Shown here piece after piece: positions 1 through 64,000 of a stretch of DNA of 64,000 nucleotides (position 1 is the first letter of the stretch; the number at the start of each line of letters is the position of its first letter). A model generated the notes under the pieces. It did not search any database, was not told the DNA's origin, and was given only the letters and a program-made list of their open reading frames with translations. The DNA lies in the NCBI GenBank assembly GCA_006738865.1, contig AP019701.1, positions 1,608,001 through 1,672,000 of the forward strand, given 5' to 3'. This stretch comes from Allostella sp. ATCC 35155 (GTDB lineage: Bacteria; Pseudomonadota; Alphaproteobacteria; ATCC43930; Allostellaceae). Made by a program: the position numbers and the translations under genes.

Positions 1-1
1 G

Positions 2-370
2 TTCGCGGCGATGCGCCCCACCGCCTATTTCGTCAACACCGCCCGCGGCGGCATCCATGACGAGGCGGCGCTGGAGGCGGCGCTCGTCGCGGGGCGAATC
101 GCGGGCGCCGGCGTCGACGTCTTCCTGAAGGAGCCGCCCGATCCCGCCCACCCCCTGCTGCGGCTGCCCAACGTCATCGCGACGCCGCACATCGCCGGCA
201 TCACGGAGGAGGCGCTGGCGACGATGGCGGAGGCGGCGGCCTACCAGTGGATCGCGATCTTCGAAGGCAAGGTTCCGCCCCGGCTCGTCAATCCGGAGGC
301 CTGGCCGCACTATTCGGCCCGCTTCGAGCGCATCATCGGCTTCCCGCCGGACGCGCTGCCGGTACGCTGA
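2..370 (+). CDS. D-2-hydroxyacid dehydrogenase, C-terminal part (gene cut by window start)
   Basis: The frame is open from base 2, so the true start lies outside the window. The visible 122 residues match the end of the NAD-binding domain of the D-isomer-specific 2-hydroxyacid dehydrogenase family, which reduces 2-oxo acids with NAD(P)H. The hallmarks are the NTARGG turn, the GAGVDVF strand followed by the EP acid motif, and TPHIAG, which carries the catalytic His. The Arg and Asp/Glu partners lie at the expected spacing. The substrate cannot be told from this fragment; hydroxypyruvate/glyoxylate reductase or phosphoglycerate dehydrogenase-like members both fit. An MFS carrier follows 60 bp downstream on the same strand and may be co-transcribed. 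Confidence 0.9.
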   Translation, partial: FAAMRPTAYFVNTARGGIHDEAALEAALVAGRIAGAGVDVFLKEPPDPAHPLLRLPNVIATPHIAGITEEALATMAEAAAYQWIAIFEGKVPPRLVNPEAWPHYSARFERIIGFPPDALPVR

Positions 371-430
371 GGGGCGGCGGCGCGGCGAGGGCTCGCCGAA
401 CCGTCACGCGCGCGGCCTACGAGGGGGGCG

Positions 431-1597
431 ATGCGACGCCATCTCGCGGTCCTGCTGCTCCTCGCGCTGACCCAGGTCGCCGGCTGGGGCTCGGTCGGCG
501 TGCTGCCGGTGATCGCCGCGCCGGTCGCGGCGGAGTTCGGCACCGCCCTGTCGTCCGTCTTCCTCGGCACCTCGGGCATGTATGTCGCGATGGGGCTGGC
601 GGCGCCGTGGGCCGGCCGTGCCATTCGCCGCTTCGGCGCGCGCGCGATCATGGCGGCGGGCGCGGGGCTGGTCGGCGTCGGCCTGAGCCTGGTTGCGCTG
701 GCGCCGGGCCTGCCCGCTTTCTGGGCGGCGTGGGGCCTGACCGGGCTGGCGGGCGCCATGTTCCTGACGACCGCGGCCTATGCCTACCTCGCGGAGTATG
801 CCGGCGCCGGCGCCCGCGGCCTGATCGGCACGCTGATGCTGGCGACCGGGCTGGCTGGCAGCGTCTTCCTGCCCGTGACGGCCTTGCTCGACCACCTCGT
901 CGGCTGGCGCGGACTGCTGCTGGTCTATGCCGGGATGATGGCGCTGATCGTCGGTCCGCTGGTCCGGCTCGGCCTGCCGGCGACGGCGGCGGGCGAGACC
1001 GAGGGGACGCGGCCCGGGCGCGGACGCGCGGGGCCGGTCTTCGCGCTCATGATCGCGGCCATCGCACTCAACAGCTTCGTCACCTTCGGCATCGAGGCGG
1101 TCGGCATCCAGCTGCTCCAGACGATGGGAATGGACCTGGCGGGGGCGGTTGCCGTCGCCGCCCTCCTGGGCGTGTTCAAGGTCGGCGGGCGGGTGATCGA
1201 CCTCGTCGGCGGGCGGCGGTGGGACGGGCTATCCACCGGCGTGGTCGCCGGCGCGATGATCCCGCTGGGGTTGGCGGCGATGTGGCTGGGCGGCCCCGGC
1301 CCGCTGTCGGTCGGCGGCTTTCTGCTGCTGTTCGGGGTGGGCAGCGGCGCTTTCGCGGTCGCCCGCGCGACGATGCCCCTCGTCTTCTTCGCCAGGGCCG
1401 ACTACGCCGCCGCGATCGCTGCCATCGCCGTGCCGATGAACCTGATCAACGCGCTCGCGGCGCCCGCCATCGCGGCGCTGATGGCCGGCATCGGCGCGCC
1501 GACGACCTTCGCCGTGCTCGGCGGGCTGAGCGTGACGGCCTTCGCGATCCTGCTGCGGTTGAACGCCATGCGGGCGGGGCCACGGGCCAACGAATGA
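431..1597 (+). CDS. MFS transporter, 388 aa
   Basis: A hydrophobic protein of the usual 12-helix major facilitator length, with two halves of about six membrane segments separated by a polar, Arg-rich linker near residues 185-200. The N-terminus begins with a short basic stretch and then a membrane helix, and no cleaved signal is expected. A purine-rich ribosome site lies 3-9 nt before the ATG. The substrate cannot be predicted. It follows a 2-hydroxyacid dehydrogenase, so an organic-acid substrate is possible but is only an inference from position. Its 3' end converges on the YaiI-family gene with a 25 bp gap. Confidence 0.85.
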   Translation: MRRHLAVLLLLALTQVAGWGSVGVLPVIAAPVAAEFGTALSSVFLGTSGMYVAMGLAAPWAGRAIRRFGARAIMAAGAGLVGVGLSLVALAPGLPAFWAAWGLTGLAGAMFLTTAAYAYLAEYAGAGARGLIGTLMLATGLAGSVFLPVTALLDHLVGWRGLLLVYAGMMALIVGPLVRLGLPATAAGETEGTRPGRGRAGPVFALMIAAIALNSFVTFGIEAVGIQLLQTMGMDLAGAVAVAALLGVFKVGGRVIDLVGGRRWDGLSTGVVAGAMIPLGLAAMWLGGPGPLSVGGFLLLFGVGSGAFAVARATMPLVFFARADYAAAIAAIAVPMNLINALAAPAIAALMAGIGAPTTFAVLGGLSVTAFAILLRLNAMRAGPRANE

Positions 1598-1622
1598 TAC
1601 CCGCCGGCGGATGCTATCGCGA

Positions 1623-2090
1623 CTATGCGAATCCCTTGCGCTTCAGCCGGACGATCGCCGCGTCCAGGGCGGAGAGGAACTGCGAGCGGTCGCGGGGCGA
1701 GAAGGGGCGGGGACCGCGCGTCGTCTCGCCCATCGCGCGCAGATCCTCCATGAGGTTGCGGGTGGCGAGCGCCATGCCGACCGAGGCTTCGGTGAAGGGG
1801 CGGCCGCTGGGGCCGATCGCCTCGGCGCCGGCGCGCACGGCGCGGGCCGCCAGCGGCACGTCGGCGGTGACGACGATCGTGCCGGGCCGTGCCCGTTCGG
1901 CGATGCGATCGTCGGCGGCGTCGAACCCTTCGCCGGCGATCACCCGCTCGATCATCGGGTCGATCGGGATGTTGAGGAAGCCGCCCGACACCATCACCAC
2001 CTTGACCCGGTGGCGCGCCGCGACCCGGTAGATCTCGGCCTTCACGGGGCAGGCATCGGCATCGACCAGGATCTCGATCGCCTCGCTCAA
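1623..2090 (-). CDS. YaiI/YqxD family protein (UPF0178, DUF188), 155 aa
   Basis: A full-length member of the YaiI/YqxD family. The N-terminal [10 protein letters not shown] motif (residues 8-17), the VSGGF strand, the VTADVPLA motif (75-81) and the RNLMEDLR motif (111-118) are all diagnostic. The fold is a PIN/NYN-like nuclease domain with conserved acids (D10, D12, D60, D61), but the biological role of the family is not established. The start is a TTG preceded by GGAGG at a 5 nt spacing; no ATG lies in a suitable place. A GC-rich hairpin ends 27 bp upstream and may terminate an upstream minus-strand transcript. Confidence 0.9.
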
Positions 2091-2116
2091 GCGTCCCTCC
2101 GCCGCACATGCAAGAA

Positions 2117-2142
2117 GGGGCTGCCCCTCGCAGGGCAGCCCC
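2117..2142 (-). terminator. GC-rich hairpin upstream of the YaiI-family gene
   Basis: A perfect 10 bp inverted repeat (GGGGCTGCCC and its complement) with a 6 nt loop. On the minus strand it is followed by TTCTT, a weak run of U. It could end a short minus-strand transcript starting near 2330, or attenuate transcription into the YaiI-family gene. Confidence 0.5.
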
Positions 2143-2208
2143 CCATTGTCGAACCGCGTTCCACCGTCACCCGCGCCCGTTCGGGCGGCAGGATCCGGCA
2201 GAGCGACG

Positions 2209-2289
2209 TCAGAATACCCCGAATACCCCGATCGAGGCAGGGATCAGGCTCACGGCACCCGACGTCCGCGGGTAGGGACAATGAGACAC
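2209..2289 (-). CDS. Possible 26-aa small ORF with a strong ribosome site
   Basis: A GTG codon on the minus strand sits 7 nt after an AAAGGAGGT sequence, a near-perfect Shine-Dalgarno. It opens a 26-codon frame that starts with residues MSHCPYPRT and ends GVFGVF before TGA. A terminator-like hairpin follows about 70 nt downstream, so the layout is leader, small frame and hairpin. I do not recognise the peptide. Alternatively, the plus strand carries the anti-Shine-Dalgarno motif CCACCTCCTTTC and could be a small regulatory RNA of the CU-rich type known in alphaproteobacteria. Coding is unproven because the frame is too short for a codon-bias argument. Confidence 0.35.
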
Positions 2290-2378
2290 TGGACCACCTC
2301 CTTTCGGTTGTTGACGACGATTCGCAGTGTAGGCACTGAGTGGCCGATTGTAACGCCGAAAAGCGACGGAGACGGACG

Positions 2379-3356
2379 ATGCGGGCAGCCTGCTACGAGG
2401 CGAACGGCGCGGCGCGGGACGTGCTGCGAGTGCTGGAAGTCGACCGGCCGGAACCGGGGCCGGGCGAGGTCCGGGTGCGGCTGGCGACCTCCGGCGTCAA
2501 CCCTTCGGACGTCAAGAGCCGGGCCGGCGCCAATCGCCGGCTGGCCTATCCACGGGTCATTCCGCACAGCGACGGGGCCGGCACGATCGATTCCGTTGGC
2601 GCAGGCGTCGACCCGGCCCGTGTTGGCGAACGGGTGTGGGTTTGGAACGGCCAGTGGCGCCGCCCGTTCGGCACGGCCGCGGAGTTCATCGCCCTGCCGG
2701 CGATCCAGGCGGTTCCGCTGCCCCCCGGCACATCCTTCGAGGCCGGTGCCTGCCTCGGCATCCCGGCCCTGACCGCCTGGCATGCCGTGATGCTCGACGG
2801 GCCGGTCGAGGGCCGGACGATCCTCGTTTCCGGCGGCGCGGGCGCCGTGTCGCACTATGCCATCCAGTTCGCGCGGGCGGCGGGAGCGACGGTCCTGACG
2901 ACGGTCAGCGGGCCGGAGAAGGCGGTCCACGCGGAGGCGGCCGGGGCGCAGCACGTCATCAACTACCGCACCGAGAATGTCGGCGACCGGGTGAAGGCCG
3001 TGACCGGCGGGGCCGGCTGCGACCGGGTGATCGAACTCGACATCACGGCCAATGCGCGGTTGCTGCCGGACGTGCTGGCGCCGCGCGGCACCGTCGTCGT
3101 CTACGGGATCGGCGGGCCCGAGGCGGCGCTGCCGGCGCCCTTCTGCCTCTTTGCCAGCGCCACGGTGAAGTTCTTCCTCGTCTACGAGTTGACGGTGGCC
3201 GAGCGGGCTACGGCCGTCGCCGGCGTCAACGGCATGCTGGCCGCCGGGCGACTGCAGAACGCCGTCGGGCTCAGCCTGCCGCTCGACCGGGTCGCCGAGG
3301 CGCACGAGGCGGTCGAGCAGGGGCGGGTCATCGGGAACGTCGTTCTGACCGTGTAA
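2379..3356 (+). CDS. Zinc-free MDR oxidoreductase, NADPH:quinone reductase-like, 325 aa
   Basis: A medium-chain dehydrogenase/reductase of the quinone oxidoreductase (QOR/zeta-crystallin) branch, about the usual 325 residues. The GroES-like half has the GVNPSD motif (39-44) and the HSDGAGTI segment. The Rossmann half carries GGAGAVSHYA (152-161) for NADPH binding. The cysteine cluster of zinc alcohol dehydrogenases is missing, consistent with a zinc-free reductase of quinones or enones. The ATG at 2379 is chosen because it starts the family's MRA-x-x-YE opening; an in-frame GTG at 2340 would only add 13 basic, unrelated residues. The exact substrate is unknown. It appears monocistronic. Confidence 0.85.
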   Translation: MRAACYEANGAARDVLRVLEVDRPEPGPGEVRVRLATSGVNPSDVKSRAGANRRLAYPRVIPHSDGAGTIDSVGAGVDPARVGERVWVWNGQWRRPFGTAAEFIALPAIQAVPLPPGTSFEAGACLGIPALTAWHAVMLDGPVEGRTILVSGGAGAVSHYAIQFARAAGATVLTTVSGPEKAVHAEAAGAQHVINYRTENVGDRVKAVTGGAGCDRVIELDITANARLLPDVLAPRGTVVVYGIGGPEAALPAPFCLFASATVKFFLVYELTVAERATAVAGVNGMLAAGRLQNAVGLSLPLDRVAEAHEAVEQGRVIGNVVLTV

Positions 3357-3419
3357 CCGGAACCGCGGCCGGTCCCGGGGCATTGGCGAGAGGAGCAGCA
3401 CCAGCTGGAGACGACGCCG

Positions 3420-3566
3420 ATGGCCCCGAACCCCGATCCGCCGAACCCGCCCCAGCCCGGCACACCGGAGAAGCCGCCGGCGCCCCCGCCGGAGCCGACG
3501 GCCCCGCCGCAGGAGGTGCCCGGGGAGACCCCGCACATCCCGCCATTGCCTGAGCCGCGGGCGTAG
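3420..3566 (+). CDS. Proline-rich small protein, 48 aa
   Basis: An ATG preceded by GGAG at a 9 nt distance opens a 48-codon frame. The product consists almost wholly of Pro, Glu, Ala, Gly and Thr (about 40% Pro) and contains no hydrophobic segment. Short Pro-rich disordered proteins of this sort are widespread and uncharacterised in proteobacteria. It follows the quinone reductase-like gene by 63 bp and is followed directly by a strong hairpin, as expected for the last gene of a transcript. Composition alone could arise by chance in GC-rich DNA, so the call rests on start signal, context and terminator. Confidence 0.5.
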   Translation: MAPNPDPPNPPQPGTPEKPPAPPPEPTAPPQEVPGETPHIPPLPEPRA

Positions 3567-3575
3567 AGGCGGCGG

Positions 3576-3602
3576 GACGGCGGGACGTTTGATCCCGCCG
3601 TC
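3576..3602. terminator. Bidirectional terminator-like hairpins between convergent genes
   Basis: A perfect 10 bp stem (3576-3585 with 3593-3602, 7 nt loop) sits 10 bp after the Pro-rich gene. A second 6 bp stem (CCCCGA with TCGGGG) follows at about 3602-3622, before the convergent DUF3008 gene. The stems could end both transcripts. Confidence 0.6.
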
Positions 3603-3623
3603 CCCGAGGCTCATCTTCGGGGT

Positions 3624-3809
3624 CTAGCTCGACGCGTGCTCCGGCTTGCCCTTCCGCTTCGTGCTGGCCATGCGCTCCAGCTCCTTCTCGGACATGGAAT
3701 CGGCCATCGACTTGGATGCGCCCTGGAGCTCGCTCTTCGGCGTGTCGCCGCGCTTGGCCGAGAGGGCGGCGCCGGCCGCCTTCTGCTGGGCCTTCGACTT
3801 GGCAGGCAT
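3624..3809 (-). CDS. DUF3008 family protein, 61 aa
   Basis: A small, highly charged, Lys/Ala/Ser-rich protein starting MPAKSKAQQKAAGAALSA, which is the signature opening of DUF3008. The middle holds the conserved SMADSMSEKELERMA helix and the end is a basic KRKGKPEH tail. The length matches the family. There is no membrane segment; it is probably cytosolic and mostly helical. No function is known for the family. It starts 15 bp downstream of the CBS-domain gene on the same strand, so the two are probably co-transcribed. Confidence 0.85.
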   Translation of the reverse strand: MPAKSKAQQKAAGAALSAKRGDTPKSELQGASKSMADSMSEKELERMASTKRKGKPEHASS

Positions 3810-3824
3810 CGGTCTCTTCCTCCT

Positions 3825-4250
3825 CTAATGGCGGACGCCGTCGCTGCGGTCGGTGACGCCCGAGAGCGCCTTCTGCCCGGCCGGAGCGCTGCCCTGGGCG
3901 AGGTCGCCCAGCGATACGATCCCGACGAGCCGCTTCTCCCGGTTGACGACCGGCATCCGCCGGACCTGGAGTTCGGCCATCTGGCTGGCCACCTCCTCGA
4001 CGCTGTCGTCCTCGAAGCAGTAGAAGATCTCGGGGCTCATCACGTCGGCCACCGGGGTCGACGGGTCGAGCCCGTCTGCGAGCACGCGCAGTGCGAGGTC
4101 GCGGTCGGTGACCATGCCGACCAGCCGGTCGTTCTCGCCGACCGGAATGCTGCCGGTGTCGGCGGCGCGCATGGCGGCGGCCGCTTCCCGGGCGCTGTCG
4201 CCGGGGGCGCAGAGATGGACCTCGGTCGTCATGCAGTCGCGGACGTTCAT
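3825..4250 (-). CDS. CBS domain pair protein, 141 aa
   Basis: Two tandem CBS motifs make up the whole protein: the first (about residues 7-60) starts MTTEVHLCAPGDS and contains GSIPVGENDRLVGMVTDRD, and the second (about 72-128) contains VRRMPVVNREKRLVGIVSL. Stand-alone CBS pairs bind adenosine nucleotides in the cleft between the motifs and act as energy or stress sensors; the partner is not evident here. The second motif's GDLAQGSAP ending and the acidic C-terminal tail are ordinary. The gene lies 128 bp downstream of the RND operon and just upstream of DUF3008. Confidence 0.88.
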   Translation of the reverse strand: MNVRDCMTTEVHLCAPGDSAREAAAAMRAADTGSIPVGENDRLVGMVTDRDLALRVLADGLDPSTPVADVMSPEIFYCFEDDSVEEVASQMAELQVRRMPVVNREKRLVGIVSLGDLAQGSAPAGQKALSGVTDRSDGVRH

Positions 4251-4378
4251 GACGGTCTCCTTCGGTGATGCAGTGCTTCGGACCGCCCCTGGGCGGGCGC
4301 CCGATACAAGCCCAACGGATGCCCATGGCGGAGGTTCGCCCGCTCAAGATGAAATCGCCGCCAGAAAGCGACGGCCGG

Positions 4379-7300
4379 TCAGACGGCCGGGATCGGACGG
4401 AGCGTGCGCCGGCGCCGCAGGCGGTCTAGGACGAGATACATGACCGGCGTCGTATAGAGCGTCAGGATCTGCGAGACGACGAGCCCGCCGACGATGGTGA
4501 CCCCGAGCGGCCGGCGCAGCTCGGCCCCGATGCCGGTGGCAATGGCGAGCGGCACCGCGCCGAAGAGGGCGGCCATCGTCGTCATCAGAATCGGCCGGAA
4601 GCGCTCCAGGCACGCCTCGCGGATCGCCTCGGCGGGGGCGAGGCCGCGCGTCCGCTCGGCTTCCAGCGCGAAGTCGACCATCATGATGCCGTTCTTCTTC
4701 ACGATGCCGACCAGCAGGATGATGCCGATGAGGGCGATGATCGAAAGGTCCATCATCGCCAGCTTGAGCGACAGCAGCGCGCCGAGGCCGGCCGACGGCA
4801 GGGTCGAGAGGATGGTGATGGGGTGCAGGAGATCCTCATAGAGGATGCCGAGCACCAGGTAGATCACGAGGATCGCCCCCAGGATCAGTACGAGCTGGCT
4901 CTGCGCCGACTGCGCGAAGGCGCCGGCATCGCCGTCGAAGCCGGCGCGGATCACGTCCGGCAGGTGCATTTCGGCGACGGCGCGGTCGACGGCCGCCAGC
5001 GTCTCCTCGATGTTCGCGTCCGGCCCGAGGTTGAAGCTGATCGTCGTCGAAGGGAACTGGCCGCGATGGGCGACCGACAGGGGGGCGGTGCCCGTGGTCC
5101 GGCGGGTGACCGCGGTCAACGGCACCTGGGCGCCGTCGCTGCCGGTCGCGTGGATCAGCGCGAGCGACGTCGGATCAGTCGCGAAGCGCGGTTCGACCTC
5201 GAAGATCACGCGGTACTGGTTGCGCTGGGTGTAGATCGTCGCGATCTGCCGCTGGGCGAAGGCGCTGTTGAGCGCCGCGCCGACATCGTCGATGCCGACG
5301 CCGAGGCGCGCCGCCGCCTCGCGGTCGATCGAGACGTTGACCTGGAGCCCGCTCTGTTCGCGGTCGCCGCTGACGTCGACGACGCCGGGCACCGTGCGCA
5401 GCCGCTCCAGCACGCGCGGGCTCCACGCCTTCAGCGCGGCGAGATCCTCCGTCCACAGGGTGTACTGGTAGGAGGCGTTGGCGCTGCGGCCGCCGACCCG
5501 CAGGTCCTGCTGCGGCACCATGAAGACCTGGAGGCCGGGGATCGCCGACAGCTTCGGGCGCAGCCGGTTGACCACCTGGACGGAGCTGACCCCGCGTTCC
5601 TCCAGCGGCTTCAGGCTGATGAACATGCGCCCCGAGTTGCTCTGCGAGCCGCCGCCCACGAAGGAGCCGAAGCCGGCGATCGCGGGGTCGGCGGCGATGA
5701 GTTCGGCTGCCTGCTGCTGCAGCCGCAGCATCGCCTGGAACGAGACGTCGGGCGACGCCCGGGTGCCCGCGAAGATCAGCCCGGTGTCGTCCTGGGGGAA
5801 GAAACCCTTGGGCAGCTGGACATAGAGCCAGCCCGTGCCGGCGATCGTCGCCAGGAAGACGAGCATCATGAGGACCCGGTGCCGGAGCGCCCAGCCGAGC
5901 GTGCGGGCATAGCCCCCCAGCAGCCCGTCCAGCACCGGCTCGACCCGGCGGTCGAGCCAGGTCTCGCCCCGTTGCGGCACCCGGCGCAGGAACTGGCCGC
6001 AGATCATCGGCGTCACGGTCAGCGAGACCAGCATGGAGACGGCGATGGCGAAGGTCATCGTCATCGCGAACTCCTTGAAGAGCCGCCCGACGATGCCCGG
6101 CATGAAGATCAGCGGCACGAAGGCCGCGACCAGCGAGACGCTGATCGAGACGACCGTGAAGCCGATCTGGCGCGCGCCGACGATCGCCGCGCGCATCGGC
6201 GCCATGCCGTTCTCGAGATTGCGATAGACGTTCTCGATCATGACGATGGCGTCGTCGACGACGAAGCCGACCGCGATGACGAGCGCCATCAGGGTGAGGT
6301 TGTTGACGGTGTAGCCTGCCACCCACATCAGCCCGAAGGTGCCGGCCAGCGACAAGGGCACGGTCACCGCGGCGGCCACCGTCGGTGTCATCCGGCGGAG
6401 GAAGAGCAGCACCACCAGCGTCACGAGGCCGATCGACAGGGCCAGCGTGAACTGCATCTCGGCGACGCTGGCGCGGATCGTCGTCGTCCGGTCGGACAAT
6501 ACGGCGAGACGGACTCCGGCCGGCAGCAGCCGCTCCAGCTCGGGCAGGGTCGCCTTGATGCCGTCGACCGTGCGGATGACGTTGGCGTCGGCCTGCCGGT
6601 TGATGACGACGAGAATGCCGCGCTGCGCCCCGACCCAGCCGGCCGAGCGGCTGTTCCGCACACCGTCCTCGACGATCGCGACGTCCTTCAGCCGCACGAC
6701 CGTCGAGCCCTCGGTGCGCACGACGATGTCCTGGAACTCGTCGGCGGTGCGGAGCTGGCCGTTGGTGCGGATGATGGTCGCCTGGCGCGTCCCGTCGAGG
6801 CGGCCGACGGGGTTGGCGACGGCGGCCTGGGTGATGGTCTGGCGGACGGCGTCGATGCCGAGGCCCATGGCGGCGAGGCGGTTCGGATCGACGCGGACGC
6901 GGACGGCCGGCTGCTCGGCGCCGTTGACCGAAACTTCGGCGACGCCTTCCACCTGCGACAGGCGCTGGACCAGGATGTTGTCGGCGAGGTCGTAGAGGGC
7001 GGACGGCGGCAGCGTGTCGGCCGTCATCGAGAGGATCAGGATGGGTGCCGCCGCCGGATTGGCCTTGCGGAAGCTGGGGCGGCTGGGCAGGTCGCTCGGC
7101 AGGTCCGCGGACGCCGCGTTGATCGCCGCCTGGATGTCGCGCGCCGCGGCGTCGATATCCCGGCCGAGATCGAACTGCACGACGATGCTGGTCGAGCCGA
7201 CCCCGGACGAGGAGGTGATCTCGCTGACGCCCGAGATGGCGCCGAGCCGCCGTTCCAGGGGCGCGGCGACGGTCGCGGCCATGATCTCGGGGTCGGCTCC

Positions 7301-7453
7301 GGGCCGGCTCGCCGATACCCGGATCGTCGGATAGTCGACGGTCGGCAGGCTCGCCACCGGCAGCGCCATGAATGCCACCGCGCCGATCAGGAAGAGCCCG
7401 ATGGCCAGCAGGATGGTGGCGACGGGGCGCTCGATGAACGGGGTCGACATCAT
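4379..7453 (-). CDS. RND multidrug efflux pump, MdtC-type, 1024 aa
   Basis: An inner-membrane proton/drug antiporter of the HAE1 RND family. It has the typical size, the N-terminal PFIERPVATILL helix, two large periplasmic loops, and 12 predicted membrane helices. The proton-relay aspartates are present in the VVDDAIVMIENV motif of helix 4, near residue 400. The first periplasmic segment (LPTVDYPTIRVSASRPGADPE) is of the MdtB/MdtC type rather than the AcrB type. It begins 7 bp after the stop of a second, homologous pump, as in mdtABC operons where MdtB and MdtC form a mixed trimer. Substrates are probably hydrophobic drugs or bile-salt-like compounds, by family analogy. Confidence 0.93.
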   Translation of the reverse strand: MMSTPFIERPVATILLAIGLFLIGAVAFMALPVASLPTVDYPTIRVSASRPGADPEIMAATVAAPLERRLGAISGVSEITSSSGVGSTSIVVQFDLGRDIDAAARDIQAAINAASADLPSDLPSRPSFRKANPAAAPILILSMTADTLPPSALYDLADNILVQRLSQVEGVAEVSVNGAEQPAVRVRVDPNRLAAMGLGIDAVRQTITQAAVANPVGRLDGTRQATIIRTNGQLRTADEFQDIVVRTEGSTVVRLKDVAIVEDGVRNSRSAGWVGAQRGILVVINRQADANVIRTVDGIKATLPELERLLPAGVRLAVLSDRTTTIRASVAEMQFTLALSIGLVTLVVLLFLRRMTPTVAAAVTVPLSLAGTFGLMWVAGYTVNNLTLMALVIAVGFVVDDAIVMIENVYRNLENGMAPMRAAIVGARQIGFTVVSISVSLVAAFVPLIFMPGIVGRLFKEFAMTMTFAIAVSMLVSLTVTPMICGQFLRRVPQRGETWLDRRVEPVLDGLLGGYARTLGWALRHRVLMMLVFLATIAGTGWLYVQLPKGFFPQDDTGLIFAGTRASPDVSFQAMLRLQQQAAELIAADPAIAGFGSFVGGGSQSNSGRMFISLKPLEERGVSSVQVVNRLRPKLSAIPGLQVFMVPQQDLRVGGRSANASYQYTLWTEDLAALKAWSPRVLERLRTVPGVVDVSGDREQSGLQVNVSIDREAAARLGVGIDDVGAALNSAFAQRQIATIYTQRNQYRVIFEVEPRFATDPTSLALIHATGSDGAQVPLTAVTRRTTGTAPLSVAHRGQFPSTTISFNLGPDANIEETLAAVDRAVAEMHLPDVIRAGFDGDAGAFAQSAQSQLVLILGAILVIYLVLGILYEDLLHPITILSTLPSAGLGALLSLKLAMMDLSIIALIGIILLVGIVKKNGIMMVDFALEAERTRGLAPAEAIREACLERFRPILMTTMAALFGAVPLAIATGIGAELRRPLGVTIVGGLVVSQILTLYTTPVMYLVLDRLRRRRTLRPIPAV

Positions 7454-7460
7454 CGGCCGC

Positions 7461-10400
7461 TCACTCGGCCGGTGCCGCCGCCGGCGTCGGCTCCAGACCG
7501 CTGCGGCCGCGCAGCCGCTCCATCAGGAGATAGATGACCGGCGTGGTGTAGAGCGTCAGGAGTTGGCTCAGAACGAGGCCGCCGCAGATGCTGACGCCGA
7601 GGGGAATGCGCAGTTCCGCCCCCGGGCCGCTGGCGAGCGCCAGCGGCAGGGCGCCGAAGAGCGCGGCCAGCGTCGTCATGATGATCGGCCGGAAGCGCAG
7701 CACGCTCGCCAGCACGATCGCCTCGTAGGGCGTCTTGCCCTGGTGGCGCTCGGCCTCCAGCGCGAAGTCGATCATGAGGATCGCGTTCTTCTTGACGATG
7801 CCCATCAGGAGGATGATCCCGATGAGCGCGACGAAGGAGAGGTCGAGGTCGAAGAGCATCAGCGCCAGCAGCGCCCCGACCCCGGCCGACGGCAGGGTCG
7901 TCAGGATGGTCGCGGGGTGGATGAAGCTCTCGTAGAGCACGCCGAGCACGATGTAGATGGCAACGATGGCCGCCAGGATCAGCCAGGGCTGGCCGGCCAG
8001 CGACTTCTCGAATTCCGCGGCATCGCCGGAATAGCTGCCGGTGATCGTGGCCGGAATCGCCAATTCGCGCTGGGCCGCCGCGACCAGCAGCACGGCGTCG
8101 CCCAGGCTGGCGCCGGGTGCCAGGTTGAAGCTGACGGTGACGGCGGGAAACTGCTCCTCGTGGCTGATCGACAGCGGCGCGGAGGTCCGCTCGATGCGCG
8201 CCACCGAGGCCAGCGGCACCTGCACGCCGTCGCGGCCGGGGACGTAGAGGCGGGTGAGGGCCGAAGGGTCGAGGCGGTACTGCGGTTCGACCTCGAGCAC
8301 GACCCGGTACTGGTTGGCCTGGCCGTAGATGGTGGAGATCTGGCGCTGCCCGAAGGCGTCGTGGAGGGCATCCTCGACCGCCTGCATCGATACCCCGAGG
8401 CGCCCGGCCTGCTCGCGGTCGACGCGCACCATGACGCCGAGGCCGCCGTCGCGCAGGTCGCTCGCGACATCCTCCAGGATCGGGGATCGGCGCATCTCGC
8501 CGACCAGCCGCTGCGACCACAGGGCCAGTTCGTCTGCGTCCGTCCCGACCAGCGTGTACTGGTACTGGGATTGCGCGGCGCGGGTGTCGATCTGGATGTC
8601 CTGGATCGAGCGGAAATAGACATCGACGCCGGCGATCGGCGCGACCCGCTCCTTGAGGCGGGCGATCACCGACTGGGCATCGGCGCGTCCGGACTCGTGG
8701 GGCTTCAGGGTGATCGTCAGGTGGCCGGTGTTGGGGGCGAGGTTGATGGTTCCCGCACCGATGACCGAGACGACGTTGGCGACCGCCGGGTCGCCCTGCA
8801 CGGCCTCGGACACCTGCTGCTGGATGCGGCGCAGCTCGGCGAAGGAGACGTCCTGGCCCGCCTCGGTGACGGCCGTGATCGAGCCGGTGTCCTGGGCCGG
8901 CAGGAAGCCCTTCGGGATGACGACGTAGAGGGCGATCGTGGCGGCCAGCGTGCCGGCGGTGACCAGCAGCGTCAGGGCGCGGTACCGCAGCACGACGATG
9001 AGCGAGCGCCGGTAGCCCTCGATCAGGCGGTCGACGGCGCGATCGGCGGCGGCCGCGAACCGGTTCGGCCCGCGGCCGTGTTCCGACTTCAGCAGCCGGC
9101 TGCACAACATCGGCGTCATCGTCAGCGAGACGACCGCCGACAGGACGACGGCCAGCGTCAGCGTCAGGGCGAACTCGCGGAACATGCGGCCGACGAGGCC
9201 GGTCATGAACAGCAGCGGGATGAAGACCGCGACCAGCGATGCCGTCAGCGAGACGATGGTGAAGCCGATCTCCTTGGCGCCGCGATAGGCCGCCCGCATC
9301 GGGCTGTCGCCCTTCTCCATGTAGCGGACGATGTTCTCGATGATGACGATGGCGTCGTCGACGACGAAGCCGGTGCCGATCGTCAGCGCCATCAGCGACA
9401 GGTTGTCGAGGCTGAAGCCGCACAGCCACATGGCGCCGAAGGTGGCGATCAGCGACAGCGGCAGGACGATGCCGGCGATCAGCGTCGCCCGCAGCGTCCG
9501 CAGGAAGAGGAGGACGACGAGGACGACGAGGCCGACGCAGAGCACGAGGGTGAACTGCACCTCGTGGATCGAGGCGCGGATCGTCTCCGTCCGGTCGGCG
9601 ACGATGGCGAGTTCGACGCCGGCCGGCGTCATGGTCCGCAGCTTGGCGAGTTCCTGGCGCAGATGCTCGACCGTATCGACGACGTTGGCCCCCGGCTGGC
9701 GGCGGATGTCGATGACGACGGCGGGGCGGCCCTGGTACCAGGCGGCGACCTTCTCGTTCTCGAACCCGTCGACCAGCGTGGCGACGTCGCCGACGCGCAC
9801 CGGCGCGCCGTTGCGATAGGCGACGACGACCTCGCGATAGGCGGCCGCGCTCTCGATCTGGTCGTTGGCGGCGATGGTGTAGGCCTGCTGGGCGCCGTCG
9901 AGCTGTCCCTTCGGCCCCGACTGGTTGGCCCCGACGATGGCGGTGCGCAGGTCGGCGAGGCTGATGCCGTAGGCCGAGAGGCGGGCGAGGTCGGCCTGGA
10001 CCCGGACCGCCGGGCGCACGTTGCCCTGCACGGTGACGGAGCCGACCCCGGTCACCTCGGCCAGGCGCTGGGCCATCAGGGTGTCGGCAAGATCGCTCAA
10101 CGTGCGCAGGGGCTGCGTCTCGGAGGTCAGCGCGACGGTGACGATCGGCGCGTCGGCCGGGTTCACCTTGCTGTAGGTCGGCGGGTAGGGCAGCGTCCGC
10201 GGCAGCGTCGAGCCGGCGGCGTTGATGGCCGACTGCACGTCCTGCGCGGCGCCGTCGATGTCGCGCCCGAGATCGAACTGCAGCGTGATCTGGCTGACCC
10301 CGAAGCCGCTGACCGACGTCATCGCCTGCAGCGACGGGATCTGGCCCAGTTGCCGTTCCAGCGGCGCGGTGACGAGCCGCGCCATCGTCTCCGGGCTGGC

Positions 10401-10559
10401 GCCCGGCAGGCGCGTTGAGACCTGGACCGAGGGGAAGTCGACCTGCGGCAGGGCCGACACCGGCAGCTGCCAATAGCCGAGCAGCCCCGCCAGCAGCACC
10501 GCGATGCCGAGCAGGGAGGTCGCGATCGGGCGGCCGATGAAGGGGCCGGAGATGTTCAT
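7461..10559 (-). CDS. RND multidrug efflux pump, MdtB-type, 1032 aa
   Basis: The second pump subunit of the operon. The start PFIGRPIATSLL, the segment LPQVDFPSVQVSTRLPGASPE and the VVDDAIVIIENI helix-4 motif with its two relay aspartates mark it as an HAE1 RND protein close to MdtB. The start ATG overlaps the adaptor's TGA, which indicates coupled translation. Two unlike pumps side by side after one adaptor is the MdtABC layout; in E. coli MdtB and MdtC assemble as a 2:1 heterotrimer, and the same is likely here by inference. No truncation or frameshift is seen. Confidence 0.93.
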   Translation of the reverse strand: MNISGPFIGRPIATSLLGIAVLLAGLLGYWQLPVSALPQVDFPSVQVSTRLPGASPETMARLVTAPLERQLGQIPSLQAMTSVSGFGVSQITLQFDLGRDIDGAAQDVQSAINAAGSTLPRTLPYPPTYSKVNPADAPIVTVALTSETQPLRTLSDLADTLMAQRLAEVTGVGSVTVQGNVRPAVRVQADLARLSAYGISLADLRTAIVGANQSGPKGQLDGAQQAYTIAANDQIESAAAYREVVVAYRNGAPVRVGDVATLVDGFENEKVAAWYQGRPAVVIDIRRQPGANVVDTVEHLRQELAKLRTMTPAGVELAIVADRTETIRASIHEVQFTLVLCVGLVVLVVLLFLRTLRATLIAGIVLPLSLIATFGAMWLCGFSLDNLSLMALTIGTGFVVDDAIVIIENIVRYMEKGDSPMRAAYRGAKEIGFTIVSLTASLVAVFIPLLFMTGLVGRMFREFALTLTLAVVLSAVVSLTMTPMLCSRLLKSEHGRGPNRFAAAADRAVDRLIEGYRRSLIVVLRYRALTLLVTAGTLAATIALYVVIPKGFLPAQDTGSITAVTEAGQDVSFAELRRIQQQVSEAVQGDPAVANVVSVIGAGTINLAPNTGHLTITLKPHESGRADAQSVIARLKERVAPIAGVDVYFRSIQDIQIDTRAAQSQYQYTLVGTDADELALWSQRLVGEMRRSPILEDVASDLRDGGLGVMVRVDREQAGRLGVSMQAVEDALHDAFGQRQISTIYGQANQYRVVLEVEPQYRLDPSALTRLYVPGRDGVQVPLASVARIERTSAPLSISHEEQFPAVTVSFNLAPGASLGDAVLLVAAAQRELAIPATITGSYSGDAAEFEKSLAGQPWLILAAIVAIYIVLGVLYESFIHPATILTTLPSAGVGALLALMLFDLDLSFVALIGIILLMGIVKKNAILMIDFALEAERHQGKTPYEAIVLASVLRFRPIIMTTLAALFGALPLALASGPGAELRIPLGVSICGGLVLSQLLTLYTTPVIYLLMERLRGRSGLEPTPAAAPAE

Positions 10560-11854
10560 TGCGCCGGCCGCGCGGCCGGGGGCGGGCCGCCCTCGCGCCG
10601 CTCGCCCGCCGGCCGTTCACCGGCGCCCCGGGGGCCGCGCCCTTCGCGGGGGCCGGAACCGGGGCCGCGGCGGCGCTCGCCCGCGACGGGGACGATGGCG
10701 GGCGTGCTGCCCGGCGCCGAGACCTGGACCCGGCTGCCGGCGGTCAGCCGGGTGAAGCCGGAGGTCACGACCCGCTCGCCGCCCGCTAGGCCCTCGCCGA
10801 TGACGGCCTGGGTCTCGTCCTGCTGCACCACCGTCACCGGCCGCAGCGCGATCGTGTCGTCCGCCTCGACACGATAGACGATGGTGCCGCTGGGGCCGCG
10901 CTGGACGGCCGACGACGGCACGACCACCGCCGACCGGCGGATGCCGACCTGTAGGCGGATATTGACGAACTGGCCGGGCCAGAGCTGGCGGTCGGCATTG
11001 GGAAATACGGCCTTCATCTTGACCGTGCCGGTGGTGGAATCGACCTGATTGTCGACGACCTCGAGCTGGCCGCGGGCGAGTTCGGTCCGATTGTCGGAAT
11101 CGATCACCTCGACCGGGACCGGGCCGGCCGCGACCGCGGCGTTCACCTGGCGCAGGAACTGCTGCGGCAGGGTGAAGATACCGGCGATCGGCTGGACCTG
11201 GGTGATGACGACGATGCCGCCGGTCGTCGACGATCCGACGATGTTGCCCTCGTCGACGAGGCGCAGGCCGGTGCGACCGTCGATCGGCGCGGTGATCGTG
11301 GCATGGTCGAGCTGCGTCTTGGCGGTGTCGATCGCCGCCTGGTCGGACCGCACCAGCGCTTCCAGCTGCTGGACGAGCGCGCGCTGGGTGTCGGCCTGCT
11401 GCTTGGTCGCATAGTCGGTGCGCGCCAGCCGGACATAGCGATCGAGGTCCACCCGCGCATTGGCGAGGTTGGCCTGGTCCTGCGCCTTCTTCGCCGTCGC
11501 CTGATCGAAGGCGGCCTTGTAGGTGGCGGGATCGATCTGGGCCAGCAGGTCGCCCTTCCGCACGTCCTGGCCTTCGCGGAACCCGATCCAGATGAGCTGG
11601 CCCTCGACCTGCGGCCGGACGGTGACGGTGTTGAGCGCCTGGATGGTGCCGACGGCGTCGAGCCGGATCGGGACGTCGGCCACGCTGGCGGCCACCGCCA
11701 GCACCGGGATCGCCTGGCCGCCGCCCTGGAAGGCGCTGCGGCCCATGCGCTGCGAGGTGGCGGGCGGCTGCTGCCCCATCAGCACCCAGCCGATGCCGCC
11801 GGCGATCGCCGCGACGACGATGAGCCCGACGAGCCAGCGCAGGAGCCGCCTCAC
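10556..11854 (-). CDS. RND periplasmic adaptor (membrane fusion protein), MdtA-type, 432 aa
   Basis: An HlyD/AcrA-type adaptor. A basic N-terminus and one hydrophobic helix (about residues 5-25) anchor it to the inner membrane, followed by the lipoyl-like halves (TVRPQVEGQLIWIGF and TITAPIDGRTGLR) around an alpha-hairpin, then the beta-barrel and membrane-proximal domains. The GTG start is chosen because it overlaps the stop of the upstream OM-factor gene by 4 nt and begins the basic RRLLRW anchor. The last 45 residues are an unusual Arg/Gly/Pro/Glu-rich tail, probably disordered. It would link the two pumps to the OM factor. Confidence 0.9.
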   Translation of the reverse strand: MRRLLRWLVGLIVVAAIAGGIGWVLMGQQPPATSQRMGRSAFQGGGQAIPVLAVAASVADVPIRLDAVGTIQALNTVTVRPQVEGQLIWIGFREGQDVRKGDLLAQIDPATYKAAFDQATAKKAQDQANLANARVDLDRYVRLARTDYATKQQADTQRALVQQLEALVRSDQAAIDTAKTQLDHATITAPIDGRTGLRLVDEGNIVGSSTTGGIVVITQVQPIAGIFTLPQQFLRQVNAAVAAGPVPVEVIDSDNRTELARGQLEVVDNQVDSTTGTVKMKAVFPNADRQLWPGQFVNIRLQVGIRRSAVVVPSSAVQRGPSGTIVYRVEADDTIALRPVTVVQQDETQAVIGEGLAGGERVVTSGFTRLTAGSRVQVSAPGSTPAIVPVAGERRRGPGSGPREGRGPRGAGERPAGERREGGPPPAARPAQ

Positions 11855-13179
11855 GGCCGGGCCTCCGCCGGCAGCCGCACGCCCGCCGGATCGAACCCGC
11901 CGCCGAGCGCCTGATAGAGGGCGACCGCCGCCTGCAGGCGGGCAAGGCGGATCTGGGCCAGCGCATCCTGCGCCTGGAACAGGGTCTGCTGGGTGTTCAG
12001 CAGGGTCAGAAGGTCGATGGTCCCCTCCCTGAGGCGGGCTTCGGAGATTTCGTAGGCGCGGCGTGCGTTGGCGACCACCGCCTGCTGCAGCCGTTCCTGC
12101 TGTTCGGTCTGGACGATGGCGGCCAGCGCGTCCTCGACGTCGCGGAAGGCCGACAGCACCGACTGCTGGTAGTTGGCCAGCAGCTCGCCGTGGCGGGCGC
12201 GCTGCTGCGCCAGCTGGGCCTGGAGCCGGCCGGCGTCGAAGACCGGCTGCGTCAGGCCGGCGGCGATCGACCAGAAGACGGCGCCGGGCTCGAAGAGGCT
12301 GCGCAGCGCCGCGCTCTGGACGCCGCCGTCGGCGGTGAGCTGCAGGCGCGGGAAGAGGGCGGCACGGGCGACGACGACATCGGCCTCGGCCGCGTCCAGC
12401 CGCGCCTCGGCATTGCGGATGTCGGGCCGGCGCGTCAGGAGGTCCGACGGCAGGCCCGGCTCGACTGCCGGGATCTCGACGGCGGACAGGCTGCCGCCGT
12501 CGATGGTGGTGGCTTCGGGCACCCGGCCGGTGAGGACGGCGAGGGCATTGGTGTTCTGGCGGATCTGCAGGCGCAGCGGCGGCACCGAAGCGCGCTGCTG
12601 GAGCACGAGATTCTCCTGCTGGGCGACTTCCAGGGCGGTCGCGGTGCCGACGGCGGTGCGGGCGCGGATGGCGTCGAGGCTGCGCTGGGCGATCGAGAGG
12701 TTGCCCTCGGCCAGCCGGAGGCGGTCCTGCGCGGCGAGGATGGCGAAATAGGTGTTGGCGATGCTGGCCGCGATGCCGAGCGCGACCGTCTCGCGGTCGA
12801 ACCGGCTGGCCGCCGCCGCCCATGCCGCCGAGCGTGTGGAGGCCGCGTTCTTGCCCCAGAAGTCGACCTCGTAGCTGGCCGAGAGGGTGAGGCCGAAGCG
12901 GTTCGAATAGCGCGCGCTGCCGCCCTCGCCGGCGGCCGACTGGCTGCGGGCGCCGCTGCCGCCGATATCGAGGCTGGGCAGCAGGTTGGCGCCGGCCACC
13001 CGCACCAGCGCGTCGGCCTGCTCGATGCGGGCGACCGCGGCGGCGATCTCCAGATTGTCGGCGCGGGCCGCACTCTGCAACGCGTTCAGTTCCAGCGACC
13101 CGAAGGTCCGCCACCAGTCCGGCACCGCCGGCAGGGCCTCGGGCGCCGGCGGACGGCCGCCGACCCAGCCGGTCTGCAC
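11851..13179 (-). CDS. RND outer-membrane factor (NodT/OprM type) with missing N-terminus, 442 aa
   Basis: An outer-membrane efflux protein of the NodT family. The DWWRTFG motif near residue 22, two repeats rich in long amphipathic helices, and the LLTRRPDIRNAEARL motif are diagnostic. Family members normally start with a lipoprotein signal and a GC-VGPDY box. Here the frame is closed by TGA 13 codons before the only usable start (a GTG without a ribosome site), so no signal peptide or lipobox exists. Just upstream lies an AT-rich patch with eight consecutive A. Either the 5' end was lost or an upstream indel breaks the frame. Without export, the pump would need another OM factor. Confidence 0.8.
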   Translation of the reverse strand: MQTGWVGGRPPAPEALPAVPDWWRTFGSLELNALQSAARADNLEIAAAVARIEQADALVRVAGANLLPSLDIGGSGARSQSAAGEGGSARYSNRFGLTLSASYEVDFWGKNAASTRSAAWAAAASRFDRETVALGIAASIANTYFAILAAQDRLRLAEGNLSIAQRSLDAIRARTAVGTATALEVAQQENLVLQQRASVPPLRLQIRQNTNALAVLTGRVPEATTIDGGSLSAVEIPAVEPGLPSDLLTRRPDIRNAEARLDAAEADVVVARAALFPRLQLTADGGVQSAALRSLFEPGAVFWSIAAGLTQPVFDAGRLQAQLAQQRARHGELLANYQQSVLSAFRDVEDALAAIVQTEQQERLQQAVVANARRAYEISEARLREGTIDLLTLLNTQQTLFQAQDALAQIRLARLQAAVALYQALGGGFDPAGVRLPAEARP

Positions 13180-13545
13180 CGGCGCGGTGGTGGCGGGTAC
13201 GTTCGCCTGGATAGTTCATTGTTTTTTTTAGTTCGTCGTCACCCACCGAGATTGAGAAAGGGTGGATCTCCGGCAGCTTCAGATGTTTATAGGGGACAGG
13301 GGGGAGGGGGGCGCAACCGGAATCCTTGCTGGCTGGGTGGTCGACGGTCGAAGCCTTGCACGTCGACTGCCCGTCGATCCTGCGCCGATCGCGACCGCAT
13401 TTTTTCGGACCCTCCCCGACGGGCGGCGCTGTAACCGTCGGCGCCGGGTTCGGTTCCGGTTGATATCAATTCGCGGTTCCGCGGACCAGCGGGACGCATC
13501 GGCGGACGGTTGACACCGCACCGCCGGGCCGAGCAAGAACAGGCG
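13180..13545. other. Non-coding stretch between divergent genes
   Basis: About 365 bp with no convincing gene. It contains an eight-base T run at about 13222-13229 next to the truncated OM-factor gene, and a GC run with TATAAA (minus strand, about 13290) that could be part of a promoter. I could not recover the missing signal peptide of the OM factor in any frame here. Confidence 0.5.
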
Positions 13546-14565
13546 ATGTTCGTCCCCGCACTCGCGGCCATTGCCGCGGGTATCCTGTGCCTTGGTGCTG
13601 TCGGCTCCGCCGCCGCGGAATCGCGCATCCTGCGCCTGTCGACCTGGGTTCCGCCCGGGCACGAACTCAACCGGTCGGTCTTTCCGGCCTGGGCGCGCTC
13701 GGTCGAGCGGGTGACGGAGGGGCGGGTGCGCGTGCGGATCGAGCACAATCTCGGCGCCCCCAACCAGCAGTTCGACCTGGTGCGCGCGGGCCGGGCCGAT
13801 GTCGGATACGTCTTCCACGGCTACCACCCGGACCGGTTCCTCTTGCCGCAGCTGGCCGAGCTGCCGGGTACCGGGGCGGATCAGGTGGCATCCTCCGTCG
13901 CCTACTGGCGCGTGCACCAGGCGATCCTGGCCAGGGCCGACGAGCATCGCGGCGTGGCCGTGATCGGCGTCATGCTCCACGGCCCCGGCGTGCTGCATAC
14001 CAAGCAGCCGATCACCCAGCTGGCCGAACTGCAGGGCATGCGCGTCCGGGTGCCGGGCGGAGTCTCGGCCGCCATCGCTGCCGCGCTCGGCGTCCGCGGG
14101 GTCTCGCTCGGGCCGTCGGAGGCCTACGCGGCGTTGGTCGACGGCCGGGCCGACGGTGCCTTCCTGCCGCTGGAGAGCAAGGAGAGCTTCCGCATCCTCG
14201 AGGTGGCGCGCTATTCCCTGGAGATGCCGGTGGGCTTCTACGACGGCAGCTTCGCGATCGTGATGAACCCGGCGGCGCTCGATAGCCTCGGGGAGGACAA
14301 GGCCGCGCTGCTGTCGGTTTCGGGCGAGCGCCTCTCCGCGCTTGCCGGGCGCGGCTGGCGTACGGCCGAGGCCCGCGCCCGTCAGGCGATCGAGGCGGCC
14401 GGCAACATCGTGATCATGGCGGATGCAGGCATGCAGTTGGAGTTCGAGGGCATCTTCGGCCCGATCGAGACGGATTGGATACTCAAGGCGCGGCGCGAGC
14501 GCGGCATCCATGCGCGCGCGGCCCTGGCCGAGTACCGCGCGATTGCGCGGACCTACAGCGAATAG
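13546..14565 (+). CDS. TRAP transporter substrate-binding protein (DctP type), orphan, 339 aa
   Basis: A periplasmic binding protein of the DctP family. A signal peptide covers residues 1-24, ending AVGSAAAE. The mature start reads [14 protein letters not shown], and the conserved Arg in GMRVRVPGG (the ligand carboxylate contact in the family) lies in the expected second third. The ATG at 13546 is chosen because it begins the signal peptide; an upstream in-frame TTG is less likely. Ligands are usually organic acids. No DctQ or DctM subunits lie nearby, so it must pair with permeases elsewhere or with the TRAP permeases at 41-43 kb. The purC gene follows after 14 bp. Confidence 0.85.
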
Positions 14566-14579
14566 GCGGGAGAGTCTGG

Positions 14580-15554
14580 ATGATCCGCTCGGAACTGATG
14601 GCGAATCTCGGCCGGGTGCTGGCCGACGCGACGATCCCGGAACTGCCGAACCACTATCGCGGCAAGGTGCGCGACAATTACGACCTGCCGGACGGGCGGC
14701 GGATCCTGGTCGCGACCGACCGCCTCAGCGCCTTCGACCGCATCCTGGCGGTGATCCCCTTCAAGGGCGAGGTGCTGACCCAGACCGCGCGCCACTGGTT
14801 CGAGGCGACGGCGGACATCTGCCCCAACCACGTCCTCGAATATCCCGATCCCAACGTCGTCGTCGGCCGCCGTCTCGACATCCTGCCGGTCGAGGTCGTG
14901 GTCCGCGACTATCTGGCGGGCACCACCGGCACCTCGATCCTGACGCTCTACAAGGCGGGCCAGCGCAGCATGTACGGCATCACCCTGCCGGACGGCATGC
15001 GCGACAACCAGCGCCTGCCGGCGCCGGTGATCACGCCCACCAGCAAGGCTTTCGACGGCGGCCATGACGAGCCGCTGACGCCGGACGAGATCGTCGGGCG
15101 CGGGTTGCTGTCGGCCGCGCAGTGGGACCAGCTCACCCACTACGCGCTGGCCCTCTTCGCCCGCGGCCAGCAGATGGCGGCCGAGCGCGGGCTGATCCTG
15201 GTCGACACCAAGTACGAGTTCGGCACCGACCCGGACGGGCGCATCGTCCTCGCCGACGAGATCCATACCCCGGACAGCAGCCGCTACTGGATGGCGGGCA
15301 GCTATCCGGCGCGCTTCGCGTCGGGCGAGCGGCCGGAGAGCTTCGACAAGGACTTCGTGCGGGCCTGGGTCGCGGCGCGCTGCGACCCTTACCACGATCC
15401 GATCCCGGAGATCCCGGCGGACCTGATCGCCGGCACGGCGGAGGTCTATATCCGCGCCTACGAGATGATCACCGGGCGGACCTTCGCCATTCCGGCGCCG
15501 GGGGAGCCGCCGGTCCTCGACCGCATCCGCGGGAACCTCGCACGGTTCTTCTGA
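14580..15554 (+). CDS. purC: Phosphoribosylaminoimidazole-succinocarboxamide synthase, 324 aa
   Basis: Purine synthesis enzyme that joins CAIR and aspartate with ATP to make SAICAR. The ATP-grasp-like motifs are present: GKVRDNY (28-34), [11 protein letters not shown] (46-56), LVDTKYEFG (207-215) and [12 protein letters not shown] (226-237). The 324-residue length matches the longer yeast/alphaproteobacterial type rather than the 240-residue E. coli type. The ATG is chosen because it gives the family's N-terminus and follows GGGAGAG at a suitable distance. It starts 14 bp after the TRAP binding protein; no other purine gene is in the window. The product is cytosolic. Confidence 0.95.
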
Positions 15555-15592
15555 ACCGCCGGCGCGCAGCGCGGCCGGCGGCGGCCGTCGTT

Positions 15593-15704
15593 GCGTCCTT
15601 CGACTGCTCGCTGCCGCTCGCGCTCAGGACAAGAATCCACCTGAGATCATTGAAGAAATGTACTCGTCCTGAGCGCGACGCGCAGCGGAGCGGTCGAAGG
15701 ACGC
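15593..15704. repeat. Long imperfect inverted repeat at a convergent gene junction
   Basis: Two arms of about 38 bp (15593-15630 and 15666-15704) are near-complements, separated by about 35 bp of lower GC. Both arms carry GCGTCCTTCGAC at the outer end and GCTCAGGAC at the inner end. The shared GCGTCC-TCGAC core recurs in a second element at 56260-56343. This looks like a dispersed palindromic (REP/MITE-like) element; it could also stop transcription from both sides. Confidence 0.7.
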
Positions 15705-15734
15705 ACCGGCCCGAGCACCCCCTCGGCCCGAGCG

Positions 15735-15765
15735 CCAGCCCCGCCGCACGCGGCGACGGGGCTGG
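15735..15765. terminator. Hairpin after the aldehyde dehydrogenase gene
   Basis: A 9 bp stem (CCAGCCCCG and its complement) with a 13 nt loop lies 12 bp beyond the stop of the minus-strand aldehyde dehydrogenase gene. There is no U run. Confidence 0.45.
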
Positions 15766-15776
15766 TCCTCGCGGGG

Positions 15777-17207
15777 TCAGGCGGCCTCGTAACCGATGAC
15801 GGCCTTGGTCTCGAGGAATTCCTCGAGGCCGAACTCCGCATATTCGCGGCCGTTGCCCGACTGCTTGTAGCCGCCGAACGGCGCGCCGAGGTCGCCCATC
15901 GGGTAGTTGATGTGGACGTTGCCGGCCCGCATCTTGGCCGCGACGGCGCGCGCCCGGGCGAGGTCGGCCGACTGGACGTAGGCGGCGAGGCCATAGACCG
16001 TGTCGTTGGCCAGCCGCACCACCTCGTCCTCGCTCTCGTACTTGTGGATCGCGAGCACCGGGCCGAAGATCTCCTCGCGCGAGATCGTCATGTCCGGGGT
16101 GACGTTGCCGAAGATCGTCGGCCGGACATAGTAGCCGCGGTTGAGGCCCTCGGGCCGCCCGGGGCCGCCGGCGGCCAGCGTCGCGCCCTCGTCGATGCCG
16201 GCCTGGATGAGGCGCTGGATCTTCTCGAACTGCGCCTGGCTGACGACCGGGCCGAGCTGGGTGCCCGCGGCCTGCGGGTGGCCGACCTTGTGCGACTCCG
16301 CAACCTTCTTGGCGATCCCGAGCACCTCGTCGTGCCGGTCGGCCGGCACGAACATGCGCGTCGGCGCATTGCAGGACTGGCCGCTGTTGCGGAAGCAGTT
16401 GACCACGCCCTTGGTCACGGCCTTCTCGAAGTCGACGTCGGGCAGCAGGATGTTGGCCGACTTGCCGCCCAGCTCCTGCGCGACGCGCTTGACGGTGTCG
16501 GCGGCCGCCTTGGCGACCAGGATGCCGGCGCGGGTCGAGCCGGTGAACGACACCATGTCGACGTCGGGGTGGGCGGCGATCGCCTGGCCGACCGTCGGGC
16601 CGTCGCCGTTGACGAGGTTGAAGACGCCCTTCGGCACGCCGGCCGCGTGCATCACCTCGGCGAAGATGATGCCGTTGATCGGCGCGATCTCGGACGGCTT
16701 CAGGACCATGGTGCAGCCGGCGGCGATGGCGGGCGCGACCTTGCAGGCGATCTGGTTGAGCGGCCAGTTCCAGGGCGTGATCATGCCGCAGACGCCGATC
16801 GGCTCCTTGGCGAGCAGGGTCGAGCCGCGCAGTTCGGTGAACTCGTAGGCTTCCAGCGTGTCGGCCATCTTCTGGATGTGGCGCCAGCCGATCGCGGCCT
16901 GCGCGTTGGTCGCGAGGTCGATGGGCGCGCCCATCTCCTGCGAGACGGCGGCGGCGATATCGTCGAGACGGGTCTTGTAGACCTCGACGATGCGGCGCAG
17001 GAGGGCGACGCGCTCCGCCTTGCTGGTCTGCGAGAAGGCAGGGAAGGCGGCCTTGGCCGCGGCAACCGCCCGGTCGACGTCGGCGGCGGAGCCGACCGCG
17101 AGCTTCGTGAAGGATTCCTCGCTCGACGGGTCGATGACGTCGATCGTCGCCGGAACGATCGGATCGACCCACTGGCCGTCGATGTAGAACTGCAGCGCGT
17201 GCGACAT
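15777..17207 (-). CDS. NAD(P)+-dependent aldehyde dehydrogenase, 476 aa
   Basis: A complete ALDH-superfamily enzyme that oxidises an aldehyde to the acid through a thiohemiacetal. Key residues are in place: Asn147 in TPWNWP, Lys170 (cofactor), FTGS (221-224), the general base Glu245 in QELGGKS, and the nucleophile Cys279 in NSGQSCNAPTR. The C-terminal GGYKQSGNGRE segment is typical. Closest family type is the broad aliphatic/betaine-like ALDH; the substrate cannot be fixed from sequence. A palindrome at 17253-17266 in the upstream region, shared with the divergent peptidase gene, may be a regulator site. Confidence 0.93.
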   Translation of the reverse strand: MSHALQFYIDGQWVDPIVPATIDVIDPSSEESFTKLAVGSAADVDRAVAAAKAAFPAFSQTSKAERVALLRRIVEVYKTRLDDIAAAVSQEMGAPIDLATNAQAAIGWRHIQKMADTLEAYEFTELRGSTLLAKEPIGVCGMITPWNWPLNQIACKVAPAIAAGCTMVLKPSEIAPINGIIFAEVMHAAGVPKGVFNLVNGDGPTVGQAIAAHPDVDMVSFTGSTRAGILVAKAAADTVKRVAQELGGKSANILLPDVDFEKAVTKGVVNCFRNSGQSCNAPTRMFVPADRHDEVLGIAKKVAESHKVGHPQAAGTQLGPVVSQAQFEKIQRLIQAGIDEGATLAAGGPGRPEGLNRGYYVRPTIFGNVTPDMTISREEIFGPVLAIHKYESEDEVVRLANDTVYGLAAYVQSADLARARAVAAKMRAGNVHINYPMGDLGAPFGGYKQSGNGREYAEFGLEEFLETKAVIGYEAA

Positions 17208-17252
17208 GGCTTTACATCCTGGGTGGGGGAGGGGTTTGCAGGGGTGCGCTAT

Positions 17253-17266
17253 ATATCATGTGATAT
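17253..17266. promoter_or_regulatory. ATATCA-TG-TGATAT palindrome in a divergent promoter region
   Basis: A perfect 6 bp inverted repeat with a 2 nt centre lies 46 bp before the aldehyde dehydrogenase and 70 bp before the peptidase, in AT-rich sequence within very GC-rich surroundings. It resembles a dimeric repressor site, for example of the GntR type; the regulator is not known. Confidence 0.4.
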
Positions 17267-17335
17267 GACGGGTACGTCCAGTCGGGGGAGCCGGGATCCG
17301 GAACGAATGGACCGGCGTCGCGTTCGGGTCGTGCC

Positions 17336-18397
17336 ATGAAGCTTTTCGAGTGCCAGAACTGCGGCCAGCCGCTCTATTTCGAGAACGACCGCTGCATGAG
17401 CTGCGGCCTGCAGCTCGGATATCTGCCGGAGGAAGGGCAGATGTCGGCGTTGGAACCGGAGGGGAACGCCTGGCGGCCGCTCGCGGAGCCGGACCGGCTG
17501 TACCGCTACTGCACCAACGCCGTCCACGGCACCTGCAACTGGCTCCTCCCGAGCGACCAGGAGGAGGCGTTGTGCCGTGCCTGCCGGCACAACCGCACCA
17601 TTCCCGACCTCGCGACGGCCGAGAACCTCGATCGCTGGCAGAGGTTGGAACGGGCCAAGCACCGGCTCTTCTATACGTTGCTCGCCCTCGGCCTGCCCCT
17701 GGCGAACCGGACCGACGATCCGGAGAACGGGCTGGCCTTCGACTTCCTGGCCGACCCGCCGCAGCCGCAGGCCGCGCGCGTGCTGACGGGGCACGACAAC
17801 GGGCTCGTCACCATCAACCTCGCGGAGGCCGACGACGCCGAGCGCGAGCGCATCCGCGCCGCCATGGGCGAGCCCTACCGCACGCTCCTCGGCCATTTCC
17901 GCCACGAGGTCGGCCACTGGTTCTGGGACCGGCTGGTCGCCGGCTGGGGCTGGCTCGACGAGTGCCGGGCCCTGTTCGGCGACGAGCGCGCCGACTATGG
18001 CGAGGCGCTCGCCCGCCATTATGCCGAGGGGCCGCCGCCGGACTGGCAGGAGCGCTTCGTCAGCGCCTATGCCAGCGCCCACCCGTGGGAGGATTTCGCC
18101 GAGACCTGGTCCCACTACCTGCACATCGTCGATACGCTGGAGACGGCCCGCGCCTTCGGCCTGCGCATCCAGCCCCGCATCGGCCGCGGCCGGGAGCTGG
18201 CGGCCCGCATCGACTTCGATCCCAACGCCTCGGTCGGCGCGGAGCGGCTGATCGATGCCTGGCTGCCGCTGACCTTCGCGGTCAACAGCCTGAACCGCAG
18301 CATGGGGCAGCCGGACTTCTACCCCTTCGTCCTGCCGCCGCCGGTGATCGAGAAGCTGGATTTCATCGACCGGCTGGTCCACCAGCCGCCGGCGTGA
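17336..18397 (+). CDS. Zinc-ribbon putative zinc metallopeptidase, 353 aa
   Basis: Two cysteine clusters open the protein: C6/C9/C20/C23 and C59/C67/C80/C83, forming zinc ribbons. The HEVGH motif (190-194) is the gluzincin zinc-binding site, and the downstream DFAETW segment provides the likely third ligand. This layout is that of a conserved proteobacterial family of putative zinc-binding peptidases of about 350 residues; its biological substrate is unknown. No signal peptide or membrane helix is seen, so it is cytosolic. The last 35 bp overlap the 3' end of the convergent GNAT gene. The ATG at 17336 begins the family's MKLFxCQNC start. Confidence 0.85.
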
Positions 18398-18821
18398 CGG
18401 ACAGCGGCAAAGAGAAGATGATCTCCGCCCTCTCTCGCCGAATCTCCGTCCAACCGGCCTTGCGATAGAAGCCTTCGGCGCGCGTGCCGGCGCCGGTCGT
18501 CAGCGTGGCGGTGCGGTGGCCGTGGGCGCGCAGCGTGCCCAGGGCGGCGTCGAGCAGGGCGCGGCCGATGCCGCGGCCGTCCTGGCCGGGCTCGACGAAG
18601 AGGGCCCAGATCGAGCCGTCGCGCGGGTCGGCGGCCGAGAAGCCGCGGACGGCGCCGTCCTCGTCCCAGACCCAGATGTCGGAATGATCGACGAACCAGG
18701 CGCAGTCGGCGGCCGTCACCCGGGTCGGGTCGATCAGCGGGTTCTCCGTCACCGCCAGTCGGATCGCGAACAGGCGCGGGATCTCGGCGTGCCCCGCGCG
18801 GCGGATCGTCGCATGCGTCAT
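18363..18821 (-). CDS. GNAT family N-acetyltransferase, 152 aa
   Basis: A complete GNAT domain. The strand [20 protein letters not shown] (about residues 70-90) holds the acetyl-CoA phosphate loop, and the C-terminal FYRKAGW motif is typical. Acceptor unknown. Its ATG overlaps the RND pump stop by 4 nt, so it is translationally coupled as the last gene of the MexEF-like operon, and it may modify a substrate of that pump or be an unrelated passenger. Its 3' end overlaps the convergent peptidase gene by 35 bp. Confidence 0.88.
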
Positions 18822-21800
18822 CGGCCGCCGAAGCGGGCGTGGAAACCCTCGCGCATGCGCTGCAGCAGCACGAACAGCGACGGGATGAGGAAGATGCCGA
18901 GAACGGACGCGGCCAGCATCCCGCCGAAGACGGCGGTGCCCACCGCCCGCCGGCTGGCGGCGCCGGCGCCGGTCGCCAGCACCAGCGGCACGAGGCTGAG
19001 GATGAAGGCGAAGCTGGTCATCATGACGGCGCGGAAGCGCAGGCGCGCGCCCGCGACCGCGGCGTCCAGCAGCGGCATCCCGCGCTCGCGCTCCTCCTTG
19101 GCGAACTCGACGATCAGGATCGCGTTCTTCGCGGCGAGTGCGATCAGCACGACGATGCCGATCTGCGCATAGACGTCGTTGGCGCGGCCCGCGAGGACGA
19201 TCGCCACCATGGCGCCGGCGAGCCCGACGATGACCGAGAGCAGCACGCCGATCGGGATCGTCCAGCTCTCGTAGAGGGCGACCAGGAAGAGATAGGCGAA
19301 GAGGACGGCCAGCCCGAGGATCAGCGCCGTCTGCCCCCCGGCCTGCTTCTCCTGCAGGGAGGAGCCGGTCCAGGCATAGGAATAGCCCTGCGGCAGCGTC
19401 CCGGCCGACAGGCGTTCCATGGCGGCGATGGCCGCGCCCGAGCTGTAGCCGGGCGCGGCGCTGCCCGAGACCGAGGCGCTGCGCGCATTGTCGTAGCGCA
19501 CCAGGAACTGTGGCCCCAGCGTCACCCGTGCGTCGGCGATCGACGACAGTGCCACCATCTCGCCCGTCGTCCGGCTGCGGACATGGATGCGGTAGATGTC
19601 GGGCACCTGGTCGCGGTCGGCGGCCTCGCCCTGCACCGTGACGGTCCAGGTGCGGCCGAAGAGGTTGAAGTCGTTGACGTAGAGCCCACCCAGCGTCGCC
19701 TGCAGCGCCTGGAAGATGTCGGCCATGTCGAGGCCGAGCTGCTGGGCCTTCTCGCGGTCGATGTCGAGAAAGATCTGCGGCGTCGCGGCGCCGAAGCCGC
19801 TGAAGACCCGCGTCAATTCGGGCTGCTGGTTGGCCTGGAAGAGGAGGCCGCGGGTGACGGCCGCCAGATCCTCGGCCGTGCCGCCGGTCATGTCCTGCAG
19901 CTGGTACTCGAAGCCGCCCGCGGTGCCGAGGCCGATGATGGGCGGCAGGTTGAAGGCGATGACGTTGGCACCGGGAATGGCGGCGCCGGCCCGCTGCACC
20001 CGGCCGATGATCGCCTGCACCGTGAGGTCGGGCCGGGTGCGCTCGGCGAAGGGCTCGAGGGTGACGACGAAGAAGCCGGCGTTCGGCTGGGCAAGCGAGT
20101 TCATGAAGCTGTAGCCGACCACGGAGGTCACCAGGCTGACGCCGGCGGTCTGCCGCAGCACGCCCTCGATCTCCTCCACCACGGCCAGCGTGCGATTGGT
20201 GGAGGCGCCCTCGGGCAACTGCGCCTCGATGAAGAAGAGGCCCTGGTCCTCCTCCGGCAGGAAGCCCGTCGGCGCCTTGTTGAAGAGCCAGCCGGCCAGG
20301 ATGGTGCAGGCCGCCAGCGCCACGAGGGCCAGCGCGGCCCGCCGGACCAGCCAGGCGACCGAGCGGGCATAGCCGTCCCGCGCGCGGTCGATCCCGGCGA
20401 GGAGCGCGCGGATCGGCCCCGGCCGGTGGTGGGCGGGCTTGAGGATGAGGGCGCAGAGTGCCGGCGACAGCGTCAGCGCGTTGACCGCCGAGATCACCAT
20501 GGCGACCGACACGGTCACCGCGAACTGCTGGTAGAGCTTGCCGACGATGCCGGGGATGAAGCCCACCGGCACGAAGACCGAGAGCAGGACGAGGGTGATC
20601 GCGATGATCGGACCAGTGATCTGGCCCATCGCCTTCTTCGCCGCCTCGCGCGGCGGCAGGCCGTCCTCCTCCATCACGCGCTCGACGTTCTCGACGACGA
20701 CGATCGCGTCGTCGACGACGATGCCGATCGCGAGCACCAGGGCGAAGAGCGAGACGGTGTTGGCGGTATAGCCGAGCGCCAGGAGGGCGGCGAAAGTGCC
20801 GATCAGGGCCACGGGCACGGCCAGCATCGGGATCAGCGTCGCCCGCAACTGGCCGAGGAAGACGAAGACCACCAGCACGACGAGGATGAAGGCCTCGATC
20901 AGCGTCGTGATCACCTCGCCGATGGTGTCCTGGACGAAGACCGTGGTGTCGTAGACGACCGAATAGGCGAGGTCGTCGGGAAAGCGCTGGGAGAGGTCGG
21001 CGAGCGCCGTCTGCACCCCCTCGGCGACGGCGATGGCGTTGGCCCCCGGGGCCTGGAAGATGCCGATGACCGCCGCGGGCTTGCCGTTCAGCCGGCCGAA
21101 GGAATCCGACGAGCGGGCGCCGAGTTCCACCCGGCCGATGTCCCGGATGCGGAGCAGGGCGCCGCCGGGGTCGGCGCGCACGATGACGTTCTCGAACGCC
21201 GCGACGTCGGTCAGTCGGCCTCTCGTCTGCACCGTCAGCTGGAACTGCGTGTCGGCGGTGTAGGGGGCCGCGCCGATGCGGCCGGCGGCGGCCTGGACGT
21301 TCTGGCTCGCCAGCGCCGAGACCACGTCCTGGACGGTGACACCCAAGACCGCCATGCGCTCGACGTTCAGCCAGATCCGCATGGAATAGTCGAGCGGACC
21401 GAACATCATCGCCTGCCCGACCCCCGGAACCCGCGCCAGCGTGTCGAGCACGTTGATGGTCGCGTAGTTCGAGAGGAAGAGCGCGTCGTGCGTGCCCTTG
21501 GGGGAATGGAGGTCCACCACCTGCAGCAGGGCGGAGGATTGTTTCGATACGTTGATTCCCGCCCGCGTCACCTCGTCCGGCAGCCGCGCCTCGGCCAGCT
21601 GGACGCGGTTCAGGACGTTGACGGCGTTGACGTCGGGATCGGAGCCGACCTCGAAGGCGATCGAGAGGCTGTAGCTGCCGTCGTTGCCGCTCGTCGACTT
21701 CATGTAGAGCATGCCGTCGACGCCGTTGACCTGCGATTCGATCGGCTGTGCCACCGTCGCCTCGACGACGTCGGCCGAAGCGCCGGGATAGCTGGCGGTG

Positions 21801-21937
21801 ACCGTGACCTGCGGCGGCACGATGTCGGGGAACTGGGCCACCGGGATCGCCTGCATGGCGATAAGCCCCGCCAGCGTGATGACGATCGAGATGACGGCGG
21901 CGAGGCGGGGCCGGTCGATGAAGACGGCGGAGAGCAT
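18818..21937 (-). CDS. RND multidrug efflux pump, AcrB/MexF-type, 1039 aa
   Basis: An HAE1-family inner-membrane RND pump with the [13 protein letters not shown] first helix, the [20 protein letters not shown] segment found in AcrB/MexF-type pumps, and the proton-relay pair in [16 protein letters not shown] (helix 4). The length and the duplicated 6+6 helix plan are complete. It starts 15 bp after its adaptor and ends overlapping a GNAT gene. Unlike the 4-13 kb pumps it lacks an MdtB partner and should form a homotrimer. No outer-membrane factor is encoded beside it. Confidence 0.93.
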
Positions 21938-21952
21938 GGCGGCGGGCCGGGC

Positions 21953-23107
21953 TCAGCCGCGCGGAGCCGGTGGCGCCGTCGTCGGCGCCACCACCTGCCC
22001 CGGCCGCACGCGCTGCACGCCCTGCACGATCACCCGGTCGCCGGGGGCGATCCCGGACGCGATCGCGACCCAGCCGGCGTCCACCGTGCCGGTGGCGACG
22101 CGCCGGACCTCGACCTTCTCGCCTGCTCCGACGACGAGCACGAAGGCGCCGCTCTGGTCGCGCTGGATGGCGGCCTGGGGGATCATGACCGCCTCCTCGG
22201 GCGTTGCCGTCTCGGCGGCGACCCGCACCGCCTGGCCGTCGACCAGCATGCGGTCCGGGTTGGGGAAGCGCGCGCGGACCGCGACGCTGTCGGTGCGCTG
22301 GTCGACCTGCACGTCGACGAAGTCGATGGTGCCGGGATGGCCGTAGGGCTTGCCGTCGGCGAGGATGGCGCGGACGACGAACTTCTCCTCCGCCAGTCCC
22401 GAACGCTGGGCCTCGACCATCATGCGCTGCGGCACGCTGAAGGTGATGGTCATGGGATCCTCGCGGACGATGGTCGCGAGCGATCCCGAATCGGGGCCGA
22501 GGAAGGCGCCGACCGTGAAGTTCGACCGCCCGATCCGCCCGTCGAGCGGCGCCTTGATGTCGGTGTAGCCGAGATTGATCTCGGCATCGCGCAGCCCGGC
22601 CTGGGCCTCCAGCACCCGCGCGCGGGCCTGTGCGTCGTCGGCCGCCCGCTGGTCGACGGTCGCCTGCGGGATGTTCTGCGTGCGCGCCAGGTCACGGGCT
22701 CGGGCGAGCTGGACGGCGGCGTTCTGGGCACCCGCCTGGGCAACGGCGACGGCCGCGCGCTGCTGTGCCACGGCGGCCTCGAACGGCGCCTTCTCGATCA
22801 CGAACAGCAGGTCGCCCTCGCGAACCTGGGCGCCTTCGGTGAACACCCGCCGCTGCAGGAACCCCTGGACGCGGGCGCGGAGCTCGACCTTGTCGAGCGC
22901 CTGGACGCGTCCGACGAACGGAAAGGAACGGGTGAGGGGGCGCTTCTCGGCTTCGCTGACGACGACCGCGGTCGGCGGGGCGCCCGCCGGCGCCTGGGCC
23001 GCGGCCGGCGGTCCGAAGCCGCACCAGAGGGCGAGCAGGGCGAGCGCGCCGGCATGGCGAAGGCGCCAGGACGGAGAAGGGTCGCGCGGTCGGGCGGTCG
23101 TCGTCAT
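21953..23107 (-). CDS. RND periplasmic adaptor, MexE/AcrA-type, 384 aa
   Basis: A membrane fusion protein with a hydrophobic signal sequence (about residues 18-37, ending PPAAAQA), the lipoyl half-motifs [15 protein letters not shown] and [13 protein letters not shown] flanking a coiled-coil hairpin, and a C-terminal beta-barrel and membrane-proximal domain. No lipobox cysteine is at the cleavage site, so it is probably soluble in the periplasm. It is the first gene of the pump operon. The 138 bp gap to the divergent gene at 23246 presumably carries the promoter, but I see no clear operator and no adjacent regulator gene. Confidence 0.92.
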
Positions 23108-23245
23108 CGGCCGGCACTCCTCGGATGCTTCCCGGTCGGTTCGGCCCCATCTTCGGCCTTCGGCGTTCCGCCGTCACCCTTCGATTGCATCGGTCGCCGC
23201 GGCGACGCCATCGTGGTCGGGCGACACGGCGGAAGGGGCAGGGCG

Positions 23246-24115
23246 ATGACCAATGAGACCGGGGCGAGGGCGGGATCCGGCGGCGCGTTCGCCGCCGCGT
23301 TCCTCGGTGCCGCCGTCGGCGCCGTCGCCGGGGCGCTGGCGATGGCCGCGATCGAGCGTGCGGACCCGCCCGCCCCTGCGCACCCGCCGCCGCGGCCGGA
23401 TGCCTGCCGCGATGCGGGCGAGCGGCTCGCCGAAGTCGCGACCCTGTTGGAGGATGCCGCCGCACCGAGCCTCGCCCGCGGCGATGCGGGGCGCCTGCTG
23501 GCGGCGGCGGCAGGAACGCTGTCGGCGGTCGAGGCCCGGCTCCACCGCCACGGCGCCTGCCGGGCGGACGAAATCGCGCGGCTGCGCTCCGAGGTGGCGG
23601 CGCGGCGGGCGAAGATGCAGGCGGCCGCCCTGGCGACGGTCCTGGCCGGGCTCGATGCGCATGAGACCGTGGTCCCCGGCCAGCCGGCGCACGAAGCCAT
23701 GGCCGGGCTCGCTCGGGCGCGAGGCGAACTCGCCCGCGCGCAGGCCGAGGCGGACGAGGCGAGCGAGGCCGAATTGCGCCCGCTCCAGCGACGGCTCGAA
23801 CGGGCCTATGGCGAATGGAGCCGCGAGCAGCAGCGGCGCTACGACCTCTGGGCGCTGGGCGAGGCACGGGCGCTCGACCGCTGGGCGCGCGACAATCTGA
23901 GCGACATACCGCTGCGTGGCGCCGGCCGCGACGTCATTGCCGCCGAACTCGTCCGCCGCCTGGGGCCGATCGACGTGCGGCTGACCGGACCGGCGGTGCA
24001 GGCCGTCCATGCCGAGCTGTTCCAGCGCCTGTGGCGCGAGCTGGGCGAGGATGCGCGGATCGCGACGGTCGCCGACATCGTCGCCGCGATCAAGCGCAGC
24101 CCCGGGGAGTTCTGA
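23246..24115 (+). CDS. Hypothetical membrane-anchored coiled-coil protein, 289 aa
   Basis: I do not recognise a family. One Ala/Gly-rich membrane helix lies at about residues 14-36 after a short polar N-terminus, followed by a Pro-rich linker and a mostly helical, Arg/Glu/Ala-rich body with heptad-like patterns (about 75-215). The C-terminal 60 residues are less repetitive. This suggests a periplasmic helical domain held by an N-terminal anchor. The ATG follows GGGGCAGGG. The next gene starts at the base after this stop codon, so the two are probably translated together and may act together. Confidence 0.7.
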   Translation: MTNETGARAGSGGAFAAAFLGAAVGAVAGALAMAAIERADPPAPAHPPPRPDACRDAGERLAEVATLLEDAAAPSLARGDAGRLLAAAAGTLSAVEARLHRHGACRADEIARLRSEVAARRAKMQAAALATVLAGLDAHETVVPGQPAHEAMAGLARARGELARAQAEADEASEAELRPLQRRLERAYGEWSREQQRRYDLWALGEARALDRWARDNLSDIPLRGAGRDVIAAELVRRLGPIDVRLTGPAVQAVHAELFQRLWRELGEDARIATVADIVAAIKRSPGEF

Positions 24116-24844
24116 ATGGCGGTGGGGCGCACGTTCGGCATCGCGATCCTCCTGCTCGCCGGGATGGCCGGCCCGGCCGCGGCCGGCGATCCGTTCGAGG
24201 CGGCGGTCCGCGCGCTCCATGGTCCGCCTTCCGGGACACGTTCCGATCCCGACCGCGCCTTCGCGGAAGCCGGACCCGACGCGTCCGGCTGGCACGTCCG
24301 CCGGCAGATGCACGGCATCGAGCAGATGTTCCTGGTCAACACGCTGCAGGTGGCGCGGAGCCGGCTGCCGCTGCCTTCGGGCTTCGGGCTGGCGGTGACG
24401 GCCTACGACGTTCTCGGCGGACGCATCACGCCGCGCCAGGCGCTGGCCGGGCAGGTCGAGGGCGAGGCCCAGGGCCTGGTCTTCGCCGGCGTCCAGTCGG
24501 CGATGCTGTGGCTGGCGGCCAAGGCCGTGACCGCGGGCGGCGCCGCATCGGTGGCAGGGGCCGGCGTCTCCGCCGCCACGGTCCCGGCGACGGCGCCCGC
24601 GGCCGGTGCCGCGGTCGCCCCGCTCTCGGCCGGCAAGGTGGCGGCGATGATGCCGGGTCCGCTGGCCGACTTCGTCCTGTTCGGCGCCGCCGGCATCGCC
24701 ACCTTCGCCGCCGCGGGCGCCTCGGCGGCGCTCGGCTGGGGCTGGCAGCACTATCAGGAGGCGGCGCTGCGAGCGGCCGAAGCCGAGGGCCTCCTGCAGG
24801 GGGCCGAGCGCGTCCTCGGCCAGGCGCCGTTACCTCCCGGATAA
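24116..24844 (+). CDS. Hypothetical exported protein with hydrophobic Ala/Gly-rich segments, 242 aa
   Basis: No family recognised. A signal peptide (residues 1-23, ending GPAAAG) is followed by a polar region (24-85) and then by Ala/Gly/Val-rich hydrophobic stretches at about 112-135, 138-165 and 180-207. It ends with an amphipathic helix. The pattern resembles proteins that insert into or associate with a membrane after export. Its start codon directly abuts the stop of the preceding coiled-coil gene, pointing to a two-gene unit of unknown role. Confidence 0.65.
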   Translation: MAVGRTFGIAILLLAGMAGPAAAGDPFEAAVRALHGPPSGTRSDPDRAFAEAGPDASGWHVRRQMHGIEQMFLVNTLQVARSRLPLPSGFGLAVTAYDVLGGRITPRQALAGQVEGEAQGLVFAGVQSAMLWLAAKAVTAGGAASVAGAGVSAATVPATAPAAGAAVAPLSAGKVAAMMPGPLADFVLFGAAGIATFAAAGASAALGWGWQHYQEAALRAAEAEGLLQGAERVLGQAPLPPG

Positions 24845-24923
24845 TCGACCCCATGCCCTGGCAGGACGATCCTCCCGGCCAGCCGCGGCAGCCGCCGCGC
24901 GCGTTCCGGGAAAGGATCGCCCC

Positions 24924-25337
24924 ATGTCCCAGCTCACCATCGACGCGTCCACCACCCGTCCGGGATTGTTCCTGCGGCGCGCGCTCCAGGCGGATGCCGC
25001 CGTCAGCGCCGCGAGCGGTCTGCTGATGGCCCTCGCCGCCGGGCCGCTCTCCGGCCTGCTCGGGCTGCCGGCGGCACTGCTGCTGCCGGCCGGGATCGTC
25101 CTGCTGCCCTATGCCGCGCTGCTGCTCTGGCTGGCCGGGCGCCCCGTGCCGTCGGCCGGCGGGGTCTGGCTGGTCATCGCCGCCAACGTCCTGTGGGCGA
25201 TCGACTGCGTCCTCGTGCTGGTTGCCGGCTGGTTCCAGCCGACCGGGCTCGGCGTCGCCTTCGTCGCCGTGCAGGCGGTGACGGTGCTGCTGTTCGCCGA
25301 GCTGCAGTATATCGGCCTGCGCCGGATCGGCCGGTGA
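24924..25337 (+). CDS. Small four-helix membrane protein, 137 aa
   Basis: An integral membrane protein with about four hydrophobic segments (residues 26-45, 50-70, 76-98, 104-130) after a polar N-terminus of 20 residues. No charged motif suggests catalysis. Similar short four-helix proteins are common in alphaproteobacteria and have no known role. An AAAGGA site lies 7 nt before the ATG. A perfect 32 bp palindrome lies just after it and probably ends transcription. Confidence 0.7.
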   Translation: MSQLTIDASTTRPGLFLRRALQADAAVSAASGLLMALAAGPLSGLLGLPAALLLPAGIVLLPYAALLLWLAGRPVPSAGGVWLVIAANVLWAIDCVLVLVAGWFQPTGLGVAFVAVQAVTVLLFAELQYIGLRRIGR

Positions 25338-25346
25338 TGCGCGCCT

Positions 25347-25378
25347 GCGAAGGGGTCGGCCGCGGCCGACCCCTTCGC
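25347..25378. terminator. Perfect 32 bp palindrome, bidirectional terminator
   Basis: Two 16 bp arms meet without a spacer (25347-25362 and 25363-25378). The element lies 9 bp after the plus-strand gene and directly abuts the stop codon of the minus-strand PuuE gene, so it can serve both transcripts. It lacks a long U run. Confidence 0.65.
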
Positions 25379-26287
25379 TTACGCCCCGAACGGGTGAACC
25401 TCGCGCCAGTGCCGGGCGATCTCGATGCGGCGGGTGACCCAGACCCCCTCCAGCCCCATCACATGGTCGAGCAGCCGCTCCAGGCCGACGGCGCGGGCCG
25501 GATGGCCGATCAGCCGCATATGCAGCCCGACCGACATCATCTTCGGCGTCTTCGCCCCCTCCCGCCACAGCATGTCGACCGCGTCGCGCACGAACGAGAA
25601 CCACTGGTCGGACGTGCCCATCCAGCCGGCATACTTGCCGTCGTTGTTGGTGAGGGAGTAGGGCACGACGAGGTGCGGCTTGCCGTCGACCGTCTGCCAG
25701 AAGGGCAGCTCGTCGGCATAGCTGTCGGAATCGTAGAGGAAGCCGCCCTCCTCGGCGACGAGCCGGCGGGTGTTCACGCTGGGTCCGTAGCGGCAGTACC
25801 AGCCGTAGGGGCGGTCGCCGACCGTCTGCCGCAGGGACTGGACGGCCAGGCGGATATGCTCGCGCTCCTCCTCCTCGCTCAGCTCGAAATGCTTGATCCA
25901 GCGCCAACCATGGCAACAGACGTCGTGGCCGGCCGCGCGGATGGCGGCGGCGGCGTCGGGGTTGCGTTCCAGGGCCAGGGCGCAGCCGAACACCGTCATC
26001 GGCAGCCCGCGTTCCTCGAAGAGCCGCATCAGGCGCCAGAAGCCGACCCGGCTGCCATACTCGAACATGCTCTCGCCGGCGAGGTCGCGGCCCTTGACGC
26101 CCTGGTTCAGCCCATGCGCCTCGGTCAGGCCCAGCTCGGTATGGCCTTCGCCGTCCTGCACCGATGGCTCGGATCCTTCCTCGTAGTTCATGACGAAGTT
26201 GATCGCGAGCCGGGCGCCGTTCGGCCATTGCGGGTCGGGCGGGGTGCGGCCGTAGCCGACAAAGTCGCGGGTGGGCTGCCAGGACAT
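25379..26287 (-). CDS. puuE: PuuE-type allantoinase (polysaccharide deacetylase fold), 302 aa
   Basis: A NodB-fold protein of the cofactor-independent allantoinase (PuuE) group, which hydrolyses allantoin to allantoate. The family opening RDFVGYGRTPPDPQWP, the FVMNYEEGSE segment and the HDVCCHGWRW motif (about 129-138) match well, and the length of about 300 residues is right. The ATG is chosen because it starts the family N-terminus. It is the last gene of the ABC-importer operon, 29 bp after allA. Both enzymes act in purine ring breakdown, so the importer probably serves that pathway. A related peptidoglycan or chitin deacetylase role is unlikely given the motifs. Confidence 0.85.
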   Translation of the reverse strand: MSWQPTRDFVGYGRTPPDPQWPNGARLAINFVMNYEEGSEPSVQDGEGHTELGLTEAHGLNQGVKGRDLAGESMFEYGSRVGFWRLMRLFEERGLPMTVFGCALALERNPDAAAAIRAAGHDVCCHGWRWIKHFELSEEEEREHIRLAVQSLRQTVGDRPYGWYCRYGPSVNTRRLVAEEGGFLYDSDSYADELPFWQTVDGKPHLVVPYSLTNNDGKYAGWMGTSDQWFSFVRDAVDMLWREGAKTPKMMSVGLHMRLIGHPARAVGLERLLDHVMGLEGVWVTRRIEIARHWREVHPFGA

Positions 26288-26316
26288 CGGCGTCTCCGGG
26301 GCGGCGGCGGGGGCGG

Positions 26317-26793
26317 TCAGGTGGGAACGTGGACGGTGAAGGGCGCGACGGGCACGAACTCCTCGTCGCCCGTGGTGCCGTCGCGCCACATGAAGGTGGC
26401 GAACTTGCCCGGACGATCGAGACAGGTCAGGCCGTGGTGCCAGACGTTGGGCTTGTAGGTCACGCCTTCGCCCTGGCCGGCGACGAATGCGACGGCCCGG
26501 GCGACGTCCGGGCCGCCATCGGCGGCGTGCGGGCAAACGATGACGATCCAGCGCGAGGCGTCGATGGCGACGAAGCTCTGGGAGGAGAACTCGTGCCGCT
26601 CCAGCAGCTTGGCCTCCAGCGGCAGCGACTCCGCCGGTGCCCGCAGCGAGAGCGACAGGCTCGGCCAGGCGCCGGGTCGGAGGTTGCCCAGCCCCTCCTC
26701 GAAATAGCTGCGGCCAGGCGCATCGGGCGCGGCCAGCACGTCGCCATAGGGGGCGAACGCCTCCGCGGTCAGTCTCTGTGCGGTCAGTTCCAT
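26317..26793 (-). CDS. allA: Ureidoglycolate lyase, 158 aa
   Basis: A cupin-fold enzyme that splits ureidoglycolate into glyoxylate and urea. The family landmarks are present: the start ELTAQRLTAEAFAPYGDV, the ERHEFSSQSF motif (65-74) and GVTYKPNVWHHG (110-121). The length is that of AllA. It is cytosolic. It lies 10 bp after the ABC permease gene and just before puuE, so allantoin ring opening and ureidoglycolate cleavage are encoded with an importer. The intermediate enzyme that turns allantoate into ureidoglycolate is not in the window. Confidence 0.9.
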   Translation of the reverse strand: MELTAQRLTAEAFAPYGDVLAAPDAPGRSYFEEGLGNLRPGAWPSLSLSLRAPAESLPLEAKLLERHEFSSQSFVAIDASRWIVIVCPHAADGGPDVARAVAFVAGQGEGVTYKPNVWHHGLTCLDRPGKFATFMWRDGTTGDEEFVPVAPFTVHVPT

Positions 26794-26803
26794 CGGGAAT
26801 CCT

Positions 26804-27625
26804 CTAGCTCGACATGCGCCGGGTCAGGCCGGTCAGGCGCTCCATCAGCAGCATCAGGGCCAGCACGGCCGCGATCAAGACGCCGGACACGGCGGCGACG
26901 CGGACGTCGAGCGTGCTCTCCATCATCCCCCACATGCGGATCGGCAGCATGTCGCTGCGCGGCCCCGCGAGGAACAGCGACACCGGCACGTTGTCGAGCG
27001 AGGCGATGAAGGCGAGGAAGGCGCCGGCCGCGATGCCGGGCGCGATGGTCGGCAGGGTGACGCGGCGGAAGGTGTAGAACCAGCCGGCGCCGAGGCTGGC
27101 CGAGCTTTCCAGGAGCGCCGGGTCGAGCTGCGACAGGCTGGCCGAGGTCGTGCGCAGGACGAACGGCACGACCACGATGACGTGCCCGAGGACGATGAGA
27201 TCGAGCGACGGCCGGAGTCCGATCAGCGTGAAGTACATGAGCGCGGCCAGCCCGAAGGCGATGCCCGGCAGGATCAGCGGCGACATGAAGAGGGTGTCGA
27301 GTGCGCGCGCCCAGCCGGTGCCGCGCCGGGCGATCCCGACCGCTGCCAGCGTTCCCAGCACGGCCGCGATCGCCGTCGCGACGGCGGCGACGTAGAGGCT
27401 GTTGCCGGCGGCGCGGTGGATCTGGCCCGATCGGGCCCGGTCGAACAGGAGCTGGTACCACTCGGTCGAGAAGCCCGTCGGCGGAAAGCGCAGCGAGCGG
27501 CCCTCGGTAAACGAGGTCAGCAGCACGATCACGACCGGCCCGGTCAGGATCAGGATGGCCAGCGCGGCCAGCCCGCCGATCACCAGCGCATAGGAGAGAT
27601 CGGCGGCGGTGCGGCGTCTAGCCAT
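26804..27625 (-). CDS. ABC transporter permease, PotC-type, 273 aa
   Basis: Inner-membrane permease of the polyamine/iron-type ABC importer class with six membrane segments. The cytoplasmic EAA-like loop for ATPase contact is visible as LESSASLGAGWFYTFRRVTLPTIAPGI. The ATG at 27625 overlaps the stop of the PotB-type gene by 8 nt; an in-frame ATG nine codons earlier would lie deeper in that gene and is less likely. It pairs with the next permease to form the membrane channel. The substrate is inferred from the neighbouring allA and puuE to be a ureide or a related nitrogen compound, not shown by sequence. Confidence 0.9.
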   Translation of the reverse strand: MARRRTAADLSYALVIGGLAALAILILTGPVVIVLLTSFTEGRSLRFPPTGFSTEWYQLLFDRARSGQIHRAAGNSLYVAAVATAIAAVLGTLAAVGIARRGTGWARALDTLFMSPLILPGIAFGLAALMYFTLIGLRPSLDLIVLGHVIVVVPFVLRTTSASLSQLDPALLESSASLGAGWFYTFRRVTLPTIAPGIAAGAFLAFIASLDNVPVSLFLAGPRSDMLPIRMWGMMESTLDVRVAAVSGVLIAAVLALMLLMERLTGLTRRMSS

Positions 27626-28508
27626 GGGCGGGCACTCCGACCGGGGCTCCACCGATCCGCCGGCCGAACGCGGAGATCGCGACGACGCAGGCCGATACCG
27701 AGACCAGCAGCGTCAGCGCCGCGACGGCCGCCAGCGGCCAGTTGTAGACGACCAGCGACTGCTGCCAGATGACGAGCGGCAGGTAGACCAGCCGGTTGCC
27801 GCCGATCACCGACTGCGAGATGAAGGCGGTGGTGCTGGAGGCGAAGACGAGCAGGCAGCCGGACACGAGGCCGGGGGCGGAGAGGGGCAGCGTCACCCGG
27901 AAGAGGGTGCGCCAGCGCGAGGCGCCGAGCGCCTCCGAGGCGTCGCGCAGCGCCGGGTCGAGGCGCATCATGACGCCGAGCAGCGGCAGCAGCATCAGCG
28001 GCATCTCGATCTGGGTCAGGGCCAGCACGAGCCCCGCCTCGGTCTGGAGCAGCCGCACCGGCGCGGGCGACAGGCCGAGCGCCACGATGGCGCGGTTGAG
28101 GACGCCCTCCTGGCCCAGGATGACGATCCAGGCGAAGGTCCGCACGACGACCGAAGTCAGTAGCGGCAGCACGATGACGAAGAGCAGGATGCGCTGCCAG
28201 CGCGGGCTCGCTTCGATGAAGACGAGCGCCAGCGGGAAGCCAACCAGCGCGGTCGCCGCCACCGTCATCAGGCCGAGGCCGAGCGTGTCGCCGACGACGC
28301 TCCAATAGAAGGGGTCGCCGAGGAACTTCGCCCATTGTGCGAAGCCTGCCCGCGTCAGCGCGTCGTCGTCGAACACGCTGACGGCGGCAAGCAGGCCGAG
28401 CGGCGCCAGGAAGAAGGCGGCGAAGGCGAGCGTCAGCGGCAGCGCGAGCTGCCACTCGGCCGGCCGGAGCCGGCCGAGCCAGCCGTTCGCCGCAACGGCG
28501 TCGGTCAT
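27618..28508 (-). CDS. ABC transporter permease, PotB-type, 296 aa
   Basis: A six-helix permease of the binding-protein-dependent class. The EAA loop reads EALGASRWRTLFRVTLPLSAPGL, near residue 200. The N-terminal 30 residues are polar and cytoplasmic, followed by the first helix. It lies 3 bp after the binding-protein gene and overlaps the PotC-type gene, in the order ATPase, binding protein, PotB, PotC. The product forms a heterodimeric channel with the downstream permease. Confidence 0.9.
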   Translation of the reverse strand: MTDAVAANGWLGRLRPAEWQLALPLTLAFAAFFLAPLGLLAAVSVFDDDALTRAGFAQWAKFLGDPFYWSVVGDTLGLGLMTVAATALVGFPLALVFIEASPRWQRILLFVIVLPLLTSVVVRTFAWIVILGQEGVLNRAIVALGLSPAPVRLLQTEAGLVLALTQIEMPLMLLPLLGVMMRLDPALRDASEALGASRWRTLFRVTLPLSAPGLVSGCLLVFASSTTAFISQSVIGGNRLVYLPLVIWQQSLVVYNWPLAAVAALTLLVSVSACVVAISAFGRRIGGAPVGVPAHG

Positions 28509-28511
28509 CCC

Positions 28512-29540
28512 CTACTTCGCGACTTCCTTGTTGAAGCGCTCGATCCAGGAGGCGCGCAAGGGATTGATCTTCGACCAGTCGTGCCGCACGAAGCCGGCCA
28601 TCTCGTCCAGCGACTTCATCGGCAGCGCGGGGCCGAGGGTCACCTCCTTGTTGACCGGCACGAAGTTCCAGGGCGGCTTGATCAGCGCCGCCTGCACGTC
28701 CCGGCTGATGACCGTGTCGATGTACTTGTAGGCGTTCTCGGGTTCGGCCGCGCCCTTGGCGACATGCATGGTGGTGAAGAAGGCGACCGCGCCCGACGCC
28801 GGCTTCACGAACTCGATGTCGACGCCGCGGCCCTTCAGCGTCGAGACGGTCTGCGTGTTGGTGTAGAGGACGTCGCACTGGCCCTGCTGGAAGAGGCCCG
28901 CCATCGCCTGCGGCGCGCCGATCGTCGCCACCTTGGACAGCACCTTGCGCATCTCGGTGAAGAACGGGTCGACGTTGGTCTCCGAGCCGCCGAAGCGCTT
29001 GGCGATCTCGATGATCGAGACGGTGCCGAACGTGGTCTGGAACCCGGTCAGGCCGAGGCGGGACACCCAGGGATCCTTCAGCAGATCCTCCCAGCTCGTG
29101 GGCGCCGGCAGCTTCTTGGGATTGTAGGCGATACCGACGACCTGGGCGGCGATCGTCACGCCCCATTCGTCGGCGAGCCCGCCCGGGATGGCCGACAGGT
29201 TCTTCAGCTTCTTCGGGTCGAACTTCTCGAAGACGCCGACATCGATGCCGCTGACGCGCGGTCCGGGATCGAGCACGAAGACGTCGAAGGTCGGCTGCCC
29301 GCGCGCGGCCCGCGCCTTGGCGATCTGGTCGACGGCATAGAGCGGCTGCATCTCGAGCGTGACGCCGTCCGACTTGGCCAGCGCCGGGGCGACGATGCCG
29401 CGGAATGCCTCCTCCCACGAGCCGGGATAGATGGCGGCCGTGACCGAGCCCTTGGCAAAGGCCGGCCGGCCGGCGAGACCGGCCGCACCGAGGGCGGCGG
29501 TGCCGGCGAGGAAGCCGCGACGGTTGATTCGCAAGCTCAT
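28512..29540 (-). CDS. ABC transporter substrate-binding protein, PotD-like, Tat-exported, 342 aa
   Basis: A periplasmic solute-binding protein of the spermidine/putrescine class. The N-terminus carries a twin-arginine signal (NRRGFLAG, residues 5-12) and an Ala/Gly-rich core ending GRPAFAKG, so it is probably exported folded by Tat. The PGSWEEAF segment and the TTFGTVSI and FVKPASGAVAFFTT segments are typical of this class. The start is fixed by the Tat signal and by the 4 nt overlap with the upstream ATPase stop. Its ligand is unknown; context suggests a purine-derived ureide rather than a polyamine. Confidence 0.9.
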   Translation of the reverse strand: MSLRINRRGFLAGTAALGAAGLAGRPAFAKGSVTAAIYPGSWEEAFRGIVAPALAKSDGVTLEMQPLYAVDQIAKARAARGQPTFDVFVLDPGPRVSGIDVGVFEKFDPKKLKNLSAIPGGLADEWGVTIAAQVVGIAYNPKKLPAPTSWEDLLKDPWVSRLGLTGFQTTFGTVSIIEIAKRFGGSETNVDPFFTEMRKVLSKVATIGAPQAMAGLFQQGQCDVLYTNTQTVSTLKGRGVDIEFVKPASGAVAFFTTMHVAKGAAEPENAYKYIDTVISRDVQAALIKPPWNFVPVNKEVTLGPALPMKSLDEMAGFVRHDWSKINPLRASWIERFNKEVAK

Positions 29541-30670
29541 GATGCGCTCCTGTCGTCTTGGTCGGGAAAGATGGAGGGGTTCGCGGCCGGGGCGAGCGCG
29601 CAGAAGAGGCCGGCACCCGGCGCGGGTGCCGGTCCGGTCCGCCGCGTCACCAGCTTGAGGCCGGTTCCGTCGGCGCCTTCGAGGTCGTGGACGATGTCGG
29701 GCCCGAGCGGCACCGACAGTCGCACTACGACCGGCCAGCGGTCGGGGCCGGGCGCGTCGTGGAGGGCGAGTTGCTCCGGGCGCACCACCAGGAGGACGCT
29801 GTCGCCGCCATGGACGCCGGGCGCGGTCGGCCGGATCACCGTCGCGCCGCCGCCGAGTTCGATCGCCATCTCGGGGCCCTCGATCGCCGCGACCCGGCCG
29901 GGTATCCGGTTCGACGTGCCGACGAAACCGCTGACGAACAGGCTCGCCGGGCGGTCGTAGACGGCGACCGGCGTGTCGCATTGCTCGACCCGGCCGCGGC
30001 TCATCACGGCGATCCGGTCGGCGACGCTCATCGCCTCGTCCTGGTCGTGGGTGACGAGAACCGCAGTCAGCCCGAACTGCCGCTGCAGGCGCTTCAGCTC
30101 GATCTGCATGTCGAGGCGCAGGCCCTTGTCGAGGGCGCTGAACGGTTCGTCGAGCAGCAGCACCGACGGGCCGACGGCGAGCGCCCGCGCCAGCGCCACC
30201 CGCTGCTGCTGGCCGCCCGACAGCTGGCGCGGCAGGCGGTCCGCGAACCCGCCCAGTTGCACCACCTCCAGCATCCGCGCGACGCGCGGGGCGATGTCGG
30301 CGCGCCGCCAGCTGCGGGCCTTCAGGCCATAGGCGACGTTCTCCGCCACCGTCATGTGCGGGAAGAGGGCGTAGGACTGGAAGACGATCCCGACGTTGCG
30401 CCGGTTCGGCGGCAGGTCGTCGATGATCGCGCCGTCGATCCGCACATGGCCGGCCGACTGGCGCACGAAGCCGCCGACGATGCGCAGCAGGGTGGTCTTG
30501 CCGCAGCCCGAGGGTCCGAGCAGCGCCAGGACCTCGCCCGCCGCGATCGACAGCGTCACCCGGTCGACGGCGGTCAGCGCGCCGTAGCGATGGAGCACGC
30601 CCTCGATGTCGACCGGCTTGCCGCCCTGGGCCCCGGCCTCGGGGGAAATGTCTCGCGCGGCGCTCGGCAC
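29537..30670 (-). CDS. ABC transporter ATPase, PotA-type, 377 aa
   Basis: The energising subunit. Walker A (GPSGCGKTT), Q-loop (VFQSYALFP), signature (LSGGQQQR), Walker B (LLLDEP) and H-loop (VTHDQDEA) occur in the normal order in the first 235 residues, followed by a TOBE domain to the end. It is the first gene of the six-gene operon with the binding protein, two permeases, allA and puuE. About 65 bp separates it from carbonic anhydrase, on the opposite side of which transcription runs in the same direction, so read-through is not excluded. Confidence 0.93.
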   Translation of the reverse strand: MPSAARDISPEAGAQGGKPVDIEGVLHRYGALTAVDRVTLSIAAGEVLALLGPSGCGKTTLLRIVGGFVRQSAGHVRIDGAIIDDLPPNRRNVGIVFQSYALFPHMTVAENVAYGLKARSWRRADIAPRVARMLEVVQLGGFADRLPRQLSGGQQQRVALARALAVGPSVLLLDEPFSALDKGLRLDMQIELKRLQRQFGLTAVLVTHDQDEAMSVADRIAVMSRGRVEQCDTPVAVYDRPASLFVSGFVGTSNRIPGRVAAIEGPEMAIELGGGATVIRPTAPGVHGGDSVLLVVRPEQLALHDAPGPDRWPVVVRLSVPLGPDIVHDLEGADGTGLKLVTRRTGPAPAPGAGLFCALAPAANPSIFPDQDDRSAS

Positions 30671-30737
30671 GTCGGTTCGGCTCCCGGCTGGATCGCCACC
30701 CTTTCAAGCAAGAGGCGGGCCAGCCGGGAGCCGGTGG

Positions 30738-31349
30738 TCAGGCGACGGGGTCCAGACGGCCGGGTCCAGTCAGGCGCGAGAGCACCCCGGTGTGGATGTC
30801 GAAGCTGAAGCCGTGGAGGCCGATGCGGCCCTCCGCCGCCGGCTGCCCGATCCACGGGAAGGTCCGCAGATTGTCGAGCGAGAGCCCGATGACCCCCGCC
30901 TCGTAGGCGGCGATCCGTTCCTCGACCGATCCGGTCTGCGGCACGAGTTCGCGAACCCCCCAGGCGATCTGAATCCAGGGCTCGACGAAGTCGCGCGCCT
31001 CCTCCGGCGAACCCTCGACCATGGCGCGCACGCCGCCGCACTGGGCGTGGCCGAGCACCACGATCTGCCGCACCTTGAGCACGCGCACGCCGAACTCCAG
31101 CGCGGCGCTCGTCCCGTGATACTGGCTGTCGGGACTGTAGGGCGGCACCAGGGCCGCCACGTTGCGCACCACGAACAATTCGCCCGGGACCGCGCCGAAG
31201 ACGGTCTGCGGGTCGACGCGGCTGTCGGAGCAGGCGACGACCAGGGTCTCCGGCCGCTGCCCCCGCTTGGCCAGCCGTTCGTAGCGGTCGCGCTCGGCCG
31301 GCCAGATGTCGCTCCGGAACCGGCGATAGCCTTCGAGAAGTGTTTCCAT
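30738..31349 (-). CDS. Beta-class carbonic anhydrase, 203 aa
   Basis: Catalyses interconversion of CO2 and bicarbonate. The zinc ligands and the Asp/Arg dyad are all present: Cys40, Asp42 and Arg44 in ACSDSRVDP, and His101 and Cys104 in GHAQCGG. The length matches bacterial beta-carbonic anhydrases. The protein is cytosolic. It lies 43 bp after terC on the minus strand and may be co-transcribed with it. A role in supplying bicarbonate or in pH control is a reasonable inference; no gene next to it fixes which. Confidence 0.95.
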   Translation of the reverse strand: METLLEGYRRFRSDIWPAERDRYERLAKRGQRPETLVVACSDSRVDPQTVFGAVPGELFVVRNVAALVPPYSPDSQYHGTSAALEFGVRVLKVRQIVVLGHAQCGGVRAMVEGSPEEARDFVEPWIQIAWGVRELVPQTGSVEERIAAYEAGVIGLSLDNLRTFPWIGQPAAEGRIGLHGFSFDIHTGVLSRLTGPGRLDPVA

Positions 31350-31392
31350 ATGCTGCCCTGGAAGAGAGTGTCCGTCGATCGCGTGCGGCTGG

Positions 31393-32409
31393 TCAGGATA
31401 GCCCGCGCCCGCCGTCCGCGGCGAGGCGCGGGGGAAGCGCCGCGCCGCCGCGCGTGCGCCAGATGGAATAGCCGATTCCGGCGGCGAGGATCGCCACCGT
31501 GATGCCGAGCGACCATTCCGGCGGTACCTTGGCCCAGCCGAACAGGTCGGCCACGAACACCTTGCCGCCGATGAAGATGAGCAGCACGGCCAGCGCCTGC
31601 TTCAGGTAGGCGAAGCGGTGCAGGATCGCGGCGAGCGCGAAATAGAGCGCGCGCAGGCCGAGGATGGCGAAGATGTTCGAGGTATAGACGAGATAGGCGT
31701 CGGTGGTGATGGCGAAGATCGCCGGAACCGAATCGACGGCGAAGATGACGTCGGCGATCTCGATCAGCACCAGCGCGAGGAACATCGGCGTCGCGGCCCG
31801 CCGCAACCTGCCGGTCGCCGGATCGGGCACCCGAACGAAGAAGCGGTCGCCATGCAGTTTGTCCGTGACCCGGAAGAGGCGGCGGGCGAGGCGCAGCACC
31901 GGATTGCGCGACAGGTCGGGATCATGATCGCCCGCCCACAGCATCTTGATGCCGGTGAACACCAGGAACGCCGCGAAGATGTACAGCACCCAGCCATAGT
32001 TCGTGACCAGCGCCGCGCCGGCCCCGATCATGACGGCGCGCAGCACGATCACCCCGAGAATGCCCCAGAACAGCACCCGGTGCTGCAGCTCCCGCGGGAT
32101 GGCGAGGTAGCCGAAGATCATGGCGATGACGAAGACGTTGTCCATCGCCAGGCTCTTCTCGACGACGAACCCGGTCAGGTACTCGACGCCCGCCTGCCGG
32201 CCGAGCTCGAGCCAGACGAACCCGCCGAAGGCGAGGCCGAGCGTGAGGTAGAAGGCCGACAGGGCAAGGCTGCGGCGCACGCCGATCTCGCGGCTGCCGC
32301 GGTTCAGGACGCCCAGGTCGAAGGCGAGAAGCACGGCCACGAGACCGAGGAAGACCAGCCACATCCAGACGGGTTGGCCGAGAAACGGCATGCTTGCGAA
32401 TTGATCCAT
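31393..32409 (-). CDS. TerC/Alx family membrane protein, 338 aa
   Basis: An integral membrane protein with about nine helices and the TerC family acids in the LLAFDLGVLNRG and EKSLAMDNVFVIAMIF segments and in IEIADVIFAVDSVPAIFA. The central loop (about residues 150-195) is charged. Family members (Alx/MeeF) export Mn2+ or act in metal loading of exported proteins. In E. coli, alx has a Mn/pH-responsive leader; a strong hairpin lies at 32470-32503 upstream of this gene, but it does not show the clear yybP-ykoY pattern. Confidence 0.9.
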   Translation of the reverse strand: MDQFASMPFLGQPVWMWLVFLGLVAVLLAFDLGVLNRGSREIGVRRSLALSAFYLTLGLAFGGFVWLELGRQAGVEYLTGFVVEKSLAMDNVFVIAMIFGYLAIPRELQHRVLFWGILGVIVLRAVMIGAGAALVTNYGWVLYIFAAFLVFTGIKMLWAGDHDPDLSRNPVLRLARRLFRVTDKLHGDRFFVRVPDPATGRLRRAATPMFLALVLIEIADVIFAVDSVPAIFAITTDAYLVYTSNIFAILGLRALYFALAAILHRFAYLKQALAVLLIFIGGKVFVADLFGWAKVPPEWSLGITVAILAAGIGYSIWRTRGGAALPPRLAADGGRGLS

Positions 32410-32469
32410 CGCTCCCTCTCATACGCTCGGAGGGGCGGCTCGCGCGGCAGCGGCAGAGGACGACCAGAC

Positions 32470-32503
32470 CGGACCCGGCATCGAGCGCACCCGATGCGGT
32501 CCG
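32470..32503 (-). promoter_or_regulatory. Strong hairpin in the terC leader
   Basis: A stem of two 6 bp blocks (CGGACC-GGTCCG outside and GCATCG-CGATGC inside) separated by a 2 nt bulge on one side, with an 8 nt loop. It lies 60-94 bp before the terC start on the minus strand. It may be part of a leader structure or a terminator for an upstream transcript. Confidence 0.35.
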
Positions 32504-32646
32504 ACATCACGACCCGACAGGAGGTCGCCAGAGGGGCCCGGCCCGCGACGCCGACATAGGGTGCGCACCGTCGTCCGACAAGGGGGTTGCGTGCCGTCGG
32601 CGGCGGTGGATTGATCCTGGTCCTTGGCAGCCTCCGGAGCATCCCG

Positions 32647-33273
32647 ATGCCCATCGAACAGTGGCTGGCGTTCGTCGCCGCCTCCGCCGTGCTGGTGGCG
32701 ATCCCCGGCCCGACCGTCCTGCTCGTCGTGTCCTATGCGCTGGGCCACGGCCGCCGCTCGGCCGTGGCCACCGTCGCCGGGGTCGCGCTGGGCGACACCA
32801 CGGCCGTGGTGGCCTCGCTGCTCGGCCTGGGCGCGCTGCTGGCCGCCTCGGCCACCCTCTTCACCGCCCTCAAATGGATCGGCGCGGCGTATCTGATCTA
32901 TCTCGGCATCCGGCTTTGGCGGGCACCCGTCTCCGCCGACGGGCTGCCGCCGGCAGCGCCGGCGCGACCCGGCCGCATATTCCTCCACGCCTACGGCGTG
33001 ACCGCGCTCAACCCCAAGGGGATCGTCTTCTTCGTCGCCTTCCTGCCGCAGTTCGTCGACCGCAGCGGCGACCTCGTGCAGCAGCTCGTCCTGCTGGCAG
33101 CGACCTTCGTCGTAATCGCCACCATCAACGCCACCGGCTATGCGCTGCTGGCCGCGACGGCCCGGCGCGCGGTCCGTCGGCCGGCGGTGCAGCGCGCGGT
33201 CAACCGCACGGGCGGGGCGTTCCTGGTCGGCGCCGGTCTCCTCACGCTGCTGTGGCGACGGCAGCCGGCATAG
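32647..33273 (+). CDS. LysE family amino-acid exporter, 208 aa
   Basis: A six-helix LysE/RhtB superfamily carrier. The family opening is visible in VAIPGPTVLLVVSYALGHG (about residues 18-36), and the AYGVTALNPKGIVFFVAFLPQF segment (about 117-138) is the second conserved block. It would export an amino acid or analogue. The ATG is chosen because it begins the MPIEQWLAF helix; upstream in-frame codons add only a poor leader. It converges on the Mrp operon end with an 8 bp gap, and is divergent from terC. Confidence 0.88.
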   Translation: MPIEQWLAFVAASAVLVAIPGPTVLLVVSYALGHGRRSAVATVAGVALGDTTAVVASLLGLGALLAASATLFTALKWIGAAYLIYLGIRLWRAPVSADGLPPAAPARPGRIFLHAYGVTALNPKGIVFFVAFLPQFVDRSGDLVQQLVLLAATFVVIATINATGYALLAATARRAVRRPAVQRAVNRTGGAFLVGAGLLTLLWRRQPA

Positions 33274-33281
33274 CCGGCGGC

Positions 33282-33647
33282 TCAGCCCGCCGGTCGATCG
33301 TCGCCGGCCTCCGTCTTCGTCGCCGGCTGCTCGGCGTCCAGATCGCGGTGATGGGTGGCCTTCACGAGCAGGATCAGGGTGACCGGCGTCGTGACGGTCA
33401 GGAAGACGCCGACCAGGATTTCGTGCAGCACCGGCCGCGACTGCAGGACCGAGAAGAAGACCATCGAGCCGATGAGGATGGAGCCGGCCCCCAGGGTGGC
33501 GCCGAGCGTCGGCGCGTGGACACGCTGGTAGAAGTCCTCGAGGCGCAGCAGCCCGATCGACCCGACGAGCGCCAGTCCGGCGCCGAGGAGGACCAGCAGC
33601 GCCGTCAGCAGCGCCGCCCATGCGGGCAGGTCGGCGGCGCCCGTCAC
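33282..33647 (-). CDS. mnhG: Mrp/Pha antiporter subunit G, 121 aa
   Basis: Small three-helix subunit of the multi-subunit Na+(K+)/H+ antiporter. The LLRLEDFYQRVHAPTLGATLG segment is the MnhG/PhaG signature. The GTG start overlaps the stop of subunit F by 4 nt. The C-terminal 20 residues are charged and cytoplasmic. It is the last gene of the six-gene operon. MnhG belongs to the membrane complex, which couples cation extrusion to proton uptake for pH and salt tolerance. Confidence 0.92.
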   Translation of the reverse strand: MTGAADLPAWAALLTALLVLLGAGLALVGSIGLLRLEDFYQRVHAPTLGATLGAGSILIGSMVFFSVLQSRPVLHEILVGVFLTVTTPVTLILLVKATHHRDLDAEQPATKTEAGDDRPAG

Positions 33648-33925
33648 TCGATCACCTCGCCGCGCATGAGGAACTTCGACAGCGCGACGGTGGCGACGAA
33701 GCCCAGCAGGGCGATGGCGAGCGCCATCTCGAAATAGAGGGTGCTGCCGGTGCGGATGCCGAAGGTCAGCAACAGCAGCATGGCGTTGACGTAGAGGGTG
33801 TCGAGCCCGAGGATCCGGTCCTGCGCGCGCGGCCCGCGGACCAGCCGGATCGCCGCGCAGGCCATCGCTGCGGCCAGCATCATCTGGGCCAGGACGAGCG
33901 ACCACGCCAGGATCGTTGCGCTCAT
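33644..33925 (-). CDS. mnhF: Mrp/Pha antiporter subunit F, 93 aa
   Basis: A three-helix protein with the MnhF/PhaF core RLVRGPRAQDRILGLDTLYVN (residues 27-47). The length is typical. Its ATG overlaps the subunit E stop by 4 nt and its stop overlaps subunit G. It is a structural part of the antiporter complex in the inner membrane. Confidence 0.92.
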   Translation of the reverse strand: MSATILAWSLVLAQMMLAAAMACAAIRLVRGPRAQDRILGLDTLYVNAMLLLLTFGIRTGSTLYFEMALAIALLGFVATVALSKFLMRGEVIE

Positions 33926-34410
33926 TCGAATATCTCCATGAGGCGTCGTTCGTACCGCCCCTTGATGATCGCGATCCAGGCGGTCTCGTCGATGAGGTCG
34001 AGGATGTGGAGCGTCAGAAGGCCGCTCTCGGGATCGAACCGCACCCACAGGGTTCCGGGCGTCGCCGTGAGGATGGTGGCGAGCGTCGCCAGCCCGTAGG
34101 GCGCGCGCATGTCCAGCGGGACGACCAGGAAGCCCGAAATCTCCTCGCGACGTCGCGGACCGAGGATGATCCGACCGACCGCGATGTTGGAGCGGACGAT
34201 GTCCACCAGCACGAGCGCCGCGAGCTCGGCGATCGCCCGGGGGCGTCGCAGGCGCAGCCCGGGCGGCTCCAGCGCCGTCAGGGCCAGCGCCCCGCCGACG
34301 GCAAGGATCGTCGCGAGGATCACATGGCCCGGCGACAGGCTCTCGTTGAGCAGCAGCCAAGCGCCGAAGAGGGCGAACGACAGCAGGGGGAAGGGGAACC
34401 AGCGCGTCAT
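33922..34410 (-). CDS. mnhE: Mrp/Pha antiporter subunit E, 162 aa
   Basis: The N-terminal half has about two to three hydrophobic helices (FALFGAWLLLNESLSPGHVILATILAVG), and the C-terminal half is a soluble domain with the family motif LTATPGTLWVRF (about residues 114-125) and HILDLIDETAW. The length is typical of MnhE/PhaE. Coupled by 4 nt overlaps to subunits D and F. In studied Mrp systems, E is required for stable assembly of the complex. Confidence 0.92.
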   Translation of the reverse strand: MTRWFPFPLLSFALFGAWLLLNESLSPGHVILATILAVGGALALTALEPPGLRLRRPRAIAELAALVLVDIVRSNIAVGRIILGPRRREEISGFLVVPLDMRAPYGLATLATILTATPGTLWVRFDPESGLLTLHILDLIDETAWIAIIKGRYERRLMEIFE

Positions 34411-36041
34411 CGGCTGCCCTCCGCCGGATCGGGCCGGGTGCGCGGCGCCTTCATCACGCTTCCCACATACTGGTCGGGCGCATGGATGGCGCGAGCGGTC
34501 GCCTGCATGTAGGCGAGGACCGGCCCCGCCTGGACCGTCAGGGCGACGCAGAGCAGCAGCAGGCCCGCGATCGGGGCCATCTCGATGACGCGGACCCGCG
34601 GCACCGCACGTTCTTCCGGCCCCCACAGCGAGCGGATGCCGGCGCGCGCCATGGCGATGACCGTCGCAAGGCCGGACAGGATCAGGAGGGCGACGAACGT
34701 CCAGGTCGTCGCGGTGATGCCGGCCGCGGTGCCGGCGTCGGCCCGTCCGATGAGCCCGGACAGGAGCGCGAACTTGGCGATGAAGCCGGACAATGGCGGC
34801 AGCCCCGCCAGCAGCACGGCGCACGCCATGAAGCTGATGCCGAGCATCGCCATGATGCCCGGGACCGGGATGCCGACCTCTTCGTCCTCCTCGCCCTCGA
34901 CGGCGTCCGGCCCGCCGAAAGCCTCGCGGGTGAGGGCGAGCATGTCGGCTCCGAATTCCCGGCCGCGCTCCACCAGGTCGATCAGCATGAAGAACGTGCT
35001 GACAGCCACGGTCGAGCTGACGAGGTAGAAGAGGGCGGCCGCGGTCACGTCCGTTCGGCCGGTCCCGATTGCCGCGAGCAGCGTGCCCGAGGATACCAGG
35101 ATCGAGAAGCAGGCGATCCGGGCCGTGTCCTGGGCCGCCAGGATCCCCGCCATGCCGAAGGCGATGGTGGCCATGCCGCCGTACAGGAGCAGGGTGGTCG
35201 CGAAGAGGCTGGACCCTTCGACACCGTCGCCGGCCGACACCAGCAGAGACAGCCGGAGCAGGACGTAGACGCCGACCTTGGTCATGATCGCGATGGCGGC
35301 CGCGACCGGCGGCACGGCGGCGACGTAGGTCGTCGGCAGCCAGAAGCCGAGCGGCCACATCCCCGCCTTGATCAGGAATGCGATGCCGAGGATGGCCGCC
35401 CCGGCATGGAGCAGGCCGCGGTCCTCGGCGGCGATCTCGGCCGTGCGGACGGCGAGGTCGGCCATGTTGAGCGTGCCGGTGACGCCGTAGATCAGGCTGA
35501 CGCCGACCAGGAAGAGCGAGGCGGCGATCAGGTTGACGGCGATGTACTGCAGCCCGGCCTTGACCCGGGCGATCCCCGATCCGTGCAGGACCAGCCCGTA
35601 GGACGCCGCCAGCATCACCTCGAAGAAGACGAACAGGTTGAACAGGTCGCCGGTCAGGAAGGCGCCGTTGACGCCCATCAGCAGGAACTGGAACAGCGGA
35701 TGGAAATGGACGCCGGCGCGATGCCAGCGCGCGAGCGAGAACAGGACCGCCGCCATTCCGAGGACGCTGGTGAGCGCCAGCATCATCGCCGAGAGCCGGT
35801 CGAGCACCACGACGATCCCGAAGGGCGCCGGCCAGTCGCCGAGGAGGTAGACCTGCGGCGGGATTCCCTCGGCGGCGGTCGCCAGCAGGGCGACCGTCGT
35901 CAGCATCAGGGCGAAGGTGGCCGCGAGGTTGATCGCGGCTTTCAAGGCCCGGCGCCGCTCGTCATACAGCAGCATCGCCGATCCGGCGAGCAGCGGCAGC
36001 AGGATCGGCACCAGCACCAGGTGGTTCGACCAGGCGCTCAT
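34407..36041 (-). CDS. mnhD: Mrp/Pha antiporter subunit D, 544 aa
   Basis: A NuoN/MrpD-type proton-translocating subunit with about 14 helices. The ion-path motifs include the glutamate in FNLFVFFEVMLAASYGLV (about residue 137) and the lysine in FLIKAGMWPLGFWLP (about 222). An acidic insertion of Glu/Asp residues lies at about residues 380-398, between late helices. It is related to complex I subunits and works with MnhA as one of the two ion-pumping subunits. Overlaps both neighbours by 4 nt. Confidence 0.93.
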   Translation of the reverse strand: MSAWSNHLVLVPILLPLLAGSAMLLYDERRRALKAAINLAATFALMLTTVALLATAAEGIPPQVYLLGDWPAPFGIVVVLDRLSAMMLALTSVLGMAAVLFSLARWHRAGVHFHPLFQFLLMGVNGAFLTGDLFNLFVFFEVMLAASYGLVLHGSGIARVKAGLQYIAVNLIAASLFLVGVSLIYGVTGTLNMADLAVRTAEIAAEDRGLLHAGAAILGIAFLIKAGMWPLGFWLPTTYVAAVPPVAAAIAIMTKVGVYVLLRLSLLVSAGDGVEGSSLFATTLLLYGGMATIAFGMAGILAAQDTARIACFSILVSSGTLLAAIGTGRTDVTAAALFYLVSSTVAVSTFFMLIDLVERGREFGADMLALTREAFGGPDAVEGEEDEEVGIPVPGIMAMLGISFMACAVLLAGLPPLSGFIAKFALLSGLIGRADAGTAAGITATTWTFVALLILSGLATVIAMARAGIRSLWGPEERAVPRVRVIEMAPIAGLLLLCVALTVQAGPVLAYMQATARAIHAPDQYVGSVMKAPRTRPDPAEGSR

Positions 36042-36385
36042 GTCTGGTCGCGCTCCCGGCCGTCGACATGGTCGGTGCCCGTCAGTCCGCGGGCGGCGAG
36101 CAGCACCACCAGGAAGAGCGCGGTCGTCGCAAACGCGATGACGATCGCGGTGAGGACCAGGGCCTGGGGCAGCGGGTCGTCATGGAGCGCGATGTTGCCG
36201 ACGGTACCGGGCTCGATGATCGGCGGCACGCCCGTCCTCAGGCGCCCCATGCCGAATATGAACAGGTTCACGGCATAGGAGATGAGCGACAGGCCGATGA
36301 TGACCTGGAAGGTGCGCGGCCGGAGCAGCAGCCAGACGCCCGATCCGGCCAGCACGCCGATGCCGATGGCGACGACCAGTTCCAT
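36038..36385 (-). CDS. mnhC: Mrp/Pha antiporter subunit C, 115 aa
   Basis: A NuoK-like three-helix subunit. The family sequence IGLSLISYAVNLFIFGMG (residues 30-47) and the second-half DPLPQALVLTAIVIAFATTA are clear. The start overlaps the subunit A-B stop by 1 nt (TGATG) and the stop overlaps subunit D by 4 nt. It forms part of the membrane complex between the A and D subunits. Confidence 0.93.
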   Translation of the reverse strand: MELVVAIGIGVLAGSGVWLLLRPRTFQVIIGLSLISYAVNLFIFGMGRLRTGVPPIIEPGTVGNIALHDDPLPQALVLTAIVIAFATTALFLVVLLAARGLTGTDHVDGRERDQT

Positions 36386-39303
36386 CAGGCGTGGTCCGGT
36401 GCCGGCTCGGGCTTGGTCGGCCGGTGCGTGCGGATCGACTGGTGGGCCAGCGCGATCAGGATCAGTACCGTCGCTCCGACGACCAGGACGAAGACGCCGA
36501 GGTCGAACAGGATGGCACTGGCGAGCGGCACCTTGCCGACCACCGGCAGGGTCGGATGGCTGGCATGGGAGGTCAGGAACGGATACCCGAACGCCCAGGC
36601 GCCGAGGCCGGTGAGGGCCGCGAGCAGCAGCCCGACCCCGATCCAGCGCACGGGCAGGATGATCAGGCGGGCTTCGACCCACCGGGTTCCGCCGGCCATG
36701 TATTGCAGGATGAACGCGACCGACATGGTGAGGCCGGCGACGAAGCCGCCGCCCGGCAGGTCGTGCCCGCGCAGGAAGAGATAGACCGCCACCATCCCGA
36801 TGACGGGGAACAGCAGGCGCATGACCAGGGCGGGCACGAGCAGCGAGTCGGCGAGCGCGTCCGCCGGCTGCCGCGGGCCCGCGGCGGCGGCGCGGGCATT
36901 CTGGCGAACCTGCTGCTCGGGGCTGACGATACTGTCGGGGGCGGGGCGGAAGCGGCGCAGCAGCGCATAGACCGTCAGCGCAACCACGCCGAGCACGGCG
37001 ATCTCGCCCAGCGTGTCGAAGCCGCGGAAATCGACCAGGATGACGTTGACGACGTTGGTGCCGCCGCCTTCGGTATAGGCGCGCTCCACGAAGAAGCTCG
37101 CCCGGCTGTCCGGCGCCGGCCGCGTCATCACGGCATAGGCGATCGCCGCGACGCCGATCCCGACGACCGTCGCGATCGCAAGGTCGGCGGCGCGCCGTAG
37201 CAGAACCCTCGGGGTCCGATGCCGGTCCGCCTCCACCATCTCCTCGCGCTTGGGCAGCCAGCGCAGGCCGAGCAGCAGCAGGACGGTCGTGACGATCTCG
37301 ACCAGGAGCTGCGTCAGGGCCAGGTCGGGCGCGGACAGCCACGCGAAGGTCACACAGACGACGAGGCCGGCCCCGCCGGTGAGGATCAGCGCGGCGAAGC
37401 GGTGGTACTTGGCCTGATAGGCGGCGGCGATGGCGCAGGCCGCCCCGACCACCCAGACGAGGGTCAGCGCAGGGTCGAGCGCCGACGGCGCGAGCGGGCC
37501 GGCCGCCATGCCCAACTGCAGCAGCGGCCACAGGGCGGCGGCGCAGGCCACCCCCAGGATGAGACGAAGCTGCGGCTGGAGACGGCGGGTGCCCGCCGTC
37601 TCCAGGCCGATCCGGCCGGCGCGCAGGGTCAGCGCGATCATGATCCGGTCGAATATGCGCTGGCTGTCGAGGCGGCGGAGCAGGGGCGAGCCCTCGATTC
37701 CGCTCGAGAGGTAGCGCTGCAGTGCCAGGTAGAGCAGCGCGCCCCCTGCCATGGCGACGACGCTCATGAGCAGCGGGACATTGAACCCGTGCCAGACCGC
37801 CAAGCTGTATGTCGGAATGTGCGCGCCGAGGACGCCGCGCGCGGCGCTGTCGAGGAAGGGACCGGCGGTCACGGCCGGGAACATGCCGACCAGGACGCAT
37901 GCCGACACCAGGAGGGCCACCGGGGCGGCCATCCAGGACGGAAGCGGGGGCGGCTGCCGGGGCAGATCGGCCGGGGGCGGGCCGAAGAACGCGCCATGGA
38001 TGAAGCGCAGCGAATAGGTGACGCTGAACATGGCAGCGAGCGCGGCCAGATAGGGAAGCACCCGGTCGAAGGCCGAACTCGAATGATGGGCGACGGCCTC
38101 GGCGAAGAACATCTCCTTGGACAGGAAGCCGTTCAGGAGCGGAACGCCCGCCATGGAGGCCGCCGCCAGAATCGCCAGGCCGGCGGTGACCGGCATCAGG
38201 CGAAGCAGTCCGCTCAGCCGCCGGATGTCCCGGGTGCCCGTCTCATGGTCGATGATGCCGGCGGCCATGAAGAGCGAGGCCTTGAAGGTGGCGTGGTTCA
38301 TCATGTGGAAGATCGCGGCGACGATCCCCGTCGGGCTGTCGAGCCCGATCAGCAGCGTGATCAGCCCGAGATGGCTGATCGTGGAGTAGGCGAGCAGGCC
38401 CTTGAGATCCTGCTGGAACATGGCGAGGTAGGCGCCCAGCACGAAGGTGCAGAGGCCGGCCGTCCCGACGATCCAGAACCAGGCTTCGGTGTAGCCGAGC
38501 GCCGGCCAGAGCCGGACCATGAGGAACACACCCGCCTTCACCATGGTCGCGGAGTGCAGGTAGGCCGACACGGGCGTCGGGGCCGCCATCGCCTGCGGCA
38601 GCCAGAAGTGAAACGGAAACTGCGCGCTCTTGGTCAGCGCACCGAGGAGGATGAGCACGAGGGCTGGCACATACAGCGCGTGCGAGCGGATGGCGGCGCC
38701 CGATTCCAGAACCCGGTCGAGGTCGTAGCTGCCGACGATATGTCCGACGATCACGACGCCGACGAAGAGGCACAGCCCGCCGCTCGCCGTCACCGTCAGG
38801 GCCATGCGCGCGCCGTCGCGCGCCTTGGCAGTGTGATGCCAGTAGCCGATCAGCAGGAACGAGGACAGGCTCGTGAGTTCCCAGAAGAATACGAGCTGGA
38901 TGAGGTTGCCGGACAGGACGATGCCCAGCATCGCGCCCATGAAGCCGAGCAGGAACGCGAAGAAGCGGGCCACCGGGTCGTCCGGCGACATGTAGTAGCG
39001 CGCATACAGCACCACCAGCAGGCCGATGCCCGTCACCAGGACGGTGAACAGCCAGGCGAACCCGTCCATGCGCAGCGTGAAGTCCAGCCCGAGCGTCGGC
39101 AGCCACTCGACCGCGACCCGGATCGCCTTCCCGTCGGCGACCGCCGGATAGAGGGCGAGCGCGATCGCCAGCCCAGCCAGCGCGATCGCTCCCGCGAGCC
39201 ATGCCTCCAGATTGTGGCGGTTGGAGGGGAGGAACCCGACGACCAGGCTGCCGGCGAATGGCAAGGCGAGTACGAGCGCCAGGAGCGATTCGTCCGACAT
39301 CAT
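36385..39303 (-). CDS. Fused Mrp/Pha antiporter subunits A and B, 972 aa
   Basis: The N-terminal two thirds is MnhA: a NuoL-like part with YARYYMS, FFWELTSLSSFLLIGYW and the lysine segment LTKSAQFPFHFWLPQAMAAPTPVSAYLHS, followed by the MrpA-specific C-terminal region (PDLALTQLLVEIVTTVLLLLGLRWLP). The last third is MnhB (VVNVILVDFRGFDTLGE, then GHDLPGGGFVAGL and HPTLPVVGK). Such A-B fusions are typical of the alphaproteobacterial group 2 (Pha) operons. Two adjacent ATGs fit the start; 39303 is used. It is the first gene of the operon, and its promoter shares a short region with a divergent XRE regulator. Confidence 0.93.
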   Translation of the reverse strand: MMSDESLLALVLALPFAGSLVVGFLPSNRHNLEAWLAGAIALAGLAIALALYPAVADGKAIRVAVEWLPTLGLDFTLRMDGFAWLFTVLVTGIGLLVVLYARYYMSPDDPVARFFAFLLGFMGAMLGIVLSGNLIQLVFFWELTSLSSFLLIGYWHHTAKARDGARMALTVTASGGLCLFVGVVIVGHIVGSYDLDRVLESGAAIRSHALYVPALVLILLGALTKSAQFPFHFWLPQAMAAPTPVSAYLHSATMVKAGVFLMVRLWPALGYTEAWFWIVGTAGLCTFVLGAYLAMFQQDLKGLLAYSTISHLGLITLLIGLDSPTGIVAAIFHMMNHATFKASLFMAAGIIDHETGTRDIRRLSGLLRLMPVTAGLAILAAASMAGVPLLNGFLSKEMFFAEAVAHHSSSAFDRVLPYLAALAAMFSVTYSLRFIHGAFFGPPPADLPRQPPPLPSWMAAPVALLVSACVLVGMFPAVTAGPFLDSAARGVLGAHIPTYSLAVWHGFNVPLLMSVVAMAGGALLYLALQRYLSSGIEGSPLLRRLDSQRIFDRIMIALTLRAGRIGLETAGTRRLQPQLRLILGVACAAALWPLLQLGMAAGPLAPSALDPALTLVWVVGAACAIAAAYQAKYHRFAALILTGGAGLVVCVTFAWLSAPDLALTQLLVEIVTTVLLLLGLRWLPKREEMVEADRHRTPRVLLRRAADLAIATVVGIGVAAIAYAVMTRPAPDSRASFFVERAYTEGGGTNVVNVILVDFRGFDTLGEIAVLGVVALTVYALLRRFRPAPDSIVSPEQQVRQNARAAAAGPRQPADALADSLLVPALVMRLLFPVIGMVAVYLFLRGHDLPGGGFVAGLTMSVAFILQYMAGGTRWVEARLIILPVRWIGVGLLLAALTGLGAWAFGYPFLTSHASHPTLPVVGKVPLASAILFDLGVFVLVVGATVLILIALAHQSIRTHRPTKPEPAPDHA

Positions 39304-39351
39304 CCAGGTAGTCGCCTCTTCCGCCGCCCAGGAAGTCGCCCCGAGCCGTTG

Positions 39352-39372
39352 ACCATATTCGCCCATTATGGT
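39352..39372. promoter_or_regulatory. ACCATA-N9-TATGGT inverted repeat between the Mrp operon and the XRE gene
   Basis: A 6 bp inverted repeat with a 9 nt centre lies 48 bp from the Mrp start and 33 bp before the XRE gene, within AT-rich sequence that also has a TTGACC hexamer. It could be the site of the small XRE regulator controlling both transcripts; this is positional inference. Confidence 0.4.
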
Positions 39373-39405
39373 TGATTTTGCGCGACCTCGGCAACGGTTC
39401 CGACG

Positions 39406-39666
39406 ATGAATCTCCTCCCCGAACAATGCCGTGGCGCGCGCGGGCTGCTCGACTGGACGCAGGCGCGACTGGCCAGTCTGGCCGGCGTGTCGCGCAGCAC
39501 CGTCCGCGATTTCGAGGCCGGCCGGCACGTCCTGCATCGGTCGACGGAAGCGTTGCTGATCAAGACGTTCGAGGAGGCGGGCGTGCGCCTCGCCTGCCGC
39601 CGGCGGGAACTCGGAATCTGGCTGTGCCGACGAGACCGGGATGACCCGCGCCAACCCGACGGTTGA
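39406..39666 (+). CDS. XRE family helix-turn-helix regulator, 86 aa
   Basis: A compact DNA-binding protein. The helix-turn-helix spans about residues 13-50 (GLLDWTQARLASLAGVSRSTVRDFEAG), with the classic Q-x-x-LA-x-x-AGVS-x-x-TV pattern. The rest is a short Cys- and Arg-rich C-terminal tail (two Cys: 64 and 74) that is not a known domain. It faces the Mrp operon across about 100 bp, so it may regulate it or itself. The codon use is ordinary for the window. Confidence 0.85.
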   Translation: MNLLPEQCRGARGLLDWTQARLASLAGVSRSTVRDFEAGRHVLHRSTEALLIKTFEEAGVRLACRRRELGIWLCRRDRDDPRQPDG

Positions 39667-39818
39667 AGTCGCCGGCGTCCGGGGACGACGCATTACATCG
39701 GTATAAATCGATAAATCATTCCGACAATTAGCGAGATTGCCGAGCAGACCCGAGTCTGCCTAGAGTGGAGTCGATGACGAGCGGCAGACATAAGCCGCCA
39801 CATCGAAAGGGAGGACTC

Positions 39819-40877
39819 ATGTCGATATTCCGGATGGGCGCCGTCGGCGCCTGTGCGGCGGCCGTGCTTTTTGCGGCCGCCTCGATCGCACCCGCAGCCG
39901 CGCAGGACAAGCGCGTGCGGGTGCAGATGCAATCGAACTTCGCGTCGTCGCTGGCCATCCTGGGGCCGCAGGCCAAGCGCACCGTCGACCAGATCAAGCT
40001 GGTGTCGGGCGGCTCCGTCGACATCCGCTTCTTCGAGCCGGGGGCGCTGGTCCCGCCGGGCCAGTCCTTCGATGCGGTGTCCTCGGGCTCGCTCGACGCG
40101 GCCTGGGCCTCGCCCGGCTTCTGGACCGGCAAGGACATCGCCTTCGCCCTCTACGGCTCGGTGCCGTTCGGCCCGGACGCCGGCGAGTTCATCGCCTGGA
40201 TGAAGATCGGCGGCGGCGAGAAGCTGATGCGTGCGCTCTACGCCAAGTACAACATCCACTCGATGATCTGCACGATCATCTCGCCCGAGGCGTCGGGCTG
40301 GTTCCGCCAGGAGATCAAGAGCGTCGAAGACCTCAAGGGCCTGAAGATGCGCTTCTACGGCCTGGGTGCGATCGTCATGCAGAAGCTGGGCGTGGCAACG
40401 CAGCTGCTGCAGGCGGGTGAAATCTTCCAGGCGCTGCAGCTCGGCACCATCGACGCGACCGAATTCTCGATGCCGGCGATGGATCTCTCCCTCGGCTTCC
40501 ACCAGGTGGCCAAGCACTACTACTTCCCCGGCTGGCATCAGCAATCGACCTTCAGCGACATGTTCTGGAACAAGGCCAAGTGGGATTCGCTGTCGGCGAC
40601 CCAGAAGGCCCAGGTCGAGACGGTCTGCGAGGGCAACATCACCTACGGGCTGGCGCTCTCCGAGGCGAGCCAGGCCAAGGCGATGCGCGAGATCCAGTCG
40701 AAGGGCGTCACCATCCACCGCTGGAGCGACGAGATCCTCGCGACCTACCGCAAGACCTGGGACGTGGTGGCCGACGAGCAGGCGGCCAAGAGCCCCGAAT
40801 TCAAGAAGGGCTGGGAGTCCCTGAAGGCCTTCCGCGCCGAATACCAGATCTGGCGCGAGAACGGCTACCTGCGCTGA
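39819..40877 (+). CDS. TRAP transporter substrate-binding protein (DctP type), 352 aa
   Basis: Periplasmic binding protein with a signal peptide (residues 1-29, ending IAPAAAQ). The mature part shows VRVQMQSNFASSLAILGPQAKR, FFEPGALVPPGQSFDAVSSGSLDAAW and the arginine segment GLKMRFYGLGAIVMQKLG, which is typical of the FcbT/mannitol-chloroaromatic branch of TRAP binding proteins. The ATG at 39819 follows GGGAGG at a 6 nt distance. Ligands in this branch are often organic anions such as keto acids. It is followed by an intergenic hairpin and then by both permease genes. Confidence 0.9.
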   Translation: MSIFRMGAVGACAAAVLFAAASIAPAAAQDKRVRVQMQSNFASSLAILGPQAKRTVDQIKLVSGGSVDIRFFEPGALVPPGQSFDAVSSGSLDAAWASPGFWTGKDIAFALYGSVPFGPDAGEFIAWMKIGGGEKLMRALYAKYNIHSMICTIISPEASGWFRQEIKSVEDLKGLKMRFYGLGAIVMQKLGVATQLLQAGEIFQALQLGTIDATEFSMPAMDLSLGFHQVAKHYYFPGWHQQSTFSDMFWNKAKWDSLSATQKAQVETVCEGNITYGLALSEASQAKAMREIQSKGVTIHRWSDEILATYRKTWDVVADEQAAKSPEFKKGWESLKAFRAEYQIWRENGYLR

Positions 40878-40895
40878 GCGATCGCCGGAGCGGTC

Positions 40896-40920
40896 CGGCG
40901 GACGGCCCTGCCGTCCGCCG
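40896..40920. terminator. Hairpin between TRAP binding-protein and permease genes
   Basis: A perfect 10 bp stem (40896-40905 with 40911-40920) and a 5 nt loop sit 18 bp after the binding-protein stop. Similar hairpins in transporter operons lower permease expression or protect the upstream mRNA; there is no U run, so it is at most a partial terminator. Confidence 0.5.
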
Positions 40921-40961
40921 ACCGTGCCGCGCGCCTGCGATCCGGGCCTGAGGGGAGAGGG

Positions 40962-41522
40962 ATGGGGCTGCTGCTGTCGGTGAGCGGGGCGATCGATCGC
41001 CTGCTCGAACACATCGCCCGGGCCGCCGGGTGGCTGTTCCTGGCGCTCGTCGCGCTGATCTGCTGGGACATCGTCACGCGCAAGTTCGGCTTCCAGCTGC
41101 CGGGGTTCGGCTCGACCCCGATCCAGGAGATGGAGTGGCATCTCCACGGCGTGCTGTTCCTGGCCTGGCTCGGCTACGCCTACATCCGCAACGTCCATAT
41201 CCGGATCGACGTCTTCACCGCGGCCATGCCGGCGCGGCGGCAGGCGTGGCTCGAGGTGGTCGGCATCGTCATCTTCGCGGCCCCCTACCTCGCTATCGCG
41301 ACCTGGCATTCCTACGGTTTCGCGCTGACCTCGTTTCTCCAGAACGAGAGTTCGGACGCGCCGAACGGGCTGCCCTGGCGCTGGATCGTCAAGGCGTGCC
41401 TCGTCGCCGGCTTCGTGCTCATCGACCTCGCGGTGATTTCCGTGCTGTTCCGCAAGCTGGCGTTCCTCTTCGGCCCACCGGACGTGGCCCGTCGCGCCGC
41501 GCCCGCGCCGGCGGGGCGCTGA
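40962..41522 (+). CDS. TRAP transporter small permease (DctQ type), 186 aa
   Basis: A four-helix membrane protein. The first helix (about residues 18-37) leads into DIVTRKFGFQLPGFGSTPIQEMEWHLHG, matching the DctQ consensus in which the membrane-flanking Glu and Trp are conserved. About 186 residues is usual for the larger DctQ proteins. It begins with an ATG preceded by GGGGAGAGGG. It stops 3 bp before the DctM gene; the two together form the permease. Confidence 0.9.
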   Translation: MGLLLSVSGAIDRLLEHIARAAGWLFLALVALICWDIVTRKFGFQLPGFGSTPIQEMEWHLHGVLFLAWLGYAYIRNVHIRIDVFTAAMPARRQAWLEVVGIVIFAAPYLAIATWHSYGFALTSFLQNESSDAPNGLPWRWIVKACLVAGFVLIDLAVISVLFRKLAFLFGPPDVARRAAPAPAGR

Positions 41523-41525
41523 GCG

Positions 41526-42917
41526 GTGGAGGACATCTGGTACTGGATCGGCGACCATCTGGCCCTGCTGATGTTCGCCGCCCTCACCGTCGTCATGTTC
41601 ATCGGCTTTCCCGTCGCCTTCGTGCTCGGCGGCGTCGGGCTGATGTTCGGTTTCGTCGGGATCCTCTTCGAGGTCTTCCAGCCCGTCCAGTTCTTCAACA
41701 TCGTGCCGCGCATCTGGGGGCAGGCGGTCCAGAACCAGGTTCTGATCGCGGTCCCGATGTTCGTCTTCATGGGCACGGTGCTGGAACGCTCGGGCGTGGC
41801 GGACGAGCTGCTGCGGGCATTGCAGGTGCTGACCCGGCGCATCCCGGGCGGACTCGCCATGTCGGTGACGATCATGGGCACCATCATGGCGGCGACCACC
41901 GGCATCGTCGGCGCATCCGTCATCATGCTGACGCTGATCGCGCTGCCGACCATGCTCGAGCGCGGCTATTCCAAGGAGCTTTCGGTCGGCACCATCGCGT
42001 CGGCCGGCACGCTCGGCATCCTCATTCCGCCGTCGATCATGCTCGTCATCATCGGCGACCTGATGACGATCTCGGTCGGGACGCTGTTCACGGCCGCGAT
42101 CATGCCGGGCGTCCTGATGTCGCTGGTCTATCTCGGCTACATCCTGATCTACTCGACCCTCAACCCGCGGGCCGCGCCGCCGCTCGCCGCCGACGCCGGC
42201 CCGCGGAACACGGGCGAGATGCTGCGGCTGGTGTTCCGTTCGTTCCTGCCGCCGGCCTTCCTCATCCTGGTCGTCCTCGGCTCGATCTTCGGCGGCTTCG
42301 CCACCCCGACCGAGGCCGGCGGCGCCGGCTGCGCCGGCGCGCTGGTGCTGGCGGCGTGGAACGGCCGCCTGAACCGGGCCATGATCCGCGAGGTGATCGA
42401 GAGCGCCGGCCTGACCAACGCCCTCGTCTTCTTCATCATCTTCGGGGCGACGCTCTTCTCCTACGTCTTCCGCGCGCTCGGCGGCGACGATCTCGTCGCC
42501 GAACTGCTGCGCACGCTCGGCATCGACAGCGGCTGGGAGATCCTGGTCTTCGTGATGGCGCTGGTCTTCGTGATGGGCTTCTTCTTCGACTGGCTGGAGA
42601 TCTGCCTCATCGTGCTGCCGATCTTCGCGCCGATCCTGAAGGCGATCGACTTCACGCCGCACCTGGCCGAGAACCGGGACTTCCTGCTGTGGTTCGTCAT
42701 CCTGGTCTCGGTCAATCTCCAGTCGGCGTTCCTGACCCCGCCGTTCGGGTTCGCGCTCTTCTACATGAAGGGGACGGTGCCGCCCTCGATCACGATGGGG
42801 CACATCTATCGGGGCATCATTCCGTTCGTCGCGCTGCAGATGGGCGCGCTCGCGCTGTGCGTCATCTTCCCCGAGATCGTGCTCTGGATGCCCCGGCACT
42901 TCGGTTTCCTCGACTGA
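41526..42917 (+). CDS. TRAP transporter large permease (DctM type), 463 aa
   Basis: A 12-helix sodium-coupled transporter. Conserved segments include the re-entrant motifs AATTGIVGASVIMLTLIALP and AGTLGILIPPSIMLVIIGD, and in the second half TPTEAGGAGCAGALVLA and the LGFVMALVFVMGFFFDWLE region. The start is a GTG directly after the DctQ stop. It works with the 39.8 kb binding protein and DctQ; substrate is unknown, probably an organic anion. Confidence 0.92.
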   Translation: MEDIWYWIGDHLALLMFAALTVVMFIGFPVAFVLGGVGLMFGFVGILFEVFQPVQFFNIVPRIWGQAVQNQVLIAVPMFVFMGTVLERSGVADELLRALQVLTRRIPGGLAMSVTIMGTIMAATTGIVGASVIMLTLIALPTMLERGYSKELSVGTIASAGTLGILIPPSIMLVIIGDLMTISVGTLFTAAIMPGVLMSLVYLGYILIYSTLNPRAAPPLAADAGPRNTGEMLRLVFRSFLPPAFLILVVLGSIFGGFATPTEAGGAGCAGALVLAAWNGRLNRAMIREVIESAGLTNALVFFIIFGATLFSYVFRALGGDDLVAELLRTLGIDSGWEILVFVMALVFVMGFFFDWLEICLIVLPIFAPILKAIDFTPHLAENRDFLLWFVILVSVNLQSAFLTPPFGFALFYMKGTVPPSITMGHIYRGIIPFVALQMGALALCVIFPEIVLWMPRHFGFLD

Positions 42918-43011
42918 CCGCAGGGGCGTCGGCGACCAGGGGGAGGACAGCGCGCGCCGAGGCTGCATAATGGGGTTCCCATCCACCGCGCACGGGTCGG
43001 AACCGCAAGGA

Positions 43012-44793
43012 ATGCTGCATCACACGCCGCTCATCGCCACCATCGTCGCCGGCCTCGGCCTCGCCTTCGTCCTGGGCACCATCGCCAACCGCATCCGGAT
43101 ATCGCCGCTGGTCGGCTATCTGCTCGCGGGCATCGCTGTCGGGCCCTTCACGCCGGGCTTCGTAGCCGACCAGGGGCTGGCCAACGAACTGGCGGAGATC
43201 GGCGTCATCCTGCTGATGTTCGGCGTCGGCCTGCATTTTTCCCTGGCCGAACTCCTGTCGGTGCGCGCCATCGCCATTCCGGGAGCGGTCGCGCAGATCG
43301 CCGTGGCGACGCTGCTCGGGATGGGTCTCGGCTGGACGATGGGCTGGCCATGGGGCGCGGGGTTGGTGTTCGGCCTCGCGCTGTCGGTGGCCAGTACCGT
43401 GGTGCTGCTGCGCGCGCTCCAGGAGCGGCGGATGGTCGACACCGAGCGGGGGCGCATCGCGGTCGGCTGGCTGATCGTCGAGGATCTCGCCATGGTCCTC
43501 GCGCTGGTCCTGTTGCCGGCCCTGGCCGGCCTCCTCGGCGGCGGCTTCGATCCGGCCGCGCGTCCGGGGGATCCGCTCGCGGCGCGGGACGTGCTGACCA
43601 CCGTCGGTCTGACGCTGGCGAAGGTGACCGCCTTCGTCGTGCTGATGCTGGTCGTCGGGCGGCGGATCATTCCGTGGATCCTGCACTATGTCGCCCATAC
43701 CGGTTCGCGCGAACTCTTCCGTCTCGCGGTGCTGGCCGTGGCGCTCGGCGTCGCCTACGGCGCGGCCGTCCTCTTCGGCGTCTCCTTCGCGCTCGGCGCC
43801 TTCTTCGCCGGCATGATCCTCAGCGAATCGCCGCTCTCGCAGCGCGCGGCCGAGGAGACGCTGCCCCTGCGCGATGCCTTCGCCGTCCTGTTCTTCGTCT
43901 CGGTCGGCATGCTGTTCGATCCGTCCAGCCTGCTCCGGGATCCGCTGCCGCTGCTCGGCACCGTGCTGATCATCGTCGCCGGCAAGTCGGTGGCAGCCTT
44001 CCTCATCGTGCGGGCCTTCGGATACAGCTCCGGCACCGGCTTCACGATCTCGGCCAGCCTGGCGCAGATCGGCGAGTTCTCGTTCATCCTGGCCGGCCTC
44101 GGCGTCAGCCTGCAGATCCTGCCGGAGGACGGCCGCAGCCTCATCCTGGCCGGCGCGATCCTGTCGATCCTGGTCAACCCGTTCCTCTTCGCCGGCCTGG
44201 ATGCGATGCGCGCGAGGGCCGAGCGGGCGCGCGCCGCGGCCGAGGCGGACTCCGCCGCGCGCGCGGCGCCGCCGGCGGAGGATCCGGAGGAGGCGGGGCC
44301 GGCACGCACGGAGCTGTCCGGCCATGCGGTCGTCGTTGGCTACGGCCGGGTCGGCAGCATCGTGGGCACCGGGCTGGCCGAGGCCGGCACCCCGACGCTG
44401 GTGATCGAGGAGCGGCAGACGCTGATCGACCAGCTCCATGCCGAGGGGCGCGAGGTGCTGGCCGGCAATGCCGCCGACGCCAGGATCCTGGAGGCGGCCG
44501 CGCTCGACCGGGCGCGCATCCTCTTCGTTGCCATCCCCGAAGCCTTCGAGGCCGGCCAGATCGTCCACGGCGCCCGGTCTGCCAATCCCGGCCTGGCGAT
44601 CATCGCCCGCGCCCATTCCGATGCCGAGGTCGAGCACCTGCGAAGCCACGGTGCCGACCACATCGTCATGGGCGAGCGGGAGATCGCGCGCGCCATGCTC
44701 GAGTTGGCCCGGTCGCCGGCCATGGCTGCAGCGGTGGCACCGGCGCCGGCCGACGATCCGGCGCCCGATCCGGAGCCGCCGCGCACGCCATGA
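43012..44793 (+). CDS. YbaL-like Kef-type K+/H+ antiporter, 593 aa
   Basis: A CPA2-family monovalent cation/proton antiporter. Residues 1-390 form about 12 helices, including the family core RISPLVGYLLAGIAVGPFTPGFV and GVILLMFGVGLHFS. A TrkA-N (RCK) nucleotide-binding domain follows, opening with VVVGYGRVGSIVGTG. The start MLHHTPLIATIV matches E. coli YbaL, so the ATG at 43012 is preferred over an in-frame ATG at 42970. The C-terminal tail is Pro/Ala rich. A K+ channel gene follows 64 bp downstream, suggesting joint potassium handling. Confidence 0.92.
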   Translation: MLHHTPLIATIVAGLGLAFVLGTIANRIRISPLVGYLLAGIAVGPFTPGFVADQGLANELAEIGVILLMFGVGLHFSLAELLSVRAIAIPGAVAQIAVATLLGMGLGWTMGWPWGAGLVFGLALSVASTVVLLRALQERRMVDTERGRIAVGWLIVEDLAMVLALVLLPALAGLLGGGFDPAARPGDPLAARDVLTTVGLTLAKVTAFVVLMLVVGRRIIPWILHYVAHTGSRELFRLAVLAVALGVAYGAAVLFGVSFALGAFFAGMILSESPLSQRAAEETLPLRDAFAVLFFVSVGMLFDPSSLLRDPLPLLGTVLIIVAGKSVAAFLIVRAFGYSSGTGFTISASLAQIGEFSFILAGLGVSLQILPEDGRSLILAGAILSILVNPFLFAGLDAMRARAERARAAAEADSAARAAPPAEDPEEAGPARTELSGHAVVVGYGRVGSIVGTGLAEAGTPTLVIEERQTLIDQLHAEGREVLAGNAADARILEAAALDRARILFVAIPEAFEAGQIVHGARSANPGLAIIARAHSDAEVEHLRSHGADHIVMGEREIARAMLELARSPAMAAAVAPAPADDPAPDPEPPRTP

Positions 44794-44857
44794 CCGCTCC
44801 ACCGTTTCCCCACTCTCCCGTTTCCCTGGCCGACCGGCATGACAGGTCGAGGTTCGA

Positions 44858-45652
44858 ATGCGTCCGCCGCTCGCCCACCGTCTGAACCGCCTGCTCGATC
44901 CGCTCGGCCGTGCCTCGCGCGCCGCGGGCTGGATCAACCGGGGCCTCGCCGTCTGCATCGTCGTCAGCTCGGTGTTCGCGATCCTCGACACCGAGCCGGC
45001 GGTGAGCCAGGCGGCGCCCGGCCTGTTCCTCTGGGTCGAGCGCATCTTCGGCGCGATCTTCGTCGTCGAGTATGCGGCCCGCCTGATCGCCGCCGGTGCC
45101 GACCCGCGCTATGCCGGCATCGCCGGCCGACTGCGCTATGCCGTCACCCCGATGGCGCTGGTCGACCTGGTGGCGATCCTGCCGCTGCTGCTCGGCGAAC
45201 TGGTCGGCAACACCCAGCTCGTGCGCCTGCTGCGGCTCTTCCGGCTGCTGCGCTTCTCGCGGCTGGGTGCCTTCTCCCGTGCGGCGACGATCCTGCTGAT
45301 GACGCTGCGGGCGCGCCTGCCGGAGCTTCTGCTCAGCCTGCTCGTCGCCTTCGTCGTGCTCATCTTCTCGGCGACGCTGATGTTCCTCATCGAGAGCGAG
45401 GCGCAGCCGGTCGCCTTCGGCAGCATCCCGCGCGCCATGTGGTGGTCGATCGCCACGCTGACGACCGTCGGCTACGGCGACGTCTATCCGGTGACCGCGC
45501 TGGGCCGCGTGCTGGCCGGCGTCACGGCGCTGGCCGCGATCGGCCTGATCGCCGCCCCGACCGGCATTCTCGCGACGGCGTTCGCCGAGGCGCTGCGACG
45601 CTATCACGAGGAGCGGACGGCGACGCTCGACGAGCCGGAGGCGCGATCGTGA
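44858..45652 (+). CDS. Voltage-gated-type potassium channel, 264 aa
   Basis: A six-helix ion channel. The S4-like segment has arginines at every third position (R123, R126, R129, R132, R135), and the pore has the K+ filter TVGYGD (203-208). The N-terminal 25 residues are basic. The short C-terminus lacks an RCK or cyclic-nucleotide domain. It probably opens to let K+ pass according to membrane potential. It follows the Kef-type antiporter and overlaps the next gene's GTG start by 4 nt. Confidence 0.92.
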   Translation: MRPPLAHRLNRLLDPLGRASRAAGWINRGLAVCIVVSSVFAILDTEPAVSQAAPGLFLWVERIFGAIFVVEYAARLIAAGADPRYAGIAGRLRYAVTPMALVDLVAILPLLLGELVGNTQLVRLLRLFRLLRFSRLGAFSRAATILLMTLRARLPELLLSLLVAFVVLIFSATLMFLIESEAQPVAFGSIPRAMWWSIATLTTVGYGDVYPVTALGRVLAGVTALAAIGLIAAPTGILATAFAEALRRYHEERTATLDEPEARS

Positions 45653-47258
45653 CGGCGACCCTCGGCGGCTTCCTCGACGCGCTGGCGGAGCGCCACGGCC
45701 GCCGCACCGCCTGGTGGTACGGCGGTCGCAGCGGCACCTTCGCCGACCTCGCCGAGGAGAGCCGGCGGGTGGCGGGCGGGCTGGCGCGGCTCGGGGTCGG
45801 GGCGGGGACCGGCTGCTGCTCTGGCTGCCGAACGGCCCCGCCTGGCTGGCGACGTTCTTCGGCGCGGCACGGCTGGGGGCGATCGTCTTCTGCGCCAATA
45901 CGCGCTTCCGCCATCGCGAGATGGCCGACCTGATCGGCCGCGGCGGCGTGCGCACGATCGTGCTGTGGCCGGGCTTCAAGGGGCTGGGCTTCCTGGATAC
46001 CCTCGCAGCCGCCGATCCGGCCGCCTTCGCAGCGGTCCGCGAGGTCGTGCTCTATGACGAGGGCGAGGCGCGGCCGCCGCTGCCGCCCGTCCTGGCGGAT
46101 CGGCGGATCGTCGGCTATTCGGAACTGGCGGCGGCCGCGCCGCATTGCGGCGCCGTCCGGGATGCCGGGCTTGGCGCGGCCGTCTTCACGACCTCGGGTA
46201 CGACGAAGGCACCCAAGTTCGTTCTGCATCCGCACCGGTCGCTCACCGTCCATGCCGCCCATTCGGCCGCCGCGATGGGCTATTGCGTCGGGGAGGCCGC
46301 CACGCTCCAGGCATTGCCCTTCTGCGGCGTCTTCGGCTTCTGCCAGGCAATGGCGAGCTTGGCGGCCGCAGCGCCGATGGCGCTCGAGCCCTTCTTCGAT
46401 CCCGAGAGCGCGCTCGACGCCATCGCCCGCCATCGCCTGACGGCGACCAACGCGACCGACGACATGCTGGAGCGGCTGCTCGCCGCCGACCCGGCGGGGC
46501 GCCGCCTCGCCGGCTTGCGGCGCTGCGGCTTCGCGGCCTTCAAGGCGCCGGAGCGCCGCGATCTCGTCGATGCGTACGACCGCTTCGGCGTGCGCCTCCA
46601 CGGACTCTACGGGATGAGCGAGGTGCAGGCGCTCTATGCCATGCGCGGCGCCGACGACCCGCCGGAGCAGCGGGTGCTGGGCGGCGGCCGGCCGGTCGCC
46701 GCCGAAGCACAGGTCCGCATCGTGGCGGCCGACGGGGCGGGGGCGGGCGAACGCATCCTGCCGGACGGCGAGGCCGGGCTGATCGAAGCCTCCGGCCCGA
46801 GCCGGATGATGGCCTATCTCGACGATCCCGCCGCGACGGACGCGGCGCTGACTCCCGACGGCTTTCTCCGCACCGGCGACATCGGCTATCGCGACGCGGA
46901 TGGCAGCTTCGTCTACCTGACGCGCGCCGGCGACGTGATGCGGCTCGGCGGGTTCCTCGTCTCGCCGCGCGAGATCGAGGCGTTCCTGGAGGACCAGCCC
47001 GGCATCGAGCGCGCCCAGGTGGTCGAGGCGGCGACCGCCGACGGCCCGCGCGCCGTCGGCTTCGTCACGCTGCGCCCGGGGGCCGAACTCGACGAACCCG
47101 CCCTGCTGGGTCGCGGGCGGGCCGCGCTCGCCCGCTACAAGGTGCCGGTGCGGGTCTTCGCCGTCGACGCCTTCCCGACCACCGAGAGCGCCAACGGCAT
47201 GAAGATCCAGCGCGCCGTGCTGCGGGCGGAGGCGGCGCGCCGCGTCGCCGCCGGCTGA
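45649..47258 (+). pseudogene. AMP-dependent acyl/aryl-CoA ligase with a one-base frameshift
   Basis: An ANL-superfamily ligase, which activates a carboxylate as acyl-AMP and then acyl-CoA. The N-terminal part (45649 to about 45805: LAERHGRR, GGLARLGVGAG) is in one frame and the rest (DRLLLWLPNGPAWLATFFGA onward) in another. A single base is missing in the GGGGCGGGG run at about 45800-45808. All later motifs are intact: TTSGTTKAPKF, YGMSEVQ, RTGDIGY, RAGDVMRLGG and the C-terminal catalytic lysine in NGMKIQR. Either a recent mutation or a homopolymer sequencing error. The GTG start overlaps the channel gene by 4 nt. Confidence 0.85.
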
Positions 47259-47265
47259 CGCCGGC

Positions 47266-47994
47266 CTACCGCCAAGCGGCGACCATCAGCATCATCGGCC
47301 GGTCGAGTTCCTCCTCGAGGGCCGCCTCGGCCGTGATCTGGGCCGCCGTCGGGGCGAACTCGGCGACCCGGCGAATGACGAAGCCGGCACCGATCAGGCC
47401 GTTCAGCGTGGTCGCGAGCGTCCGGTGATGCTTGAGCACGTCCGGTGCCAGCCAGTCGCTGCGGCGTTCCCCCTCTACGGCATAGCGCCGGACCGGCCAG
47501 ATGCGCCGGCCATCCCCGTCGGCCTGCCAGCGCGCGCCGGGCGCCGCCATGAAGATCGGGTGCTCGATGCTGAAGACGAAGGCCGATCCCGGCGTCAGCG
47601 CACGATGGACGACGCCCGCCAGACGGGCGAAGTCGGCGACGTAGTGGAGGGCCAGCGAACTGTAGGCCAGGTCGAAGCCGCCCGGCGGGAGGTCGAGCAA
47701 CTCCAGGTCGGCGATGGCGTACCGGACGGCCGGGTCGGACGTGTCCCGCCGGGCGCGGGCGATCATGTTCTCCGAGAGGTCGATGCCGAGGACCGATGCG
47801 GCGCCCTCGGCACGCGCCCAGCGCGCGAACCAGCCGAAACCGCAACCGAGGTCCAGCACGCGCCGGCCCGCGAGGTCGGGCAGCATCGCGCGCAGGGTGG
47901 GCCATTCCGGTGCGCCGTCATGGCCGAGCACCTGGCGCGGCAGCCGGCTGTAGCCGGCGAAGAAATCGGGGTCGTCGTAGATGTTCTGCGCCAT
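47266..47994 (-). CDS. SAM-dependent methyltransferase (class I), 242 aa
   Basis: A Rossmann-type methyltransferase. Motif I is VLDLGCGFGWFARW (46-59), with the acidic residue in GIDLSENM and motif post-II in DLAYSSLALHYV. The N-terminal MAQNIYDDPDFFAGYSRL opening is found in UbiE/COQ5-like and YafE-like enzymes of unknown substrate. The ATG at 47994 is chosen for this opening; a longer in-frame start adds basic residues only. It converges on the frameshifted ligase with a 7 bp gap. Confidence 0.88.
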   Translation of the reverse strand: MAQNIYDDPDFFAGYSRLPRQVLGHDGAPEWPTLRAMLPDLAGRRVLDLGCGFGWFARWARAEGAASVLGIDLSENMIARARRDTSDPAVRYAIADLELLDLPPGGFDLAYSSLALHYVADFARLAGVVHRALTPGSAFVFSIEHPIFMAAPGARWQADGDGRRIWPVRRYAVEGERRSDWLAPDVLKHHRTLATTLNGLIGAGFVIRRVAEFAPTAAQITAEAALEEELDRPMMLMVAAWR

Positions 47995-48106
47995 CGTTCG
48001 TCTCCGCAATGGTGGGGGACGGACGAGGCGGTTCGAACACAAGCGGCCTCGTCCGAAAATCGGCGAGGCTCGGCCCTGCGACGCGGTTGGCTAACGCGAT
48101 CGGCTC

Positions 48107-48135
48107 GCCGGCATCCCGCCCGTGGGAATGCCGGC
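48107..48135 (-). terminator. Hairpin downstream of the Cys-rich exported protein gene
   Basis: An 11 bp stem with one bulged base and a 6 nt loop lies 80 bp beyond the stop of the minus-strand gene at 48218. It could end that transcript or the opposite one; there is no U run. Confidence 0.3.
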
Positions 48136-48217
48136 CGCCCGGGCTACGATGTGGGTATCCTGCTTGACCATCGCCGGAGATTGCGGCAGGAGCGGCCGGC
48201 GGTCAACCGACCGGCGC

Positions 48218-48493
48218 CTACCGCGCGCGACCTGCGACCGGCCCCTGCGGGGTGGCGCAGATGCAGGCGGTCCCGGCCTGCGCCGGTGCCGACATGCGGC
48301 AGGAGCCGACCGGCGTGACGCAGAGCGCCGCCGTGCCGGTCGGCCCCGAGTTGCAGCCGCAGACGCGCCGCGCCTCCCAGACCGGCAACCCGCGCTGCTG
48401 GTAGGACTGGATGCATTGCGGCGCGCAGGCCGTCTGCGCGGCGGCCGGCGCCGCCAGCGTGCCGAGCAGCAGGACCGCGAGAAGCGCGCGCAT
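48218..48493 (-). CDS. Cys-rich exported protein, 91 aa
   Basis: A small secreted protein with a signal peptide (residues 1-19, ending APAAAQ) and a mature part of about 70 residues containing eight cysteines. The spacing (CAPQC, VCGC, single C, single C, CIC) suggests four disulphide bonds in the periplasm. I do not recognise the family. It starts 3 bp after the two-helix membrane protein gene, so the two are co-transcribed. Disulphide-rich exported peptides can be binding, inhibitor or toxin proteins, but nothing here decides. Confidence 0.75.
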   Translation of the reverse strand: MRALLAVLLLGTLAAPAAAQTACAPQCIQSYQQRGLPVWEARRVCGCNSGPTGTAALCVTPVGSCRMSAPAQAGTACICATPQGPVAGRAR

Positions 48494-48496
48494 CGC

Positions 48497-49177
48497 TCAG
48501 CAGGCCGGATCGAAGGACGGCATGACGTCGCGGTCGCCGCTGCGCAGGGTGTAGCTGACCACGTTCGGCCGGACGCACAGTTCCAGTTCGGCCGGCGGGA
48601 AGCCCAGCCGCTCCTTGAGCGCCACGTCGTAGAGGGCGCGCGTCATGTAGTGGTACTTGATGCGCCGGATCTCCTCGGCGTCGTCGGTGCGGATCACGAC
48701 GAAGCGGTAGCGCCGCGGATTGTGGTTGTCCTCGGGGTGGATGTAGATGCGATAGCGGGGATCGTCGAAGAAGTGCATCAGCACGTCGTCGGCCGAGGCA
48801 TAGATGTAGCCCTCGAAGATCTTGCGGTTCCAGGTTTCCTCGATGCGCGCCTGCACGAACTCGCGGCTGCGCATCCGCTGGTCGGGAAAGACCACGAAGA
48901 TCTGGACGTAGAAGAACCAGAGGATGGCCACCGCCACCAGGACGATCGAAAAGATCGAGTTCATGCGCCAGTAGCGCCGGGAGGTCTCGACCACGGCCGT
49001 ACGCTGGCCCGGGTCGTCGATCTTCGCTTCCAGGCTGGCCAGCAGCCAGCGCTGGCCGAAGACCGGGATGACCAGGGCGAAGAGAATGGCGAAGAAGGCC
49101 GGCGCGCATTGCTGCGCCAGCAGGACCAGACGCTCGAACTGCTCCGTCTTGTCGAGGAACGCGCTGAGGTCGGACAT
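48497..49177 (-). CDS. Two-helix membrane protein of unknown function, 226 aa
   Basis: Two membrane helices (about residues 27-45 and 76-97) flank a short polar loop, and the rest is a charged soluble domain with many aromatic and basic residues (Arg/Tyr/Asp), including RIYIHPEDNHNPRRYRF. No family is recognised. The ATG at 49177 follows GGGAGG at an 8 nt distance and is preferred over a longer start. It is the first gene of a two-gene unit with the Cys-rich exported protein. The soluble C-terminal half is probably cytoplasmic or periplasmic; topology cannot be fixed. Confidence 0.7.
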   Translation of the reverse strand: MSDLSAFLDKTEQFERLVLLAQQCAPAFFAILFALVIPVFGQRWLLASLEAKIDDPGQRTAVVETSRRYWRMNSIFSIVLVAVAILWFFYVQIFVVFPDQRMRSREFVQARIEETWNRKIFEGYIYASADDVLMHFFDDPRYRIYIHPEDNHNPRRYRFVVIRTDDAEEIRRIKYHYMTRALYDVALKERLGFPPAELELCVRPNVVSYTLRSGDRDVMPSFDPAC

Positions 49178-49360
49178 CGGCGGAGCCTCCCGGAGAGGTA
49201 CCAGCGTCCCGCGGATCATAAGCGTCGGGCATGGGTACCCACCGGCGAGACTGATCCAAATCAGCTCGGTACATCTGGAGCGATCGCACTTGCGTTCCGG
49301 TAGAGGGCGCCCGCACGAGGCGCTGCCTCGCCGGCTCGGAGTCTGCTAGAGATTCCGGCG

Positions 49361-50560
49361 ATGTCCCAGCCCGAATCCGCCCCTCCCGCCGCCGCCGACG
49401 TGGTCATCGTCGGGGGCGGCATCGTCGGCTCCGCCACCGCCTATTTCCTGACCTGCGACCCCGCCATGGCGGGGCGGGTCGTCGTGGTCGAGCGCGATCC
49501 GACCTATTCCCGCGCCTCGACCCCGCGGTCCGCGGGCTCGATCCGCCAGCAGTTCTCGACGCCCGAGAACATCCGCATGTCGCAGTTCGGCATGGCGTTC
49601 CTGCGCGACCTCGACCGCCATCTCGGTGTCGATGGCGACCCGGTCGATGTCGGCTTCCGCGAGAACGGGTATCTGTTCCTGGCGACCGCGGGCGGCGTCG
49701 GCGTGCTGGAAGCGAACCATGCGGTGCAGACGGCGTGCAATGCGGCCGTCGAGCTGCTGGATCCCGCGGGACTGGCCGCACGCTTTCCCTGGCTCTCGAC
49801 CGAGGGCATCGCCGCCGGCTCGTTCGGGACGGCGAACGAGGGCTGGTTCGACCCGCACACGCTGCTGATGGCGTTCCGCCGCAAGGCGCGGGCACAGGGC
49901 GCGGTCTATGTCGCGGACGAGGTGGTCGCCGTCGAGCGGCATGGCGGCCGCGTCACGGGCGTCGGCCTCGCCTCGGGCGGCCGCATCGCCTGCGGCACCA
50001 TGGTCTGCGCCGCCGGGCCGAACGCCGGCCGGGTGGCGGCGTTGGCCGGCGCCGACCTGCCCGTCGCCCATCGCAAGCGCTTCGTCTACGTCTTCGACTG
50101 CAAGGATCGCTTTCCGGCGATGCCGCTGGTCATCTGCCCGGACGGCGTCTGGGTGCGGCCGGAAGGGGCCGGCTATGTCTGCGGCACGTCGCCGCCGGAG
50201 GATGCGGATCCCGACTGCGAGGATCTCGAGCTCGACTACGCCATGTTCGAGGAGGTGGTGTGGCCCACCATCGCCGAGCGCATCCCCGCCTTCGAGGCGA
50301 TCAAGCTGACCAACGCCTGGGCCGGTCATTACGACTTCAACACGGTCGACCACAACGGGATCATCGGCCCGCATCCGGAGGTGGCCAACCTGATCTTCGC
50401 CAACGGCTTTTCCGGCCACGGGCTGCAGCAGGCGCCGGCAACCGGGCGGGCGGTGTCGGAGCTCATCCTGCAAGGGCGATTCACCACCCTCGATCTCTCG
50501 CGCTTCGCCTATACGCGCTTTGCCGAGGGCCGGCTGGTGCGCGAGCTGAACGTGGTCTGA
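49361..50560 (+). CDS. FAD-dependent oxidoreductase (DAO family), 399 aa
   Basis: A DadA/DAO-type flavoenzyme. The dinucleotide-binding motif VIVGGGIVGSATAYF spans residues 15-29, and the C-terminal FSGHGLQQAPATGRAVSELI is typical of sarcosine oxidase/dimethylglycine dehydrogenase/FOXRED1-like enzymes. It would oxidise an amine or amino acid with FAD. Length is normal. The ATG is the first in frame. It ends 10 bp before the convergent SLC13-type gene. Confidence 0.88.
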   Translation: MSQPESAPPAAADVVIVGGGIVGSATAYFLTCDPAMAGRVVVVERDPTYSRASTPRSAGSIRQQFSTPENIRMSQFGMAFLRDLDRHLGVDGDPVDVGFRENGYLFLATAGGVGVLEANHAVQTACNAAVELLDPAGLAARFPWLSTEGIAAGSFGTANEGWFDPHTLLMAFRRKARAQGAVYVADEVVAVERHGGRVTGVGLASGGRIACGTMVCAAGPNAGRVAALAGADLPVAHRKRFVYVFDCKDRFPAMPLVICPDGVWVRPEGAGYVCGTSPPEDADPDCEDLELDYAMFEEVVWPTIAERIPAFEAIKLTNAWAGHYDFNTVDHNGIIGPHPEVANLIFANGFSGHGLQQAPATGRAVSELILQGRFTTLDLSRFAYTRFAEGRLVRELNVV

Positions 50561-50570
50561 GCGCGGCGCA

Positions 50571-52358
50571 TCAGCGCAGCGGGAAGACCATCGGCAGCAG
50601 CGCGACGGAGATGGCCAGCACGATGAAATCGAGGGGCAGGCCCATCTTCCAGTAGTCGGAGAAGCGGTAGCCGCCGGGCGCCAGGATGAGCGTGTTGTTC
50701 TGGTGGCCGAACGGGGTGAGGAAGTCGCAGCTGGCGCCGATCGCCACGGCCATCAGGAAGGCGTCCGGCTGCAGCCCGGACTGCTGGGCGATGCCGATCG
50801 CGATCGGTGCCATGACGATGACGGTGGCGGCGTTGTTGAGGGCCGGCGTCAGCACCATCGTCGCCACCAGGACGAGGGCCAGCATGCCGCGTTCGGGCAG
50901 CTGGCCGCCGGTGTCCGCCACCCAGGTCGAGGCGATCTCGGCCAGCCCGGTCGTCTCGAGGATGCCGCCGACCGGGATCATCGCCCCGAGCAGGACGACG
51001 ACCGGCCATTCGACGGCGTCGTAGAGTTCGCGCAGCGGCATCACCCCGAACGCGAGGACCGCCAGCACGGCGAGCGTGAAGGCGATCGCCGCGGGCAGCA
51101 GGTCGGCCGCCACGAGGCCGATGGCGGCGGCCATGATCGCGACCGTCGTGTAGAGCCGGAAGGGTTGCAGGGCGATGCGGCGGTCGGCGAGCGGCAGGCA
51201 TCCCATCTGGCGGACGGAGTCGCCCATCTGCTCGCCGTCGCCCTCCAGCAGCAGCACGTCGCCGGCCGCCAGCGCGGTATTGCGGACCCGGCCCGTGAGA
51301 GGGCGTCCCTGGCGCGAGACGGCCAGCAGGTTGACGCCGAAGCGGGCGCGCAGGCGCAGGCCGCGGGCGGTGGCGCCCTGGATCCAGGCCGTGGGACCGA
51401 CGATGACCTCCATCGTCTCCAGTGCGCGGGGCGCCGCCGGCTTCTCGTCCTCGCCCTCGGTCGTGTGAGCGGACACGAGTTCGAGGTCGCCGCTGCCGAC
51501 GAGATCGCGCAGCAGCTCGGCATCGGCCTGGACGAGGAGGTCGTCGCCGGCCTCGAGCGAGGTGCCGGGGAAGCGCCCGCGCAGGCGCAGGCCGCGGCGG
51601 CCGATCTGGATCACATAGAGCCGGCCCTCGAACTTGTCCTCCAGCTCCGTCACGCGGGACCCGGCGAAGTCAGAATCCTCGCCGATCCGCACCTCGGTCA
51701 CATAATGGCCGACGTCGAACTGCTCCATGGCCGAGGCCGCGCCCTTGCGGTCGGCCGGCAGCAGGAAACGCGACACCAGGACCATGAAGGCGATGCCGGC
51801 CAGGGTCACCGCGGCGCCGACCGGCGCGAAGGCGAAGAAGTCGAAGGCGGGCTGGTCGTAGCGCTCGCGGAAGCCGGCGACGAGCAGGTTGGGCGGCGTG
51901 CCGATCAGCGTGCACATGCCGCCCAGCATGCAGGCGAAGGAGAGCGGCATCAGCACCAGCGCCGGCGAGCTTTCGAACCGGCGTGCCCCGGCGATCGCGA
52001 TCGGCATCAGGATGGCGAGCGCGCCGATGTTGTTCATGAAGGCGGAGAGCACGGCACCCAGCAGGCAGAGCAGCGCGGTCTGCTGGAAGGGCGTGGCGAC
52101 CAGCCGGTTGATCCGGTCGCCGACGACGGCGACGACGCCCGATCGCGCGAGCGCGTGGCTGAGGACAAGGACGGCCGCGACGGTGATGACGGCGGCGTTG
52201 CCGAAGCCGGCGAAGGCGGCGTCCGCGTCGACCAGTCCGGTCAGTACCGAAGCGGCCAGCGCGCCCAGCGCGACCACGTCGTAGCGCACCCGGTCCCAGA
52301 TGAAGGCGGCGAGCGTCAGCACGAAGATGGCGATGGCGAGGAGTTGCGGCGTCGTCAC
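50571..52358 (-). CDS. SLC13/ArsB-like carrier with two TrkA-C domains, 595 aa
   Basis: A CitMHS/SLC13-type transporter. Two six-helix halves (about residues 1-190 and 400-595) surround two TrkA-C (RCK-C) domains at about 205-285 and 305-385. The half-motifs MNNIGALAILMPIAIAGARR and GTPPNLLV, and NNAATVIVMAPIAIGIA, are typical. Such proteins import anions such as sulfate or dicarboxylates with Na+. The start is a GTG at 52358; no ATG lies in frame at a suitable place. The ligand cannot be given. It is divergent from modA, sharing a 120 bp region with the ModE-like palindrome, so either gene might be under that site. Confidence 0.85.
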   Translation of the reverse strand: MTTPQLLAIAIFVLTLAAFIWDRVRYDVVALGALAASVLTGLVDADAAFAGFGNAAVITVAAVLVLSHALARSGVVAVVGDRINRLVATPFQQTALLCLLGAVLSAFMNNIGALAILMPIAIAGARRFESSPALVLMPLSFACMLGGMCTLIGTPPNLLVAGFRERYDQPAFDFFAFAPVGAAVTLAGIAFMVLVSRFLLPADRKGAASAMEQFDVGHYVTEVRIGEDSDFAGSRVTELEDKFEGRLYVIQIGRRGLRLRGRFPGTSLEAGDDLLVQADAELLRDLVGSGDLELVSAHTTEGEDEKPAAPRALETMEVIVGPTAWIQGATARGLRLRARFGVNLLAVSRQGRPLTGRVRNTALAAGDVLLLEGDGEQMGDSVRQMGCLPLADRRIALQPFRLYTTVAIMAAAIGLVAADLLPAAIAFTLAVLAVLAFGVMPLRELYDAVEWPVVVLLGAMIPVGGILETTGLAEIASTWVADTGGQLPERGMLALVLVATMVLTPALNNAATVIVMAPIAIGIAQQSGLQPDAFLMAVAIGASCDFLTPFGHQNNTLILAPGGYRFSDYWKMGLPLDFIVLAISVALLPMVFPLR

Positions 52359-52442
52359 GGTCTGCGGCCCCCATGCTGCCGCCGGCCCTGAACGAGGCGC
52401 AGGGATGCAGGGTTCCGAGGCGGTTGCGGGATTAGCAGCCAG

Positions 52443-52466
52443 CGATATATCGTTAGGAATATATCG
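52443..52466. promoter_or_regulatory. ModE (Mo-box)-like operator
   Basis: A perfect 8 bp inverted repeat CGATATAT-N8-ATATATCG lies 14 bp before the modA-like start. Its half-sites agree with the general CGnTATAT-N6-8-ATATAnCG form of molybdate-dependent ModE/Mop sites. The match is by pattern only; binding is not shown. Confidence 0.6.
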
Positions 52467-52480
52467 AATCGGAGGTGAGG

Positions 52481-53248
52481 ATGGTCGCTCGAAGGCTTCT
52501 TCTGATCGTTGCCGCGGCGGTCGTGATCGCGTCCGGCCCGGCCCGCGCGCAGGATGTCGTCGTCTTCGCCGCCGCCAGCATGAAGAACGCGCTCGACGAT
52601 GCCGTCGCGGCGTGGCGCGGGCGGGGAAGGGCGGCCGTGAAGGTTTCCTATGCCGCCAGCCCGGCGCTGGCCCGGCAGATCGAGCAGGGCGCGCCGGCGT
52701 CCGTCTTCCTGTCGGCCGACCGCGACTGGATGGACCATGTCGCCAAGGCGGGGCTGATCCGGGCCGGCAGCCGCAGCGACCTGCTGGCGAACGCGATCGT
52801 GCTGGTCGCACCGCGCGATTCGAAGGCGCGAGGGCCTGTCGGTCGGGGCATGGACCTCGCCGCGATGCTGGGTGCGGACGGCCGCCTCGCCGTCGGCCAG
52901 GTCGCGTCGGTACCGGCCGGCAAGTACGCCAAGGCGGCGCTGGAAAATCTCGGCCTCTGGCCTCAGGTGCAAAACCGGCTCGCCCAGACCGAGAACGTGC
53001 GCGCGGCCCTCCTGCTGGTCTCGCGCGGGGAGACGCCGCTCGGCATCGTCTACGCGACGGACGCGGCGGCCGACACCTCGCGCGTCCGGGTCGTGGGTGC
53101 GTTTCCCGCCGACAGCCATCCGCCGATCATCTACCCGATCGCGCTGACGCGCGACGCCGTTCCGGCCGCCGAGGGCTTTCTCGCATGGCTGCGCTCGGCC
53201 GAGGCCGCGCCCCATTTCGAGCGTCAGGGCTTCACGCGCCTGCCCTGA
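52481..53248 (+). CDS. modA: Molybdate-type ABC substrate-binding protein, orphan, 255 aa
   Basis: A ModA/WtpA-like periplasmic binding protein. Signal peptide residues 1-24 (ending GPARAQD), then the family start DVVVFAAASMKNALDD and the oxyanion pocket segments SPALARQIEQGAPASVFLSAD and ASVPAGKYAKAAL. It is expected to bind molybdate or tungstate. The ATG at 52481 lies 6 nt after GGAGG. Usually modB and modC follow, but here a convergent lipoprotein gene does, so the importer must be completed elsewhere. A ModE-like palindrome overlaps the promoter region. Confidence 0.88.
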   Translation: MVARRLLLIVAAAVVIASGPARAQDVVVFAAASMKNALDDAVAAWRGRGRAAVKVSYAASPALARQIEQGAPASVFLSADRDWMDHVAKAGLIRAGSRSDLLANAIVLVAPRDSKARGPVGRGMDLAAMLGADGRLAVGQVASVPAGKYAKAALENLGLWPQVQNRLAQTENVRAALLLVSRGETPLGIVYATDAAADTSRVRVVGAFPADSHPPIIYPIALTRDAVPAAEGFLAWLRSAEAAPHFERQGFTRLP

Positions 53249-53259
53249 GCGCCGGCCGC

Positions 53260-53649
53260 CTAGTCCACCTTGATCGGCGGGATGCCGGCTCCGGTCTTCT
53301 CGGCCGGCCCGGCGGCGCGGCAGTTCTGGTAGGGGCCGCCCGGCAGGTTCTCCACCATGGCGTCCTCGCCGGACAGCGTCAGCGTGACGGCTCCGTTGGT
53401 GAACTGCCCTTCGCCGGCCGCGGCTTGCCTGGGCTGTTCCTTGCCGTCCTCGCCGGCGTCGGGTCGCGACAGGATCAGGCGATTGCGCCCGCTGTCGATG
53501 ACGACGGTGGGATCCTTCGGGCGCACGGTCACCGCGAAGGCGCGCCCGAGGGCGCATTGGTAGACCGTCGTTTCCGACGGCACCGGGCCGCTCGATCCGC
53601 AGGCGGCGAGCGGAAGGGCGAGCATGACGATGGGGACAGCGCGGCGCAT
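53260..53649 (-). CDS. MliC-like lipoprotein, putative C-type lysozyme inhibitor, 129 aa
   Basis: A lipoprotein: a basic MRRAVP start, a hydrophobic core and a lipobox LAAC (cysteine 17). The mature part has the MliC/PliC pattern: YQC near the start, FAVTV, a single-strand GEDAMVENLPGG and a second conserved C (YQNC) that would pair with the first. MliC proteins bind C-type lysozyme in the outer membrane or periplasm and protect peptidoglycan. The family call is by pattern; a search would confirm it. The gene converges on modA with an 11 bp gap. Confidence 0.65.
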   Translation of the reverse strand: MRRAVPIVMLALPLAACGSSGPVPSETTVYQCALGRAFAVTVRPKDPTVVIDSGRNRLILSRPDAGEDGKEQPRQAAAGEGQFTNGAVTLTLSGEDAMVENLPGGPYQNCRAAGPAEKTGAGIPPIKVD

Positions 53650-53705
53650 CCCTTCCGATAGCCCGAACCGCGTCCCGAATTCCAGTCCCCGCGCGCGGCG
53701 CAGCG

Positions 53706-53801
53706 TCAGTGCAGTGCGCCGGCGGCGTAGAGTGCGGCCACCACGGCGACCGTGACCGCGAGGCCCCGGGCGACGGCGTCGATGAGATCGTGCATCAGCA
53801 T
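53706..53801 (-). CDS. Tiny single-helix membrane protein, 31 aa
   Basis: A 31-codon frame starting ATG (or a second in-frame ATG two codons later), with a polar HDLIDAVARG start and one hydrophobic helix (LAVTVAVVAALYAAGALH). It lies 56 bp before the lipoprotein gene start on the same strand. No family is recognised; tiny single-helix proteins of this kind are common and unstudied. Coding is not proven because the frame is short. Confidence 0.4.
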   Translation of the reverse strand: MLMHDLIDAVARGLAVTVAVVAALYAAGALH

Positions 53802-53992
53802 GGCCCCGACTGTGGCGCCCGCCGGTTACGGTTCGACGGTCGGTTCGGTGACGATCACGGAACGGTCATGCCGGCCTCACCGTGGAGTGAGCGGGCGTGA
53901 TTCGCCGCGTCGGGCGGCGGCGCCTACCTTCTGGTCATCGAACGGGGCGGCGGGGATGGACCGATCGCCCAAGGAAATTCCAGGAGGTTCCC

Positions 53993-54283
53993 ATGATCCG
54001 CATCATCGCTTCGGCCGCAATCGCCGGTCTCGTTTCCTTCGCCGCCTCTGCCTCACCCCTGTCGCTGGACGGCGGCAAGTTCGGCGCCAACCAGGACCAG
54101 GGCAAGTACGGCGCGCTGGTCGACGAGGGCAAGTTCGGCGCCAACCAGGAGGACGGCAAGTACGGCCGCAACCAGGACGAGGGCAAGTATGGCCGCAACC
54201 TCGAGGACGGCAAGTTCGGCGCCAACCTCGACGAAGGCAAGTACGGCCAGTCGGTCGACGGCGACCAGAAGCTCGGCCGCTAG
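53993..54283 (+). CDS. Exported nonapeptide-repeat protein, 96 aa
   Basis: A signal peptide (residues 1-20, ending AASASP) is followed by seven tandem 9-residue repeats (residues 28-90) of the form G-K-F/Y-G-x-N/L-x-D/E-x, and a short DQKLGR tail. The repeats vary in the fifth to ninth positions and carry net negative charge. An AGGAGG site lies 5 nt before the ATG and a terminator-like hairpin follows the stop. I do not know a characterised family. The regular Gly-Lys-aromatic-Gly step suggests an extended or beta-rich secreted polymer, or a surface or metal-binding protein. Confidence 0.8.
   Translation: MIRIIASAAIAGLVSFAASASPLSLDGGKFGANQDQGKYGALVDEGKFGANQEDGKYGRNQDEGKYGRNLEDGKFGANLDEGKYGQSVDGDQKLGR
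54074..54262 (+). repeat. Seven tandem 27 bp coding repeats
   Basis: Each unit encodes one nonapeptide beginning GKFG or GKYG. The repeats begin at residue 28 and end at residue 90 of the exported protein. The codons are not identical between units, so they are diverged rather than freshly duplicated. Confidence 0.85.
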
Positions 54284-54322
54284 CGCGGCTCGCGAGCCGC
54301 ACACACGCAACGGGTTCTGACA

Positions 54323-54354
54323 AAGGGGCCGTGGGGGCAACTCCGCGGCCCCTT
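54323..54354 (+). terminator. Hairpin after the nonapeptide-repeat gene
   Basis: A 9 bp stem (AAGGGGCCG and its complement) with a 14 nt loop, 40 bp beyond the stop. No long U run follows. Confidence 0.55.
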
Positions 54355-54435
54355 CGCGCGTCTTGGGCCTTCCCGCGCCGCGCTCGGGGGCGCAAGATCG
54401 CGGCTTCCCGCCGCGACCCGACCCCGGAGCTTTCC

Positions 54436-55938
54436 ATGCCCCGCGCGCCCAGCGCCCTCTTCGACCGCATTCCGCCGTTGCTGCCCGCGGGCGCCGGCGA
54501 CCTGCCGCAGCCCTTCGTCTACGACCAGTCGCCCCGCGCCCTGCGCGAGAAGGTCGTGGCCTACACGGCCAAGCGCTACGTCGACATGATGTATGTGAGC
54601 GGCCTCGACCGGGCCACCGCCGACCGGCATTTCCGACCGCGCGCGTCCGGCCGGTCGGGCGGCCTCGGCGACGAACCGGTCGTCGCGGCCGAGCAGGCTG
54701 CGGTCCAGGCGGCCTTCGGCATGGGCCGCATCGCGGTCGTCACCGACGATGCCGACTGCCGCGCGACCGTCACCTGGGACGACCCGGCCTTCGGCGGTCC
54801 CGTCGTCGGCCATGCGATCGCCCGGCCGGGCTATGGCGGCATCGTCCTCGGCCGCCATGTCGAGCCCGCCTTCGAGGCCGGTCCGGTCCGGCGAGCCCCT
54901 GTCGACCGCAACCGCCCCTGGCCATTGGGCGACGGCGGCGCGGCGCCCGGCCGCAACCGCGGACCGGCAGCCCTGGAGGCCGCGATCGACCGGCTGTTCG
55001 CAAGCTCCACCGGCGCCTATGGCCTCTTGGTCGCGACTCCGGACGGCATCGTCGCGGAACGCTACTCGGCGCATGGCGCGCCCGACCGACCGACGCCCAG
55101 CTTCTCCATGACCAAGGCGGTCACCGGCACCATCATCGGCCGCATGGTCCACGAGGGCTGGCTGAACTCGGTCTACGACCCGGCACCGGCGCCGCTGTGG
55201 CGGGATCCGCGGACCATCCACCACCTCATCACCATCGACGACCTGATGCGGATGCGCTCCGGCCTCGCCTTCCCGGCGGTCGACGGCGACGGGCGCAGCT
55301 CGGTCATCTTCGAGAACAGCTTCGTCTACTATGACGGCGAGGATGCCTTCGACACGGCGCAGCGCGCTATCGTCGCGACGCGTCCGGGGGCGGTCTATCG
55401 CTACATCAACACCGGCCTCAACGTCCTGGGCGCCGTCATCCGCGACCGGATCGAGCGGCGGGGCCTGCCGTACCACGAGACCGTCTATGGCCTGCTCGCC
55501 GACCGTATCGGCATGGCGAGCTATCAGCACTCGGCCGACCGCATGGGGAACTTCGTCGGCTCGGGCTCGGGCTTCGCGACGCTGCGCGACTATGCCCGGT
55601 TCGGCATGCTCTACATCCAGGACGGCATGTGGGACGGCGAGCGCATCCTGCCGGAGGGCTGGGCCGACTACGCCCTGACCTCGACCCATTTCGGCAACCA
55701 CTATGCCGGCTGCTTCCGCACCAACCTCGACCGCCAGTTCCCGAGCCTGCCCGTCGACACGGTCTGGGCGTCGGGCGCCTCGGAGCAGAAGGTCATGATG
55801 CTGCGTCCGCAGCGCATGGTGATCGCCGTCGCCAACGAAACCGATCATGCCTTCGACCTGAAGGCGCTGGATGCGGTTGCGGTGGCCGCGATCGCCGCCG
55901 TCGAGGGCGGGTCGGCCCGGGCCGTGGCGGCGCAGTAG
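54436..55938 (+). CDS. Class C beta-lactamase-like serine hydrolase, 500 aa
   Basis: A beta-lactamase/transpeptidase-fold enzyme. The nucleophile motif is S224-M-T-K227, and the second motif Y323-I-N325 follows at the usual distance; a third motif (HxG or KxG-like) is not clear from reading. Residues 1-170 form an extra domain without recognised motifs. No signal peptide is visible, so a cytosolic or non-classical location is likely. Family members include esterases and D-aminopeptidases as well as true lactamases, so resistance should not be assumed. The ATG at 54436 is chosen by position of the domain; upstream codons are unrelated. Confidence 0.8.
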   Translation: MPRAPSALFDRIPPLLPAGAGDLPQPFVYDQSPRALREKVVAYTAKRYVDMMYVSGLDRATADRHFRPRASGRSGGLGDEPVVAAEQAAVQAAFGMGRIAVVTDDADCRATVTWDDPAFGGPVVGHAIARPGYGGIVLGRHVEPAFEAGPVRRAPVDRNRPWPLGDGGAAPGRNRGPAALEAAIDRLFASSTGAYGLLVATPDGIVAERYSAHGAPDRPTPSFSMTKAVTGTIIGRMVHEGWLNSVYDPAPAPLWRDPRTIHHLITIDDLMRMRSGLAFPAVDGDGRSSVIFENSFVYYDGEDAFDTAQRAIVATRPGAVYRYINTGLNVLGAVIRDRIERRGLPYHETVYGLLADRIGMASYQHSADRMGNFVGSGSGFATLRDYARFGMLYIQDGMWDGERILPEGWADYALTSTHFGNHYAGCFRTNLDRQFPSLPVDTVWASGASEQKVMMLRPQRMVIAVANETDHAFDLKALDAVAVAAIAAVEGGSARAVAAQ

Positions 55939-55977
55939 ACCCGGCCGGGAGGAACGGTTGGAAGAAGGGGGGCGCGC

Positions 55978-56070
55978 TCAGCCGAGCGCGCCCATCCACC
56001 AGAGCATTGCGACCAGCGCTGCCAGCAGCGCCAGACCCTTTGCGACCATCTCGAACCGTTCGCGCAGCAT
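55978..56070 (-). CDS. Tiny single-helix membrane protein, 30 aa
   Basis: A 30-codon frame with a basic N-terminus (MLRERFEMVAKG) and a hydrophobic helix (LALLAALVAMLWWMGALG). Resembles the 31-residue peptide gene at 53706 in style but not in sequence. A 9 bp hairpin overlaps its stop codon. Function unknown and coding is not proven. Confidence 0.4.
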   Translation of the reverse strand: MLRERFEMVAKGLALLAALVAMLWWMGALG

Positions 56071-56259
56071 GCCACCATAGTGCGCGCGCCGCGCCCGTGC
56101 GCAATCGAGAAATGCTGAGGGGTGACCCCGGCTCCGACTGATCCGTCGGTTGCGACCGGACCCGACGCCCGAACGACGATTCCTCCACCGCCGCCGGAGC
56201 GGCCCCGCGCTCATACCAAGTCCGAAAAGCGATGACTCATGGCGCCGGCCAGCGACCGT

Positions 56260-56343
56260 GCGTCCCTCGACTTCGCTCGGGATGAGCCACCTTTTCGATA
56301 TGATCAAGAAATTATCCTCATCCCGAGCGAAGTCGAGGGACGC
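56260..56343. repeat. Perfect 27 bp inverted repeat, dispersed palindromic element
   Basis: The arms 56260-56286 and 56317-56343 are exact complements over 27 bp, separated by 30 bp of AT-rich DNA. The core (GCGTCCCTCGACTTCGCTCG) resembles the arms at 15593-15704. It lies 45 bp from the MocR gene's 3' end. It is a second member of one dispersed family and may act as a transcription stop. Confidence 0.75.
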
Positions 56344-56387
56344 AACGGCATCAATGACGGGTCGTTCCCCATCCACCGGATTTGGTA

Positions 56388-57782
56388 TCAGATCACCAGG
56401 CTTCGCGCATCGACGGCGCCGGGGGATGTCGCCGCGTGAACGAGGGCCAGCCCCGCCGCGACGCGGTCGTCGCCGCTCTCGTGGCTGAGGCACAGCCGGA
56501 TGGCGTCCGGTTCCCGCCGCGATACGGCAAAGGTTGCGGCGGGCTGGACGAGGACGCCGGCCAGACGCAGCGCATGGCAGATCTCGGTGTCGGACACATG
56601 GGCGGGCAGGCCGAGCCAGAGATGCGAGCCCTCCGGACGGGAGCGGATCGGCCGATCCGCCAGGATCCTGTGGGCCATCGCCTGGCGATCGGCGGCGTGC
56701 CGCCGTTGCGCGGCATTGAGATGGACGGCCGTGCCATCCTCGATCCAGCGGCTGGCAATTTCGGCCATCAGCGGCGGCGGCATCCATGAGGAAAGGGCGA
56801 CTGCGGCGTGCACGGCCGGAACGAGCTGCGCCGGCGCGCGGACATAGCCGACGCGGAGGCCGGGCGCGACGGACTTCGAGACGCTCGTCACCAGAACCGT
56901 CCGTTCCGGCGCGAATGCGGCCAGCGGGGTTGGACGGCTGTGAGGCAGCAGTCCGAACACGTCGTCCTCCACGATCGTGAGGTCGTGGCTGCGGGCCACG
57001 GCAGCGATTCGCCGGCGCCGGTCCTCGCTCATGGTGGCGGCGGTCGGCGTCTGCAGGGTCGGCGTGCAGTAGAGCAGGCGGGCCGGTCCGGACCGGCAGG
57101 CCGCCTCCAGCATGTCCGGCAGCAGCCCCTCTTCGTCCATGGCGACCGGGCGAAGCCGGACGCCGAGATGCCGCGCCATCGCCTTGACCGGCGGATAGAC
57201 CAGCTCCTCGACGAGCAGGGTGTCGCCGCAGCGCAGCAGGGCGAGGAACGCGGCGAAGACCCCCTGCTGGGCCCCGTTGGCGAGCACCACCGTCTCCGGT
57301 GTGGTCGGCAGGCCGTGCGCCGCGATCCAGGTCGCGCCCGCATTCCGGTGGCGGCGCAGGACGCTGGCATCCTGGTGGTCGAGATAGGACGCCATGTCGC
57401 CCGAGCGGGCGATCGCCTGCAGCGTCTCGGCGAGCAGTCCGGCCGCCGCACCCGGAAAGGGGAGGTTCTGCGAGAAGTCGATCGGTCCCCGGTCCGCGGG
57501 GCGGAGCAGGCCGCCGCTCCGGTCGCCGGCCTGACCGCCTGGCGACCGCACGAACGTGCCCCGTCCCACCGCGCCCTCGACATAGCCGCGTCTTGCCGCT
57601 TCCGCGTAGGCGCGCATCACCGTGCTGGCGGAGAGGCCGAGGCGATATGCGAGGTCGCGTTGGGGCGGCAGCCGGTCGCCCGGCTTGAGCACGCCCGACC
57701 GGATGTCGTCGCCGATCGCCCGCGCCAGCGCCTCCGCGCGCGTTCCCGGGGCGGCGGCGAGAGCCGGTGTCCATATTGCCAT
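56388..57782 (-). CDS. MocR-type GntR regulator with aminotransferase-like domain, 464 aa
   Basis: A winged-helix GntR domain (residues 1-78, with RDLAYRLGLSASTVMRAYAEA) is joined to a fold-type I aminotransferase-like domain. The PLP residues are visible: the D273-D274 acid (EDDVFG) and the cofactor lysine K303 in VTSVSKS. Such proteins (MocR, PdxR-like) use PLP or amino-acid binding to control transcription. It is divergent from the EamA carrier gene at 57897, and the shared 110 bp region has two inverted repeats. It probably controls that carrier and perhaps itself. The ATG is chosen because it starts the winged helix. Confidence 0.9.
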   Translation of the reverse strand: MAIWTPALAAAPGTRAEALARAIGDDIRSGVLKPGDRLPPQRDLAYRLGLSASTVMRAYAEAARRGYVEGAVGRGTFVRSPGGQAGDRSGGLLRPADRGPIDFSQNLPFPGAAAGLLAETLQAIARSGDMASYLDHQDASVLRRHRNAGATWIAAHGLPTTPETVVLANGAQQGVFAAFLALLRCGDTLLVEELVYPPVKAMARHLGVRLRPVAMDEEGLLPDMLEAACRSGPARLLYCTPTLQTPTAATMSEDRRRRIAAVARSHDLTIVEDDVFGLLPHSRPTPLAAFAPERTVLVTSVSKSVAPGLRVGYVRAPAQLVPAVHAAVALSSWMPPPLMAEIASRWIEDGTAVHLNAAQRRHAADRQAMAHRILADRPIRSRPEGSHLWLGLPAHVSDTEICHALRLAGVLVQPAATFAVSRREPDAIRLCLSHESGDDRVAAGLALVHAATSPGAVDARSLVI

Positions 57783-57791
57783 GATGGCAAT
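57775..57791. promoter_or_regulatory. ATTGCC-N5-GGCAAT inverted repeat at the MocR start
   Basis: A 6 bp inverted repeat overlaps the start codon region of the MocR gene. It may be an autoregulatory site of the regulator or a coding coincidence. Confidence 0.35.
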
Positions 57792-57798
57792 GTTCCCA

Positions 57799-57832
57799 TT
57801 GCATCGATATCCGCGCAATAGCGACGATGCAA
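57799..57832. promoter_or_regulatory. TTGCATCG-N18-CGATGCAA inverted repeat, candidate MocR operator
   Basis: An 8 bp perfect inverted repeat lies between the divergent MocR and EamA genes, about 65 bp before the EamA start. Regulator sites of MocR proteins often sit in such divergent regions. Confidence 0.45.
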
Positions 57833-57896
57833 TTCCGGTGGCATCCGGCGGCCCTGCACCCGCCCGAACGTCGCCAACGCCGAGGGACATCGGATC

Positions 57897-58883
57897 ATGG
57901 ACAGCATTCCCGGCCGCCCGCGACGGGCCGGTGCGACGTTCGCCTTCGCCTGCCTGTTTCTTCTGGGCGCGATGCCGGTCATCTCGAACGGCCGGCCGGC
58001 CGGCACCGGCGCGCTGTCCTTCGCTCTGTGGCTATCGATCTGGCAGCTGCTGTTCTCGCTGCCGGCGCTGGTGCGGGAATGGCGGAACGGCGAGCGGGGC
58101 CTGTTCGATCCGCGCTTTCCGCAGGCGGGACGCGACCGCACCCTGGCGATCACGGTGTTCACGGGGACGCTCTTCGGGCTGTCCACCTGGGCCTATGTCC
58201 TGGCGTTCGAGAAGGTCGGCGCCACCAATGCCGCGCTGGCGCTCCAGGCCTATCCGTTGTGTGCGGCGGCGCTGGAGGCCCTGTTTCTGGGGCGTCGCAA
58301 GAGCCCCCGCGAGTTGGCCTATATCGCGATGATCCTGGCGGCACTCTACTACCTCGCGACCGACGGCAGCGGTCTGCCGGCGGGCCTCTCCGCATGGTTC
58401 GCCGTCGCGCTCGCGGTTCCCGTACTGTGGAGCATCGCCCACGTGATCCTGCGAGAGGCGCTGATCCGGACCCCGATCACGCCCAATCAGGTCACGACAT
58501 CCCGTCTCGTCGTCTCGACCGCCGTGCTCGCCGCGCTCGCCGGCGCGATCGAGGGACCGGCCGCCGCCGTCGGGCTCATGTCGTCGCCGACCTTCCAGGC
58601 CTTCGCCGTCGCCATGGGGCTGGCCTACTATCTCGAACTGATCCTGTGGTTCCATGCCGTGCGGCATGTCGATGTCTCGATCGCCAGCACGATCACGGTG
58701 CCTGCGCCCGCCGTCACGATGGCGCTGGCCTACCTGTTCCTGAACGAGCCGATCGAACTGCGTCAGGTCGCGGTGCTCGGCATCATCGCGGTCGCGCTAT
58801 ATGGACTGCTTCGATCACCGGGACGCGGCCCGGCCGCCCGTCAGATCGGGTCGCGGGCGATCGTCAGGCCGCCGCAGACATAG
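57897..58883 (+). CDS. EamA/DMT superfamily transporter, 328 aa
   Basis: A ten-helix drug/metabolite transporter with two EamA repeats (about residues 15-145 and 165-300). The ALALQAYPLCAAALEALFLGRR and TVPAPAVTMALAYLFLNEPIELRQ segments are typical. It would export or take up a small metabolite such as an amino acid or cofactor precursor. It lies divergent from a MocR-type regulator, so it is probably its target. The 3' end overlaps the convergent SDR gene by 43 bp. Confidence 0.88.
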   Translation: MDSIPGRPRRAGATFAFACLFLLGAMPVISNGRPAGTGALSFALWLSIWQLLFSLPALVREWRNGERGLFDPRFPQAGRDRTLAITVFTGTLFGLSTWAYVLAFEKVGATNAALALQAYPLCAAALEALFLGRRKSPRELAYIAMILAALYYLATDGSGLPAGLSAWFAVALAVPVLWSIAHVILREALIRTPITPNQVTTSRLVVSTAVLAALAGAIEGPAAAVGLMSSPTFQAFAVAMGLAYYLELILWFHAVRHVDVSIASTITVPAPAVTMALAYLFLNEPIELRQVAVLGIIAVALYGLLRSPGRGPAARQIGSRAIVRPPQT

Positions 58884-59563
58884 AGCACCTGGCCGGTGGT
58901 GAAGCCGGCATGCTCGCCCGCGAAGAAGTCGAGCGCGGCCACCACCTCCTCCGGCCGGCCCATGCGGCGGACCGGCAGGGAGGCGACGATCGCCTGCGTC
59001 GCCGGGCTGTCGGGTGCGTTGTGCTGACGGAACATCTCGGTGTCGATCGGGCCGGGGGCGACGCAGTTGACCGTGACGCCCTCGGCCGCCAGCTCCAGCG
59101 CCCAGGTGCGGGTGAAGCCCATCAGGCCGGCCTTCGTCGCGGCATAGACGCCGCGGCCGTCCTTGCCGAGGGCCGCGCGGCTGGAGACGTTGACGATGCG
59201 GCCCCAGCGCTGCCGGCGCATGTGCGGCAGGCAGGCCTGGGTGGCCAGCATCGTCGCCGTCAGGTTGAGGCGGATGACGGCGTCGAGGTCCGCGAGCTTG
59301 ACCTCGCCGAGGCGCGCCATGCGCCCGGTGCCGGCGTTGTTGATCAGCACGTCGACCGGCGTCGCGGCGACGATCGCCGCCATCTCTTCCGCGAAACCGT
59401 CGCCCGTGAGGTCGACGGAATGGAAGGAGCCGGGAAAGCCATCGGGTGCGGCCGAGCGGGCGACGCCGACGACGCGGTGGCCGGCCGCCGCGAAATGGTG
59501 GGCGGCGGCGAGGCCGATGCCGCGGCTGGCGCCGGTGATGAGGATTGTGCGCTGAGGTGCCAT
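58841..59563 (-). CDS. Short-chain dehydrogenase/reductase, 240 aa
   Basis: A classic SDR. The cofactor motif GASRGIG is at residues 11-17, the NAG motif is INNAG (74-78), and the catalytic set is Ser127/128, Tyr140 and Lys144 (YAATK). It likely uses NAD(P)H for reduction of a carbonyl compound, perhaps in fatty acid or secondary metabolism; the exact substrate is not clear. It is cytosolic. The 3' end overlaps the EamA gene. Confidence 0.88.
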   Translation of the reverse strand: MAPQRTILITGASRGIGLAAAHHFAAAGHRVVGVARSAAPDGFPGSFHSVDLTGDGFAEEMAAIVAATPVDVLINNAGTGRMARLGEVKLADLDAVIRLNLTATMLATQACLPHMRRQRWGRIVNVSSRAALGKDGRGVYAATKAGLMGFTRTWALELAAEGVTVNCVAPGPIDTEMFRQHNAPDSPATQAIVASLPVRRMGRPEEVVAALDFFAGEHAGFTTGQVLYVCGGLTIARDPI

Positions 59564-59671
59564 GTGCCGCTCTGCCCTTGTCGGCCGCGGAGAATAGAAC
59601 GGCCATGCCGACGCATGCTAGCGTCCCCCGCCGCCTTCGGGCCGCCCCACGCCAGCCAAGGACGCCCCTCC

Positions 59672-60664
59672 ATGCCCGACGCCTCCTCCGCCGCCCCCCT
59701 GATCACCCTTGAGGAGATCCGCGCCACGCGGGCGGCGATGCCTGCCATCATCCGCCGCACGCCGATCGTGCCCTTCGCGGGCGAGCCGGAGGAGATCGGC
59801 TCGGAGCGCCTCTTCCTCAAGCTCGAGACGCACCAGGTCACGAACGCCTACAAGCCGCGCGCGGCCTTCTCGGTCATGAACGCGCTGTCGCCGGAGGCGC
59901 GGGCGAAGGGTGTCGTCATGACCTCGTCGGGCAATTTCGCGCAGGGCTTCGCGCTCGCCGGCCGCATCATGAAGGTGCCGGTCACGGTGGTGATGCTCGA
60001 CCGGACCAGCCCCTACAAGGTGGCCGCCACCCGCGCCCACGGCGCCGAGGTCTATTTCTGCGGCACCGACGCCGCGCAGCGGCAGCCGACGGTCGAGCGC
60101 GTCGCGCGCGAGCGCGGGATGACCGCGATCGACACCTGGGAGGACCGTCCCGTCGCCCTCGGCCATGCCGGCATCGGGCTCGAGATCGTCGAGGACCTGG
60201 CCGATGTCGAGCAGGTGCTGGTGCCGGTGTCCTCCGGCGGCATGGCGGCCGGCACGGCGACCGCGATCAAGCTGCTGCGGCCGGACATCAAGGTCATCGG
60301 CGTCCAGCCCGAGCGCGCCAACGCCTACTACGTGTCGCGCCAGAAGGGCGAGCCGACCCAGATCGACCATTGGGACAGCATGGCCGACGGCCTGTCGGCG
60401 GTACGCCCCGGCGAGTTCCCCTTCCGCCACCTCCAGCAATACATGGACGACGTCGTGCTGATCCGCGAGCAGGACATCGCCGACGCGTTCCGGGCGCTGC
60501 TCTTCCGCGCCAAAGTGCTGGGCGAGCCGGCGGGCGTGGTCGCGGCGGCGGGATTCCTCGCGGGCAAGGTCGACCGCACGAAGAAGACCTGCGCGGTCGT
60601 CACCGGCGGCAACCTCACCGAGGAGATGGTCCAGAAGCTGCTGGCGATGAGCAAGCCGGCGTGA
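59672..60664 (+). CDS. PLP-dependent threonine dehydratase-like enzyme, 330 aa
   Basis: A fold-type II PLP enzyme of the serine/threonine dehydratase group. The cofactor lysine is K61 in NAYKPRAA, the glycine-rich SSGNFAQG (85-92) and the phosphate-binding SSGGMAAGT loop follow, and no C-terminal ACT domain is present. It would catalyse removal of ammonia from threonine or serine, or a related reaction (for example hydroxyaspartate dehydration). The stop overlaps the GTG start of the broken GNAT gene by 4 nt, so the two were once an operon. Confidence 0.87.
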   Translation: MPDASSAAPLITLEEIRATRAAMPAIIRRTPIVPFAGEPEEIGSERLFLKLETHQVTNAYKPRAAFSVMNALSPEARAKGVVMTSSGNFAQGFALAGRIMKVPVTVVMLDRTSPYKVAATRAHGAEVYFCGTDAAQRQPTVERVARERGMTAIDTWEDRPVALGHAGIGLEIVEDLADVEQVLVPVSSGGMAAGTATAIKLLRPDIKVIGVQPERANAYYVSRQKGEPTQIDHWDSMADGLSAVRPGEFPFRHLQQYMDDVVLIREQDIADAFRALLFRAKVLGEPAGVVAAAGFLAGKVDRTKKTCAVVTGGNLTEEMVQKLLAMSKPA

Positions 60665-60909
60665 CGGGCCGCGGACCGGCGCCGGCACTGCTCTCCGTCC
60701 GCCGCGCGACGGCGGCGGACGTGCCGACGCTGGTCCGTTTCAGCCGGGCCCTGAGCCGCCAGGAGGGCGATCCGGTCCGCTTCATCACCGCGGAGAAGCT
60801 GCTGGCCGACGGCTTCGGCCGCCGGCCGGAGTTCCGCGCCCGCATCTGCGAGCTTGCCGGCCGCCCGGCCGGCTACACCTTCGACCATGATGCCTACGGC
60901 ATGTGCTGA
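60661..60909 (+). pseudogene. GNAT acetyltransferase, N-terminal half (gene split by an insertion)
   Basis: An 82-codon frame starting with GTG inside the dehydratase stop. It contains the first part of a GNAT domain: SVRRATAADVPTLVRFSRAL, a helix, and the strand RPAGYTFDHDAYG. It ends with MC-stop before the acetyl-CoA loop, so it cannot be functional. The missing last part lies 1.7 kb away at 62646-62786. The interruption coincides with a sharp drop in GC and the arrival of two foreign-looking genes. Confidence 0.85.
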
Positions 60910-60940
60910 GCGGACCTACTCAGCAACGTCACTGAGGCCC

Positions 60941-60962
60941 GACTACAACAATCTCTGTAGTC
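60941..60962 (-). terminator. Hairpin after the TOPRIM-like gene
   Basis: A 7 bp stem (GACTACA and its complement) with an 8 nt loop lies 7 bp beyond the minus-strand stop codon. A second 7 bp stem (TGCTGAG/CTCAGCA, 60904-60925) follows and overlaps the GNAT fragment's stop. Neither has a U run. Confidence 0.45.
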
Positions 60963-60968
60963 ATCGCA

Positions 60969-61445
60969 TCAAAATATGAACTCGCAAACAGTGTTCCTCA
61001 TCCGATCTAGCTCTTTGGCGTTCTGTCGCAGGAGTTCATTTTCCCAGACAACTTGGTTTCCGGAGCGACATTCGGTCGCCAAATTCCGGCCAATGGTTTC
61101 ATAAGAGCCAAGCCCGGCTCGCTTCAAAGATTCTGGCTCAGTGCTAGCGCCGAGAACGAAGACCCTATCTCTGAGATCCTCCGGAATTTGCTCGTTTACC
61201 TTGTTGGCCCTTTGAGGATCGTCATCAAAGTCCAACAAAAGGATGACATACCTCCTATCGTACTTTCGCATAGCGCCGACATGGTCAGCAAGAAAGACTT
61301 CGCAAACGCTTAGCCAGCCCCCCGCCTCAGGTAGAACTTGAATATTTTGAGTGTCGGCTTCTAGCAGGAACCCGTTCGCCAACTGGCGATTAGCGTCATC
61401 CTCTGGAAGAATGAGAAGATGGTCCCGGTACTTATTGACGCTCAT
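60969..61445 (-). CDS. TOPRIM-like partner of an OLD/ABC-type ATPase, 158 aa
   Basis: A protein without signal or membrane segment. Acidic residues are placed as in TOPRIM domains: E15-D16-D17 after the strand HLLILP, and D72-x-D74 in the strand YVILLLDFDDD, followed by FVLGASTEPE (97-105), which adds another acid at E103. The C-terminus is helical. The ATG overlaps the ATPase stop by 4 nt, so both are made together. In OLD nucleases these acids bind metal for DNA cleavage; in PARIS a TOPRIM-bearing AriB (DUF4435) is released from an ABC ATPase. The size of 158 residues is smaller than AriB. The assignment is inferred from motifs and context, not from a search. Confidence 0.6.
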   Translation of the reverse strand: MSVNKYRDHLLILPEDDANRQLANGFLLEADTQNIQVLPEAGGWLSVCEVFLADHVGAMRKYDRRYVILLLDFDDDPQRANKVNEQIPEDLRDRVFVLGASTEPESLKRAGLGSYETIGRNLATECRSGNQVVWENELLRQNAKELDRMRNTVCEFIF

Positions 61446-62563
61446 GCCTCAATATCACCGCGCAGAAGGGCGTCAACAAAACCGCCCTCGAACTTCTTGC
61501 TGTTGCGCATCTCTGCTACTGATGTTTTGACGGTCGGTTCCAGATGGCTGTTTCTGTATAAAACTAGGGTATTCTCGTCAGAGAATCGTCGGATCGTTTC
61601 AGGGTTGTGTGACGTAACAATAAGCTGTCCAGCGTCACGGAAAGCTTTACGAAGAGCTAAAATCGATGGGCTAATCTCTGCCGGCGCGAGAAAATTATCG
61701 GGCTCGTCCCAAAAACAAAGCACTGGCCCATACGCAGAATTTGCCGCAATGGTCAGGGCGAAGATAAAAAAGCATCGTTCGCCGTCAGAAATGTCCTCCA
61801 GAGATAATTCCGCCTGTTGTCCGTCCTTCGAAAAATAGAATGATAGGCTCCTGGAATCCTTGCTGATCACCGGGTTCTTCACCTCCTGAAAATCAGGCAT
61901 GACCTCCAGAAGATATTCAGATATCTTCGAGTATGATGATGGCGAATGTCCAATTATACCTGAAAACCAAGCTCCAATATTGGTCATCTTTATATTGGGC
62001 CGCAAAGTGTCTTCCTCGGAAATCCCCTGCACCAAGCTCGGCACAGGCCGCAGGATTAAAATATTCGCAAGCCAATCTCTAAATATAAATAATGGATCAG
62101 TTGATGACTGCTCTTGCACGATGGGCAGTGCAACTAGATGCCAGTCTATTCTAAAATTAGCTTCGGCCCCTTGTCCGGAACGAGCCAATCGCACCTGCGC
62201 CAGATCACGCGAAAAAATCGGCTTTCCATCAACCAAAAGCCTTTCTTCCAAAACCCGCAGCTCCCGAAATCCACTCGGAAACTCGAAGGCGATTGAATAC
62301 AAATAGTGGCGCTTCCCTAGGTCTACCGCAATTTCAAACCGAATAGGGGTATCTGTGCGCCCGCGCGTAAGATCCTTTGGTTCTACAAGATCGCTAACTC
62401 GATTCGTACCGCGCGCAATCCTCTGCAGAACTTCTAGCGCCAATCCCACGGTCGACTTTCCTGCACCGTTCCTTCCGATCAGAAGGACGGACCGAAAATC
62501 GCCTAGGGCTAGGTCAAAGTTCTCTAGGCATCGGAAGTTGTGGACATACAAACGGCTGATCAT
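61442..62563 (-). CDS. AAA/ABC-type (OLD/RecF-like) ATPase, 373 aa
   Basis: An SMC/RecF/OLD-class ATPase with a short insert in place of a long coiled coil. Walker A is GRNGAGKST (30-38), the ABC signature is LSLEDISDGE (253-261), Walker B is VLCFWDEPD (281-289) with the catalytic Glu287, and the switch histidine H319 is in VTSHN (316-320). The N-terminal LYVHNFRCLENF beta-strand is typical of OLD/AAA_21 proteins. It lacks the TOPRIM domain of full OLD nucleases, which is instead encoded by the next gene. Such split pairs are often anti-phage systems. Low GC content marks it as recently acquired. Confidence 0.85.
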   Translation of the reverse strand: MISRLYVHNFRCLENFDLALGDFRSVLLIGRNGAGKSTVGLALEVLQRIARGTNRVSDLVEPKDLTRGRTDTPIRFEIAVDLGKRHYLYSIAFEFPSGFRELRVLEERLLVDGKPIFSRDLAQVRLARSGQGAEANFRIDWHLVALPIVQEQSSTDPLFIFRDWLANILILRPVPSLVQGISEEDTLRPNIKMTNIGAWFSGIIGHSPSSYSKISEYLLEVMPDFQEVKNPVISKDSRSLSFYFSKDGQQAELSLEDISDGERCFFIFALTIAANSAYGPVLCFWDEPDNFLAPAEISPSILALRKAFRDAGQLIVTSHNPETIRRFSDENTLVLYRNSHLEPTVKTSVAEMRNSKKFEGGFVDALLRGDIEA

Positions 62564-62645
62564 CGGTTAACCATACCCGGCTTGCCCACTTTCCACCAGC
62601 AGGCTGAGAGGTCGTGCCCGTGGAGTGAGCGGGAAGGAAACATAG

Positions 62646-62786
62646 TTGCTCATCTGGTGGTCGTGGAACCCCCGCAACGCCGGCGCCCACGCCTTCTACG
62701 CCGCCATCGGCGCCCGCGAACACGAGGTGCGGGAACACGTCCTCGGGACGGCGGCGATGGCTACCCTCGCTGGCGGGCGAGGGTAG
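62646..62786 (+). pseudogene. GNAT acetyltransferase, C-terminal remnant
   Basis: A 46-codon frame that opens right after a TAG stop and reads LLIWWSWNPRNAGAHAFYAAIGARE, a classic GNAT C-terminal strand-helix-strand with the N-x-x-A-x-x-FY-x-x-x-GA pattern, and ends at TAG. It matches the missing end of the GNAT gene at 60661-60909. The frames differ and the middle is absent, so both parts are non-functional remnants. Confidence 0.75.
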
Positions 62787-62794
62787 CCCACACC

Positions 62795-63547
62795 TCACGG
62801 CAGGTTCGGCAGGTAGGTCTTGTTCTTGGTCGGGCTGATCAGGATCTCGTTGATGCAGACCCGCGGCGGCAGCCGGGCGACGTAGAGGACGGCGTCGGCG
62901 AGGTCCTGCGGCTTCAGGATGACCTCGCGGGTGGCCTTGCTGACCTTGACCGGGCGCTTGTCGAGGATCGGCGTGTCGACGTCGGCCGGGCAGATCGCGG
63001 TGGCGCGGATGCCGTTGCCGCATTCCTCCTGGTTGATCGATTCGTTCAGCACCAGCATCCCGTGCTTGGAGGCGCAGTAGGCGACGCCGGCACCCTTGCC
63101 GACATAGCGGCCGGCCCAGGAGCAGAGGTTGACGATCAGCCCGTCCTGCTGCCTGCGCATGGCCGGCAGCACGGCCGAGACGGTATTGTAGGCGCCGGTC
63201 AGGTTGACGTCGACCAGGAGCTTGAAATCGGGCCGCTTCAGCACGTCGAGCGTGCGGTCGGTGACGTTGAGGCCGGCATTGGCGAAGTGGAGGTCGATGC
63301 GGCCGTGGTGCGCGACGATACCGTCGGCCACCGCTTGGCAGGCATCGCCGTCGACGACGTCGAGCACCGCGACTTCGGCCTTGCCGCCGGCGGCCTTGAT
63401 CCGTGACGCGACCGCGTCCAGCGGTGCCTGGCGGCGGCCGGACAGCACGACGACCATGCCGGCCGCGGCCAGGGTCTCGGCGGTGGCCTCGCCGATGCCG
63501 GTGCCGGCCCCGGTGATCCAGGCGATCTTTCCTTCCAGCGACTGCAT
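62795..63547 (-). CDS. Short-chain dehydrogenase/reductase, 250 aa
   Basis: A classical SDR with cofactor motif GAGTGIG (13-19), NAG (90-92) and catalytic Ser143, Tyr157 and Lys161 (YCASK). It probably uses NAD(P) to oxidise or reduce a small alcohol or ketone; no neighbour reveals the substrate. The start ATG begins the MQSLEGKIAWITGAG opening typical of the family. It lies just beyond the GNAT remnant and faces away from the AraC-type gene. Confidence 0.9.
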   Translation of the reverse strand: MQSLEGKIAWITGAGTGIGEATAETLAAAGMVVVLSGRRQAPLDAVASRIKAAGGKAEVAVLDVVDGDACQAVADGIVAHHGRIDLHFANAGLNVTDRTLDVLKRPDFKLLVDVNLTGAYNTVSAVLPAMRRQQDGLIVNLCSWAGRYVGKGAGVAYCASKHGMLVLNESINQEECGNGIRATAICPADVDTPILDKRPVKVSKATREVILKPQDLADAVLYVARLPPRVCINEILISPTKNKTYLPNLP

Positions 63548-63685
63548 GTTCTGGCGTTCCTTCCCTGCGGGCAATCGGAACCCGCGCGGCGCGGGCGGGG
63601 CAGGGGATCGCACCCGGCCGCCGCCCGTCAAGGGGGGCGGAGTTGCGCAAGCGCGGCAAAGCCGGGTGCGGCTATGGTCGCAGGC

Positions 63686-64000
63686 ATGACGCGAACCGAT
63701 CCGGCACGGCGGGAGGTGGGGGCGGCCAGTGCCGCCGCCCTGCGCCTCGCCCGGCGCATCGAGCGGGTGGTCGAGCATATCGGCAGCCATCTCGATGCCG
63801 ATCTCGACCTCGAGCGGCTGGCCGGCGTCGCCTGCCTGTCGCCCTTCCATTTCCATCGCATCTATCGCGGCGTGATGGGCGAGACGGTGACGGAGACGGT
63901 GCGCCGCCGCCGTCTGCACCGCGCGGCCGGCGAGCTGGTCGAAGGCCTGTTGCCGATCCCGCGCGTCGCGCGGCGCGCCGGCTATTCCGGTGTCGCCGCC
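63686..64000 (+). CDS. AraC family regulator, N-terminal part (gene cut by window end)
   Basis: The first 105 codons are visible. After a short basic start, two helix-turn-helix units are seen, with the conserved VACLSPFHFHRIYRGVMGETVTETVRRRRLHRAAGEL segment and the second unit's PRVARRAGYSGVAA. The DNA-binding domain is at the N-terminus, as in AraC/GyrI-like fusions of the SoxS/Rob-like group, where a ligand-binding domain follows. The gene continues outside the window. It is divergent from the SDR gene by about 140 bp and may regulate it. Confidence 0.88.
   Translation, partial: MTRTDPARREVGAASAAALRLARRIERVVEHIGSHLDADLDLERLAGVACLSPFHFHRIYRGVMGETVTETVRRRRLHRAAGELVEGLLPIPRVARRAGYSGVAA

Follow-up and report, generated by a model that had tools for sequence, protein, structure and literature searches.

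What is a 96-residue protein that carries seven acidic nine-residue units behind a signal-like N-terminus, and of what use would it be to the cell that encodes it? The gene lies in the window, the whole 64,000-nucleotide stretch of Stella DNA that was analyzed, and the features of the gene and its surroundings are as follows.

53260-53649, minus strand: gene for a 129-aa lipoprotein-like protein with a signal ending LAAC, upstream of the window gene; no Pfam match.
53853-53890, plus strand: upstream control region, with three TCAC/TCAT elements 11 bp apart (GATCACGGAAC GGTCATGCCGG CCTCACC) and then TCACCGTGGAGTGA, invariant or nearly so in 11/11 subfamily-A promoters from three genomes.
53901-53930, plus strand: putative promoter core, TTCGCC - 18 bp - TACCTT.
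53982-53987, plus strand: ribosome-binding site AGGAGG, 5 bases before the ATG; AGGAG is kept in 11/11 A copies.
53993-54283, plus strand: gene for the 96-aa nonapeptide-repeat protein, predicted to be exported (subfamily A, locus A1).
53993-54052, plus strand: putative Sec signal peptide MIRIIASAAIAGLVSFAASA, judged by eye.
54074-54262, plus strand: seven 27-bp / 9-aa units GK[FY]GxNxD[ED], from the sequence, TRF, and the spacing.
54323-54354, plus strand: terminator-like hairpin with a 14-bp stem and a short T tail, from an RNA fold of 54284-54370.

The reading frame is confirmed as real. It runs for 96 codons from the ATG at 53993 to a stop at 54281-54283, and the units of the encoded protein start at residues 28, 37, 46, 55, 64, 73, and 82 and are followed by a short tail. 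TRF places a 27-bp array at 54074-54247, and the protein has 30/67 period-9 identities, a count that stayed at or below 19 when the residues were shuffled 100,000 times. The sequence and the shuffle test bear out an earlier note on this DNA, which had described the 96-residue frame, the AGGAGG site, and the seven nine-residue repeats. The signal peptide that it proposed corresponds to a signal-like N-terminus, recognized by eye from a basic start and a hydrophobic core; both are kept in the three subfamilies A, B, and C despite differing sequences, and in relatives this part ends, again by eye, in ASAS, AVAS, or LAAAG. The note had also staked its reading on conservation of the frame in relatives, and the frame is kept in 24 homologous genes, in which consecutive units are spaced by exactly 9 residues in 137/137 steps. 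Its authors knew of no characterized family of this form, and we found none above noise for the window protein or other members in Pfam, NCBIfam, PHROGs, or the Protein Data Bank (PDB), the last yielding no relatives at all. The sequence evidence supports a repeat protein that is genuine and falls in no family described so far.

Beyond what the note had recognized, the gene belongs to a multicopy family that in these searches is seen only in Stella and that evolves in concert. This genome has six copies, with identities to the query of 100, 100, 97, 57, 56, and 56%, and three other Stella genomes gave 7-9 matches each, including one split gene and contig-end fragments. The signal-like parts differ between subfamily A (the window type), B, and C, and the unit is common to all three. 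We did not detect any member in 39 other genomes of the order, and a profile search of 384 genomes from the class and 397 from the phylum, both of them samples, as is everything on which the absence outside Stella is based, found none except one low-complexity match; this match, in another member of the class (G053), was dismissed as an ASIDASRVG repeat. Plasmid and phage collections gave no match, and a profile search of a viral-contig collection gave no relative, on which grounds a plasmid, phage, or viral origin was rejected. In the draft fourth Stella genome (L058, L059, L060, and L061), several contigs terminate within the gene, with identical sequence at paired ends, the outcome that near-identical copies would lead one to expect; because contigs break inside the repeat genes, the copy number of that genome is uncountable. 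A separate observation is that a two-unit DNA pattern has one exact match in each of 20 viral stretches (L098-L117).

The distribution, 4/4 Stella genomes searched against 0/39 other genomes of the order and none in the class and phylum samples, brings to mind the flat six-pronged Stella cell, whose shape has an unknown mechanism (PMC6687932). The family could be a genus-specific exported repeat polymer that acts as a periplasmic or surface scaffold, builds or stiffens the star, and owes its uniformity and abundance to gene conversion, and its probable export and its multiple, homogenized copies would fit. The argument for a role in shape comes only from the restriction to one genus, which is a single phylogenetic event with which any genus-specific gene would correlate alike, and no link to a cell-wall gene is seen in the window neighborhood. 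We regard such a role as quite improbable.

The repeat unit itself is strict. Lys occupies position 2 in all 158 units, Gly is found at positions 1 and 4 in 157 each, position 3 is aromatic (F/Y) in 134, the Asn of the pattern is present in 116 and its Asp in 137, and position 8 is acidic (Asp or Glu) in 148. In every unit of the window gene, GK[FY]G is encoded by GGC AAG TWY GGC, so that among the conserved residues only the Tyr codon varies, and the codon pairs that differ between units are nonsynonymous in 80 cases and synonymous in 8. The repeats have thus not drifted at the DNA level, as the earlier note had supposed; its conclusion that the amino acid pattern is under selection loses that argument and stands instead on the strict 9-residue spacing and on comparison between species. 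In subfamily A, dS between species is ~0.30-0.54 and dN 0.16-0.24, giving dN/dS of ~0.4-0.6, and the ratio is 0.13-0.54 when subfamily B genes are paired across genomes and 0.36-0.66 in subfamily C, all approximate estimates because gene conversion mixes them. The ratios indicate that moderate purifying selection acts between species. Equivalent units, 4-8 per gene, in multicopy genes might also be expected of an exported polyprotein that is cut between units into near-identical nonapeptides serving as a signal, a metallophore, or something similar. We consider this very improbable, since the variable positions differ from unit to unit, no dibasic or double-glycine processing site lies between units, and no obvious processing enzyme is found among the neighboring genes examined.

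Concerted evolution of the family is evident when loci are compared across genomes. Locus A1, in the window, is syntenic with L042 (Stella humosa) and L048 (Stella vacuolata), and A2, A3, B1, B2, and C1 are likewise syntenic in three genomes. A tree of the subfamily A promoter plus coding sequence nevertheless groups the copies by genome, with support of 1.000 and 0.997, and a tree constrained to follow the loci was rejected (AU p=8.5e-39). Promoter identity is 92% between A copies of the same genome and 78% both for orthologues and for nonorthologous copies of other genomes; for the coding sequence the values are 97, 79, and 79%. Distal upstream DNA shows the opposite trend, with 43% identity within a genome, 68% between orthologues, and 42% between nonorthologues of other genomes. 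The subfamily B coding sequence repeats the pattern (92% within a genome versus 83%). Paralogues are closer than syntenic orthologues and flanks follow the locus: the family evolves in concert, most simply by gene conversion. The near-identical A2 and A3 lie in inverted orientation (G000:C1:4657655 (+) and 4677249 (-); L118) and bracket a segment of ~20 kb that is inverted here relative to S. humosa and S. vacuolata, with collinear outer flanks. This is what crossing-over between the two inverted copies would produce, and it lends independent support to recombination between copies.

S. humosa has an extra copy, A4, whose site is unoccupied in both other complete genomes, and the homologous unit of ~430-450 bp sits between unrelated flanks, as would be the case if a promoter-plus-gene unit were spreading and being homogenized with little benefit to the cell. 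Against such a unit, the species have at least three A, two B, and one C locus in syntenic positions, the genes are under purifying selection, and no terminal repeats or transposase were seen. We judge this explanation improbable.

The homogenized unit includes a promoter of ~130 bp common to the A copies, made up of the 11-bp-spaced TCAC/TCAT triplet, TCACCGYGGAGTGA, GTGATTCGCC, and TACCTTCTGGTCAT. The genome contains just three instances each of the TCAY-11-bp array and TCACCGYGGAGTGA, all of them ahead of A copies, and the idea of a regulon shared with other genes was rejected because both are found only there. The 11-bp spacing had also suggested a PhoB-type phosphate regulon, which is unsupported, the three candidate phosphate-binding-protein genes having no such upstream array. 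The putative core does not match the sigma-70 consensus; GATT...TACCTT is kept at similar spacing in A and B. Because the promoters of B and C diverge farther upstream, expression conditions probably differ between the subfamilies. Downstream, the fold of 54284-54370 has an energy of -48.1 kcal/mol (z -3.57), and given this strong hairpin, which a consensus scan did not list, the window gene is probably a one-gene transcript. Its downstream neighbor encodes a serine beta-lactamase-like hydrolase, and a solute-binding protein gene lies on the upstream side. Rfam gave no match. A 31-aa frame, MLMHDLIDAVARGLAVTVAVVAALYAAGALH, at 53706-53801 on the minus strand is likely a single-pass small membrane protein and is conserved in S. 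humosa and S. vacuolata, where the same locus carries it (L042:8507-8599, 64%, and L048:7755-7663, 58%, respectively).

The mature part of the window protein is acidic (pI 4.8); in the 24 genes the repeat regions contain 18-24% Gly, have GRAVY values of -1.06 to -1.76, fall on the disordered side by charge-hydropathy in every case, and have the composition by which hydrophilins are defined, a hydrophilicity index > 1 and Gly > 6% (PMC7448490). AlphaFold2 predicted no confident fold for the window protein with or without the signal part (pLDDT 50-52, pTM 0.10), a failure that, with an alignment of five rows, is weak evidence of disorder. Any of the roles that the earlier note had put forward, a repeat fold, a polymer, or mineral or metal binding, may apply. 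From an acidic, Gly-rich, hydrophilic chain that is predicted to be disordered and to which AlphaFold2 gives no fold, we favor an exported, disordered polymer made in bulk for the envelope or against water stress, with a probability of about 0.4. Such proteins would leave the cytoplasm by the Sec pathway and remain largely unfolded as hydrated polyampholytes, in which acidic pairs, together with aromatic and Lys "stickers" at even intervals, could make many weak contacts. Made in bulk, they might make up or fill a soft, water-rich layer at the surface of the cell or within its periplasm, giving hydrophilin-like protection, an envelope matrix, or both. The near-identity of copies within a species suggests that the cell needs much of the protein, and homogenization may be favored because dose and uniformity matter. 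Some points count against this reading: the codon adaptation of the window copy is just modestly above the window median (0.77 versus 0.70, in a genome whose codon bias is near saturation), a merely disordered protectant has no obvious need for so exact a spacing, and gene conversion may continue even when dose is not under selection.

The main rival to a bulk polymer is an ion-dependent repeat fold akin to the RTX beta-roll, unfolded when made and folding or assembling outside the cell as Ca2+ or another cation binds regularly spaced Asn, Asp, or Glu residues with Gly turns. The period of 9 is the same, Gly at positions 1 and 4 and the polar position 6 coincide with the RTX consensus GGxGxDxUx (PMC6473919), and the Stella units are acidic as well as strictly spaced; moreover, disorder is a property of apo-RTX domains too (PMC6473919), and the failed fold prediction is therefore compatible with such a fold. 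The units depart from the consensus, however, with the invariant Lys at position 2, where RTX needs Gly, and the acidic position 8, where it needs an aliphatic core residue. The RTX profile (PF00353) did not match the window protein, searched to E = 10, or any of 12 members, searched to E = 1, and an N-terminus of the signal-like kind suggests secretion by Sec, not by a type I system. We consider an RTX-like fold unlikely, with a better chance than the other alternatives.

Whether or not the bulk polymer is the right reading, concerted evolution, reported as long-lasting only rarely among protein genes of prokaryotes (PMC6053082), acts here on a short, predicted exported repeat protein together with its promoter, and it is seen in both subfamilies that have several loci. 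The family, which these searches confine to one star-shaped genus, gives work on shape a short, concrete list of genes. If it does self-assemble or protect, the GK[FY]GxNxDE unit would offer work on materials or desiccation a new sequence polymer that is exported.

Several known systems resemble parts of this one. Collagen-like proteins (PF01391; SclA/SclB) are likewise Gly-rich and repetitive and give weak matches, but the score of 15.7 bits lies under the curated cut-off of 27.2, and Gly falls at positions 1 and 4 of the unit only, not at every third position. RTX nonapeptide repeats share the period, the two Gly positions, a polar position 6 (Asn in Stella), acidity, and a predicted location outside the cell; they differ at positions 2 and 8 and in secretion. 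As in tufA/tufB and other concertedly evolving bacterial genes (PMC6053082), within-genome paralogues are closer than orthologues at synonymous and nonsynonymous sites, whereas the Stella family encodes a short, genus-restricted, predicted exported repeat protein that is homogenized with its promoter. Hydrophilins and bacterial LEA-like proteins are similarly small and predicted to be disordered, and the exported Zmo0994 of Zymomonas mobilis, likened here by its description, also has a signal peptide (PMC7448490); what sets the Stella family apart from them is an exact 9-residue GK[FY]G unit carried by multicopy genes that evolve in concert.
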